A DNA stretch of 39,328 bases from Caryophanales bacterium (GTDB taxonomy: Bacteria > Bacillota_I > Bacilli_A > RF39 > UBA660). The position numbers and the translations under genes are program-made. The notes below the pieces were generated by a model. The model made no database searches. It saw only the letters and a list, made by a program, of their open reading frames with translations, and was not told the origin of the DNA. Below, one piece after another: positions 1 to 39,328 of this stretch (its first letter is position 1; the number at the start of each line of letters is the position of its first letter). The stretch spans positions 1 through 39,328 of the forward strand of contig JAEEVN010000010.1 of NCBI GenBank assembly GCA_016290885.1. Direction: 5' to 3'.

Positions 1-2
1 AT

Positions 3-170
3 GATTTTGAATTAGTAGAACTAGATGCTGATATGGATGATATATCAGAATATCATCCAGATGATGTATTACCTATATTAATAATTATTAAAGATGATAA
101 AGAAATAGAAAGATTAAATGGAGAAAGAAGTTATAAACAATTAGAAGAGGTAATAAAGAAGTATGAATAA
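3..170 (+). CDS. Thioredoxin-like protein, C-terminal fragment
   Basis: An open frame enters from the left edge and ends at TAA 168-170, giving 55 residues. The fragment reads as the last third of a thioredoxin fold: a DDVLPILIIIK stretch with the expected cis-proline before a beta strand, then KDDKEIERLNG and a final amphipathic helix. This matches the thioredoxin pattern PT-hydrophobic strand-K-G. The catalytic CxxC would lie outside the window and cannot be checked. The frame overlaps the next gene by 8 nt, so the two are probably translationally coupled. That partner is also a thioredoxin-fold redox protein, which supports a shared disulfide-exchange role. Identification rests on a short fragment. 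Confidence 0.6.
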   Translation, partial: DFELVELDADMDDISEYHPDDVLPILIIIKDDKEIERLNGERSYKQLEEVIKKYE

Positions 171-1353
171 ATTATTAAAACATATATTATTTTTAATATT
201 AATATTATTAATTCCAATTAGTGTAAAAGCAGATTCTAAATATAACATATATTTATTCTATGGTGATGGTTGTCCTCATTGTGCAGAAGAAGAAAAGTTC
301 TTTGAGGAATATTTAACAGATAATAGTGATATTAATTTAGTTAAGTATGAAGTATGGAATAGTAGTGAAAATAGAGAATTACTTGTTAAAGTACAAGACG
401 AGATAAATAATCATGCTAGTGGAGTTCCATATCTAGTAATTGGAGAAAAAGCTATAGTAGGATTCCTAGGAGGAACTACTGATAAACAAATAAAAAATGA
501 AATAGATAAATATAGATCTAATAAAAAAAGCATAGATGTTATTGAACTTATTAAAAATGGTAATCATATAGATAAACCTGTGGAGAAACCTAAGGATAAA
601 GAATTTGAATTACCAATACTTGGTAAAGTAACTGCAAAGACTGTATCTTTACCATTATTATCTGTAGTACTAGGCTTTGTAGATGGATTTAATCCATGTG
701 CCATGTGGATATTATTATTCTTAATTACTTTATTAATTAATAATAAGGATAAAAAGAAGATGATAATTCTTGGTTTAACATTTATACTTTTCTCTGGTAT
801 AACATATTTATGTTTTATGTTAACATGGCTTAATTTAGCTACATTCTTAAATAGGATAACTATTATAAGATTTATAATAGCCGCAATTGCATTTATTGCA
901 GGATTTATTAATTTAAATAATTATTATAAAGCAACTAAGAAAGATGATGGATGTGAAGTAGTTAAACCTACTAGAAGAAAAAGAATAATAGATAATATAA
1001 AGAAAATAGTAAATGAAAAGAAATTTATAATTGCACTATGTGGAATTATAGTTCTTGCATTTAGTGTTAATATTATTGAAATGATGTGTTCAGTAGGATT
1101 ACCACTTATGTTTACCCAAATATTATCTATGAATGAATTATCATTATTTGAATATATGTTATATTTACTATTATATATATTATTCTTCTTAATTGATGAT
1201 ATAGTAATATTCTTAATCGCTGTAATATCTTCTAAAATAACAGGAATATCTACTAAATTAACAAAATATTCTCACTTGATCGCAGGTATACTATTATTGC
1301 TAATTGGAATAATAATGTTACTTAAACCATCATTATTAATGTTTAATTTTTAA
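163..1353 (+). CDS. Thioredoxin-fold / CcdA-like membrane redox protein
   Basis: A 396-residue protein with an N-terminal hydrophobic segment (about 5-22) ending in a signal-peptide-like VKADS. A thioredoxin-type domain follows, with a CPHC motif (C37, C40) and a cis-proline in SGVPYLV (P89), placing the domain outside the membrane. From about 160 to the end there are roughly six membrane segments. Two of them carry isolated cysteines in the settings expected for CcdA/DsbD electron carriers: FNPCAMW (C179) and EMMCSVGLP (C309). Inference: electrons pass from a cytoplasmic thioredoxin through the membrane cysteine pair to the external CPHC domain, in one polypeptide. The upstream overlapping gene is thioredoxin-like, a plausible donor. 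A terminator follows at once. The family name is uncertain; the redox assignment is firmer. Confidence 0.75.
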   Translation: MNKLLKHILFLILILLIPISVKADSKYNIYLFYGDGCPHCAEEEKFFEEYLTDNSDINLVKYEVWNSSENRELLVKVQDEINNHASGVPYLVIGEKAIVGFLGGTTDKQIKNEIDKYRSNKKSIDVIELIKNGNHIDKPVEKPKDKEFELPILGKVTAKTVSLPLLSVVLGFVDGFNPCAMWILLFLITLLINNKDKKKMIILGLTFILFSGITYLCFMLTWLNLATFLNRITIIRFIIAAIAFIAGFINLNNYYKATKKDDGCEVVKPTRRKRIIDNIKKIVNEKKFIIALCGIIVLAFSVNIIEMMCSVGLPLMFTQILSMNELSLFEYMLYLLLYILFFLIDDIVIFLIAVISSKITGISTKLTKYSHLIAGILLLLIGIIMLLKPSLLMFNF

Positions 1354-1377
1354 AAAGGTCATAATGGCCTTTTTTTC
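1354..1377 (+). terminator. Rho-independent terminator
   Basis: AAAGGTC and GGCCTTT form a short stem over an ATAAT loop, followed by a run of T. It ends the thioredoxin/CcdA-like gene. Confidence 0.8.
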
Positions 1378-1398
1378 ATTATAAATTGCCAAAAAACC

Positions 1399-1428
1399 TT
1401 TACAAAACCTTTATATTAAAGGTATAAT
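1399..1428 (+). promoter_or_regulatory. Sigma-A-type promoter for the tail-anchored protein gene
   Basis: TTTACA at 1399-1404 and TATAAT at 1423-1428, spacing 18. Transcription would start near 1435, leaving a leader of about 24 nt that contains the GGAGG ribosome site. Confidence 0.75.
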
Positions 1429-1458
1429 ATATATGTATATATGATAGGAGGCAGGGTT

Positions 1459-2082
1459 ATGGTAAATAAGTTTGATTATAACAACGAAAATGTTATGCAA
1501 ATCTTAAACAACACTAATTATACAGATGAAGAAAAGAAGCAACTTTTCGAAAAATATAAATCTGATCTAAAAGAATTAAGAAGGAAAGAAATAATTGATA
1601 GATTAAATGAATATGCTAAAAACAATCCTGTTATTACTCAAGAAGAATATGTAGAAGTTCTTAAGAAATACAGCAATGATGATTTAAGCAAACCATTTGA
1701 AGTTATTGAATCAGAATTAAATTCATTTAAAAATGAAATGGATATTAAATATAGAGATTATCTAGCTAAGAAACAAGAAGAGGAAGCAGCAGCACTAGTA
1801 AATGAACCTGAAGTAGAGGAAGAAGAAATAACACCTGATGTAACTCCATTTACTGCACCAACTCCAGTTATAGAAGAACCAGTAGTTGAAGCTCCTAGAG
1901 TAGAAGTAGAAGATGATAATTTAGCACCAACTGTATTTGAAGATAAAGAAGTAAAAGAAGTAATGCCTGAAGAAATTCCTGATGAATCTAGTCAAAAAGG
2001 TAATGCAAGTGCAATTATTATCAGTATAATAGCTATTATAATTGGAATAGTTATTATGTATGCAATTATTAAATTAAAATAA
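1459..2082 (+). CDS. Acidic tail-anchored membrane protein of unknown function
   Basis: 207 residues from ATG 1459. An earlier in-frame ATG at 1441 overlaps the SD sequence (ATAGGAGGC, 1444-1452), so 1459 is the better start. The first 110 residues are charged and predicted helical. A glutamate, proline and valine-rich linker (about 115-180) follows, then one hydrophobic segment (about 184-204) with a short KLK tail. That arrangement suggests a cytoplasmic domain held to the membrane by its C-terminus. I recognise no enzymatic motif. The gene is monocistronic, with its own promoter and a two-sided terminator. Confidence 0.75.
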   Translation: MVNKFDYNNENVMQILNNTNYTDEEKKQLFEKYKSDLKELRRKEIIDRLNEYAKNNPVITQEEYVEVLKKYSNDDLSKPFEVIESELNSFKNEMDIKYRDYLAKKQEEEAAALVNEPEVEEEEITPDVTPFTAPTPVIEEPVVEAPRVEVEDDNLAPTVFEDKEVKEVMPEEIPDESSQKGNASAIIISIIAIIIGIVIMYAIIKLK

Positions 2083-2112
2083 AAGTAGAATCAAATGATT
2101 CTACTTTTTTTT
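2083..2112. terminator. Bidirectional terminator between convergent genes
   Basis: AAGTAGAATC and GATTCTACTT pair over an AAAT loop, with T on the + side and A on the other. The stop codon of the minus-strand gene (2101-2103) lies within it. Confidence 0.8.
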
Positions 2113-2688
2113 AAACAATTTAAAATCTCCAATTGGAGGATTAATAACATGATGTCTTATAACTATATTTGGTTGTTTTATAGAATGTGCAAAGTCTATA
2201 GTTAATAATGCTAATAAGAATAATATTATAATTGAAACTCTTTTATAATCTAATTTTTTAAATAACTCTCTTAATTTAGGAGCTATAAAATATATTAATA
2301 ATATACCTGATAGTCCAAAGAATATAGAAGCTATTAAACATATTCTTCCTTCTATATTAAATGGCATATTTTTATAAGTCCACCAAGTTCTACCTTGAGT
2401 AGTTTCTAAATATAATCCAGTAAAATATTCAATAATTGTACAAAATACAAATGATCCCATAAATACTACTATTGGGTATTTTTTAAATCTATTTAGTATT
2501 AGATACATTCCAATTCCACCAAATCCATATATAGGTAACCATGGTCCAAATAAATATCCGTGATTGGCAAGTACACCGAAATATAATAAATCATATATTC
2601 CTTCCCATAGCCAACCTATTATAGAAAAAGTAAAAAACATAAATACAAGGAATAGTAATTCCCTACTTTTTTCAACTCTTGCTCTCAT
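2101..2688 (-). CDS. PF06541-type (ABC_trans_CmpB) membrane protein
   Basis: 195 residues with about five hydrophobic segments. The N-terminal part shows the signature of the family often labelled putative ABC transporter permease: SIIGWLWEGIYDLL followed by NHGYLFGPWLPIYGFGG, then an IIEYFTG segment and WTYKNMPFN. The same signature is in the gene at 8875, so the window holds two paralogues. There is no ATPase next to it, and the ABC-permease label is by family convention; the actual role is unknown. The start is preceded by TTAGGTGA. Transcription is convergent with the gene to its left, sharing a hairpin. Confidence 0.75.
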   Translation of the reverse strand: MRARVEKSRELLFLVFMFFTFSIIGWLWEGIYDLLYFGVLANHGYLFGPWLPIYGFGGIGMYLILNRFKKYPIVVFMGSFVFCTIIEYFTGLYLETTQGRTWWTYKNMPFNIEGRICLIASIFFGLSGILLIYFIAPKLRELFKKLDYKRVSIIILFLLALLTIDFAHSIKQPNIVIRHHVINPPIGDFKLFKKK

Positions 2689-2704
2689 ATATTCACCTAA
2701 GTAA

Positions 2705-2733
2705 ATTTTAACATTGAAAAATTAAATTGTTAA
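2705..2733 (-). promoter_or_regulatory. Promoter for the minus-strand PF06541 gene
   Basis: On the minus strand, TTAACA (2728-2733) and TAAAAT (2705-2710) are 17 bp apart, with an upstream TGT that makes an extended -10. Confidence 0.6.
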
Positions 2734-2753
2734 GTAAAAAAGCCAGAATATAC

Positions 2754-2782
2754 TTGTTATTTACAAAATATTATGATATAGT
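2754..2782 (+). promoter_or_regulatory. Probable tRNA-His promoter
   Basis: TTGTTA at 2754-2759 and TATAGT at 2777-2782, spacing 17. The start would fall about 12 nt before the mature tRNA. Confidence 0.5.
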
Positions 2783-2800
2783 TATTTATGTAATTTTTAT

Positions 2801-2877
2801 GGCGGAGTTGGTGAAGTGGTTAACACGGCAGATTGTGGCTCTGTTATGCAAGGGTTCGACTCCCTTATTCCGCCCCA
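2801..2877 (+). tRNA. tRNA-His (GTG)
   Basis: Cloverleaf with a 7-bp acceptor stem (GCGGAGT 2802-2808 with ATTCCGC 2867-2873, including one G-T pair). The anticodon loop is TTGTGGC, anticodon GTG. The extra G at -1 (2801), opposite C73 (2874), is the hallmark of bacterial tRNA-His. TTCGA is present in the T loop and CCA is encoded at 2875-2877. Confidence 0.95.
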
Positions 2878-2888
2878 TTTGAAAAATA

Positions 2889-2917
2889 AAAAACGAACTA
2901 TAATAGTTCGTTTTTTT
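2889..2917. terminator. Bidirectional terminator after tRNA-His
   Basis: AAACGAACTA and TAGTTCGTTT pair over a TAA loop with A and T tails on the two sides. It ends tRNA-His on + and the gene 2916-3695 on -. Confidence 0.8.
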
Positions 2918-3695
2918 ATCTTAAATCTTTTATTGTTTTAATTACTTCGTTAGTAGCTTTGTTTTTTAATCTTTTCTGTTTTGCTTTTTGTTTCTTTGTA
3001 TAAGGAATAAATCCTTGAATGTATTCTCCATATCTTTCACTATATTCATCTGATGTTTGTAATATAGATTCTGGAGCAATTTTTCCAACCTTTATATGAT
3101 CAGATCTATCCCATGAGTAATATGATTCTAAGTCATTAGCTTCCTCTGTCATTTGCATTAAATCTTTGTATAAAAATATAAATGGTTTTACTAATCTTAG
3201 AACATCGCTTCCAAGAATTCTACCAGCAAGATAATCTTCTTTATCTTTTTTCTTTAATTCTTTATTTCTTTTACTTAGTTTAATATCTAATTCCTTTAGA
3301 TATTCCTCTATACCCTCATGATTTCTAACAGTTATTCCTTTGATGATTTCAAGCATTGTTATAAGTTTTTTTCTTAAAACTGATAAATAATCATTATAGT
3401 AATTTGTTTGAGCTGGATCATACGTATATTGTTCTGAATCCATTCTGTCAAAATATAATTCTTTTGCTTCGCTTTCATTGTTAAGAATTTTCCAAAATAG
3501 TTCTTCATCATTTTCTATGAACAATTGATTTAAATAAGCATTGATTCTATCCTCACTTACATAAATATGTGCATTTCTGATATCATCTTCTATTTCTTCG
3601 ATAGATTTACCTATTTTACCTTCAATATATAATAGTAGATAACTAGTATCATAATATCTATCTGGTGTAAAAGATGAAAAATAGCTTTTTTCCAT
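2916..3695 (-). CDS. Hypothetical protein, 259 aa
   Basis: Starts at ATG 3695, directly after a strong AGGAGGG; the frame stays open 16 codons further upstream, but those codons overlap the SD and promoter. The protein is charged, mostly helical by composition and rich in tyrosine (a TPDRYYDTSYLLLY stretch near the N-terminus). A lysine/glutamate-dense helix lies around 150-170, and a basic tail (about 235-259) could bind nucleic acid. There is no signal peptide, membrane segment or catalytic motif I recognise. It lies between tRNA-His and a candidate small RNA, in a block of other unassigned genes. Function unknown. Confidence 0.7.
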   Translation of the reverse strand: MEKSYFSSFTPDRYYDTSYLLLYIEGKIGKSIEEIEDDIRNAHIYVSEDRINAYLNQLFIENDEELFWKILNNESEAKELYFDRMDSEQYTYDPAQTNYYNDYLSVLRKKLITMLEIIKGITVRNHEGIEEYLKELDIKLSKRNKELKKKDKEDYLAGRILGSDVLRLVKPFIFLYKDLMQMTEEANDLESYYSWDRSDHIKVGKIAPESILQTSDEYSERYGEYIQGFIPYTKKQKAKQKRLKNKATNEVIKTIKDLR

Positions 3696-3717
3696 AATAC
3701 CCTCCTGATTTACTTTT

Positions 3718-3726
3718 ATTATAGCA
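3718..3726 (-). promoter_or_regulatory. Extended -10 promoter for the 259-aa gene
   Basis: TGCTATAAT on the minus strand, with no convincing -35 box. It lies back to back with the + strand promoter at 3734-3761. Confidence 0.6.
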
Positions 3727-3733
3727 TATTTTT

Positions 3734-3761
3734 TTGATTTCAAATATAAATGTATTATAAT
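3734..3761 (+). promoter_or_regulatory. Promoter of a candidate small RNA
   Basis: TTGATT at 3734-3739 and TATAAT at 3756-3761, spacing 16. The next terminator on this strand is only about 75 nt further on, and no open frame with an SD lies between. Confidence 0.5.
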
Positions 3762-3767
3762 ACCTGA

Positions 3768-3860
3768 AATATTTCAAAAAATGGTCTAAGGTATTTTACT
3801 TAAATGTTGTGTATTTAAGCCCCATTAAGAAAAATAGGACTTTTATAAGTCCTTTTTTTA
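3768..3860 (+). ncRNA. Candidate small RNA of about 90 nt
   Basis: Defined by a promoter (-10 at 3756-3761) and a terminator hairpin (3836-3860) that has no gene in front of it. The interval holds a perfect 7-bp hairpin, CTTAAAT (3799-3805) with ATTTAAG (3813-3819), then an unpaired CCCCATTAA (3820-3828). That C patch can pair at 8 of 9 positions with the SD region of the next gene (3905-3913). It could be a trans-acting sRNA, or the 5' part of a longer leader whose terminator acts as an attenuator. No known RNA family is recognised. Confidence 0.4.
3836..3860 (+). terminator. Orphan terminator
   Basis: AGGACTT and AAGTCCT pair over TTAT, followed by seven T. No protein gene on this strand precedes it, which is the main reason to propose a small RNA here. 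Confidence 0.75.
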
Positions 3861-3867
3861 TTTATTA

Positions 3868-3896
3868 TTGAATATATATTAAGTTTAATTTATAAT
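3868..3896 (+). promoter_or_regulatory. Promoter for the first ART-like gene
   Basis: TTGAAT at 3868-3873 and TATAAT at 3891-3896, spacing 17. The leader would be about 19 nt. Confidence 0.7.
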
Positions 3897-3921
3897 AATA
3901 CCTATTATTGGGGTGAAGGAT

Positions 3922-4389
3922 ATGCTTATATGTGAAGAATTTATTTTTGATAAAGATCAATATGGATATCATATAACAAATATAGATGCTATGAAAGGTA
4001 TATGTGAAAAAGGATTAATACCACAAATTGGAGAAAGAAGTAAGTTTATCGGAGAAACAGAGGAAAGTGTTTTCTTTATCTGTAATCTTTATGATATGAG
4101 AGATTGGATTAATGCTATATATTATGAAAGAAATGCCGAAGAATTAGAATTACTTAGATTTAATATAAAAGGATTAGAGTGGCATGTAAGAGGTGGCCAA
4201 TCAATACATGAACCACAAGAATTTTATATGGTTCATAGTGTTTCTCCAGAAGAAATTGAATATGCAAGAGTATTTAATAGCAAAACTAATGAACCATTAA
4301 CTTTAGATACACAATGTAATGATATGAACGTTGTTTGGAATAAATTAGATAATTATAAACCATTAAAATTTGTTCCACCTCGCTCTTAA
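3922..4389 (+). CDS. ADP-ribosyltransferase-like protein, copy 1
   Basis: 155 residues from ATG 3922, after GGGGTGA. A GTG at 3913 is in frame but lies inside the SD, and copy 2 (6190-6696) aligns from the ATG. The N-terminal pattern YHITN-x3-MKGI-x3-GLIPQIG-x-RS, followed by SVFFICN and a conserved LLRFNIKGLEWHV, resembles small ART-fold proteins (YHxT..GLxP..G..S), as in DarT-like or KptA-like folds. EIEYAR near residue 115 is a candidate catalytic Glu segment. The ART assignment is inference from motif shape, not a confident family hit. A candidate small RNA directly upstream could pair with its SD. Confidence 0.55.
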   Translation: MLICEEFIFDKDQYGYHITNIDAMKGICEKGLIPQIGERSKFIGETEESVFFICNLYDMRDWINAIYYERNAEELELLRFNIKGLEWHVRGGQSIHEPQEFYMVHSVSPEEIEYARVFNSKTNEPLTLDTQCNDMNVVWNKLDNYKPLKFVPPRS

Positions 4390-4414
4390 AAAAGTTGCTT
4401 ATGCAGCTTTTTTG
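4387..4414 (+). terminator. Terminator after ART-like copy 1
   Basis: AAAAAAGTTGC and GCAGCTTTTTT pair over TTAT, with one mismatch near the loop. Confidence 0.75.
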
Positions 4415-4440
4415 CTTTTTTTAAATTAATATGCTATAAT
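4412..4440 (+). promoter_or_regulatory. Promoter for the 321-aa hypothetical gene
   Basis: TTGCTT at 4412-4417 and TATAAT at 4435-4440, spacing 17, with TGC directly before the -10. The leader is about 45 nt, longer than usual here. Confidence 0.6.
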
Positions 4441-4491
4441 ATTGCCTCACATAGGGGTTTTTATATAAACAATTATGGAAATGAGGTAAAA

Positions 4492-5457
4492 ATGAAAAAT
4501 TTAAATAGTGAAGAAATAATTGCTAGAGAATTAAAAAAACATTTTAATGCTATAAAACAAGGTTTTAGCTTCTTTAGTATAAATGTAGAACAAACTGGTG
4601 ATAATGAGTTATCATTCTATGATACAGATAATAATTTACTTAAAACTCAACATTATGAATTGGATTCTGACCTAAAAAATGTAGATAATTATAGAGCGGT
4701 AACACATATTCATAATACATTAGGTGGAGAATATATTTATGATAAGCAATATCTTGATAATAAGGGACAAGTAAAGCATACTTTTGAGTTTTATCCTGAT
4801 AAGGATGATTGTGATACTAGATATATTCTTAGATTATATGTTAGTAAAGCTAGAAATCAATTACAAGAAATAGAGTTACACTCTTATAATGAAAATGATG
4901 AATACGGATATAAGGAATTCGCAGTATCAGATAATCATTTTAAAGTTTGCATTGAAAAAGCAAGAGAAGATGAGGAAACTGATCAAATTTTACGAACTGA
5001 AAGATCGTTATGGTATGCAACTCCTGAATATTTCTTATGGCCTTTATTTCGTATGCATGAACAATATGATGAATGTTCAGGTGCTGACTATGGAGAAAAT
5101 AATCGTGGAATATCTCTTGCTGGTAATGGAGCATTCTATTTCGAAGGTGAAACATCATCATCATCAAAAAAATTTACTAGCGAAGACGCTCATAATATAG
5201 CCTTTGCAATTGCTTCACATCCTAGAAACAAAGAAGTAATATTCTATGCAATTAATGAATTTGATAAAGTTTTTCCAGGTATAAAGAACTTTGTTAATGA
5301 TAATTTTGGACTATATGGAGATTTAACTTGTATAGTTTCAGTAACACGTTTATCAGAAGCATTGGTTGAGAAAGTTACTTGTAAGAAATGTGATTTTAAG
5401 AAACCAAGAAAATTAGAATTTGTTCCACAAGAAGAACAACAAAAAGAACAAGAGTAA
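4492..5457 (+). CDS. Hypothetical protein, 321 aa
   Basis: Starts at ATG 4492 after GAGGTAAA. It is a soluble acidic protein without signal peptide or membrane segments. A beta-rich middle has alternating hydrophobic and charged residues (about 50-150). A WYATPEYFLWPLFRMHEQYD segment lies near 180-200. The C-terminal half carries SEDAHNIAFAIASHPRNKEV. A CKKCDFKKP pair of cysteines near the end is too sparse to claim a zinc site. The tail is glutamine and glutamate rich. I do not recognise a family. It lies between the two ART-like copies in the unassigned block, and its 3' end forms part of its own terminator. Confidence 0.7.
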   Translation: MKNLNSEEIIARELKKHFNAIKQGFSFFSINVEQTGDNELSFYDTDNNLLKTQHYELDSDLKNVDNYRAVTHIHNTLGGEYIYDKQYLDNKGQVKHTFEFYPDKDDCDTRYILRLYVSKARNQLQEIELHSYNENDEYGYKEFAVSDNHFKVCIEKAREDEETDQILRTERSLWYATPEYFLWPLFRMHEQYDECSGADYGENNRGISLAGNGAFYFEGETSSSSKKFTSEDAHNIAFAIASHPRNKEVIFYAINEFDKVFPGIKNFVNDNFGLYGDLTCIVSVTRLSEALVEKVTCKKCDFKKPRKLEFVPQEEQQKEQE

Positions 5458-5472
5458 TCTTGTTCTTTTATG
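5443..5472 (+). terminator. Terminator overlapping the end of the 321-aa gene
   Basis: AAAGAACAAGA and TCTTGTTCTTT form a perfect 11-bp stem over a GTAA loop; the stop codon supplies the loop. The T tract is short, so termination may be partial. Confidence 0.65.
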
Positions 5473-5479
5473 TTATAAT
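5471..5479 (+). promoter_or_regulatory. Extended -10 promoter for the SDR gene
   Basis: TGTTATAAT directly after the preceding hairpin, 20 nt before ATG 5499. No -35 box is visible. Confidence 0.55.
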
Positions 5480-5498
5480 ATTTATTAAAGGAGAACTT

Positions 5499-6182
5499 AT
5501 GGAAAAGATAATAGTAATAACAGGTGGTAGTGATGGTTTAGGTAAAGCTATTGCAAAAGTATTAAGTGATAATAAAATTATTATTGTTTCTCATAATGAA
5601 GATAAAGTAAGTAACGCTGCAAAAGAATTAAATTGTGACTATAGGGTATGTGACGTAACAGATTATACTGAAATAGAAGAAACAATTAATAGTATTGTTA
5701 ATGAATATGGAAGAATAGATGTATTAATAAATAATGCAGGTGTATGGCTTGCAGGAGACTTAGTAGAAACTGATTATGAAAGAATAAGTAATTGTATAGA
5801 TGTTAATACTAAAGGCCCTATATACATGACAAAAGCAGTATTAAAGGATATGTATAAGAGAAATAAAGGACTTATTATAAATGTATGTTCTCAAGCAAGT
5901 TTTGATAATGATGATTTCTCCACAGTATATAATGCTTCAAAATGGGCTATGAGAGGTTTTAATAGATCTATTCAAAATTCATTAGGTAAAAAAGGAATTA
6001 AATTAACAGGATTCTATCCTGGATTTATGCAAACAGATTTATTTAAAAAAGCAGGAAATGATTATGATACATCTACTGGATTAGAAATAGAGAAAGCTGC
6101 AAAGACAGTAGAATTTATAGTTAACTCTGATGATGAAGTATTAATACCAGAAATAGGTATAAAAGATATAAAAAATTGTTAA
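5499..6182 (+). CDS. Short-chain dehydrogenase/reductase (SDR)
   Basis: 227 residues from ATG 5499, after AAAGGAGA; 13 further codons are open upstream but lack an SD. Classical SDR layout: nucleotide-binding TGGSDGLGKAIA near residue 10, NNAG at about 77-80, catalytic serine in NVCSQAS, and catalytic YNASK near 145-149. The length fits a single-domain SDR. The residue following the second strand does not clearly decide NAD from NADP. The substrate cannot be inferred from the neighbours, which are unassigned genes. Confidence in the fold is high; in the reaction, low. Confidence 0.9.
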   Translation: MEKIIVITGGSDGLGKAIAKVLSDNKIIIVSHNEDKVSNAAKELNCDYRVCDVTDYTEIEETINSIVNEYGRIDVLINNAGVWLAGDLVETDYERISNCIDVNTKGPIYMTKAVLKDMYKRNKGLIINVCSQASFDNDDFSTVYNASKWAMRGFNRSIQNSLGKKGIKLTGFYPGFMQTDLFKKAGNDYDTSTGLEIEKAAKTVEFIVNSDDEVLIPEIGIKDIKNC

Positions 6183-6184
6183 TA

Positions 6185-6215
6185 AAAGATCAATTCATTT
6201 GAATTGATCTTTTTT
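6185..6215. terminator. Bidirectional terminator
   Basis: AAAGATCAATTC and GAATTGATCTTT form a perfect 12-bp stem over ATTT, with T and A tails. It serves the SDR gene (+) and ART-like copy 2 (-). Confidence 0.85.
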
Positions 6216-6696
6216 GTTTATCACTTAAATATAAAGCTTTACCAGGGTTAATAGGTTTATATTTATTAATAGGATTCCATGTTATTATTGGGTTATCAGT
6301 TTTAGTAGTTAATGTTTGTATTAGACCAGTTTTTCTATCATACATTCTTGCATATTCTATTTTATCACGAGGTATTCCATTTGGTAGATAATGATCAATA
6401 TAAAGACCATCAATATCCATTTCATGAACATGCCATTCTAAACCTTTTATATTAAATCTTAATAATTCTATACTACATCTATCTGCATCTTTATATATTG
6501 CATCAAGCCATGATTTAGTATCTTTTATATCATAAAAGAAGAATATACCTTCTATATCATCTCCAACTCTTTTGCTTCTATCTCCGATTTGTGGTATCAG
6601 ACCAGATTTTATAATACCCTTCATAGCAGGAACATTTGTTAAATGGTAGACATATTTATCTTCAGTCCAAATAAATTCATCACGTATTGTTCCCAT
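6190..6696 (-). CDS. ADP-ribosyltransferase-like protein, copy 2
   Basis: 168 residues; the start follows TCAGGAGGG. It is a clear paralogue of the gene at 3922-4389: YHLTN-x3-MKGI-x3-GLIPQIGDRS, then GIFFFYD, a shared LLRFNIKGLEWHV and an IEYAR segment near residue 118. It extends about 10 residues beyond copy 1 with a basic tail (LSDKQKRSIQMN) that runs into the terminator hairpin. Orientation is opposite to copy 1. Assignment to the ART fold is the same inference as for copy 1. No antitoxin-like neighbour is recognised. Confidence 0.55.
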   Translation of the reverse strand: MGTIRDEFIWTEDKYVYHLTNVPAMKGIIKSGLIPQIGDRSKRVGDDIEGIFFFYDIKDTKSWLDAIYKDADRCSIELLRFNIKGLEWHVHEMDIDGLYIDHYLPNGIPRDKIEYARMYDRKTGLIQTLTTKTDNPIITWNPINKYKPINPGKALYLSDKQKRSIQMN

Positions 6697-6718
6697 AAAC
6701 CCTCCTGAAATAAGTAAT

Positions 6719-6747
6719 ATTATATATTATAAATTTGACTTTGTATA
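6719..6747 (-). promoter_or_regulatory. Possible promoter for ART-like copy 2
   Basis: On the minus strand, TATACA (6742-6747) and TATAAT (6719-6724) are 17 bp apart. It overlaps the divergent promoter at 6735-6762, so the two could exclude each other. Confidence 0.45.
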
Positions 6748-6762
6748 TATGTATGTTATAAT
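6735..6762 (+). promoter_or_regulatory. Strong promoter for the 415-aa hypothetical gene
   Basis: TTGACT at 6735-6740 and TATAAT at 6757-6762, spacing 16, with TGT before the -10. Confidence 0.75.
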
Positions 6763-6787
6763 AAATCATAATTTATTGGAGGATGTT

Positions 6788-8035
6788 ATGGGAATAAATG
6801 CTACTGGAAGACGTAAAGAAATAAAAGCTGAAATAAGTGCATATAGAGGTTATAAAAATCAATTATGTAACACATTACCAGATTCAAAAGAACGTAGAGC
6901 GAAATTATTAGCGATAGCAAAAAATGTGGGAATCTTACAAGAAGAATTGAGTGAAGTTGAACATAAAATTGAAATTGAACCAATTGAAGACTACTTAGTC
7001 TCTTTAGGAATTGAAGAAAATGGTATACTTCCAATTGATCATATGATATGCCGTGTATGTTATCAAGCAAATGGATCTGCTATCTATTTAGATGCTACAG
7101 TTTTTATGAATCATGAATTAAATGATTTAGGTAAAAATGTAAGAGTAAAAGTTATTTATGATGAAGAAGGAAGAATTCTTTTAGATGGTATATTATCTAA
7201 AGAAAGAGAAGAACCATTCTTTAAAGAAGATAAAGAATTCCATTATTATAAAGTAGATTCATCAGATGTCTTTGTAAATGGTGTTGATGTTGTTATAAAT
7301 ACTGTAAGTCCTACTTATGATCCAGAATTTGTTCATTATAAATATGATAGCGAAAGTGGAAAATATAGAGAAGCACATAGATTTTCATCTGATAAACCTA
7401 GAAAGAAGCGTGTAAATAATTTTAAATCATTATATATTCCATTAAATCCTTTTTTAGGAGAATATAATGGTAGATTATATAATACTGACAATTCTTCATA
7501 TATGGGTAATTTAGAATTTGATAAAATAATTGATAATAGTTTTCATATGGATGATATTCCATATTTTGGTCAACCAAGACATATTACACAAGATAAATTA
7601 AAGGATATATTACATTCAAATAGAGTATTAATAGGAGTAGATACATTTAAAATAAAAGGACCAGATGATAGTGAAAATTTAAATACATTTTTATATTTAG
7701 ATAGTAAAGGTAATATAGTAGATAATAAAATGTTCTATATAGTTGAACATTATACTGAAGGATATAGTGCTCCTCGTGGGGTATTAAAATGTATTGGTGT
7801 AACCAATGAAACATATTATGATACATTAGAAGAATTAAAAACATTAGCTGCTAAAGAAGGTATGGAAAGAAGAAGTAATCCTATTCCAAATAAATTAGAT
7901 TTAATTACAGCAGTTGAAAAAGAAATGATAGATAACTTACATACTATTATACATAGTTATGATATTGAACCACAAAAGTCAGGTAAAAGTATAAGATACC
8001 AATATAAAAATGATAATGGTGAATCTAACGAATAA
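6788..8035 (+). CDS. Hypothetical protein, 415 aa
   Basis: Starts at ATG 6788 after TTGGAGGA; another 13 codons are open upstream without an SD. The first 70 residues are basic and helical, possibly a coiled coil. A mixed alpha/beta region follows. A tail from about 370 contains MERRSNPIPNKLDLITAVEKE. There is no signal peptide or membrane segment. HMICRVCYQ near residue 80 has two cysteines, but no second pair that would complete a zinc site. I do not recognise the family. It has its own strong promoter, divergent from ART-like copy 2, and a terminator shared with the lipoprotein gene. Confidence 0.7.
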   Translation: MGINATGRRKEIKAEISAYRGYKNQLCNTLPDSKERRAKLLAIAKNVGILQEELSEVEHKIEIEPIEDYLVSLGIEENGILPIDHMICRVCYQANGSAIYLDATVFMNHELNDLGKNVRVKVIYDEEGRILLDGILSKEREEPFFKEDKEFHYYKVDSSDVFVNGVDVVINTVSPTYDPEFVHYKYDSESGKYREAHRFSSDKPRKKRVNNFKSLYIPLNPFLGEYNGRLYNTDNSSYMGNLEFDKIIDNSFHMDDIPYFGQPRHITQDKLKDILHSNRVLIGVDTFKIKGPDDSENLNTFLYLDSKGNIVDNKMFYIVEHYTEGYSAPRGVLKCIGVTNETYYDTLEELKTLAAKEGMERRSNPIPNKLDLITAVEKEMIDNLHTIIHSYDIEPQKSGKSIRYQYKNDNGESNE

Positions 8036-8061
8036 AAAAACGAGTATTATTACTCGTTTTT
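8036..8061. terminator. Bidirectional terminator
   Basis: AAAAACGAGTA and TACTCGTTTTT pair over TTAT. The stop codon of the minus-strand lipoprotein gene (8050-8052) lies inside the stem. Confidence 0.85.
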
Positions 8062-8772
8062 ATTTGTTAAAACTAATTTCTTTGCTTTTCCTTTTTCTAT
8101 ATTTACTTCAACATGACTATTAAATATTTCTTTAGCTTTTTCCAATGTTGTACTAGCAAAGTCTTTAACTAAATTATATTTTTCTCCAATTTTTTCTTTA
8201 TAGTCTGGAATAAATTGCATTATGAAACTATCAACTTTTTGTAATTCTTCATAAACTTTTTGTTTAGCATCATCACTTAATTCTTCAAATGTTTTTCCAT
8301 CTATTGTTCCACCATAGAATATAAAATCTATTAATTTTTTAGCATGTTCTATAGTTGAATTTTTAATTTGATTAAAATCTGTATTATCTATTCTCCAGTT
8401 AATATAATTAATCTTATTATATATATCATCCCAGAAAGCATTTAATCCATCATCTGAACTATGATATTCAGTTGGTGGAGTACTATCTTTTGGAGTTGGA
8501 GTAGGTGTATTAGTAGGTATAGGTGTATTAGTAGGAACTGGAGTATTAGTAGCAGTAGTTTCTATTGTAGTCTCAGTAGTAGTCTCTAATGTTTCAGTAG
8601 GTTCTATGGCTTTAGTAGGCGTAGGAGTAGCAGTAACTATTATAGTTTGTATAATTACTTCTGGTTCTCTAGATTTTTCAGGTTTTTTATTACAAGCACA
8701 TGCTCCAAGTAATAAAGAAGATGCTACTAAACCAGTTAAAATTTTCTTTTTAATTGTTCTTTTCTTTTTCAT
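8050..8772 (-). CDS. Secreted lipoprotein with Thr-Pro linker
   Basis: 240 residues. A basic N-terminus and hydrophobic stretch end in a lipobox, LLGAC (C25), with a second cysteine two residues on. This predicts lipid attachment outside the membrane. Residues about 40-100 are a low-complexity threonine, proline and glutamate linker with repeated TNTP and TPTP units, as in extended surface tethers. A helical domain of about 130 residues follows, with no motif I recognise. The start has AGAGGAAAT before it. The role is probably extracytoplasmic; no partner can be deduced from the neighbours. Confidence 0.8.
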   Translation of the reverse strand: MKKKRTIKKKILTGLVASSLLLGACACNKKPEKSREPEVIIQTIIVTATPTPTKAIEPTETLETTTETTIETTATNTPVPTNTPIPTNTPTPTPKDSTPPTEYHSSDDGLNAFWDDIYNKINYINWRIDNTDFNQIKNSTIEHAKKLIDFIFYGGTIDGKTFEELSDDAKQKVYEELQKVDSFIMQFIPDYKEKIGEKYNLVKDFASTTLEKAKEIFNSHVEVNIEKGKAKKLVLTNKNE

Positions 8773-8792
8773 AACATTTCCTCTGATTTGAT

Positions 8793-8801
8793 ATTATACC
8801 A
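8793..8801 (-). promoter_or_regulatory. Extended -10 promoter for the lipoprotein gene
   Basis: TGGTATAAT on the minus strand, about 20 nt before the ATG; the -35 region is not convincing. Confidence 0.55.
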
Positions 8802-8846
8802 CATTTATATTATTTTTCATAATTACAGGACTATTCTTTGATTTTT

Positions 8847-8855
8847 TGATATAAT
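8847..8855 (+). promoter_or_regulatory. Extended -10 promoter
   Basis: TGATATAAT after a T-rich run, 20 nt before ATG 8875. No -35 box is visible. Confidence 0.6.
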
Positions 8856-8874
8856 GAATATATAGGAGACTAAT

Positions 8875-9597
8875 ATGAGTTTATTTTTAAGTTTTGCATT
8901 TTTATTTTGCATTGGAAGTAGTATAGGATGGGTTCTAGAACTATTCTATAGAAGATTTATTGAAAGTAAAAAATGGGTTAATCCAGGATTTTTAGTAGGA
9001 CCTTATTTACCTATATATGGATTTGGATTAGTTATATTAACTGCATTACATTTATTCATAGGCAAATATAATTTTCATCCAGCGATTACCATTGTTTTAA
9101 TGGGAGCATGTATGATATTACTAGAATTAATAACAGGATTCTTTTTCTTAAAATTTAAAATTAGATTATGGGATTATAGAAACTATTTTCTTAATTTTAA
9201 AGGTGTAATATGTTTACCAATGTCACTTCTTTGGATAGGTCTTGGAGGATTATATTATTATTTACTTGCAGATTATGTTATGAAGGGATTAGCATGGTTT
9301 AGTACACATTTATCATTTTCATATGTACTTGGTATATTCACTGGAGTATTCTTTGTAGATTTGATATATTCTACTAAGTTCTATAAGAAAATTAGAAAAT
9401 ATGCTAAAAACAATAATGTTGTCATCATGTATGAAAACTTTAAATTACATATTAGAAATATACAAGAAGCTGCTAAAGAAAAATATTCATTTATTTTACC
9501 ATTTAAACAAACTAGAAACTTATTAGAGTACTTAGTTGGTTATAAGCCTGAAGAACCAGAAGTAAAGAAAAAAACAAGAAAGAAGGCAAAAAAATGA
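8875..9597 (+). CDS. PF06541-type membrane protein, second copy
   Basis: 240 residues, about five membrane segments and a basic cytoplasmic tail (KKKTRKKAKK). The family signature GSSIGWVLELFYRRF, then NPGFLVGPYLPIYGFG, is shared with the protein at 2101-2688; LELITGFF and WDYRNYFLNFKG occupy the matching places. The gene overlaps the next one by 4 nt (ATGA), so the two are translationally coupled. That suggests the membrane protein works with the downstream alpha/beta hydrolase. ABC-permease is the conventional family label, but no ATPase is present. Confidence 0.75.
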   Translation: MSLFLSFAFLFCIGSSIGWVLELFYRRFIESKKWVNPGFLVGPYLPIYGFGLVILTALHLFIGKYNFHPAITIVLMGACMILLELITGFFFLKFKIRLWDYRNYFLNFKGVICLPMSLLWIGLGGLYYYLLADYVMKGLAWFSTHLSFSYVLGIFTGVFFVDLIYSTKFYKKIRKYAKNNNVVIMYENFKLHIRNIQEAAKEKYSFILPFKQTRNLLEYLVGYKPEEPEVKKKTRKKAKK

Positions 9598-10787
9598 ACA
9601 CAGTAGAAATTAAAAAAAATACTAATAAAGTACTAGAAGAAGGTAAAAGGGTAGTAAAGAGAACAATAAAAAAAATAGAAGCAAAAATTAATGAAGCAAA
9701 AGAAAATTCTGAACACAATTATTATAATTATATTGAATATTATGGAGATTATACTTTTCAAGAAAGAGAATTTAATGAAATAGATAATGTTATATTATCT
9801 ATGATTATATATATTGATTTTTCTGAAATACTTAGTGATACTAAAGAAAAGAAATCTTTAGCAGAAATAACTAAAGAGTTCCATGAAAAATATACTGAAG
9901 AGGAAATAGAAACATTCTTTGCAACTGATCAAGAAGGGGCAAGACTATTAAGAAAATTATGCACTAAAAGAAGATATAAAGATATAAAGATGTTTAATTA
10001 TTCTAGTAATCGTAATTCTAATTCACAATTTTCTGCAGTTACTTTTGATCTAGGAAATAATTATTATTTCATAGCATTCGAAGGTACTGATGAATTAATT
10101 AGTGGTTGGGAAGAAGATTTAAGAATGTCATATTCTTTCCCAGTAGAAGCACATGTACTTGCTAAAAAATATATAAATAAATTTACTATTAGTAATGCTA
10201 AATTAATTTTAGGAGGTCATTCTAAAGGTGGTAATTTAGCATTAGTATCCGCTATGTATGCAAATTTATTTGTAAAAATGAGAATTAAAAAAATATATAG
10301 TAATGATGGACCAGGATTAAGAAAAGATCAAATTGAATCTAAACGTTATAAAAAATTGGAAAAGAAATATGTTCATATAATACCTAATTCTAGTATAGTA
10401 GGATTATTCTTAAGACATACTAAAGAAGATAGAGTTATTAAATCAAGTATGCCAGGATTTATATCTCATGCACCAAGTACTTGGCAAATTAACTATAATA
10501 CATTTGAAAGAGCTAAACTATCTAGATTTAGTAAAGTATTTGATGAAGGCTTTTCTAAATGGTTATCTAAATATAGTGATGAAGAAAGAGAACTATTTAC
10601 TAAAGGGTTCTTTGATATATTAAGAGAGAATAAAATAGATACATTATTACAATTTAGAGATAATTATAAATTAATAACAAATGTAATAAAAACATCTAAA
10701 AATATTGATCCAAAAATAAAGGATATGACAAAAGATTTAGTTAAAGTAATTAGTAAGACTAATCTTGAATATCCATTATTTAAATGA
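9594..10787 (+). CDS. DUF2974 (Mbeg1-like) alpha/beta hydrolase
   Basis: 397 residues. The N-terminal 35 residues are basic and helical. The hydrolase core has FEGTDELISGWEEDLRMSY, then a nucleophile elbow GGHSKGGNLA (Ser near 212) and YSNDGPGL, the combination seen in the DUF2974/Mbeg1-like lipase-type family. A C-terminal helical region of about 90 residues follows. There is no signal peptide, so it is probably cytoplasmic. Coupling to the PF06541 membrane protein by a 4-nt overlap suggests action at the membrane, possibly on lipids; this is inference. The substrate is unknown. Confidence 0.8.
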   Translation: MNTVEIKKNTNKVLEEGKRVVKRTIKKIEAKINEAKENSEHNYYNYIEYYGDYTFQEREFNEIDNVILSMIIYIDFSEILSDTKEKKSLAEITKEFHEKYTEEEIETFFATDQEGARLLRKLCTKRRYKDIKMFNYSSNRNSNSQFSAVTFDLGNNYYFIAFEGTDELISGWEEDLRMSYSFPVEAHVLAKKYINKFTISNAKLILGGHSKGGNLALVSAMYANLFVKMRIKKIYSNDGPGLRKDQIESKRYKKLEKKYVHIIPNSSIVGLFLRHTKEDRVIKSSMPGFISHAPSTWQINYNTFERAKLSRFSKVFDEGFSKWLSKYSDEERELFTKGFFDILRENKIDTLLQFRDNYKLITNVIKTSKNIDPKIKDMTKDLVKVISKTNLEYPLFK

Positions 10788-10793
10788 TAAAAT
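10765..10793 (+). promoter_or_regulatory. Promoter for rubrerythrin
   Basis: TTGAAT at 10765-10770 and TAAAAT at 10788-10793, spacing 17. The TGA stop codon of the hydrolase gene (10785-10787) serves as the TGN of an extended -10. Confidence 0.6.
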
Positions 10794-10810
10794 TAAGATG
10801 AGGTGATAAT

Positions 10811-11350
10811 ATGGAATTAAAAGGATCTAAAACAGAAGCAAATTTATTAAAGGCATTCCAAGGAGAATCAGAAGCTAGAAATAAATATACTTATTTTGCT
10901 AGTAAAGCTAAAAAAGATGGTTATGAACAAATAGCAGCTATCTTTGAAGAAACTGCAAATAATGAAAAAGAACATGCAAAAATGTGGTTTAAAGAATTAC
11001 ATGGTGGAGAAGTACCAAGTACTGAAGAAAACCTAGCAGCAGCAGCAGATGGTGAAAATTATGAATGGACTTCTATGTATGAAGAATTTGCTAAGACAGC
11101 AGAAGAAGAAGGATTTACTGAACTTGCTTATAAATTTAGAGCAGTAGGTGAAATTGAAAAACATCATGAAGAAAGATATAGAAAATTATTAAAGAATATT
11201 AATGATAAAGTAGTATTTAGTAGAGATGAAGATACTATTTGGATTTGTAGAAACTGTGGACATGTAGTAATTGGAAAATATGCTCCAGAAGTATGTCCAG
11301 TTTGTAAACATCCAAAATCATATTTTGAAATAAAAAATGAGAATTATTAA
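10811..11350 (+). CDS. rbr: Rubrerythrin
   Basis: 179 residues, the usual length. The N-terminal ferritin-like four-helix bundle carries the diiron ligands: [14 protein letters not shown] near 18-31, [14 protein letters not shown] near 47-60, and [11 protein letters not shown] near 112-122. The C-terminal rubredoxin-like domain has two CxxC knuckles, CRNCG and CPVCKHP, for one Fe. Rubrerythrin reduces hydrogen peroxide in anaerobes and microaerophiles with electrons from NADH-linked carriers. The start follows GAGGTGATAAT. It has its own promoter and terminator, so it is probably an independent oxidative-stress gene. Confidence 0.95.
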
Positions 11351-11364
11351 TTCTCATTTTTTTT
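11335..11364. terminator. Bidirectional terminator
   Basis: AATGAGAATT and AATTCTCATT pair over ATT, followed by T. It ends rubrerythrin on + and the DUF308 gene on -. Confidence 0.8.
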
Positions 11365-11923
11365 ATTCAAATACTTTTGCAATTGCTTTAATATTTTTCT
11401 TGAATATAAATACATCAATTACATCACATACTCCATATATAATTACTAAGAAACCAATTAATCTAGAATATCCAAATCCCATATCAAAATTAAATATTAA
11501 ACATAAACCTGTAATAATTGTTAATACTGATAATATATAAGGTAGTATCCAATTTGTTTTAGATGAATCTTTTAATGCTAATGCCATTCTTAATTTAAAT
11601 GTAGAATTAATGATAATCCATAATCCAGTCATAATTGGAGTTAATAATGTGATATAACTTTCACGAATATTTGCAATAATTATTATTCCAAATATTATTG
11701 ATAATAATCCAGATGTAAAACCATCGAAGAAGTAGAATACTTTAAATTGTTTATAATCATCAGTAATATTTAAAACCCCATTTATTATTAATAAAATCGC
11801 AAATACATATCCTATCATTTCTGATGAAAATTTAGTGAATAATATTAATATTAGACCTAGAATAATTAATGCTACTGAAGTGATTAATGATATAGTCATT
11901 AACTTATTAAATTTCTTTCTCAT
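11363..11923 (-). CDS. DUF308 / HdeD-like membrane protein
   Basis: 186 residues forming six hydrophobic segments in three hairpin-like pairs separated by short polar turns, the layout of the DUF308/HdeD family. Segment boundaries show the family's repeated pattern of glycine plus aliphatic residues (LGLILILF, GYVFAILLIINGV, SIIFGIIIIA). HdeD in E. coli is linked to acid resistance, but the biochemical role of the family is unclear. The start follows ATAGGAGA. It is driven by a near-consensus promoter, divergent from the helicase gene. Confidence 0.75.
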   Translation of the reverse strand: MRKKFNKLMTISLITSVALIILGLILILFTKFSSEMIGYVFAILLIINGVLNITDDYKQFKVFYFFDGFTSGLLSIIFGIIIIANIRESYITLLTPIMTGLWIIINSTFKLRMALALKDSSKTNWILPYILSVLTIITGLCLIFNFDMGFGYSRLIGFLVIIYGVCDVIDVFIFKKNIKAIAKVFE

Positions 11924-11945
11924 ATACAGTTCTCCTATTATCTTA

Positions 11946-11974
11946 ATTTTATAATTTATTTATATAATTGTCAA
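11946..11974 (-). promoter_or_regulatory. Near-consensus promoter for the DUF308 gene
   Basis: On the minus strand, TTGACA (11969-11974) and TAAAAT (11946-11951) are 17 bp apart. The -35 sits in the palindrome ATTGACAAT/ATTGTCAAT and can also be read as TTGTCA on +. Confidence 0.75.
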
Positions 11975-11998
11975 TGAATCAGGGGAATTATTTAAAAT
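11968..11998 (+). promoter_or_regulatory. Possible promoter for the helicase gene
   Basis: TTGTCA at 11968-11973 and TAAAAT at 11993-11998, spacing 19, longer than optimal. The start would be near 12005, only about 12 nt before ATG 12017. Confidence 0.35.
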
Positions 11999-12016
11999 CT
12001 TGCGAATAATATTATT

Positions 12017-13498
12017 ATGAGAAAATATATAGATTATAACTACTATTTAACTAATAAAAAAAGAATAGATTTAATACTAAAATATAAGATATATAAAAAC
12101 AATAAATTATATTTAAAAGAAATGATTAATAATGACTATATAATTAATAATATTAAATTAGATAAAGAACAAAAACAAGCACTTTATACAGATGAAATAA
12201 ATACTTTAGTATTAGCAAGTGCAGGTTCTGGAAAAACATTAACTATATGTGCTAAAGTAAAATACTTAATAGAGAATAATATTAATCCTAAAGAAATATT
12301 AGTATTATCATTTACTAATAATTCAGTTAATGATTTAAAAAATAAAATTAATGAAGATATTAATATTTATACTTTTCATAAATTAGCAATAGAAATATTA
12401 TCAGATTATAATACTTATTATTCATTAGTAAATGATTATTTAGAATATATAATTAAAGAAATATTCTTATCTATATGTAAATCTATATCAGAAGAAGATT
12501 TATCATATTTTGTAAGAGAAATATCTTCATTTATTAAATTATTTAAAAGTTATAATATAAATAGATCTTATTTAAGTAAAATATCTAGGAATAATAAAAT
12601 GTTAAAACTAATAGAAAAGATATATGACATATATAGTGATGAACTTAATTCACAAGGATTATATGACTTTAATGATTTAATTATGAATACATGTAAACTA
12701 ATTAAATATAAAGGATTTAAAAGATATTATAAATATATTATTATTGATGAATTTCAAGATATATCATTAGAAAGATATAATCTTATAAAATTAATTAAAG
12801 AATCATGTTCTAGTAAAATATTTTGTGTAGGAGATGATTTTCAATCAATATATAGATTTAGTGGTTCTTCCATAGATATGATTATTAATTTTAAAAAATA
12901 TTTTGGATATACCAAAATAATTAAATTAACTAATACTTATAGAAATCCAATTGAATTAATAAAAACTTCTAATAAATTTATAACTAAAAATCCATATCAA
13001 ATAAGAAAAAGCATTAAATCTAAAAAGAGTATTAACAAACCTATAAAAATAGTTTATTATATTAAGAATATAAATATTAAATTAAAAAAGATTTTAGATT
13101 CTTTAGAGGGAGAAGTATTAATTCTATCTCGTAATAATAATATTGATTATATTCTTGATAAAGAATTAACTCTAGATAAAGATTTAATATATTATAAGGA
13201 TAGAGTATTTAATTTTAAAACTGTACATAAAGCTAAAGGTTTAGAAAGTAATAATGTAATACTTTTAAATCTTAATAATAGTAATTATGGTTTTCCTAAT
13301 AAAATAGATAATGAATTACAAAAAAAGATATTACCTAAGAATAAATATTTATATGAAGAAGAGAGAAGACTATTTTATGTAGCACTAACTAGAACAAAAA
13401 ACAATATATATTTATTAGTAGATAAAGAAAATCCGTCAATATTCGTTAAAGAATTACTATACAATAGTAAAAAGCATATTGAAGTAATTAATTTATGA
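12017..13498 (+). CDS. UvrD/Rep-family superfamily 1 DNA helicase
   Basis: 493 residues with the SF1A helicase motifs in order: LDKEQKQALYT (Q motif), ASAGSGKT (Walker A, about 67-74), VLSFTNNSVNDL (Ia), IIIDEFQDIS (Walker B), VGDDFQSIYRFSGS (III), LTNTYRNP (IV), TVHKAKGLESNNVILL (V) and EERRLFYVALTRTK (VI). It is shorter than UvrD/PcrA (about 720) and starts with some 45 residues of basic N-terminal extension, closer to helicase-IV-like proteins. It would unwind DNA 3' to 5' with ATP. There is no evident SD before ATG 12017, and the leader may be very short. AddA and AddB lie 1 kb downstream, suggesting a repair neighbourhood. Confidence 0.85.
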   Translation: MRKYIDYNYYLTNKKRIDLILKYKIYKNNKLYLKEMINNDYIINNIKLDKEQKQALYTDEINTLVLASAGSGKTLTICAKVKYLIENNINPKEILVLSFTNNSVNDLKNKINEDINIYTFHKLAIEILSDYNTYYSLVNDYLEYIIKEIFLSICKSISEEDLSYFVREISSFIKLFKSYNINRSYLSKISRNNKMLKLIEKIYDIYSDELNSQGLYDFNDLIMNTCKLIKYKGFKRYYKYIIIDEFQDISLERYNLIKLIKESCSSKIFCVGDDFQSIYRFSGSSIDMIINFKKYFGYTKIIKLTNTYRNPIELIKTSNKFITKNPYQIRKSIKSKKSINKPIKIVYYIKNINIKLKKILDSLEGEVLILSRNNNIDYILDKELTLDKDLIYYKDRVFNFKTVHKAKGLESNNVILLNLNNSNYGFPNKIDNELQKKILPKNKYLYEEERRLFYVALTRTKNNIYLLVDKENPSIFVKELLYNSKKHIEVINL

Positions 13499-13504
13499 TA
13501 TAAT
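13496..13504 (+). promoter_or_regulatory. Extended -10 promoter overlapping a stop codon
   Basis: TGATATAAT: the TGA is the helicase stop codon and doubles as TGN of the extended -10 for the lipid kinase gene, 20 nt before its ATG. Confidence 0.6.
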
Positions 13505-13523
13505 TAAAGAAGGATGTGGTTTC

Positions 13524-14450
13524 ATGAAAAAATGTGTAATCATATATAATAGAAAAAGTGGTAAAGTTAAACCCAAACAATTAATTGGGACTTTTTATGA
13601 TGTTGTAGAGAAAAATGGTTATGAACTTAATGTTATTACAACAAAGAGACAAGGGGATGCCATAGATAAAGTAAGAGAATTACCTGATGATATAGATTTA
13701 GTTATAGCAGCTGGTGGAGATGGAACTTTTGATGAAGTAATAAATGGTAATATGCAAAGAGAAAAAAGATTATTACTTGCACATTTACCACTTGGTACTA
13801 CTAATGATGTAGGATCTATGTTTGGATTAACTCAAAACTATAAAAGAGACTTAGAAATAATACTTAAAGGTGTTAGAAAAAATATAGATATAATTATGAT
13901 GAATGGTAGACCATTTGTCTATGTAGCAGCATTTGGTAATTTTATAAATATTAGTTTTGATACTCCTAAAAAATGGAAAGAAATATTTGGTAGAATCGCA
14001 TATATTCTTTTTGGATTTACAGAAATGCAAGAAAAGATTAGAATGAATAAAATTAAATATATAGTAAATGGAAAAAATAAAGAAGGAGAATTCTCATTCA
14101 TATTTATTACTAATAGTAGTAGAGTGGGTGGAGTAGAAGGTATTTATCCTGATATGAAATTAGATGATAATAAATTTGAAGTATTATTATGTAATTTAAA
14201 AACTAAACCAGAAATATTAAAAGCATTAGTTTATGCAAAAACAAATGGTGTTAAAAATGTTCCGGGTTGTGAATATTATTCCACAAGTAGATTAGATATA
14301 GAATTCGAAGATGTTCCTAAACATTCTTGGGGACTAGATGGTGAAGAATATAAATCTAAAACAAATAGATATGTATTTACTGTGGATAAATCTACTGAAA
14401 TATTAATACCTAATAAAAATGTTAAAAAGTTATTTGTAGAAGAGAAATAG
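13524..14450 (+). CDS. Diacylglycerol kinase family lipid kinase
   Basis: 308 residues, the usual size for the DagK/YegS/BmrU family. It begins with the beta strand IIYNRKSGK. It carries the nucleotide-binding AAGGDGTFDEVINGN (about 61-75) and LPLGTTNDVGSMF (about 91-103), the two signatures of the DAGK catalytic domain. The C-terminal beta-sandwich contains GLDGEEY. The family phosphorylates diacylglycerol or related lipids with ATP at the cytoplasmic membrane face, feeding phosphatidate recycling. The substrate cannot be set from sequence. The start has an AAGAAGGATGTGG region before it. Transcription starts inside the end of the helicase gene and stops at a clear terminator. Confidence 0.9.
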   Translation: MKKCVIIYNRKSGKVKPKQLIGTFYDVVEKNGYELNVITTKRQGDAIDKVRELPDDIDLVIAAGGDGTFDEVINGNMQREKRLLLAHLPLGTTNDVGSMFGLTQNYKRDLEIILKGVRKNIDIIMMNGRPFVYVAAFGNFINISFDTPKKWKEIFGRIAYILFGFTEMQEKIRMNKIKYIVNGKNKEGEFSFIFITNSSRVGGVEGIYPDMKLDDNKFEVLLCNLKTKPEILKALVYAKTNGVKNVPGCEYYSTSRLDIEFEDVPKHSWGLDGEEYKSKTNRYVFTVDKSTEILIPNKNVKKLFVEEK

Positions 14451-14474
14451 AGATTTTTATAATCTCTTTTTTTT
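14449..14474 (+). terminator. Terminator after the lipid kinase
   Basis: AGAGATT and AATCTCT pair, with a long T tract that runs directly into the next promoter (TGATATAAT). Confidence 0.8.
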
Positions 14475-14482
14475 GATATAAT
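14474..14482 (+). promoter_or_regulatory. Extended -10 promoter for addBA
   Basis: TGATATAAT starts at the last T of the terminator. It is 16 nt before ATG 14498, leaving a leader of about 9 nt. Confidence 0.6.
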
Positions 14483-14497
14483 TAAAGTGGTGATATT

Positions 14498-16843
14498 ATG
14501 ACTTATAAAGATAATTCTATTTACATAGTACCAAATGATATAAAAAAAGATTTATTATTAGATTTATCTAAGGAAAAAGAATTAAAAAATATCAAATTCT
14601 TTTCTTTAAAAGAATTTATAAATAATCTTACTTTTTCATATGATGAAAAAGCTATATATCATTTAATGAAAAAATATAATTATAAATATGATAATGCTAA
14701 AATGATATTAGATAATTTATATTATATTGAGGATAAAAAATATAATAATAAAAAACTTGATGATCTAGTAAAAGTAAAAAATGAAGTAAAAGATTTACTT
14801 ATATATAATGATTACTTTAAGACATATATTAAGAATAAAAAAATAATTATATATGGATATGACTATATAGATAAATATGATTTAAATCTATTAAAAGATT
14901 TAGATTATGAAGTAATTAATAAAGAAGTAAAAGATTATAAGCATGATATATATGAATTTAACACTATATTCGAAGAAGTATTATTCGTAGGTAATAAAAT
15001 AAAAGAATTAATAGATAATAATATATCTATTAATAAGATAAAAATAGTTAATTATAATAAAGATTATTCTTTTATACTAAAAGAAGTTTTTAATATGCTT
15101 AATTTAAATATTAATACTAATAAAGAAAGTATTTATTCAAATAAAATAGTTAAGAAGTATCTTGAATTATTTAATGAGGATAAAGATGTATCTGAATTAA
15201 ATAATATATTTGATATGGATAATGAAGATAATTTATATATCTATAATAAGATAATTAATTCTTTAAATAAATATGTATTTGTTAAAGAAAAAGATATTAA
15301 AAAAGAATTACTTATTAATGAATTTAAGAATATTAAATCTAATAAAGTTAGTTATAAGAATGAAATAGAAATAAAATCTCTTAATAGTATTAAAGAAGAT
15401 GAATATGCTTTTTTAATTAGTTTTAATGAAGGTAGTATTCCTGTTATTAAAAAAGATGAAGATTTTTTACGTGATAAAGAAAAAGATATTCTTGATATAG
15501 ATAAGTCTAATGTAGTTAATAATATAGTAAAAGAAAATACTATTAATAATATTAGATCTATTAAGAATTTAATTATTACATATAAACTCAAAACACCATT
15601 CGAAGAATATTATCCATCTAATATTATCGAAGAATTAAATTATCCTGTTATTAAGAATACAGATATATCTTTAGATAACTCTAATTCTATCAACAAATTA
15701 TTATTAGGTAAAGACCTAGATAATTTTGTTAAATATGGGGAAAAGACTTCTAGACTTGAAACATTATTCTCTAATTATGGAGATATTAAATATATGTCTT
15801 ATGATAATAAATTTAAAGGTATAGATAAAGAAAAGATGTATAAGCTTATTAATAATAATTTGACTTTATCTTATTCATCTTTAGATAATTATTATAAATG
15901 TAAGTTTAGATTCTATTTAAATAATATATTAAAACTAGATAAATATGAAGAAACATTTGCTATATTTATAGGTAATTTATTTCATTATATTTTATCTATT
16001 TGTTTTGAAGATAACTTTGATTTTGATAAAGAATATGATAACTATATATTAAAATATGATTCAAATAATAAAGATAAATTCTTCTTTAATAAATTAAAGA
16101 AAGACTTATTGTTTATAATAGATACTATTAAAAAACAATATAGTTATAGTAATTTTAAAGATGCTAAATATGAAAATAAATTTAGTATTAATAAAGATAA
16201 AACTATTAAAGTTAAATTTATTGGTTTTATAGATAAATTACTTACTCATGAATATAAGGGTAAAACACTAATGGTAATTATTGATTATAAGACCGGTATT
16301 CAAAATATTAATTTGTCTAATTCATATTATGGTCTTAACATGCAATTACCTATATATTTATACTTATCTAAAAATAGTAATATAAAATCAGAAGTAGTAG
16401 GTTTCTATTTACAAAAAATATTAACTGGAGTACCTAAATTAGATTCTAAAAAGAATATAAATACCATCAAAGAAGAGAATCTAAAACTTCAAGGATATTC
16501 TTTATCGGATGAAGAATTGTTAAATGAATTTGATAGTTCTTACGAAAATAGTGAAGTTATTAAATCTTTAGGTAAAACAAGTAATGGATTTAAAGCATAT
16601 TCTAAATTATTAACTAAAGATCAAATGGATAATTTATATAAATTAGTAGATAAAAAAATAGATGAAGCAAGAGATAATATATTAGATGCTAACTTTGAAA
16701 TAGATCCAAAGAGAATAGGTTTTAATAATGTATCTTGTGAATATTGTAAGTATAAAGATATATGCTTTATGAATGAAAATAATATTAAGGTATTAGATGA
16801 AATAAAAGATTTAGACTTTTTAGGAGGTGATAATAATGACTAA
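14498..16843 (+). CDS. addB: AddB-type nuclease subunit (RexB), shortened
   Basis: 781 residues against 1166 for B. subtilis AddB. The C-terminal half is clear: LSYSSLDNYYKCKFRFYL (C468), then CEYCKYKDIC (C747, C750, C756), with the CxxC-x5-C spacing of the AddB iron-sulfur cluster. The nuclease core GFIDKL...VIIDYKTG matches PD-(D/E)XK. The N-terminal half is degenerate: it begins YIVPNDIKKDLLL where AddB normally has a GRAGSGKS-like Walker A, and no P-loop is present anywhere. The downstream addA overlaps it by 8 nt. AddAB processes double-strand DNA ends for RecA. The TGA/TAA-rich leader and terminator upstream show that the short form is not a window artefact. Confidence 0.85.
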   Translation: MTYKDNSIYIVPNDIKKDLLLDLSKEKELKNIKFFSLKEFINNLTFSYDEKAIYHLMKKYNYKYDNAKMILDNLYYIEDKKYNNKKLDDLVKVKNEVKDLLIYNDYFKTYIKNKKIIIYGYDYIDKYDLNLLKDLDYEVINKEVKDYKHDIYEFNTIFEEVLFVGNKIKELIDNNISINKIKIVNYNKDYSFILKEVFNMLNLNINTNKESIYSNKIVKKYLELFNEDKDVSELNNIFDMDNEDNLYIYNKIINSLNKYVFVKEKDIKKELLINEFKNIKSNKVSYKNEIEIKSLNSIKEDEYAFLISFNEGSIPVIKKDEDFLRDKEKDILDIDKSNVVNNIVKENTINNIRSIKNLIITYKLKTPFEEYYPSNIIEELNYPVIKNTDISLDNSNSINKLLLGKDLDNFVKYGEKTSRLETLFSNYGDIKYMSYDNKFKGIDKEKMYKLINNNLTLSYSSLDNYYKCKFRFYLNNILKLDKYEETFAIFIGNLFHYILSICFEDNFDFDKEYDNYILKYDSNNKDKFFFNKLKKDLLFIIDTIKKQYSYSNFKDAKYENKFSINKDKTIKVKFIGFIDKLLTHEYKGKTLMVIIDYKTGIQNINLSNSYYGLNMQLPIYLYLSKNSNIKSEVVGFYLQKILTGVPKLDSKKNINTIKEENLKLQGYSLSDEELLNEFDSSYENSEVIKSLGKTSNGFKAYSKLLTKDQMDNLYKLVDKKIDEARDNILDANFEIDPKRIGFNNVSCEYCKYKDICFMNENNIKVLDEIKDLDFLGGDNND

Positions 16844-19800
16844 GTGGACAGATGCACAATTAGAAGCCATCCAAAAAGATAAATCAAATATTATAGTTTC
16901 TGCAGGAGCAGGTTCTGGTAAAACTGCAGTTCTATCAGAAAGAGTAATTAGAAAAGTAAAAGAGGGTATTCATGTTAATGAATTATTACTTCTTACTTTT
17001 ACTAATAATGCTGCTAAGGAAATGAAAGAAAGAATTAGATCTAAACTAAAAAAAGAAGGTCTAACTGAAGAATTAAAATTAATTGATTCAGCATATATTA
17101 CTACATTTGATAGTTATGCTTTATCTATATTAAAAAGATATCATTATAAATTAAATATATCTAAAGATGTAAAAATAGTAGATGCAGATTTAATTAATTA
17201 TAAAAAAGAAGAATATTTAGATACTATATTCGAAGAATATTATGAATCTAATGATAAATTATTCTTAAAACTAATAAATGATTTTTGTGAGAAAGATGAT
17301 AAAGATATTAGAAAGAGTATTTTATCTATTTCCTCTAAACTAGATTTATTAATTGATTTAGATGATTATCTAAATAATTATAATTACTTTAATGAAAGTG
17401 TACTTGATGATTATAATGAATTGTTATTAAAGAGAATTAATAATATTAAAATACTTAAGTATAATCTAGAGTTTTATACTGAAGGAGATTTTAATGATAA
17501 ATTAAATGAATCATTAAAAGGATTACTTAATTCTAATGATTATGATTCTATTAAAAGTAATTTAGATATTAAACTTCCTACTTTAAGAAATGCAGAAGAT
17601 ATAGCTAAGAATTATAAAGATGCAATTAAAAAAGAAATTGATGATTTAAAAGAATTGTGTATATATACTTCTCTAGAGGAAGCTAAAGATAATATAATAT
17701 CTACTAAAGATTATGTAAGTATAATTATAGATATTATTAAGAAATTAAATTCTAAATTAAATAAATTTAAATATGAAAATGATTTATATGAATTTAATGA
17801 TATAGCTAAATTATCTATTAAATTGCTTAAAGATAATGAAGATATTAGAAATGAAATTAAATATTCATTAAATGAAATAATGATTGATGAATATCAAGAT
17901 ACTAGTGATATACAAGAAGAATTTATTTCATTAATAGAAAATAATAATGTATATATGGTTGGAGATGTTAAACAATCTATTTATAGATTTAGAAATGCTA
18001 ATCCATATATATTTAAAAATAAATATGATAAATACTCTAATAATGATGGAGGAATTAAAATAGATTTAAATAAGAATTTTAGATCTAGAGAAGAAACTCT
18101 AAATAATATTAATATCTTATTTAATCTAATAATGGACTCTAATATAGGAGGAGCAGATTATAAATTATCTCATCAAATGACATTTGGTAATTTATCATAT
18201 AATGAAATAGGTAAAACTGATCAAAATAATAATTTTGAAATATATAATTATGATTTTGATAAAGAAAAAGGTTTTACTAAAGAAGAAACAGAAATATTTA
18301 TTGTTGCAAATGATATTAAATCTAAGATAGATAATAAATATAAGATATATGATAAAGATAATAATGTTTTAAGAGATTGTACTTATAGTGATTTTGTAAT
18401 ACTTCTTGATAGATCTAAAGATTTTGATTTATATAAGAAAATATTTGAGTATAAAGGTATACCAATATCAATAAATAAAGAAGAAAAAGTTAATGATGAA
18501 ATAATTCTTTTAGTAATAAAAAATATTCTTATATCATTAGTTAAAATAAATAATAATGAATTAGATAATGACTTTATACATGCATTTATTTCAGTACTTA
18601 GATCATTTGTATTTGAATATACAGATGAAGAAATATTTGAATTATATTCAAATAATAATTATTCAAATGATAAAGTATTTAAAGAATTAAAAGAAATAAA
18701 TATTAATAGTAATACTACTAAAGAAATAGTTAATATTATCATAGATAAATTTAATATAATAGATAAATTAAATAAGATAGGTAATATAGAAAATAATTTA
18801 GTAATACTAGAATATTTAATTAATTATTTAGATACTAAAGAAGAAATAGGTTTATCTATTGAAGATATATCTTTATATCTAGATGATATATTGGATAAGA
18901 GTTATGAAATTAAATTCTCATCTAATAAAGAAGATGCTAATTCAGTAAGAATCATGACTATTCATAAATCTAAAGGACTTGAATATAATATATGTTATTA
19001 TGCTGGATTATATAGAGAATTTAATATTAGAGATATCCAAGAGAATTTCTTATTTGATAAGAAATATGGTATAGTTACTCCATATTTTAAAGAGGGTATT
19101 GGAGATACTATATATAAACCATTAATAAAAGAAAATTATATAAAAGAAGAAATATCTGAGAAAATAAGATTATTCTATGTAGCATTAACAAGAGCTAAAG
19201 AAAAAATGATTCTTCTTTGTGATTTAAATGGTGAAGAATATAGTAATTTTAATGAATCAGGAATAGTCGAAGATATTATAAGATTAAGATATAGATCATT
19301 TAGTGATATTATTATGTCTATTCAAAGTAAGCTTAGTGATTATATTACTAATATTACTGATATAGATATGTCTAGTGATTATAAGATAATAAAACAATAT
19401 AATTTTAAAGATTATATTGATACTAATGATATTAAATTAAATGTTAATGAACTAGAAAAAGATAATGAAATATTAGAAAGTAAATCATATTCTAAACATA
19501 CTAATGATTTAATATCAGAAGAAATAAAAGATAATATGGAATATGGTACTAAAGTACATAATATTCTTGAAATGATTGATTTTAATAATCCTGATTATTC
19601 TAATGTTGAGAATAATATTAAAAATATGATTACTAATTTCTTAGATGTAGATATAATGAAAAATATATCTAAGGGTAAAATATATAAAGAATATGAATTT
19701 ATGTATGAAAAAGATAATTCTTTAAATCATGGTATTATAGACCTTATGATAGAATATCCTGATTATATAGATATAATTGATTATAAACTTAAAAATATTA

Positions 19801-19922
19801 GCGATGAAAACTATATTAAACAGTTAAAGGGATATAAAGAATATATAGAAAATAGAACTAATAAGAAATGTAATTTATACCTATATTCGCTAATTGATGA
19901 AAAATATGATATAATTATTTAG
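16836..19922 (+). CDS. addA: AddA helicase-nuclease subunit
   Basis: 1028 residues from ATG 16836, after TAGGAGGTGATA; an in-frame GTG at 16827 lies inside the SD. Helicase motifs: WTDAQLEAI (Q), SAGAGSGKTAVL (Walker A, about 22-33), LLLTFTNNAAKEM (Ia), IMIDEYQDTS (II), VGDVKQSIYRFRNA (III), IMTIHKSKGLEYN (V), RLFYVALTRAKE (VI). The C-terminus has GTKVHNILE and then GIIDLMIE...IDIIDYKLK, the PD-(D/E)XK nuclease. It is shorter than B. subtilis AddA (1232). Since the partner AddB lacks a P-loop, all ATP-driven unwinding should come from this subunit. It is translationally coupled to addB. Confidence 0.95.
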   Translation: MTKWTDAQLEAIQKDKSNIIVSAGAGSGKTAVLSERVIRKVKEGIHVNELLLLTFTNNAAKEMKERIRSKLKKEGLTEELKLIDSAYITTFDSYALSILKRYHYKLNISKDVKIVDADLINYKKEEYLDTIFEEYYESNDKLFLKLINDFCEKDDKDIRKSILSISSKLDLLIDLDDYLNNYNYFNESVLDDYNELLLKRINNIKILKYNLEFYTEGDFNDKLNESLKGLLNSNDYDSIKSNLDIKLPTLRNAEDIAKNYKDAIKKEIDDLKELCIYTSLEEAKDNIISTKDYVSIIIDIIKKLNSKLNKFKYENDLYEFNDIAKLSIKLLKDNEDIRNEIKYSLNEIMIDEYQDTSDIQEEFISLIENNNVYMVGDVKQSIYRFRNANPYIFKNKYDKYSNNDGGIKIDLNKNFRSREETLNNINILFNLIMDSNIGGADYKLSHQMTFGNLSYNEIGKTDQNNNFEIYNYDFDKEKGFTKEETEIFIVANDIKSKIDNKYKIYDKDNNVLRDCTYSDFVILLDRSKDFDLYKKIFEYKGIPISINKEEKVNDEIILLVIKNILISLVKINNNELDNDFIHAFISVLRSFVFEYTDEEIFELYSNNNYSNDKVFKELKEININSNTTKEIVNIIIDKFNIIDKLNKIGNIENNLVILEYLINYLDTKEEIGLSIEDISLYLDDILDKSYEIKFSSNKEDANSVRIMTIHKSKGLEYNICYYAGLYREFNIRDIQENFLFDKKYGIVTPYFKEGIGDTIYKPLIKENYIKEEISEKIRLFYVALTRAKEKMILLCDLNGEEYSNFNESGIVEDIIRLRYRSFSDIIMSIQSKLSDYITNITDIDMSSDYKIIKQYNFKDYIDTNDIKLNVNELEKDNEILESKSYSKHTNDLISEEIKDNMEYGTKVHNILEMIDFNNPDYSNVENNIKNMITNFLDVDIMKNISKGKIYKEYEFMYEKDNSLNHGIIDLMIEYPDYIDIIDYKLKNISDENYIKQLKGYKEYIENRTNKKCNLYLYSLIDEKYDIII
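19907..19915 (+). promoter_or_regulatory. Possible promoter inside the end of addA
   Basis: TGATATAAT inside the last codons of addA, 20 nt before ATG 19935, matching the spacing of the other extended -10 promoters in the window. Confidence 0.45.
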
Positions 19923-19934
19923 GGGAGTGGTTTT

Positions 19935-20150
19935 ATGGCTTATATTGATCCAGTAGAAAATATATATGGGTATATAAAAGAGCTTAGTCATGAAGAATTA
20001 TTACAACTAATAGAAAAATTTAATGAGGATATTGCGGACTATGAAAATGCTCCAACAAGTGATATAAAAAATGACTATGCCTCTGATAGAAATTATGCAG
20101 TTCATGCGTTAGAGTATATTGATAGACACGGGCTAAGACCAAAACAATAA
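19935..20150 (+). CDS. Small acidic protein, 71 aa
   Basis: Starts at ATG 19935 after AGGGGAG. It is a soluble protein with an N-terminal MAYIDPVENIYGYIKELSH, a helical middle and a C-terminal HALEYIDRHGLRPKQ. No signal peptide, membrane segment or known motif is seen. It sits between addA (12 nt) and the HD-like gene (9 nt), so it belongs to the same or an overlapping transcript. Its SD and its composition, which resembles its neighbours, support a real gene. Function unknown. Confidence 0.7.
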   Translation: MAYIDPVENIYGYIKELSHEELLQLIEKFNEDIADYENAPTSDIKNDYASDRNYAVHALEYIDRHGLRPKQ

Positions 20151-20159
20151 GGAGGAAAT

Positions 20160-20726
20160 ATGAATAAGAGTATAATTGATTTTTATTTAAAGGCAATTAA
20201 TCTTAAAAATATAGATAGAACTGGTTGGAAAGAAGTAGGAGTTTCTAATGTAGAATCTGTTATGGATCATATTGGTGGAACACTACTACTTGCTATTACT
20301 ATTGCATATGAAAAAGGATTAAAACTTGATATGCAAAAAGTATATGAGATGATTGCTGTTAAAGAAATAAGAAAAATAAATAAAGAAGAATCTGTTATAG
20401 GAGGAACATCCTATAATGATGAAGGTAAATCTATTTTACCTAGTTCTTTAGTAAGTATATATGATGAATATATAAAAGGTGAATCTGAAGAAGCTAAATT
20501 CGTATTAATGGTTTCTAAATTAGAATCTGATTTCCAAGCTAAGAAATATGAATTAGATGGAGAATTTACTTTAGAAAATGCTAAAGAAGATATTAAGAAT
20601 TATCCTGAAGAATTAAAAGCTAAGTTAGGAGATATAACTAAAGCTTCTGAAGGATGGCTTAATTATGATAGACAATATTATGATGAACTATTTACTAGTT
20701 TATCTGAGGATATTGAAGAATTATAA
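20160..20726 (+). CDS. YfbR/HDDC2-like HD-fold protein with lost HD motif
   Basis: 188 residues; SD AAGGAGG. The start FYLKAINLKNIDRTGWKEVGV, followed by VESVMDHIGG, matches the opening of HD_3 nucleotidases (YfbR, HDDC2), where LKxxxRxGW and the first metal-binding His (ESVaeHs) occur. The family's defining HD pair should follow about 30 residues later in a segment like LxHDxxE. Here it reads MIAVKEIRKI, with neither H nor D. The C-terminal half has WLNYDRQYYDELF. This would not bind the metal in the normal way, so catalysis is doubtful. Family assignment is moderate. Confidence 0.6.
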   Translation: MNKSIIDFYLKAINLKNIDRTGWKEVGVSNVESVMDHIGGTLLLAITIAYEKGLKLDMQKVYEMIAVKEIRKINKEESVIGGTSYNDEGKSILPSSLVSIYDEYIKGESEEAKFVLMVSKLESDFQAKKYELDGEFTLENAKEDIKNYPEELKAKLGDITKASEGWLNYDRQYYDELFTSLSEDIEEL

Positions 20727-20741
20727 TATTTGTGTTAAAAT
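20713..20741 (+). promoter_or_regulatory. Promoter of the T-box leader
   Basis: TTGAAG at 20713-20718 (inside the previous coding region) and TAAAAT at 20736-20741, spacing 17, with TGT before the -10. Confidence 0.65.
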
Positions 20742-20747
20742 TTAATT

Positions 20748-20945
20748 AAATTGAGTGGAAGAAGAGTAGTTTAAGATATTATTTTAGAGAGTCTATGGAT
20801 GGTGAAAATAGATATAATTATTAAATGAAGAAACTTATCACGTATCAATATCGTTAATTACGTTACAATTAAAAGAGCATAGTTCCTATGAAGTAAGGTG
20901 GTACCGCTTAATTAGTCCTTACATTTATAGGGACTTTTTTATTTA
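20748..20945 (+). promoter_or_regulatory. T-box leader, Glu-type specifier
   Basis: The T-box sequence AAGGTGGTACCGC lies at 20895-20907. Stem I has AGTA on the 5' side (near 20766), AGAGAG, and a distal GGATGGTGAAA loop closed by TCTAT/ATAGA. The specifier follows the usual GAA-NNN-A context, reading GAA (Glu) at 20830-20832. Antitermination by uncharged tRNA-Glu would compete with the terminator at 20914-20941. Glu fits gltX, the third gene downstream. The specifier was assigned by eye. Confidence 0.85.
20914..20941 (+). terminator. T-box terminator
   Basis: AGTCCTTA (20914-20921) pairs over its full 8 bases, with one wobble, with TAGGGACT (20928-20935), followed by T. It is the regulated terminator of the leader. 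Confidence 0.85.
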
Positions 20946-20955
20946 AGGAGGCTAT

Positions 20956-21498
20956 ATGCATACTGAAATAGAAGAAAGAATACTTGAAATTGATAAAGAA
21001 AAAGTAATTAAAAAATTAGAAGAACTAGGAGCTAAAAAGATAGGAGAATGGTTCTATAAAAGATATACTTATGATTTTACACCGAAGAGAGAATCTGAGT
21101 GGATAAGACTAAGAACTAATGGCGTAGAAACTACACTTACGTATAAAAACGTAGAAACAAGAGAAATTGATGGTACAAAAGAATTAGAAATTTCAGTAGG
21201 AGATTTTGATGAAACAAATGAGTTCTTAAAAATACTTGGTTATGAATATAAAAATTATCAAGAAAATAAAAGAATTAGATATATGTTAAATGATGTAGAA
21301 ATAGATATTGATACATGGCCAATGATTCCAAGTTATATGGAACTTGAAGGACCATCGGTAGAAAAAGTAAAAGAAGTAGAAGAATTACTTAGTGTAGATA
21401 AAAGTAAAATAACTACTTTATATGCTGACGAAATAGCTAAAGAAATCTATAATATAGATATACTAGCAATAAAAGAATTAAAGTTTGGGGATGAATAA
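20956..21498 (+). CDS. CYTH domain protein (class IV cyclase / ThTPase-like)
   Basis: 180 residues, the usual size of a single CYTH domain. It starts with HTEIEERILEID, the ExExK-type motif at the tunnel entrance, although the basic residue is Arg here. It continues with WIRLRTNG, TLTYKNVE, ELEISV and YMELEGPS, the alternating Arg/Lys and Glu positions that line the triphosphate tunnel. CYTH enzymes hydrolyse or cyclise triphosphate-containing substrates with Mg or Mn. The actual substrate is unknown. SD AAGGAGG precedes the ATG. It is the first gene after a Glu T-box and sits 1 nt from the next gene, so it is co-regulated with gltX. Confidence 0.85.
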   Translation: MHTEIEERILEIDKEKVIKKLEELGAKKIGEWFYKRYTYDFTPKRESEWIRLRTNGVETTLTYKNVETREIDGTKELEISVGDFDETNEFLKILGYEYKNYQENKRIRYMLNDVEIDIDTWPMIPSYMELEGPSVEKVKEVEELLSVDKSKITTLYADEIAKEIYNIDILAIKELKFGDE

Positions 21499-21499
21499 T

Positions 21500-22021
21500 A
21501 TGGAAGCAAAAGATATTGAAGTAATAGCAAATGAATGCGAAGCATATTTTGAAACAATGGAGAATACATATCCTAATATTGTACTAAGTACTTTTGATAT
21601 TGATAGTCTAACTCTAGGAGTACTATTTAGAAAACATCCTGCTCAAGTTGGGGAAATCAATAAAGAAGTAATTGATAAAGTTTCAAAAGATGAACTTTAT
21701 TCAGTATTTAGAGAACAAGTACTTGAAAAAGCAAAAGCAGAAAATTGGTTTTGGACATTAGAAACTGAAAAACTAAGACAAGTATCTAGTCAAAAAGTAT
21801 CTAGAAATATAACTTTTAGACCAGAATTAATGAAAAAAATGTTGGAAAGAAATGAAGAAGTGAAAAGGCAAATTGCAATATTTAATAGTTCTTCTCCAGA
21901 AGCACAGTATTATAAAGAAGCCATGAGATTAAATTATAAATTTGGAAAAGCTGCAGAAAGATTAATGGGTGTATGGCGTGCTTTCATAGATTATAAGAAA
22001 AGAAAAAAGATAACTAAATAG
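21500..22021 (+). CDS. Hypothetical protein, 173 aa, in the gltX operon
   Basis: Starts at ATG 21500; earlier in-frame starts lie inside the GGGGATGA that serves as SD. The protein is helical and charged, with WFWTLETEKLRQVSSQ near the middle and a basic C-terminal helix (WRAFIDYKKRKKITK). It has no signal peptide, membrane segment or recognised motif. It lies between the CYTH gene (1 nt) and gltX (8 nt) in a T-box operon, so its expression should rise when charged tRNA-Glu is scarce. Function unknown. Confidence 0.7.
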   Translation: MEAKDIEVIANECEAYFETMENTYPNIVLSTFDIDSLTLGVLFRKHPAQVGEINKEVIDKVSKDELYSVFREQVLEKAKAENWFWTLETEKLRQVSSQKVSRNITFRPELMKKMLERNEEVKRQIAIFNSSSPEAQYYKEAMRLNYKFGKAAERLMGVWRAFIDYKKRKKITK

Positions 22022-22029
22022 GAGGATTT

Positions 22030-23679
22030 ATGACAAACAAAGAATATGCAGATATATTACTTCCAGGAGTAAAACATACCTGGGAAGAATATGAAAAAAT
22101 GTATCCAGAAAGAAATTTACCTGAAGGAGCAATGGTTACAAGATATGCACCAAGTCCAACAGGATTTGTACATATTGGAGCACTTGAATCATCTTTCTTT
22201 GATAAGAAATTTGCAAAACAAAGTGGTGGAGTATGTTATTTAAGAATTGAAGATACTGACCAAGAAAGAAGTATTGAAAATGGTATTTCTAGTATTATAG
22301 AAAGTTTAAAATCTTTTAATATTACTTTTGATGAAGGACCAATTTCTGAAACTGAAGAGGTTGGTAATTATGGACCATATATTCAAACTAAAAGAGCAGA
22401 TATTTATAGAGCATATGCTAAAAGATTAATTGAAGAAGATAAAGCTTATGCATCATTCTTATCTAAAGAAGAATTAGAAAAGATAAGAGAAGAACAAATG
22501 AAATCTAAACAAAGAATAGGTATATATGGTAGATATGCTAAAGATAGAAACTTATCTAAAGAAGAAGTAATTGAAAGAATTAATAATGGAGAAAAGTTTA
22601 TTATAAGAATTAAATCTCCAGGTAGTTTCTTTAATAAAATTAAAGTAACTGATTTAGTTAAAGGTACTATGGAAATGCCTGAAAATGATATAGATGAAGT
22701 TATTATTAAAAGCGATGGAATTCCTACATATCATTTTGCATCAGTAATAGATGATCATCTAATGCATACTACACATGTTATAAGAGGAGATGAATGGCTA
22801 TCATCACTTCCAAAGCATATTCAGTTAAATGAAATGCTTGGATTTAAACCTCCAAAATATGTACATTATGCACCACTAACTAAAAATGATAATGGTACTA
22901 TTAGAAAATTAAGTAAGAGAAAAGATCCAGAAGCTGCAGTTAGTTACTTTACTGAAGCAGGAGTACCTAGAGAAGCAATTATGCTTTATTTAGCAACTGT
23001 TGCTAATTCTAATTTTGAGGGATGGCTTGATCAAAATCCAAATGGTAATATAGATGATTTTACATTTGATTTTAAAAAGATTCCATCATCTTCTGGAACA
23101 TTATTTGATTTACCTAAACTATATAATATTTCTAAAAACTATATTAGTAGACTAACTAAAGAAGAAGTATATAATAGAACACTTGATTATGCTAGTAAGT
23201 ATGATGAAGAATTAAAAGAATTACTTTTAAAATATCCAGATTATTCTAAAGAAATATTTAATATAGAAAGAGAACAAAAGAAACCAAGAAAAGACTATGA
23301 AAAATTTAGTGATGTAAAAGGTCAAATCTGGTATATGTATGATGAATTATTTAATAAAGAAGATAAGTCTTATGAATGGCAATCTATTACAGATAAAGAT
23401 GAAATTAAAAATATATTAAATAGTTATATTGAAATATATTCTGAATCTGATGATAAAGAAACATGGTTTAATAAGATTAAAGAAGTATGTGATAAACTTG
23501 GTTATGCTTCAGATATGAAAGCATATAAAGAAAATCCAGATAACTTTAAAGGATCTGTTGCAGATGTTTCCACAGTAATAAGAGTAGCAGTAACTACTAA
23601 GAGTCAAACACCAGATTTATATGAAATATTAAGAATTCTTGGTAAAGAAAAAGTAAAAGAAAGATTTAATTTATTATAA
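22030..23679 (+). CDS. gltX: Glutamyl-tRNA synthetase
   Basis: 549 residues, somewhat longer than the common 480 or so. Class I synthetase: YAPSPTGFVHIGALES carries the HIGH-type motif as HIGA. YLRIEDTDQERS and the KLSKR loop (the KMSKS equivalent, in IRKLSKRKDPEAAV) are the GluRS/GlnRS signatures. It charges tRNA-Glu with glutamate in the cytoplasm; many Firmicutes GluRS also charge tRNA-Gln, which cannot be decided here. SD TAGGAGGA. It is the last gene of the T-box operon, and the leader's GAA specifier agrees with its function. A terminator follows directly. Confidence 0.95.
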   Translation: MTNKEYADILLPGVKHTWEEYEKMYPERNLPEGAMVTRYAPSPTGFVHIGALESSFFDKKFAKQSGGVCYLRIEDTDQERSIENGISSIIESLKSFNITFDEGPISETEEVGNYGPYIQTKRADIYRAYAKRLIEEDKAYASFLSKEELEKIREEQMKSKQRIGIYGRYAKDRNLSKEEVIERINNGEKFIIRIKSPGSFFNKIKVTDLVKGTMEMPENDIDEVIIKSDGIPTYHFASVIDDHLMHTTHVIRGDEWLSSLPKHIQLNEMLGFKPPKYVHYAPLTKNDNGTIRKLSKRKDPEAAVSYFTEAGVPREAIMLYLATVANSNFEGWLDQNPNGNIDDFTFDFKKIPSSSGTLFDLPKLYNISKNYISRLTKEEVYNRTLDYASKYDEELKELLLKYPDYSKEIFNIEREQKKPRKDYEKFSDVKGQIWYMYDELFNKEDKSYEWQSITDKDEIKNILNSYIEIYSESDDKETWFNKIKEVCDKLGYASDMKAYKENPDNFKGSVADVSTVIRVAVTTKSQTPDLYEILRILGKEKVKERFNLL

Positions 23680-23694
23680 TTAAATCTTTTTTTT
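23661..23694 (+). terminator. Terminator after gltX
   Basis: AGATTTAAT and ATTAAATCT pair around the stop codon, followed by eight T. Confidence 0.75.
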
Positions 23695-23702
23695 GATATA
23701 AT
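23694..23702 (+). promoter_or_regulatory. Extended -10 promoter for the Nudix gene
   Basis: TGATATAAT starts at the last T of the gltX terminator, 20 nt before ATG 23722. Confidence 0.6.
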
Positions 23703-23721
23703 AATTAAAGAGGGTATTGAT

Positions 23722-24252
23722 ATGAAAGAGATTATTTTAAACAAAGCAAAATTAAAAGAAGAAGAATTAACAGATGTACTAGAAAAATCTAGAATAGTTC
23801 TAAGAAATGATAATGATGAATTAGTATTTGCTAGATTTGGTAGAGTATATATGTTACCTGGTGGAAAAATAGAAGAAGGAGAAACACCAGTTGATGCAGT
23901 TAAAAGAGAATTAATGGAAGAAACTACTATTAATATATTACTTGATGATATAGAACCATTCGCAGTAGTTTATAACTATTTAAGAGATTATGAAATAGAA
24001 GATGGATCTTTAGTAAATAGATTAGTTAAAACATATTATTTTAGTGGTTATACTTCTGATGATACAATTGAATATTTTAATTTAACTAAAAATGAAAAAG
24101 AAGATAACTTAAGAGGATTCTTTATAGATATAGATGAAGGTATAGAATTACTTCAAGATTATAATAAAGATAATCCTAGAGCAGCTTATCTTGCTGTAGA
24201 AACATTAAAAGTATTAGAAGAATATAAAAATTTAAATAATGAAGAAGAGTAA
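23722..24252 (+). CDS. Nudix hydrolase
   Basis: 176 residues with a nearly complete Nudix box: LPGGKIEEGETP then VKRELMEETT, giving G-x5-E-x7-RE-x-x-EE with the late glycine replaced by Thr. All three metal-binding glutamates of REUxEE are present, so it should be an active Mg-dependent pyrophosphohydrolase. The N-terminal 30 residues precede the first strand. The inserted acidic stretch near 90-110 (EIEDGSLVNR) may set specificity, which is not predictable. It is monocistronic with its own promoter and terminator. Confidence 0.9.
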   Translation: MKEIILNKAKLKEEELTDVLEKSRIVLRNDNDELVFARFGRVYMLPGGKIEEGETPVDAVKRELMEETTINILLDDIEPFAVVYNYLRDYEIEDGSLVNRLVKTYYFSGYTSDDTIEYFNLTKNEKEDNLRGFFIDIDEGIELLQDYNKDNPRAAYLAVETLKVLEEYKNLNNEEE

Positions 24253-24266
24253 TACTCTTCTTTTTT
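24242..24266 (+). terminator. Terminator after the Nudix gene
   Basis: AAGAAGAGTA and TACTCTTCTT form the stem around the stop codon, with T following. Confidence 0.8.
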
Positions 24267-24271
24267 AAATA

Positions 24272-24280
24272 TGATATAAT
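24272..24280 (+). promoter_or_regulatory. Extended -10 promoter
   Basis: TGATATAAT, 22 nt before ATG 24302, just after the preceding terminator. Confidence 0.6.
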
Positions 24281-24301
24281 TTAAATATCAGGGGATATAT
24301 T

Positions 24302-24919
24302 ATGCGTAAGTTAAAGAAGACTAATAAGAAATTAAAAACTAGTATAAGAAAAAGATTAGCAGTGTTAATCCCAATAACTACAATATGTTTAGCATCATCA
24401 TGTAGTATGGCTAAACAAAGAGAGTATGAACATTCTAGAAGAATATTTACTAGCGATGGGGAATATTTAGAAAGCAAACAATTTAAATCGTTTAATCCGG
24501 ATAATGAAACTAATTTAACTGATAGTTTTATATCTTATGGGGCTTGGGAATTAAATGATGAAGGAAATTATCAAAGAAATGTTAAAGAATATATTGTCGG
24601 TGAAAAAACATATGAAGATATAAAAGGGTTAGAAAATAATGATACTAAAATAGAGGAATTATTTGGTGAGCCTGCAAAAACTTATATACAAGAAAGTAAT
24701 AACATTTCAAAAGAAGATATAGATAGAGGATCTTATTATGAAGCTACATTATATAGTATTAATGAATCTAATTATGTAATAGTCAAAAATAGTAATTCAA
24801 CTTCTCCAGTAATACTTGTTGGAGGATTAGTAGGATTCATGCTTGTAACAGCAGGATTAATTGCGTTAGAAAAACATGAGAAAAAAGGTGATACTAAGGA
24901 ATTAAAATTAAAGAGATAA
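24302..24919 (+). CDS. Envelope protein with N-terminal signal and C-terminal anchor
   Basis: 205 residues; SD CAGGGGA. A very basic N-terminus (about 1-20) leads to a hydrophobic stretch ending LASSCSMAK. The cysteine could be a lipidation site, but the residue at -3 is Ala, an imperfect lipobox. A polar domain of about 130 residues rich in Asn, Glu and Tyr follows. The last 40 residues contain one membrane segment (PVILVGGLVGFMLVTAGLIA) and a lysine-rich tail, a stop-transfer anchor. The middle domain should therefore be outside the cell. Family and function not recognised. Confidence 0.7.
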   Translation: MRKLKKTNKKLKTSIRKRLAVLIPITTICLASSCSMAKQREYEHSRRIFTSDGEYLESKQFKSFNPDNETNLTDSFISYGAWELNDEGNYQRNVKEYIVGEKTYEDIKGLENNDTKIEELFGEPAKTYIQESNNISKEDIDRGSYYEATLYSINESNYVIVKNSNSTSPVILVGGLVGFMLVTAGLIALEKHEKKGDTKELKLKR

Positions 24920-24932
24920 TATCTCTTTTTTT
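24910..24932 (+). terminator. Terminator
   Basis: AAAGAGATA and TATCTCTTT form a stem around the stop codon, with T following. Confidence 0.75.
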
Positions 24933-24934
24933 AA

Positions 24935-24963
24935 TTGAAAAATAAGAGCATATGTTATATAAT
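24935..24963 (+). promoter_or_regulatory. Promoter for the PH-like gene
   Basis: TTGAAA at 24935-24940 and TATAAT at 24958-24963, spacing 17. Confidence 0.75.
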
Positions 24964-24986
24964 AATTCTAGAAACGAGGTATTATT

Positions 24987-25442
24987 ATGACTAAAAAAGT
25001 AATATCCACAGAAGATGGAATTTATAAAGAAGCTAGTGAATATCTAAAAAGATATCCAATGACTTTAGCTTGGAGAATAAGACAACATTCAAAAGTTATA
25101 AGCAAACACTTAAATAAAGATGAAGACGTATATTATGTTTTTCCAGCACAAAAGAATCCAGATTCATTTAATATATTTTCTACATGTTTAATTGCATTAA
25201 CTAATAAAAGAATATTATTAGCGCAAAAAAGAGTTCTTTGGGGATATAATATGACTTCTATAACACCAGATATGTTTAATGATTTTGAATTATCTAAAGG
25301 ATTAATATTTGGTAAATTAGATATAGATACAGTTAAAGAAGTAATTAGATTATCTAATATAGATTCAAAAGCATTAGTAGAAATAGAAACTAATCTTTCT
25401 GAATATATTCTTGAAATTAAACCAAAAAATGATACTATTTAA
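24987..25442 (+). CDS. Bacterial PH-domain-like protein
   Basis: 151 residues; SD ACGAGGT. After a helical N-terminus (about 1-45), the pattern VYYVFPAQK, CLIALTNKRILLAQKR, ELSKGLIFGKLDIDTV and ALVEIETNLSEYIL resembles short bacterial PH-like (YokE/YdaP-type) domains, in which a strand reading ALTNKRIL is diagnostic. There is no membrane segment or signal peptide. Such domains usually mediate protein or membrane contacts; the partner is unknown. The gene is monocistronic and lies directly before two tRNA genes. Confidence 0.6.
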   Translation: MTKKVISTEDGIYKEASEYLKRYPMTLAWRIRQHSKVISKHLNKDEDVYYVFPAQKNPDSFNIFSTCLIALTNKRILLAQKRVLWGYNMTSITPDMFNDFELSKGLIFGKLDIDTVKEVIRLSNIDSKALVEIETNLSEYILEIKPKNDTI

Positions 25443-25452
25443 TAAATATATA

Positions 25453-25481
25453 TTGAAACAAGAATAATATTTTGCTATAAT
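25453..25481 (+). promoter_or_regulatory. Promoter of the tRNA-Cys/tRNA-Gly unit
   Basis: TTGAAA at 25453-25458 and TATAAT at 25476-25481, spacing 17, with TGC before the -10. A perfect inverted repeat spans the -10 (25459-25489). Confidence 0.8.
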
Positions 25482-25489
25482 TATTCTTG
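25459..25489. repeat. Perfect 10-bp inverted repeat over a tRNA promoter
   Basis: CAAGAATAAT (25459-25468) and ATTATTCTTG (25480-25489) are exact complements with 11 nt between, covering the spacer, the -10 and the expected start. It is not followed by a T tract, so it may be an operator and not a terminator. Confidence 0.7.
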
Positions 25490-25492
25490 CTT

Positions 25493-25566
25493 GGACCCAT
25501 AGCCAAGTGGTAAGGCACGGGACTGCAACTCCCTGATCGTTGGTTCAAATCCGACTGGGTCCTCCA
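25493..25566 (+). tRNA. tRNA-Cys (GCA)
   Basis: Acceptor GGACCCA (25493-25499) with TGGGTCC (25556-25562), discriminator T73 as expected for tRNA-Cys, and encoded CCA (25564-25566). The anticodon stem GGGA/TCCC encloses CTGCAAC, anticodon GCA. Confidence 0.95.
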
Positions 25567-25575
25567 AATATATTT

Positions 25576-25650
25576 GCAGATGTAGTACAGAGGTTAGTAT
25601 GAGGCCTTGCCAAGGCTTAGACGGCGGTTCGATTCCGCTCATCTGCTCCA
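25576..25650 (+). tRNA. tRNA-Gly (GCC)
   Basis: Acceptor GCAGATG (25576-25582) with CATCTGC (25640-25646), encoded CCA (25648-25650), anticodon loop TTGCCAA with anticodon GCC. It lies 9 nt after tRNA-Cys and is probably co-transcribed. Confidence 0.95.
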
Positions 25651-25662
25651 TTAAAAAATAAG

Positions 25663-25686
25663 ACTAGTCAAGGACTAGTTTTTTTG
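25663..25686 (+). terminator. Terminator of the tRNA unit
   Basis: ACTAGTC and GACTAGT pair over AAG, followed by T. Confidence 0.85.
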
Positions 25687-25695
25687 TGGCAAAAT

Positions 25696-25724
25696 TTGAC
25701 AAACATAACCTTTTATGCTTAAAT
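25696..25724 (+). promoter_or_regulatory. Promoter for the sortase-like gene
   Basis: TTGACA at 25696-25701 and TTAAAT at 25719-25724, spacing 17, with TGC before the -10. Confidence 0.7.
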
Positions 25725-25748
25725 ATATCGCTATTCAAGGGGTTTGTT

Positions 25749-26417
25749 ATGAAAAAATACTTAACTGTACTATTATGTACATATTTATTCTTAGTTAATA
25801 ATATTAGTGCTACTAATACTAATATTATTGATAATACTAAAAAATTAGAGAGTAGCGTATTAGTAGAATATGAACCAGAAGCAGAGACTGCAACAATAGA
25901 AGAAACAGAAGATTCTACTGTGGAAACTTCTTCGGTTGAAGAATATGTTGAACAAACTGATACTTATACTGAGAGTTATGATAGCTATGAAAACTATGAC
26001 ACTTATGAGACTTATAGTATAAACTATGGTACTTATGGTAGATTATATCTATCATGGTATGAGGCTGCACTATATGACTATAATGTTTATACAGAATCTA
26101 GTTTATCATTACAAGAAATAGTAGATAATTATGATAGTGCTGCTTATTATGCTAGTCATGGTAGATTAGTTATAGCAGATCACAGTACTCATGGATTTAA
26201 TGTTCTATATGACTTATATGATGGAAGTACTGCATATATTAAATTTTCAGATGGGAACTCAATTAGCTATAGAATGATAAGAAAAGAATTTGGATATAAT
26301 ACAGGACCAGATTTAGTAGATACTGCAGGTAATTCATTCTTTGACATGGATTCAGATTTAATTATGTATACATGTTATGGTGATGGAATTATTGTAACTC
26401 TATGGGTTTTAAACTAG
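25749..26417 (+). CDS. Secreted sortase-like protein
   Basis: 222 residues from ATG 25749, after AAGGGG; 21 further open codons upstream lack an SD. A signal peptide (about 1-23, ending ISATNT) is followed by an acidic, tyrosine-rich linker (to about 100). The C-terminal domain has VIADHSTHGFNVLYDL (H145) and DLIMYTCYGDG (C209). The His-Cys spacing of 64 equals that of S. aureus SrtA (H120, C184), and the TC context fits. The catalytic Arg normally found shortly after the Cys is absent: the protein ends IIVTLWVLN. It could be a sortase-fold protein with altered chemistry. No LPxTG substrate is in the window. Fold assignment is inference. Confidence 0.5.
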   Translation: MKKYLTVLLCTYLFLVNNISATNTNIIDNTKKLESSVLVEYEPEAETATIEETEDSTVETSSVEEYVEQTDTYTESYDSYENYDTYETYSINYGTYGRLYLSWYEAALYDYNVYTESSLSLQEIVDNYDSAAYYASHGRLVIADHSTHGFNVLYDLYDGSTAYIKFSDGNSISYRMIRKEFGYNTGPDLVDTAGNSFFDMDSDLIMYTCYGDGIIVTLWVLN

Positions 26418-26434
26418 TCTATGACTAGTTTTTT
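26411..26434 (+). terminator. Terminator after the sortase-like gene
   Basis: ACTAGTC and GACTAGT pair over TAT, followed by T. The stem is identical to that of the tRNA terminator upstream of this gene. Confidence 0.85.
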
Positions 26435-26445
26435 ATTTGATTAAA

Positions 26446-26454
26446 TGATATAAT
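26446..26454 (+). promoter_or_regulatory. Extended -10 promoter for the cysteine desulfurase operon
   Basis: TGATATAAT, 19 nt before ATG 26473, after the preceding terminator. Confidence 0.6.
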
Positions 26455-26472
26455 TTATTTAGGTGATTTTAC

Positions 26473-27603
26473 ATGATTTATTTAGATAATAATGCTACTA
26501 CTAAAGTAGATGAAGAAGTATTAAATGCTATGCTTCCATATTTAAAAGAAGAATATGGTAATCCTAGTAGTACATATAGCTTTGGTAAAGATATTAAAGA
26601 GAAAGTTAATGAAGCTAGAAATAATGTAGCAAGATTATTAAATTGTAATCCAGATAATATTATATTTACTAGCTGTGGTAGCGAAAGTAATGCAACTGCT
26701 ATTATGAATGCTATTAAATTAAATCCAAATAAAAAACATATTATAACTACTAAAGTAGAACATGCTTCCATAATAGAAACTATGGGTTATCTAGAAAGAG
26801 AAGGATATGAAATAACTTTTCTTGAAGTAGATGATAAAGGTAGATTAGATCTAGAAGAATTAAAAAAAGAAATAACTCCAGATACATGTTTAATATCTGT
26901 AATGATGGCTAATAATGAAATAGGTAATATATATCCAATAAAAGAAATAGCTAAAATAGCTAAGGAAAATAATATAATAATGCATACTGATGCAGTACAA
27001 GCAGCAGGTAAAATAAAAATTGATGTAGAAGATTTAAATGTAGATATGTTATCTATATCTGGCCATAAAATAAATGTTCCTAAAGGAATAGGAATTCTTT
27101 ATGTAAGAGATAAGAAATTTATTCCTTTAATATTTGGACATCAAGAAAAAAATAGAAGAGGTGGAACAGAAAATGTTCCATATATAATAGGTCTTGGTAA
27201 ATCATGTGAAATGATAATAAATGATAATTATAAAAAATCAGAAGAAGAAAAAGTATTAAGAGACTATATGGAATCTGAAATTAAAAAGAATATAGAAGAT
27301 GTATTTATATATGGAGATTTAGATAATAGAACTCCAAATACATCAAGTATTGCTTTTAAAAATGTTAAAGCAGATGAATTAATGTTAGTACTTGAATCGT
27401 TTGGAGTATTAGTATCAACAGGATCTGCATGTAATTCAGAACTTGCAGTACCATCACATGTATTAACTGCATGTCATGCTAATTTAGAAGAATATAGCCC
27501 AATAAGAGTTAGTTTAGGTAAATATACTACTAAAGAAGAAATAGATCAATTTATTAAAACATTAATAAATGTAGTTAAAATGTTAAGAAGTAAGGTGAAA
27601 TAA
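26473..27603 (+). CDS. Cysteine desulfurase (NifS/IscS type)
   Basis: 376 residues, the normal length. Class V aminotransferase fold: IYLDNNATTKVD at the N-terminus, VEHASIIE, HTDAVQAAGK, the PLP lysine in SISGHKINVPKG and the catalytic cysteine in STGSACNSE. It releases sulfur from cysteine as an enzyme-bound persulfide for iron-sulfur clusters or thio-modified RNA. No scaffold (IscU/SufU) or MnmA gene follows; instead a ferredoxin-thioredoxin fusion overlaps its stop codon by 1 nt, so electron supply may be linked. Class NifS or IscS cannot be fixed. Confidence 0.92.
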   Translation: MIYLDNNATTKVDEEVLNAMLPYLKEEYGNPSSTYSFGKDIKEKVNEARNNVARLLNCNPDNIIFTSCGSESNATAIMNAIKLNPNKKHIITTKVEHASIIETMGYLEREGYEITFLEVDDKGRLDLEELKKEITPDTCLISVMMANNEIGNIYPIKEIAKIAKENNIIMHTDAVQAAGKIKIDVEDLNVDMLSISGHKINVPKGIGILYVRDKKFIPLIFGHQEKNRRGGTENVPYIIGLGKSCEMIINDNYKKSEEEKVLRDYMESEIKKNIEDVFIYGDLDNRTPNTSSIAFKNVKADELMLVLESFGVLVSTGSACNSELAVPSHVLTACHANLEEYSPIRVSLGKYTTKEEIDQFIKTLINVVKMLRSKVK

Positions 27604-28220
27604 TGCCAGTAATTATTAATTTTAAAATATGCGATAATGCAGAAGCTTGTAATGCGATTAATGTATGCCCAACAGGAGCTTTCCATTGGAACAAAGAAAA
27701 GAAAACTTTAGAGATTGATAAAGAAAAGTGTATAGACTGTGGGTTATGCGCAACATCAGAAAGAAGTTGTCAAGTAGGTGCAATTAGATACGCTAAAACA
27801 TTAGAAGATTTAGAAAGAATAAAAGAAGAAATTGATAAAGATCCAAGAACAATTTCTGATCTTCAGGCAGATAGATATGGAGCAACACCAATAAATATGC
27901 CTTTTAGTTGTACCGAAGAAGAACTTGATAGTGTTTTAACTACTTCAAAACTTTGCATGGTAGAAGTATATATTGAAGATACTATTGAATGTTTAATTAA
28001 ATCTATACCTATTAAAGAAATAATGAAAGAATTAGGGGATTCAGTATATCGAAAAGTAGCAGTAAAAACAGAAGAGTTTAAGAAAAAATATGATATCAAG
28101 GAATTGCCTTCATTATTATTTTTTAAAGAAGGTAAGCTTCTAGGTAAAATAGAAGGATATTATACTGTAGATCAAAAAGAAGAATTAATAGATAAAATAA
28201 AGAATATTATAGGAGAGTAA
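27603..28220 (+). CDS. Ferredoxin-thioredoxin-like fusion protein
   Basis: 205 residues. The N-terminal 60 residues hold seven cysteines: C10, C16 and C22 (followed by Pro) and C43, C46, C49, C56. The second group is a standard CxxCxxC 4Fe-4S motif; the first is widely spaced. A helical link follows to about 110. The C-terminal 90 residues resemble a thioredoxin fold, with cis-proline in IKELPSLLFFKEGKLLG, but no CxxC, so disulfide chemistry is unlikely. It overlaps the cysteine desulfurase stop by 1 nt. It may deliver electrons for iron-sulfur assembly or act as a binding platform; that is inference. Confidence 0.75.
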   Translation: MPVIINFKICDNAEACNAINVCPTGAFHWNKEKKTLEIDKEKCIDCGLCATSERSCQVGAIRYAKTLEDLERIKEEIDKDPRTISDLQADRYGATPINMPFSCTEEELDSVLTTSKLCMVEVYIEDTIECLIKSIPIKEIMKELGDSVYRKVAVKTEEFKKKYDIKELPSLLFFKEGKLLGKIEGYYTVDQKEELIDKIKNIIGE

Positions 28221-28221
28221 T

Positions 28222-28797
28222 ATGAATAAAAACTTTATTGTTATTGGAGACAGTATTACATATGGAATAGGAGATTTTGAAACTTTAGGATGGGCAACTA
28301 TGCTAAAGAGAGATATCGTTAATAGAGATGGAACAGATATGTGTAAGAATTTTGTTCATGTAGTAGGTTTCCCAGGAGCAACTAGTAAAGACATATTAGA
28401 TAAAATAGATGATATTTATAGAATATATCGTTATGATGGTTTTGATGATGTAGTAATATTATCTATTGGTATTAATGATGTATACGAATATGAAGCAAGT
28501 GGAGAAAATAGTGTTGAAGAATATATATCAAATATAACTTGTATAACAGATTATATTAGTAAACAAGGGGTAGGATTAATACTTCTTGGATTAATGCCAG
28601 TTAATGATGAAGACTATATTAATGATTCTATAATAGAGTATGATAATGCTCTAGAAAAATTTGCTAAAGATAATGAAATTGATTATATTCCTATGTTTGA
28701 TGTATTAAAACCAGAAGATCTAATCGATGGATTACATCCTACAAAAGAAGGACATGAAAAAATATATAATAGAATAATTGATTATTTAGAAGAATAA
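28222..28797 (+). CDS. SGNH/GDSL-family hydrolase
   Basis: 191 residues; SD ATAGGAGA, 1 nt after the preceding gene. SGNH blocks: IGDSITYGIGDF (Ser near 9), GFPGATS (Gly), SIGINDVYEYE (Asn), and a C-terminal DGLHPTKEGH with catalytic Asp and His. There is no signal peptide, so it is cytoplasmic. The family hydrolyses esters or acyl groups of lipids or carbohydrates; the substrate is unknown. Its place after the desulfurase and ferredoxin fusion gives an operon of three, but a functional link is not evident. Confidence 0.9.
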   Translation: MNKNFIVIGDSITYGIGDFETLGWATMLKRDIVNRDGTDMCKNFVHVVGFPGATSKDILDKIDDIYRIYRYDGFDDVVILSIGINDVYEYEASGENSVEEYISNITCITDYISKQGVGLILLGLMPVNDEDYINDSIIEYDNALEKFAKDNEIDYIPMFDVLKPEDLIDGLHPTKEGHEKIYNRIIDYLEE

Positions 28798-28826
28798 AAA
28801 GATAACATAGTTATCTTTTATTTTTT
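28798..28826 (+). terminator. Terminator of the desulfurase operon
   Basis: AAAGATAAC and GTTATCTTT pair over ATA, followed by a T-rich run. Confidence 0.8.
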
Positions 28827-28840
28827 ATCAAAAATGCCAA

Positions 28841-28879
28841 TGTAGTAAAATTGTAGTATTTTTGTAGTTTTTTTGTTGA
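28841..28879 (+). promoter_or_regulatory. Direct-repeat operator candidate, 11-bp period
   Basis: TGTAGT occurs at 28841, 28852 and 28863, exactly 11 bp apart, with A/T between. A degenerate fourth unit, TGTTGA, begins at 28874 in the same phase and overlaps the -35 box. One helical turn per unit is expected for tandem binding by a ribbon-helix-helix repressor, such as the one encoded next. Confidence 0.6.
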
Positions 28880-28904
28880 CACGGTATTTTTTTGGTGTTA
28901 TATT
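28876..28904 (+). promoter_or_regulatory. Strong promoter of the RHH-Nudix operon
   Basis: TTGACA at 28876-28881 and TATATT at 28899-28904, spacing 17, with TGT before the -10. The -35 box is perfect consensus. Confidence 0.8.
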
Positions 28905-28923
28905 ATTTTCAGAGGTGAGAAAT

Positions 28924-29505
28924 ATGGAGAATAAAACAAGTGCTATTAACATACAAATAGATAGTAATGTTAAGAAAGATGCCACTATGGTTCTTACAGA
29001 TTTAGGACTATCAATGAGTTCTGCAATCAATTTATTCTTAAAACAAGTTATTAAAAAGAATGGATTACCATTTGAAGTTACTAATGTAGTAGAAAATAAA
29101 AAAATACTAGATGTAGTATGTGGACTTATTATGAAAGATGGTAAATGCTTAATTGCAAGAAGAAATAAAGAAGATCATTTAAAAGGCAAATGGGAATTCC
29201 CTGGAGGAAGAAGACAAGGTCTTGAAGATGAAAAGAAGACTTTAGAAAGAGCATTCACTGAATTATTTAAAATTAAAACAAATATCAATGATTATTTAAC
29301 ACATAGTATATGTGAATATCCAGGCCACATAGTAGATTTAAAAATCTATGAATGTGATTATATAAGTGGAGAATTTGATTTAAGTATTCATTCAGAATAT
29401 AAATGGGTTAATATAGAAGAATTATTAGATTATGATTTATGCGATGCAGATGTAATATTATCTAAATTCTTAATTAAGAAAGCATTAGAAGAATCAAGAA
29501 AGTAG
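28924..29505 (+). CDS. RelB/DinJ-type RHH domain fused to degenerate Nudix domain
   Basis: 193 residues from ATG 28924, after AGAGGTGAG; a TTG 17 codons upstream lies in the promoter. Residues 7-52 match RelB/DinJ antitoxin ribbon-helix-helix: INIQIDSNVKKDA, then LGLSMSSAINLFLKQVI and GLPFEV. Residues about 60-185 form a Nudix fold close to the MutT-type enzyme at the end of this operon (LKGKWEFPGG, YKWVNIEEL). The Nudix box keeps G95, E101, R109 and E113, but A110 and L114 replace two metal-binding glutamates and K116 replaces the late Gly, so hydrolysis is unlikely. Inference: a ligand-sensing repressor that acts on the repeats at 28841-28879. No toxin follows. Confidence 0.8.
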   Translation: MENKTSAINIQIDSNVKKDATMVLTDLGLSMSSAINLFLKQVIKKNGLPFEVTNVVENKKILDVVCGLIMKDGKCLIARRNKEDHLKGKWEFPGGRRQGLEDEKKTLERAFTELFKIKTNINDYLTHSICEYPGHIVDLKIYECDYISGEFDLSIHSEYKWVNIEELLDYDLCDADVILSKFLIKKALEESRK

Positions 29506-29512
29506 GATGTTT

Positions 29513-29827
29513 ATGGATACTAAGAAATTGCAAAAAGAAGTTTATGAAAACAAAGTTAGACATGGATTTAATGTAACAGATTTAAACATGGAATTTTGTT
29601 TAGCTCATGGAGAACTTAGTGAAGCTTATATAGCATGGTTAAAAAAACAAGATGATGTAGGAGAAGAACTTGCAGATGCAGCTATATATTTATTAGGTAT
29701 AGCAGAAATACTTAATATAGATTTAGGTAAAGAAATAGAATTAAAAATAGAAAAAAATAAAAATAGAGTTTATAAAGAAAACTCTAAAGGTGTTCTTGTA
29801 AAAGAAGACGAATTAAGGGAGGTTTAA
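29513..29827 (+). CDS. MazG-like nucleotide pyrophosphohydrolase
   Basis: 104 residues from ATG 29513, 6 nt after AGTAGG; an in-frame ATG at 29507 overlaps that SD. It is a single MazG-type domain, with EFCLAHGELSEAYIAWLKK supplying ExxE and VGEELADAAIYLLGIAE supplying ExxD, the Mg-binding pattern of the all-alpha NTP pyrophosphohydrolases. Such small proteins cleave (d)NTPs to NMP and pyrophosphate, often removing abnormal nucleotides. It is the second gene of the RHH-Nudix operon, 7 nt after the regulator, supporting a nucleotide-cleaning role. Confidence 0.85.
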   Translation: MDTKKLQKEVYENKVRHGFNVTDLNMEFCLAHGELSEAYIAWLKKQDDVGEELADAAIYLLGIAEILNIDLGKEIELKIEKNKNRVYKENSKGVLVKEDELREV

Positions 29828-29828
29828 T

Positions 29829-30311
29829 ATGGTTTCAAAAAATACATATTTAGGATTAACGAAAAAAGAAATAGAAATAACATTCAAAAAAATAGGATTA
29901 TATGGATTAGACTTAATTAGTGACACAATATTAGATTCATTTGTAAATTGTAGTGATGATTGGGAAATGTTAAATGATACATATGCAGAGGCTCTTGCTA
30001 TATGTGAACAAAGAGAAAGAATAGAAAAACCAAATAATGTACATCAAATAGAATTACAACATGCATTAGTAAAATTATCTGAAAAAGAATTAGAGTTCCT
30101 AAAAAATCTTTTATCACTTGATATGAGAGCGGATAAAGAACCTGTTTTAGGAGATCCATATCATGAAATGAAATCTTATGTCGAACATGAAGAAATTTCT
30201 AGACCTGCAAGAAAATTTTATAGAAAAACAATTAATAGCCAAATAAAAAGAGCAACTAGATTAGAAACAAATCAACAAAAGAAATTATTAAGACTTAGTT
30301 ATGAGGGATAA
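29829..30311 (+). CDS. Hypothetical protein, 160 aa, in the nucleotide-pool operon
   Basis: Starts at ATG 29829, 1 nt after the MazG-like gene, with GGAGG in its SD. The protein is soluble and helical, with LGLTKKEIEITFKKIGLYG at the start, a central SDDWEMLNDTYAEALAICEQ and a basic C-terminal region (ARKFYRKTINSQIKRATR) that could touch nucleic acid or nucleotides. I recognise no family. Its position between a MazG-like and a MutT-like enzyme implies a part in the same process. The next gene starts 1 nt after its stop. Confidence 0.75.
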   Translation: MVSKNTYLGLTKKEIEITFKKIGLYGLDLISDTILDSFVNCSDDWEMLNDTYAEALAICEQRERIEKPNNVHQIELQHALVKLSEKELEFLKNLLSLDMRADKEPVLGDPYHEMKSYVEHEEISRPARKFYRKTINSQIKRATRLETNQQKKLLRLSYEG

Positions 30312-30312
30312 T

Positions 30313-30720
30313 ATGAAAAGAGTAGAAGTAGTAGCAGCAGTTATAGTTAAAGATAATAAAATATTAGCAACACAAAGAGGGTATGGAGAATTCAAAGGTG
30401 GATGGGAATTCCCTGGTGGAAAACCTGAAGCTAATGAAACAAAAGAAGAAGCATTAAAAAGAGAAATAAAAGAAGAATTAAATGCAGATATAGAAGTAAA
30501 TGATTATATATGTACAGTAGAATATGATTATCCAAATTTCCATTTAACAATGCACACTTATTATTGTTCATTATTAAATGATAATTTAGAACTTTTATAT
30601 CATGATGAAGAAAGATTAGAACATGAGTCTATGAAATGGTTATCTATTGATGAAATAGATTCTGTTGATTGGTTAGGTGCAGATATAGAAATAGTTAATA
30701 AATTAAAAAAGACTAATTAA
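30313..30720 (+). CDS. MutT-type Nudix (d)NTP pyrophosphohydrolase
   Basis: 135 residues from ATG 30313, after GAGGG; an in-frame ATG at 30301 overlaps the previous gene. Intact Nudix box: G36, E42, R50, E51, E54 and E55 in GGKPEANETKEE and KREIKEEL. The EFKGGWEFPGGK and C-terminal MKWLSIDEI...DWLGAD patterns match small MutT/NudG-like enzymes that clear oxidised or methylated (d)NTPs. Precise substrate unknown. Its closest relative in the window is the Nudix half of the operon's own regulator. It is last in the operon, and its stop is in the terminator palindrome. Confidence 0.92.
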   Translation: MKRVEVVAAVIVKDNKILATQRGYGEFKGGWEFPGGKPEANETKEEALKREIKEELNADIEVNDYICTVEYDYPNFHLTMHTYYCSLLNDNLELLYHDEERLEHESMKWLSIDEIDSVDWLGADIEIVNKLKKTN

Positions 30721-30732
30721 TTAGTCTTTTTT
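30705..30732. terminator. Palindromic bidirectional terminator
   Basis: AAAAAAGACTAAT and its exact complement ATTAGTCTTTTTT are joined by TA. Both convergent stop codons (30718-30720 and 30721-30723) are in the palindrome and abut. Confidence 0.85.
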
Positions 30733-31500
30733 ATTTATGTTTTTTACTTTATTTACTACGTCTGTAACATTACTTTGTCCAAAAGCACTAAGTACTTCTA
30801 TTGGAATAGCAAATATTATAGTATTAGATTGATCTGAAGATAAATCATTTAAAGTAGCTAATGTTCTTAAATGTAATGCTCCAGGAGAACCACTTAATTT
30901 AGTAGCAGCTTCTGCTAAGTTGTCAGCAGCTTCTTTTTCACCAGCAGCTTTAGTAATAACTGCTTGTTTTTCTCTTTCAGCTTCTGCAACTTTAGCAATA
31001 ACTCTTTGCATTTCTTCTGGTAATTTTACATCTTTTAATTCAACATTTTCTACTTTGATTCCCCAAGGATCAGTAGCTTCATCGATTACTTTACAAATTT
31101 CAGTAGATATTTTATCTCTTTCAGAAAGTAATTCATCTAATGAAATAGCACCAACTGCATTTCTCATAGTAGTTTGTGCAAGTTGTCCAACAGCATATTG
31201 ATATCTTTCAACTGCTAATATAGCTTTAGAAGCATCAAATACTTTATAATAGATAACTGCATTAATTCTAATAGATACATTATCTTTAGTAATTGCGTCT
31301 TGTTCAGGAACATCAACTGCTTTTGTTCTGATATCTACTTTTCTATATGATTCAATTATTGGTAGTACTATATTCCAACCTGGTTTCATTATTTTTTTAA
31401 ATTTACCAAATCTAAATTTAATACCTCTTTCATATTCAGATACTTGTCTAATTGAAATTAATATAATAAATAAAATAATACCTATTAAACCAAAAATCAT
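30721..31500 (-). CDS. Slipin/stomatin-like SPFH (band 7) membrane protein
   Basis: 259 residues; SD AAGGAGGT. One N-terminal membrane segment (about 1-18) is followed by the SPFH signature: YERGIKFRFGKFKKIMKPGWNIVLP, VDVPEQDAITKDNVSI, YYKVFDA and the LDELLSERD helix. A long charged heptad-like stretch rich in Ala and Glu (about 165-205) is the coiled coil used for oligomerisation. Slipins form membrane microdomain scaffolds. The usual partner, an NfeD-type protein, is not adjacent. The gene is monocistronic, divergent from a small membrane protein gene. Confidence 0.92.
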   Translation of the reverse strand: MIFGLIGIILFIILISIRQVSEYERGIKFRFGKFKKIMKPGWNIVLPIIESYRKVDIRTKAVDVPEQDAITKDNVSIRINAVIYYKVFDASKAILAVERYQYAVGQLAQTTMRNAVGAISLDELLSERDKISTEICKVIDEATDPWGIKVENVELKDVKLPEEMQRVIAKVAEAEREKQAVITKAAGEKEAADNLAEAATKLSGSPGALHLRTLATLNDLSSDQSNTIIFAIPIEVLSAFGQSNVTDVVNKVKNINKKD

Positions 31501-31520
31501 TTTCTACCTCCTTATTACAT

Positions 31521-31549
31521 ATTATATACAATCAGGGGGTAAAAATCAA
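31521..31549 (-). promoter_or_regulatory. Promoter for slipin
   Basis: On the minus strand, TTGATT (31544-31549) and TATAAT (31521-31526) are 17 bp apart. It abuts the divergent + promoter. Confidence 0.7.
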
Positions 31550-31578
31550 TTGAAATCGGAGGGCGTTTGTGGTATCAT
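31550..31578 (+). promoter_or_regulatory. Promoter for the 83-aa gene
   Basis: TTGAAA at 31550-31555 and TATCAT at 31573-31578, spacing 17, with TGG before the -10. The two divergent -35 boxes touch (31544-31549 and 31550-31555). Confidence 0.6.
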
Positions 31579-31601
31579 TATTAATGATATGGAGATTATA
31601 T

Positions 31602-31853
31602 ATGAAAGAAATTATTGATAATTATGGTTTATATATTTGTATAGGTTTAGGAGTATTAGTACTTATAGTAGCAATTATATTACTTGTAACTTCAAAAACT
31701 AAAAAGAATAAAAATGTAGAAGAAGATAACTCTAGTATATTAGATATTGATATAGATGGAGTTGTTGATAAAGAATTCAAATATGGTTATGAAAAACAAG
31801 AAACTAAATATATGAAAAAGGAAGAATTAATGGGAAAAAAAGAAGATAAATAA
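31602..31853 (+). CDS. Small single-span membrane protein, 83 aa
   Basis: Starts at ATG 31602 after GGAGA; the frame is open 11 codons further upstream but lacks an SD there. One hydrophobic segment (about 8-30) is followed by a lysine cluster KTKKNKN, which keeps the C-terminus inside. The tail is acidic then mixed (DNSSILDIDIDGV, KEELMGKKEDK). There is no recognised domain. It is divergent from slipin, with touching promoters, so co-regulation is possible but unproved. Confidence 0.7.
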   Translation: MKEIIDNYGLYICIGLGVLVLIVAIILLVTSKTKKNKNVEEDNSSILDIDIDGVVDKEFKYGYEKQETKYMKKEELMGKKEDK

Positions 31854-31865
31854 TCTTCTTTTTTT
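31834..31865 (+). terminator. Terminator after the 83-aa gene
   Basis: AAAGAAGAT and ATCTTCTTT form the stem around the stop codon, followed by T. Confidence 0.8.
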
Positions 31866-31866
31866 G

Positions 31867-31884
31867 TTCGATTGTTTTATCGAA
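31867..31884. promoter_or_regulatory. Dyad upstream of dinB, operator candidate
   Basis: TTCGAT (31867-31872) and ATCGAA (31879-31884) form a perfect 6-bp dyad with a 6-bp spacer, covering the -35 position of the dinB promoter. It differs from the B. subtilis LexA box CGAACRNRYGTTYG. Confidence 0.45.
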
Positions 31885-31892
31885 TGTTTGTA

Positions 31893-31901
31893 TGATATAA
31901 T
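31893..31901 (+). promoter_or_regulatory. Extended -10 promoter for dinB
   Basis: TGATATAAT, 18 nt before ATG 31919. The dyad at 31867-31884 lies at the -35 position. Confidence 0.6.
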
Positions 31902-31918
31902 TAAGATGGGTGATTATG

Positions 31919-33112
31919 ATGGAAAGAATAGTATTACATATAGATGTTAATAGCGCTTTTTTATCATGGTCAGCTTTAAAATTATTAAAAGAAGGATCTA
32001 AAAAAGATATTAGAAAAGAAATATCTGTAGTATCTGGTAGAGAATCTACTAGAAACGGAATAATAGTAGCTAGTTCTATACCTGCGAAAAAGAAGGGCAT
32101 AAGAGCACCTATGAATTTAAGAGATGCAAGAAAAATATATAGAGATATTATAGTAGTACATCCAGATTATTATTTCTACGCAGAATGTTCAAAAAAATTA
32201 TTTGATTATATTAGATCTTTGTTTGAGGAAGTAGAACAATTCTCTATAGATGAATGTTTTGTAGAATATACTCCAAGTAAAAGAATGTATGGAGATGAAG
32301 TAAAATTTGCATATAAATTAAAAGATACCATTAAGAGGAAATTTGGTTTCACGGTTAATATCGGAATCGGTAACAATAAATTACTTGCTAAGATGGCGAG
32401 TGACTTTGAAAAACCAGATAAGGTGCATACTTTATATACTTCTGAAATTAAAGAAAAGATGTGGCCACTTGATATATCAGATTTATTTATGGCAGGCAAA
32501 TCATCTTGCGCAAGATTAAGAAGACTTGGTATTAATACAATTGGAGAACTTGCAAATTATGATCAAAATAAATTACATTATTATATGAAATCTATGGGTA
32601 CTATGCTTTATGAATATGCTAATGGTATAGATAATTCTAAAGTAGAGTATAGACATATTGAAAGAAAAGGAATAGGTTTTTCTAGAACTTTATCTGAAGA
32701 TACTGAAGACAAGAAAATATTGTTTGAGTATTTAAATAATTTTTCTGAAGATATATCAAATTATTTAAAAAGAAAGAATAAATACTGTGGAGTAATAATA
32801 GTAACTATTAGATATAGAGACTTTAAGACTTATAATCATCAGATTAAATTAAAAAATAATATTAATAGTAAGGAAGAAATATATAAATATAGTAAAGAAC
32901 TATTTAATAAATTATGGAATCTAGAACCGGTTAGATTAATAGGACTTAGAGTTACTGATTTATCTACAAATAATGATATTCAATTATCTTTGTTTGAAGA
33001 GAATGAAAAAGTATTAAAAGATAAAGAAATAGATAAGTTATTGGATAATATAAATAATAAATTAGGTAAAGATATTGTACACAAAGCAAGTTTAGTTAAC
33101 ACAGATAAATAA
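31919..33112 (+). CDS. dinB: Y-family DNA polymerase (Pol IV, DinB)
   Basis: 397 residues from ATG 31919, 5 nt after GGGTGA; the earlier in-frame ATG 31916 is too close to the SD. Y-family marks: VLHIDVNSAFLSW with the first metal Asp, YYFYAECSKK, and FSIDECFVEYT with the catalytic Asp-Glu pair. A helix-hairpin-helix-like LRRLGINTIGELA and the little-finger domain follow. QLSLFEE near the C-terminus fits the beta-clamp binding pentamer (QLxLF). It bypasses damaged DNA. A dyad in its promoter suggests damage-responsive control. Confidence 0.92.
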   Translation: MERIVLHIDVNSAFLSWSALKLLKEGSKKDIRKEISVVSGRESTRNGIIVASSIPAKKKGIRAPMNLRDARKIYRDIIVVHPDYYFYAECSKKLFDYIRSLFEEVEQFSIDECFVEYTPSKRMYGDEVKFAYKLKDTIKRKFGFTVNIGIGNNKLLAKMASDFEKPDKVHTLYTSEIKEKMWPLDISDLFMAGKSSCARLRRLGINTIGELANYDQNKLHYYMKSMGTMLYEYANGIDNSKVEYRHIERKGIGFSRTLSEDTEDKKILFEYLNNFSEDISNYLKRKNKYCGVIIVTIRYRDFKTYNHQIKLKNNINSKEEIYKYSKELFNKLWNLEPVRLIGLRVTDLSTNNDIQLSLFEENEKVLKDKEIDKLLDNINNKLGKDIVHKASLVNTDK

Positions 33113-33124
33113 TTATGCTATAAT
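33096..33124 (+). promoter_or_regulatory. Promoter for the 176-aa gene
   Basis: TTAACA at 33096-33101 (inside dinB) and TATAAT at 33119-33124, spacing 17, with TGC before the -10. Confidence 0.7.
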
Positions 33125-33143
33125 AATAAAGGAGGGATGTAAC

Positions 33144-33674
33144 ATGACACCAGAAAAACAAGAACAAATAGATGCTCTTAATGAAACAAGAGATAAAGTA
33201 TGTGAAATTTATGCAAATTCTGAGAAGAAAGTCGATGAGGGATTTGTATTAATCGGAGAATTTAAAGACGAAATAGATAAAGTTAAGGGATATACTGGTT
33301 TAGAATTTGTAATAGATAAATCTAAAGTAGCTGATTTGAAAAAAGAATTAGTAAAATTATATTCAGAAACTAGATCAATGATTTTAGATAGTAACTTACA
33401 TCCTGTATTTGTAGAAGCTGATTATCAAGTAGGTAAAGGCGATGGAATATTTGTCGATGATCCTGATCATTCAGTACTAAGATTTGTGTTAGAACTTAAT
33501 AAAGGTGATTATAAAGCAATGGCTTCACCATTAGCTAATAAAGAAGAAGATGCTATGAGAGGCCATAAAAGCACTGAGGAATTAAGAAAAAGCGATGATG
33601 ATGAAGTAGAAAGCCGTCTTAATAGTCTCATACCAGGAGCAGGAGTTATTAAGAATAATCTAAAAAAGCATTAA
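33144..33674 (+). CDS. Hypothetical protein, 176 aa
   Basis: SD AAAGGAGGG. The protein is soluble and acidic: a helical N-terminal third (about 1-35), then a mixed region (FVEADYQVGKGDGIFVDDP, SVLRFVLELNKGDY) and a C-terminal glycine-containing LNSLIPGAGVIKN before a basic end. No signal peptide or membrane segment. I recognise no family. It has its own promoter and terminator and lies between dinB and tex with no visible coupling to either. Function unknown. Confidence 0.7.
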   Translation: MTPEKQEQIDALNETRDKVCEIYANSEKKVDEGFVLIGEFKDEIDKVKGYTGLEFVIDKSKVADLKKELVKLYSETRSMILDSNLHPVFVEADYQVGKGDGIFVDDPDHSVLRFVLELNKGDYKAMASPLANKEEDAMRGHKSTEELRKSDDDEVESRLNSLIPGAGVIKNNLKKH

Positions 33675-33692
33675 TTAATAATGCTTTTTTTT
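33664..33692 (+). terminator. Terminator
   Basis: AAAAAGCATTA and TAATGCTTTTT pair over ATTAA and include the stop codon. Confidence 0.85.
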
Positions 33693-33693
33693 A

Positions 33694-33702
33694 TGGTATA
33701 AT
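33694..33702 (+). promoter_or_regulatory. Extended -10 promoter for tex
   Basis: TGGTATAAT, 17 nt before ATG 33719, just after the preceding terminator. Confidence 0.6.
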
Positions 33703-33718
33703 GATATAGGTGATTAAA

Positions 33719-35842
33719 ATGAATGAAAGCATAATAAAACAATTAGCGTTAGAAAATAATATTAAAGAGGAACAAATTACTAAAACATTAGCTTTACTTG
33801 AAGAAGGAGATACTATTCCTTTTATAGCAAGATATAGAAAAGATGTGACAGGTAATTTAGATGAAGAACAAATTAAAAATATATCAGATAGATACAAATA
33901 TGAATTAAACTTATTAGAAAGAAAAGAAGATGTAATAAGATTAATTGATGAAAAAGGATTACTTACTGAAGAATTAAAAAATCAAATACTTAGTGCTACT
34001 AAATTAGTAGAAGTAGAAGATTTATATAGACCATATAAAGAAAAGAAGAAGACTAAAGCTACTGAAGCAATTAAATTTGGTTTAGAACCACTTGCTAAAA
34101 TAATATTATCTTTCCCAGATACTTTATTTGTAGATAAATTTATTAATGAAAATGTTAAGACTAAGGAAGATGCAATTGAAGGAGCTAAATATATAATTGC
34201 AGAGTATATATCAGATAATGCATATTATAGAAAATATATAAGAAATAATATATTTAATCATGGTAAGATTAAAACTAAAGTTAAAAAAGATGCTGAAGAC
34301 CCTAATAAGACATATGAAATGTATTATGACTATAGTGAAGAGATAAATAAAATTAAACCTCATAGAGTACTTGCAGTTAATAGAGCAGAAAAAGAAAAAG
34401 TAGTAACAGTATCTATTGATTATAGTACTGAATTTATAACTGATTATTTAAAAAGTAAATTAGTTAAAAAAGATAATGAATGTGGTAAATATGTTTGTGA
34501 AGCAATTGAGGATTCTCTAAAAAGATTAATACTACCTTCAGTAGAAAGAGAAATAAGAAGTGAACTAACTGATACTGCAGATGATTCTGCTATTATTAAT
34601 TTTGGTAAGAACTTAGAGAGTTTACTTCTTACACCTCCAATTAAAGAAAAAGTAGTATTAGGTTTTGACCCAGGATTTTCTAATGGATGTAAGATAGCAA
34701 TAGTAGATAAAACAGGTAAATATTTATTTAGTACAGTTTTATATCCTTTTAAAGATGAAAATAAAGCTAAAGATATATTACTTGATTTAATAAATAGATT
34801 TAAAGTAGATATTATTGCAATAGGTAATGGTACTGCTTCTAGAGAAAGTGAAAAATTTATATCTAATTTAATCAAAGATAATAATTTAGATGTTAAATAT
34901 ATAATTGTATCTGAAGCAGGAGCATCAATCTATTCAGTGGAGGATGTTGCTATTGAAGAATTCCCTAATTTAAGTCCTAATGAAAGAAGTGCAGTTTCAA
35001 TTGGAAGAAGACTTCAAGATCCACTTTCTGAACTAGTTAAGATACCACCTGAAGGAATAGGAGTAGGTCTATATCAACATGATGTTAAAGAAAGTAAATT
35101 AAAAGAAAATCTAGACTTTGTAACAAGTAAATGTGTTAATGAAGTAGGAGTAAATATTAATACTGCTAGTACTTCAATACTTAAATATATTTCAGGCTTA
35201 ACTAAAAAATCTATAGATAAAATAATTGAATATAGAGAAAAGAATGGTATGTTTACATCAAGAGAGGAAATAAAGAAAAAGAAAGTTCTTACTGATAAAA
35301 CATATGAACAAGCAATTGGTTTCCTTAGAATAACTAATGGATCTAATCCGCTTGATAAAACTAGTATCCATCCAGAGAGTTATGATGAAACTATTAAATT
35401 ATTAAATAATTTAGGTTTTACTATAAATGATTTAGGTAAAGAAGAATTAGTTAATAAACTAGATACTTTAGATATTAATTCTATATCTAAAGAAATTAAT
35501 ATTGATATATATACTTTAGAAGATATAATTGAAGATTTAAAGAAACCTAATAGAGATCCAAGAGATAGTATTAAAGCTCCTATATTAAAGAGTGATATTC
35601 TTACTATTGATGATTTAGAAAAGGGTATGAAACTTGAAGGTACTGTTAGAAATGTAGTAGACTTTGGAGCATTTATAGATATAGGTCTTCATAATGATGG
35701 ATTAGTTCATATATCTGAAATAAGTGATGATTATATTAAACATCCAAGTGATGTATTATCAGTTGGAGATATAGTTACAGTATATGTAAAAGATATATTT
35801 AAAGAAAAAGAGAAGGTTGCCTTGACAATGAAAGGAGAGTAA
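33719..35842 (+). CDS. tex: Tex-family S1 RNA-binding transcription accessory protein
   Basis: 707 residues from ATG 33719, after TAGGTGA; the GTG 33710 lies within the SD. Tex layout: N-terminal helical domain with GDTIPFIARYRKDVTGNLDEEQI (about 30-52), YqgF/RNase H-like core with VVLGFDPGFSNGCKIAIVD (about 314-332), helix-hairpin-helix segment with NEVGVNINTAS and SILKYISGL, and a C-terminal S1 domain beginning KLEGTVRNVVDFGAFIDIG. Tex proteins bind RNA and influence transcription and translation; the mechanism is not settled. The gene is monocistronic. Confidence 0.95.
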   Translation: MNESIIKQLALENNIKEEQITKTLALLEEGDTIPFIARYRKDVTGNLDEEQIKNISDRYKYELNLLERKEDVIRLIDEKGLLTEELKNQILSATKLVEVEDLYRPYKEKKKTKATEAIKFGLEPLAKIILSFPDTLFVDKFINENVKTKEDAIEGAKYIIAEYISDNAYYRKYIRNNIFNHGKIKTKVKKDAEDPNKTYEMYYDYSEEINKIKPHRVLAVNRAEKEKVVTVSIDYSTEFITDYLKSKLVKKDNECGKYVCEAIEDSLKRLILPSVEREIRSELTDTADDSAIINFGKNLESLLLTPPIKEKVVLGFDPGFSNGCKIAIVDKTGKYLFSTVLYPFKDENKAKDILLDLINRFKVDIIAIGNGTASRESEKFISNLIKDNNLDVKYIIVSEAGASIYSVEDVAIEEFPNLSPNERSAVSIGRRLQDPLSELVKIPPEGIGVGLYQHDVKESKLKENLDFVTSKCVNEVGVNINTASTSILKYISGLTKKSIDKIIEYREKNGMFTSREEIKKKKVLTDKTYEQAIGFLRITNGSNPLDKTSIHPESYDETIKLLNNLGFTINDLGKEELVNKLDTLDINSISKEINIDIYTLEDIIEDLKKPNRDPRDSIKAPILKSDILTIDDLEKGMKLEGTVRNVVDFGAFIDIGLHNDGLVHISEISDDYIKHPSDVLSVGDIVTVYVKDIFKEKEKVALTMKGE

Positions 35843-35855
35843 TCTTCTTTTTTTA
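35831..35855 (+). terminator. Terminator after tex
   Basis: AAAGGAGA and TCTTCTTT (one G-T pair) flank a loop formed by GTAA, which includes the stop codon; T follows. Confidence 0.7.
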
Positions 35856-35864
35856 TTTTTTATA

Positions 35865-35873
35865 TGATATAAT
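35865..35873 (+). promoter_or_regulatory. Extended -10 promoter for deoD
   Basis: TGATATAAT, 23 nt before ATG 35896. Confidence 0.6.
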
Positions 35874-35895
35874 TTTATTAGAATAGGAGGGAACT

Positions 35896-36609
35896 ATGGC
35901 TACAGTACATAATAGTGCAAATAAAGGTGATATAGCAAAAACAGTTATTATGAGTGGAGATCCACTAAGAATAAAAGCTATCGCTGAAAAGTATTTAGAT
36001 AATTATAAATTAGTTAATTCTATTAGAAATATATATGCATATACTGGTACTTATAAAGGAAAAGAAGTAACAGTAATGGCTCATGGAATGGGTATACCTA
36101 GTATGGGCATATATGCATATGAATTATTTAATGAATATGATGTAGAAAAAATAATTAGATTAGGTTCATGTGGTGCATTTGATGAAAGACATAAATTACT
36201 TGATATAATATTAGTAGAAAAAAGTTATACAGAAAGTAGATTTGCATATCAATTAGACGAATCAAATATTAATTGTGTATCATCCTCTAAAGAATTAAAT
36301 TCAAAAATAGGAGAAGTTGCTAAAAATAATAATATAGAAATTAGTAAATGTAATTGTCTATGTTCTGATGTATTCGATTGGTATGTAGATGATTTTAATA
36401 AATTCCTTAGTAGACTTCCGAAAGAATTAGATCTAGAAGTAGCAGAAATGGAATCATTTGCACTTTTCTATTTAGCATATAAATTTAAAAAACAAGCATC
36501 TTGTTTATTAACAGTAGCAGATTCTCATTATAAAAAAGAAGTATTATCTGCAGAAGAAAGACAAAAGTCATTAGATCAAATGACAATATTAGCACTTGAA
36601 AGTATTTAA
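35896..36609 (+). CDS. deoD: Purine-nucleoside phosphorylase, DeoD type
   Basis: 237 residues, the usual length of hexameric PNP. SD ATAGGAGG. It reads VIMSGDPLRIKAIA (phosphate-binding GDP..R), VMAHGMGIPSMGIYAYEL, RLGSCGAF, EVAEMESFALFYLA (ribose-binding Met-Glu) and LTVADSHY, where the catalytic Asp sits. It cleaves purine (deoxy)nucleosides with phosphate to base and (deoxy)ribose 1-phosphate in the cytoplasm. Usual partners of nucleoside salvage are not adjacent; it is a single-gene unit. Confidence 0.95.
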   Translation: MATVHNSANKGDIAKTVIMSGDPLRIKAIAEKYLDNYKLVNSIRNIYAYTGTYKGKEVTVMAHGMGIPSMGIYAYELFNEYDVEKIIRLGSCGAFDERHKLLDIILVEKSYTESRFAYQLDESNINCVSSSKELNSKIGEVAKNNNIEISKCNCLCSDVFDWYVDDFNKFLSRLPKELDLEVAEMESFALFYLAYKFKKQASCLLTVADSHYKKEVLSAEERQKSLDQMTILALESI

Positions 36610-36627
36610 CTTTAAATACTTTTTTTG
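36599..36627 (+). terminator. Terminator after deoD
   Basis: AAAGTATTT and AAATACTTT form a stem around the stop codon, followed by T. Confidence 0.8.
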
Positions 36628-36636
36628 TGTTATAAT
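36628..36636 (+). promoter_or_regulatory. Extended -10 promoter for the 42-aa gene and queH
   Basis: TGTTATAAT, 18 nt before ATG 36654. Confidence 0.6.
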
Positions 36637-36653
36637 ACATCTAGGTGATTTTC

Positions 36654-36782
36654 ATGAACAAAGAACAAAGAAAAAACAAAGTTAAAAGATTATATCTTTC
36701 TCCAATGATGCCAAAAAGATTTAGTAGCGCAGAAAGAGCAGAAATAAGAAAAAAAGAAAAAGAAATACTAGGAGGTAAATAA
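36654..36782 (+). CDS. Small basic protein, 42 aa, upstream of queH
   Basis: ATG 36654 follows TAGGTGATTTTC; the stop is at 36780-36782, 1 nt before queH. The protein is strongly basic (KEQRKNKVKRLYLSPMMPKR, then alternating Lys, Arg and Glu) and probably helical, with no membrane segment. Its final codons GGA GGT AAA contain the SD for queH, so the two are translationally coupled. The promoter and SD lie directly in front, which supports a real gene. It resembles no family I recognise; it could bind RNA or act as a leader. Confidence 0.6.
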   Translation: MNKEQRKNKVKRLYLSPMMPKRFSSAERAEIRKKEKEILGGK

Positions 36783-36783
36783 T

Positions 36784-37398
36784 ATGAAATTATTACTTCA
36801 TATATGTTGTGCACCTTGTAGTATAATGTGCATTAAAAAATTAAGAGAAGAATCTATTGACGTAACTGGTTTTTGGTATAATCCAAATATTCATCCATAT
36901 ATGGAATATAGAGCAAGAAGAGATGCTGTAAGACAGTATTCTAAAATGATTGATTTAGATGTTATATATAAGGATGAATATGGACTAGATAAATTTGTAA
37001 AGTCTGTTAGCAATAATATAGATAAGAGATGTAATTATTGTTATACAGATAGATTACTAGAAACTGCTAAATATGCTAAAGAAAATGGATATGATGCTTT
37101 TTGTACTTGTATGCTTTATAGCATTTATCAAGATCATGATAAGATAAAAGAAGTAGCAGAAAAGATATCTAAAGAAATTGGTATAGATTTTTATTACTAT
37201 GACTTTAGACCTTATTATAAAGAAGGGCAAGAAGAAGCTAGAAGAATAGGTATCTATATGCAAAAATATTGCGGATGTGTATTTAGTGAAGAAGAAAGAT
37301 ATCAAAAAAGAATAGATAGAGAAAAAATCAAAGAAGAAATAGATAAAGATTGGGAACAATATAAAAAAGAAAATAATATAGAGGATTTAACCTTTTAA
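36784..37398 (+). CDS. queH: Epoxyqueuosine reductase QueH
   Basis: 204 residues, typical for the DUF208/QueH family. Conserved cysteine pairs: LHICCAPCS (about 6-13), KRCNYCYTDRL (near 80-90) and KYCGCVFSEEE near 160, which supply the iron-sulfur cluster and an extra metal site. GFWYNPNIHPYMEY and CTCMLYSIYQDH are family hallmarks. It performs the last step of queuosine formation in tRNA, reducing epoxyqueuosine, as an alternative to the cobalamin-dependent QueG. Other queuosine genes are not in the window. SD GGAGGT is inside the upstream small gene. Confidence 0.95.
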   Translation: MKLLLHICCAPCSIMCIKKLREESIDVTGFWYNPNIHPYMEYRARRDAVRQYSKMIDLDVIYKDEYGLDKFVKSVSNNIDKRCNYCYTDRLLETAKYAKENGYDAFCTCMLYSIYQDHDKIKEVAEKISKEIGIDFYYYDFRPYYKEGQEEARRIGIYMQKYCGCVFSEEERYQKRIDREKIKEEIDKDWEQYKKENNIEDLTF

Positions 37399-37414
37399 TA
37401 TTTTCTTTTTTTTT
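37365..37414 (+). terminator. Imperfect terminator after queH
   Basis: AAAAGAAAAT and ATTTTCTTTT pair as an outer stem, with AGG and CCT closing an inner loop. The middle is bulged. Nine or more T follow. Confidence 0.6.
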
Positions 37415-37415
37415 G

Positions 37416-37421
37416 TATAAT
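37416..37421 (+). promoter_or_regulatory. -10 box for the VanY-type gene
   Basis: TATAAT preceded by TTTTG, without the one-base gap of a true TGN element and without a clear -35; 16 nt before ATG 37438. Confidence 0.45.
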
Positions 37422-37437
37422 TATATTAGGTGATGAT

Positions 37438-38520
37438 ATGAAAAAGAAACCTAATTATAAATTAAGAAGAAGAGTAGCATTAATAGTATTAATATTAATT
37501 ATACTTATTCCTATCCTTATTATTAATAGTGCAAAGATTAGTCATATACCTACATTATATAAATATAGAGAATATAAGGATATAGTTAATTCATTATATG
37601 GTGCAGATTTTACTAATGATGAAGTCAGAAATTTGATGGAAGTATTAAAGAAAAATAAACAGCTAAATGAAATACGTTATGACTTTATTATAGAATTAAA
37701 AGGTAAGGGTTATTCTAAAGAAAGTATTAATTATTTATTGATACATCTAAATAGAAGTGAGATAACTAAATTAATTAGTAAAAAATATGATGAAGATTTA
37801 GAAGAATATATAAAGATAGAAGATTTTGATTATGATAAGTATGATAGATATGTAGCTTACCAAAAGAAACATAAAAATTTAAAGAAAGAAGATATAATTC
37901 TTAGAGTAGAATTAAAAATAGATTTAGATAATTATGAAGATGCAGAAGAAATAGAAGATCCAGATTCATTATTAGCATATGTTAATAGACATAGATATAT
38001 AAATAAGAATTATGAACCAAGTGATTTAGTAGAAATGGATGATAAGTATTCAAATAATTATTATGGAGTTAATAAATTAAGAAGTGAAGCATATGAACAT
38101 TTTAAAGAGATGGTTGATGATGCTAATAGTCAAGGGATTGAGTTTGTAGCAGAGACTACATATAGATCTTTTGATGATCAAGAGACTATATATAACAATT
38201 ATTCATATGAACATACTAGAGAAGAAACTGATAAATATGCAGCTCGTCCAGGATATTCTGAACATGAATTAGGTACTGCAATTGACTTATCTAATGTTTG
38301 GTATATAGAAGAGGGGGATGAAGAGTATGAATGGATTAGAAAGAATTGTTATAAATATGGATTTATAATGAGATATAAAAAAGGTAAAGAAGATATAACA
38401 AAATATGCAGCAGAAGACTGGCATATTAGATATGTTGGTGTAAAAAATGCAACATTAATACATAATAAGAATATAACTTTTGATGAATATTGGTATAAAT
38501 ATGTTAAAAAGAGTAATTAA
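37438..38520 (+). CDS. VanY-type D-alanyl-D-alanine carboxypeptidase
   Basis: 360 residues; SD TAGGTGA. A basic start and one membrane segment (about 12-30) anchor it with the body outside. Residues about 35-190 are a helical, charged region without recognised fold. The C-terminal VanY/peptidase M15 domain has TTYRSFDDQ, the zinc motif SEHELGTAID (S-x-H-x6-D) and EDWHIRYVG with the third ligand. It trims D-Ala from peptidoglycan stem peptides. No vancomycin-resistance genes are near, so it is most likely housekeeping cell-wall turnover. Confidence 0.92.
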   Translation: MKKKPNYKLRRRVALIVLILIILIPILIINSAKISHIPTLYKYREYKDIVNSLYGADFTNDEVRNLMEVLKKNKQLNEIRYDFIIELKGKGYSKESINYLLIHLNRSEITKLISKKYDEDLEEYIKIEDFDYDKYDRYVAYQKKHKNLKKEDIILRVELKIDLDNYEDAEEIEDPDSLLAYVNRHRYINKNYEPSDLVEMDDKYSNNYYGVNKLRSEAYEHFKEMVDDANSQGIEFVAETTYRSFDDQETIYNNYSYEHTREETDKYAARPGYSEHELGTAIDLSNVWYIEEGDEEYEWIRKNCYKYGFIMRYKKGKEDITKYAAEDWHIRYVGVKNATLIHNKNITFDEYWYKYVKKSN

Positions 38521-38534
38521 ATACTCTTTTTTTT
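38507..38534 (+). terminator. Terminator after the VanY-type gene
   Basis: AAAGAGTA and TACTCTTT pair over ATTAAA, followed by T. Confidence 0.85.
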
Positions 38535-38618
38535 GTATATAAAATAAGGCAAAAATAATGTTTTTGAAAAAAAATAAAAAAAATGCAAAAAAATGCTTTT
38601 CTTTTTTTATTTTTGGCG

Positions 38619-38624
38619 TATAAT
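38619..38624 (+). promoter_or_regulatory. Probable upstream rRNA promoter, -10 box
   Basis: TATAAT after GGCG, with long A-tracts about 25-60 bp upstream. The -35 position (38596-38601) is poor, so this promoter is less certain than the downstream one. Confidence 0.45.
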
Positions 38625-38710
38625 ATTATTCATTCGATTGCGGATTTAACGCATAAAAATTAACAATTTTAAATAATTTACAAATTTTTTAAAAAAAGTT
38701 AAAAAAAGTG

Positions 38711-38739
38711 TTGACACCGTATATTGAATGTGTTAGAAT
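38711..38739 (+). promoter_or_regulatory. Main rRNA promoter
   Basis: TTGACA at 38711-38716 and TAGAAT at 38734-38739, spacing 17, with TGT before the -10 and A/T tracts upstream. A start 7 nt downstream would be G38746. Confidence 0.8.
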
Positions 38740-38871
38740 TAATTTGCGCTTTGTGAGAAAAAGTCCTTTATTTTATAAAGGAAAAGGCGCAAAAATGATC
38801 TTTGAAAACTGAGCAAAAAAATATAAGTCAATTTATTTGAGTAGTCAGGAATTAAATTTGAAATAACTTTT

Positions 38872-39328
<457 letters not shown>

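Follow-up and report, generated by a model that had tools for sequence, protein, structure and literature searches.

An antitoxin-type DNA-binding domain and operator-like element joined to a degenerate Nudix domain: what looks like a nucleotide-controlled switch of nucleotide-cleaning genes in a gut bacterium

What is the function of a bacterial protein that begins as an antitoxin and ends as a Nudix domain without its catalytic residues? The question is raised by a gene in a Caryophanales genome assembly (contig JAEEVN010000010.1), within the stretch of 39,328 nucleotides that was analysed as a whole and that we call the window. We asked whether this architecture is real and conserved, where its parts came from, and which regulatory role fits the evidence best.

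Architecture and conservation of the fusion protein

The gene and its parts are as follows.

28924..29505, + strand: RHH-Nudix fusion protein, 193 aa, an open reading frame with an ATG start
28939..29085, + strand: RelB/DinJ ribbon-helix-helix (RHH) domain, residues 6-54 (Pfam RelB, TIGR02384, DinJ/RelB structures)
29101..29481, + strand: Nudix domain without catalytic residues, residues 60-186 (Pfam NUDIX_4, AlphaFold2, fold matches)
29206..29274, + strand: degenerate Nudix box, residues 95-117, GRRQGLEDEKKTLERAFTELFKI, with Glu110 lost in all carriers

A sequence-only reading had placed an RHH domain at residues 7-52 and a Nudix domain at residues 60-185, and profile searches bore this out, as both halves exceed curated cut-offs. 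An RHH profile fits the N-terminus, as that reading required: Pfam RelB (PF04221) covers residues 6-61 with E 1.1e-12 and 48.2 bits (cut-off 22.4), the protein reaches 66.3 bits with NCBIfam TIGR02384 RelB_DinJ (cut-off 45.65), and solved chains of DinJ and RelB are matched by residues 1-59 on their own. Residues 66-176 match NUDIX_4 (E 2.2e-13, 50.4 bits against a cut-off of 35), and Pfam NUDIX is also above its cut-off. The NCBIfam models nearest to this half are a NudG-type pyrimidine (d)NTP diphosphatase and MutT, both below their equivalog cut-offs.

Full-length homologues with 81-89% identity were found in 15 genomes, which belong to the window's genus and to several other genera of its family; those records that have names are uncultured Bacilli/Erysipelotrichaceae assemblies. 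Ten of 386 sampled family genomes, the window's own included, carry the fusion. It was not found in the viral contigs, plasmids or phages searched, nor outside the family in samples of the class and phylum (~390 genomes each, partly overlapping, the phylum search covering only matches at E <= 1e-22); our scan of genome contigs for homologues reaches close relatives only. One apparent longer match, L038, proved to be a stand-alone RelB and was rejected. As far as can be read from the sequences, the fusion arose once. All carriers are related and come from one bacterial family, and the counts given here are therefore not independent.

The reading frame is neither chance nor a frame artefact, because the full-length protein recurs in 15 genomes at this identity with a low median dN/dS. 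Taken pairwise, the median is 0.073 across the RHH part and 0.095 across the Nudix part. These values are rough, since the median dS is near 1; at about 0.1 in both halves, they place the Nudix domain, too, under purifying selection.

Conservation of the Nudix half does not extend to its catalytic residues. The window's protein reads R109-A110-F-T-E113-L114 where relatives read REIKEE, so that Ala and Leu indeed replace two of the REUxEE glutamates, as the sequence-only reading had claimed. Of the 15 genomes, 14 have Ala and one has Ser at position 110, which leaves the first REUxEE glutamate absent throughout, and position 114 lacks Glu in 14 of 15 (hydrophobic or Ala). The exception, L095, has Asp113-Glu114, yet Glu is still missing at 110. 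Among aligned sequences, Glu110 is absent from all 12 fusions and present in 29 of 29 stand-alone Nudix relatives and in 6 of 6 MutT proteins of the operon; the box is intact in all 35 unfused relatives examined. Two changes had not been listed before: the box Lys is constantly Arg96 in the aligned fusions, and the acidic residue at position 155, which we take from our own alignment and general knowledge to be the expected place of MutT Glu98, is lost in 12 of 12. An intact box in homologues of the same architecture would have refuted the idea of a catalytically degraded domain; carriers have boxes of the RAFxEL type, and the intact GX5EX7REUXEEXGU motif is present in 0 of 15.

An AlphaFold2 prediction from eight close fusions alone was unusable (pLDDT 38.7), whereas 74 rows of homologues covering both domains gave a monomer with a mean pLDDT of 90.7, and ~96 in the Nudix half. 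Judged by the loss of Glu110, a dN/dS of ~0.1 and a confidently predicted Nudix fold, the domain is dead but preserved, the loss of hydrolysis itself being inferred.

Promoter, repeats and operon

Upstream and downstream of the fusion gene lie the following features.

28841..28867, + strand: operator-like element, direct repeats TGTAGTA / TGTAGTA / TGTAG starting at 28841, 28852 and 28863 (11-bp spacing), from comparison of carriers with relatives
28876..28904, + strand: promoter from a promoter scan, -35 TTGACA (28876-28881), 17-bp spacer, -10 TATATT (28899-28904), with TG before the -10
29507..29827, + strand: MazG-like protein, 106 aa, encoded second in the operon (24.5 bits with Pfam MazG-like, slightly under the 27-bit cut-off)
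29829..30311, + strand: H4, a fast-evolving unknown family, 160 aa (no Pfam match; relatives in the operon in 15 of 15)
30301..30720, + strand: MutT-type Nudix hydrolase with an intact REIKEE box, 139 aa (Pfam NUDIX, 1.5e-17)

The promoter is sigma-70-like and strong, the best of 12 promoter-like sites in the region with 11/12 matches. Just upstream of it stands a direct array of three [A/T]TGTAG units at 11-bp spacing. When upstream regions of the fusions are compared, their flanks cannot be aligned and a single common block remains, TGTAGTAnnnTTGTAGTAnnnTTGTAG, followed after ~7 nt by TTGAC. The repeats begin at -83, -72 and -61 relative to the ATG in most carriers, and TTGAC is kept 12-13 bp past the start of the last repeat in all of them. 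If transcription starts 7 bp after the -10 box, as we estimate, the repeats are centred near -46, -57 and -68, which puts them upstream of the -35.

This conserved element belongs to the fusion. A whole-genome scan allowing up to 3 mismatches found the block once per genome, upstream of the fusion only, in 14 of 14 carriers (a second match in G000 is the same array read one repeat on, and the block of G766 has one mismatch). At no more than 1 mismatch it occurs in none of 44 relatives without the fusion; two matches at 2 and 3 mismatches in these non-carriers are no more than a backwards control pattern gave. In G019, a match to the repeat pattern at 2 mismatches sits beside the gene of an unrelated regulator, and we attribute it to chance. 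Upstream regions of the fusions hold 45 motifs against a mean of 2.9 in dinucleotide shuffles, and 31 phased pairs against 0.1, counts that are not independent because the sequences are related. Copies of the motif on the opposite strand were looked for upstream of the fusions and none was found.

Between a GDSL-lipase gene and the operator-like element, we noted by eye an A+T-rich hairpin followed by T's (window 28797-28830, AAAAGATAACATAGTTATCTTTTATTTTTTATC); our terminator scan, which looks for G-C pairs, did not pick it up.

Downstream, the genes next to the fusion are MazG-like, H4 or MutT in 15 of 15 genomes, and no cognate toxin of the RelE/YafQ type adjoins it. The MazG-like protein is in every fusion operon, directly after the fusion in nine and after MutT and/or H4 in six. 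H4 is likewise present in 15 of 15, though some members are recognised weakly; its length is very variable and its consensus reads ...LFNKYNINTLDSLSILLSYI.... The MutT gene overlaps H4 by 11 bp in the window, and intact MutT is found in 9 of 15 operons, the other eight proteins being 69-81% identical to the window's. Because upstream genes differ among many carriers, we infer that the cassette has probably changed its place. MazG-like relatives in the non-carriers G006, G008 and G017, and a second copy in G725, stand in other settings without phased repeats. A PADLOC match, PDC-S07, falls on Nudix domains and was not counted as evidence of defence.

Elsewhere in the window, 3913-4389 (+) and 6190-6696 (-) encode paralogues with the common start YxYHxTNxxAMKGIxxxGLIPQIGxRS and no Pfam match, and 38873-39328 is an incomplete 16S rRNA gene at the window's end (first 400 model positions).

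Origin of the two halves

The repeats resemble a known antitoxin operator. In E. coli, RelB recognises the hexad [A/T]TGT[A/C]A, whose least critical base is the last A, and its operator relO consists of gapless inverted hexads spanning -10 to +17 (PMC2812701). K13 and S28 of RelB are important for DNA binding and N5 contacts a base (PMC2812701); these residues correspond to K17, S32 and N9 of the fusion, which are invariant among fusions, the contacts being compared by sequence only. In the fusion's own bacterial family, a YafQ/RelE-like toxin of 93-102 aa comes after many of the stand-alone RelBs, and several of these RelB-YafQ operons, mostly those with the most similar RHH, carry TGTAG-type repeats in 10-11-bp phase just before TTGACA. 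The relB-yafQ operon at L026 has exactly three repeats at 11 bp. In total, 29 upstream regions of stand-alone RelBs contain 15 phased pairs against 0.12 in shuffles; the repeats are missing at many other RelB genes of the family.

A partner toxin is mostly undetected in the carriers. YafQ (PF15738) is absent from eight of the nine fusion genomes tested and present in one, and a ParE/RelE-type toxin (PF05016) was undetected in 12 of 14 and found in two. The fusion is the sole RelB-domain protein in 12 of 14. These assemblies are incomplete, and absence of a toxin from them is no proof. From about residue 56 onward the fusion is Nudix, and the tail of stand-alone RelBs does not align with it.

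Because the motif resembles the RelB hexad and similar phased repeats stand at RelB-YafQ operons of the family, the fusion seems to have taken over promoter, operator and DNA-binding domain from an antitoxin, a dead Nudix domain now standing where the toxin-binding tail was. The simplest history would join the 5' portion of a relB-yafQ-like operon, with its promoter, operator and RHH, to a stand-alone nudG-like gene. Few columns support the RHH tree, and it does not fix the donor. The earlier proposal that an antitoxin-type DNA-binding domain had been captured thus gains strong support from an operator-like element found only with the fusion, the similar element at the family's RelB-YafQ operons and the mostly undetected toxin. 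Its further proposal, a repressor, is likely and not demonstrated. As to the captor, said to be a dead MutT paralogue, the dead Nudix domain stands and the parentage does not: the Nudix domains of the fusions form one clade (100/100) within a group that holds stand-alone NudG-like proteins of the same family, and the neighbouring MutT of the operon is separate from it. The tree thus points to a stand-alone protein resembling NudG or CTP pyrophosphohydrolase as parent.

Capture of RHH domains by other domains may be commoner than is known. In G121, two proteins, L133 (938-1558, -, 207 aa) and L134 (1672-2319, +, 216 aa), have a RelB RHH with long C-terminal parts that match nothing in Pfam.

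A proposed switch, and comparison with known systems

We hypothesize that the fusion is a ligand-controlled transcriptional autoregulator of a nucleotide-sanitation operon. We consider this the probable reading, although binding, repression and ligand are all inferred. In this scheme, a RelB-type RHH dimer would bind the array of three [A/T]TGTAG units shortly before the -35, for which we have no binding data. It would repress the promoter, an analogy drawn from toxin-antitoxin operons with an element of this kind and made without expression data. The Nudix domain, with its catalysis presumed lost and its fold kept, would serve as the sensor. Affinity for DNA would drop on binding of a nucleotide, and the MazG-like protein, H4 and often MutT would be made when the nucleotide pool is damaged or altered. 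The likeliest kind of nucleotide is a non-canonical pyrimidine triphosphate, for example a 5-substituted (d)CTP, a class on which NudG and mycobacterial MazG act. It would lift repression here much as ADP-ribose does for NrtR (PMC4666351).

Nucleotide sensing by the Nudix half is an inference without ligand data, and the choice of ligand is a guess by analogy. The best fold match of the predicted structure is E. coli Orf135/NudG (Z 18.9, rmsd 3.3, 140 aligned), with M. smegmatis MutT2 bound to 5mdCTP, CDP, CMP or dCTP at Z about 18 and BdRppH also among the matches (Z ~18-19). We treat rows within 1 Z as tied; hence the fold alone does not choose a ligand, because BdRppH and other MutT-type proteins fit as well as NudG. 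We suggest 5-substituted (d)CTP because NudG prefers 5-methyl-dCTP over CTP (PMC5158307) and mycobacterial MazG degrades 5-OH-dCTP (PMC3855555). A Nudix-derived sensor can bind a sugar instead, as in AraR of the NrtR family (PMC4666351).

The alternative that survives best is an autoregulator without a ligand, in which the dead Nudix domain does no more than contribute to the dimer interface or engage a co-repressor partner (MazG-like, H4 or MutT). E. coli offers a precedent in the RelE toxin, a co-repressor of RelB (PMC2812701); moreover, the Nudix domain occupies the place of the former toxin-binding tail, and MazG-like and H4 accompany every fusion. We nevertheless regard this reading as unlikely, since conservation is concentrated at the Nudix box and at the substrate-side motifs WEFPGGRR, CEYPGHIVDLK and DYDLADAD. 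That this exceeds what a bare scaffold needs is our judgement, made without pocket mapping.

The direction of control is a separate doubt. Against an autorepressor, the repeats are direct rather than gapless inverted hexads, and their position upstream of the -35 is also usual for activators; activation is not excluded, because relO covers -10 to +17 whereas these repeats do not reach the -35. The fusion could then activate its operon through contacts with RNA polymerase from the sites at about -46, -57 and -68, which share a face of the helix and keep an almost constant distance to the -35. However, a near-consensus promoter (11/12, TG) should need no help, and toxin-antitoxin operons of similar layout are expected to be autorepressed, like almost all such operons (PMC2812701). 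Activation therefore strikes us as improbable.

It is more doubtful still that the Nudix domain remains an enzyme, with another catalytic base and other metal ligands, and that the RHH merely autoregulates. Some Nudix proteins take their catalytic base from elsewhere, and Glu101, Arg109 and Glu113 of the box are kept in nearly all fusions. Set against this are the consistent losses at 110 (15/15), at 114 (14/15) and of the acidic residue at 155 (12/12 aligned), and the statement that active hydrolases strictly conserve the Nudix motif, which NrtR regulators have in impaired form (PMC4666351). Finally, although its N-terminal domain is of the RelB/DinJ antitoxin family, the fusion can hardly serve as antitoxin to a RelE/YafQ-type toxin encoded elsewhere, as the tail that follows the RHH in stand-alone RelBs is gone and, in incomplete assemblies, such toxins were mostly undetected (no YafQ in 8/9, no ParE/RelE-type in 12/14) and no second RelB-domain protein was seen in 12/14.

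Returning to the ligand-controlled autoregulator, a bolder form of it would be a one-component sensor of modified cytosine nucleotides (5-substituted (d)CTP, oxidised or of the phage-type 5-hydroxymethyl kind) that switches on a portable MazG/H4/MutT cassette through an operator derived from a toxin-antitoxin system. We hold this version as speculative and rather unlikely as it stands. If true, RHH-Nudix regulators would have their first example here, and a toxin-antitoxin promoter would have become a switch that responds to nucleotide damage or acts against phages. More broadly, the locus suggests a route from addiction module to ordinary regulator, in which the module retains its promoter, operator and DNA-binding half but trades the toxin-binding half for a sensor derived from a dead enzyme. 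With it, one can ask by experiment whether bacteria detect nucleotides that are damaged or modified and tune MazG and MutT to match; the operator, the promoter and the candidate ligands are specified closely enough for a reporter test. The sequence-only reading knew of no characterised example, and we likewise found no published RelB-Nudix or RHH-Nudix regulator in the open-licence literature, to which our search was limited.

Three known systems come close. NrtR and AraR have an impaired Nudix box and use the domain as an effector sensor (PMC4666351). The fusion shares with this family the impaired box joined to a DNA-binding domain (PMC4666351); it is also likely effector-controlled, by inference, and would regulate genes related to the chemistry of its parent enzyme. 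In NrtR, however, the Nudix domain comes first and a winged helix-turn-helix second, whereas the fusion has RHH first and Nudix second, and a Pfam search found no winged helix-turn-helix profile in it. Its Nudix half derives from NudG-like enzymes, and operator and target genes differ; it would be a second, independent solution to NrtR's job with another DNA-binding fold. With the RelB/DinJ antitoxins (RelBE, DinJ-YafQ) it shares the RHH domain, the DNA-contact residues, an autoregulatory operon position and TGTA-type hexads at its own promoter, [A/T]TGTAG against [A/T]TGT[A/C]A in E. coli, with binding not demonstrated. Unlike them, it is followed by no toxin gene, has a Nudix domain for a toxin-binding tail and faces direct rather than inverted repeats. 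NudG/Orf135 and MutT2, pyrophosphohydrolases of CTP and 5-methyl-dCTP, provide the fold and the closest sequence relatives of the C-terminal half, but every fusion has lost the first REUxEE glutamate and is joined to a DNA-binding domain. The fusion is thus neither an NrtR nor, as far as tested, a working antitoxin: in the proposed reading it operates as the former does, with parts taken from the latter.
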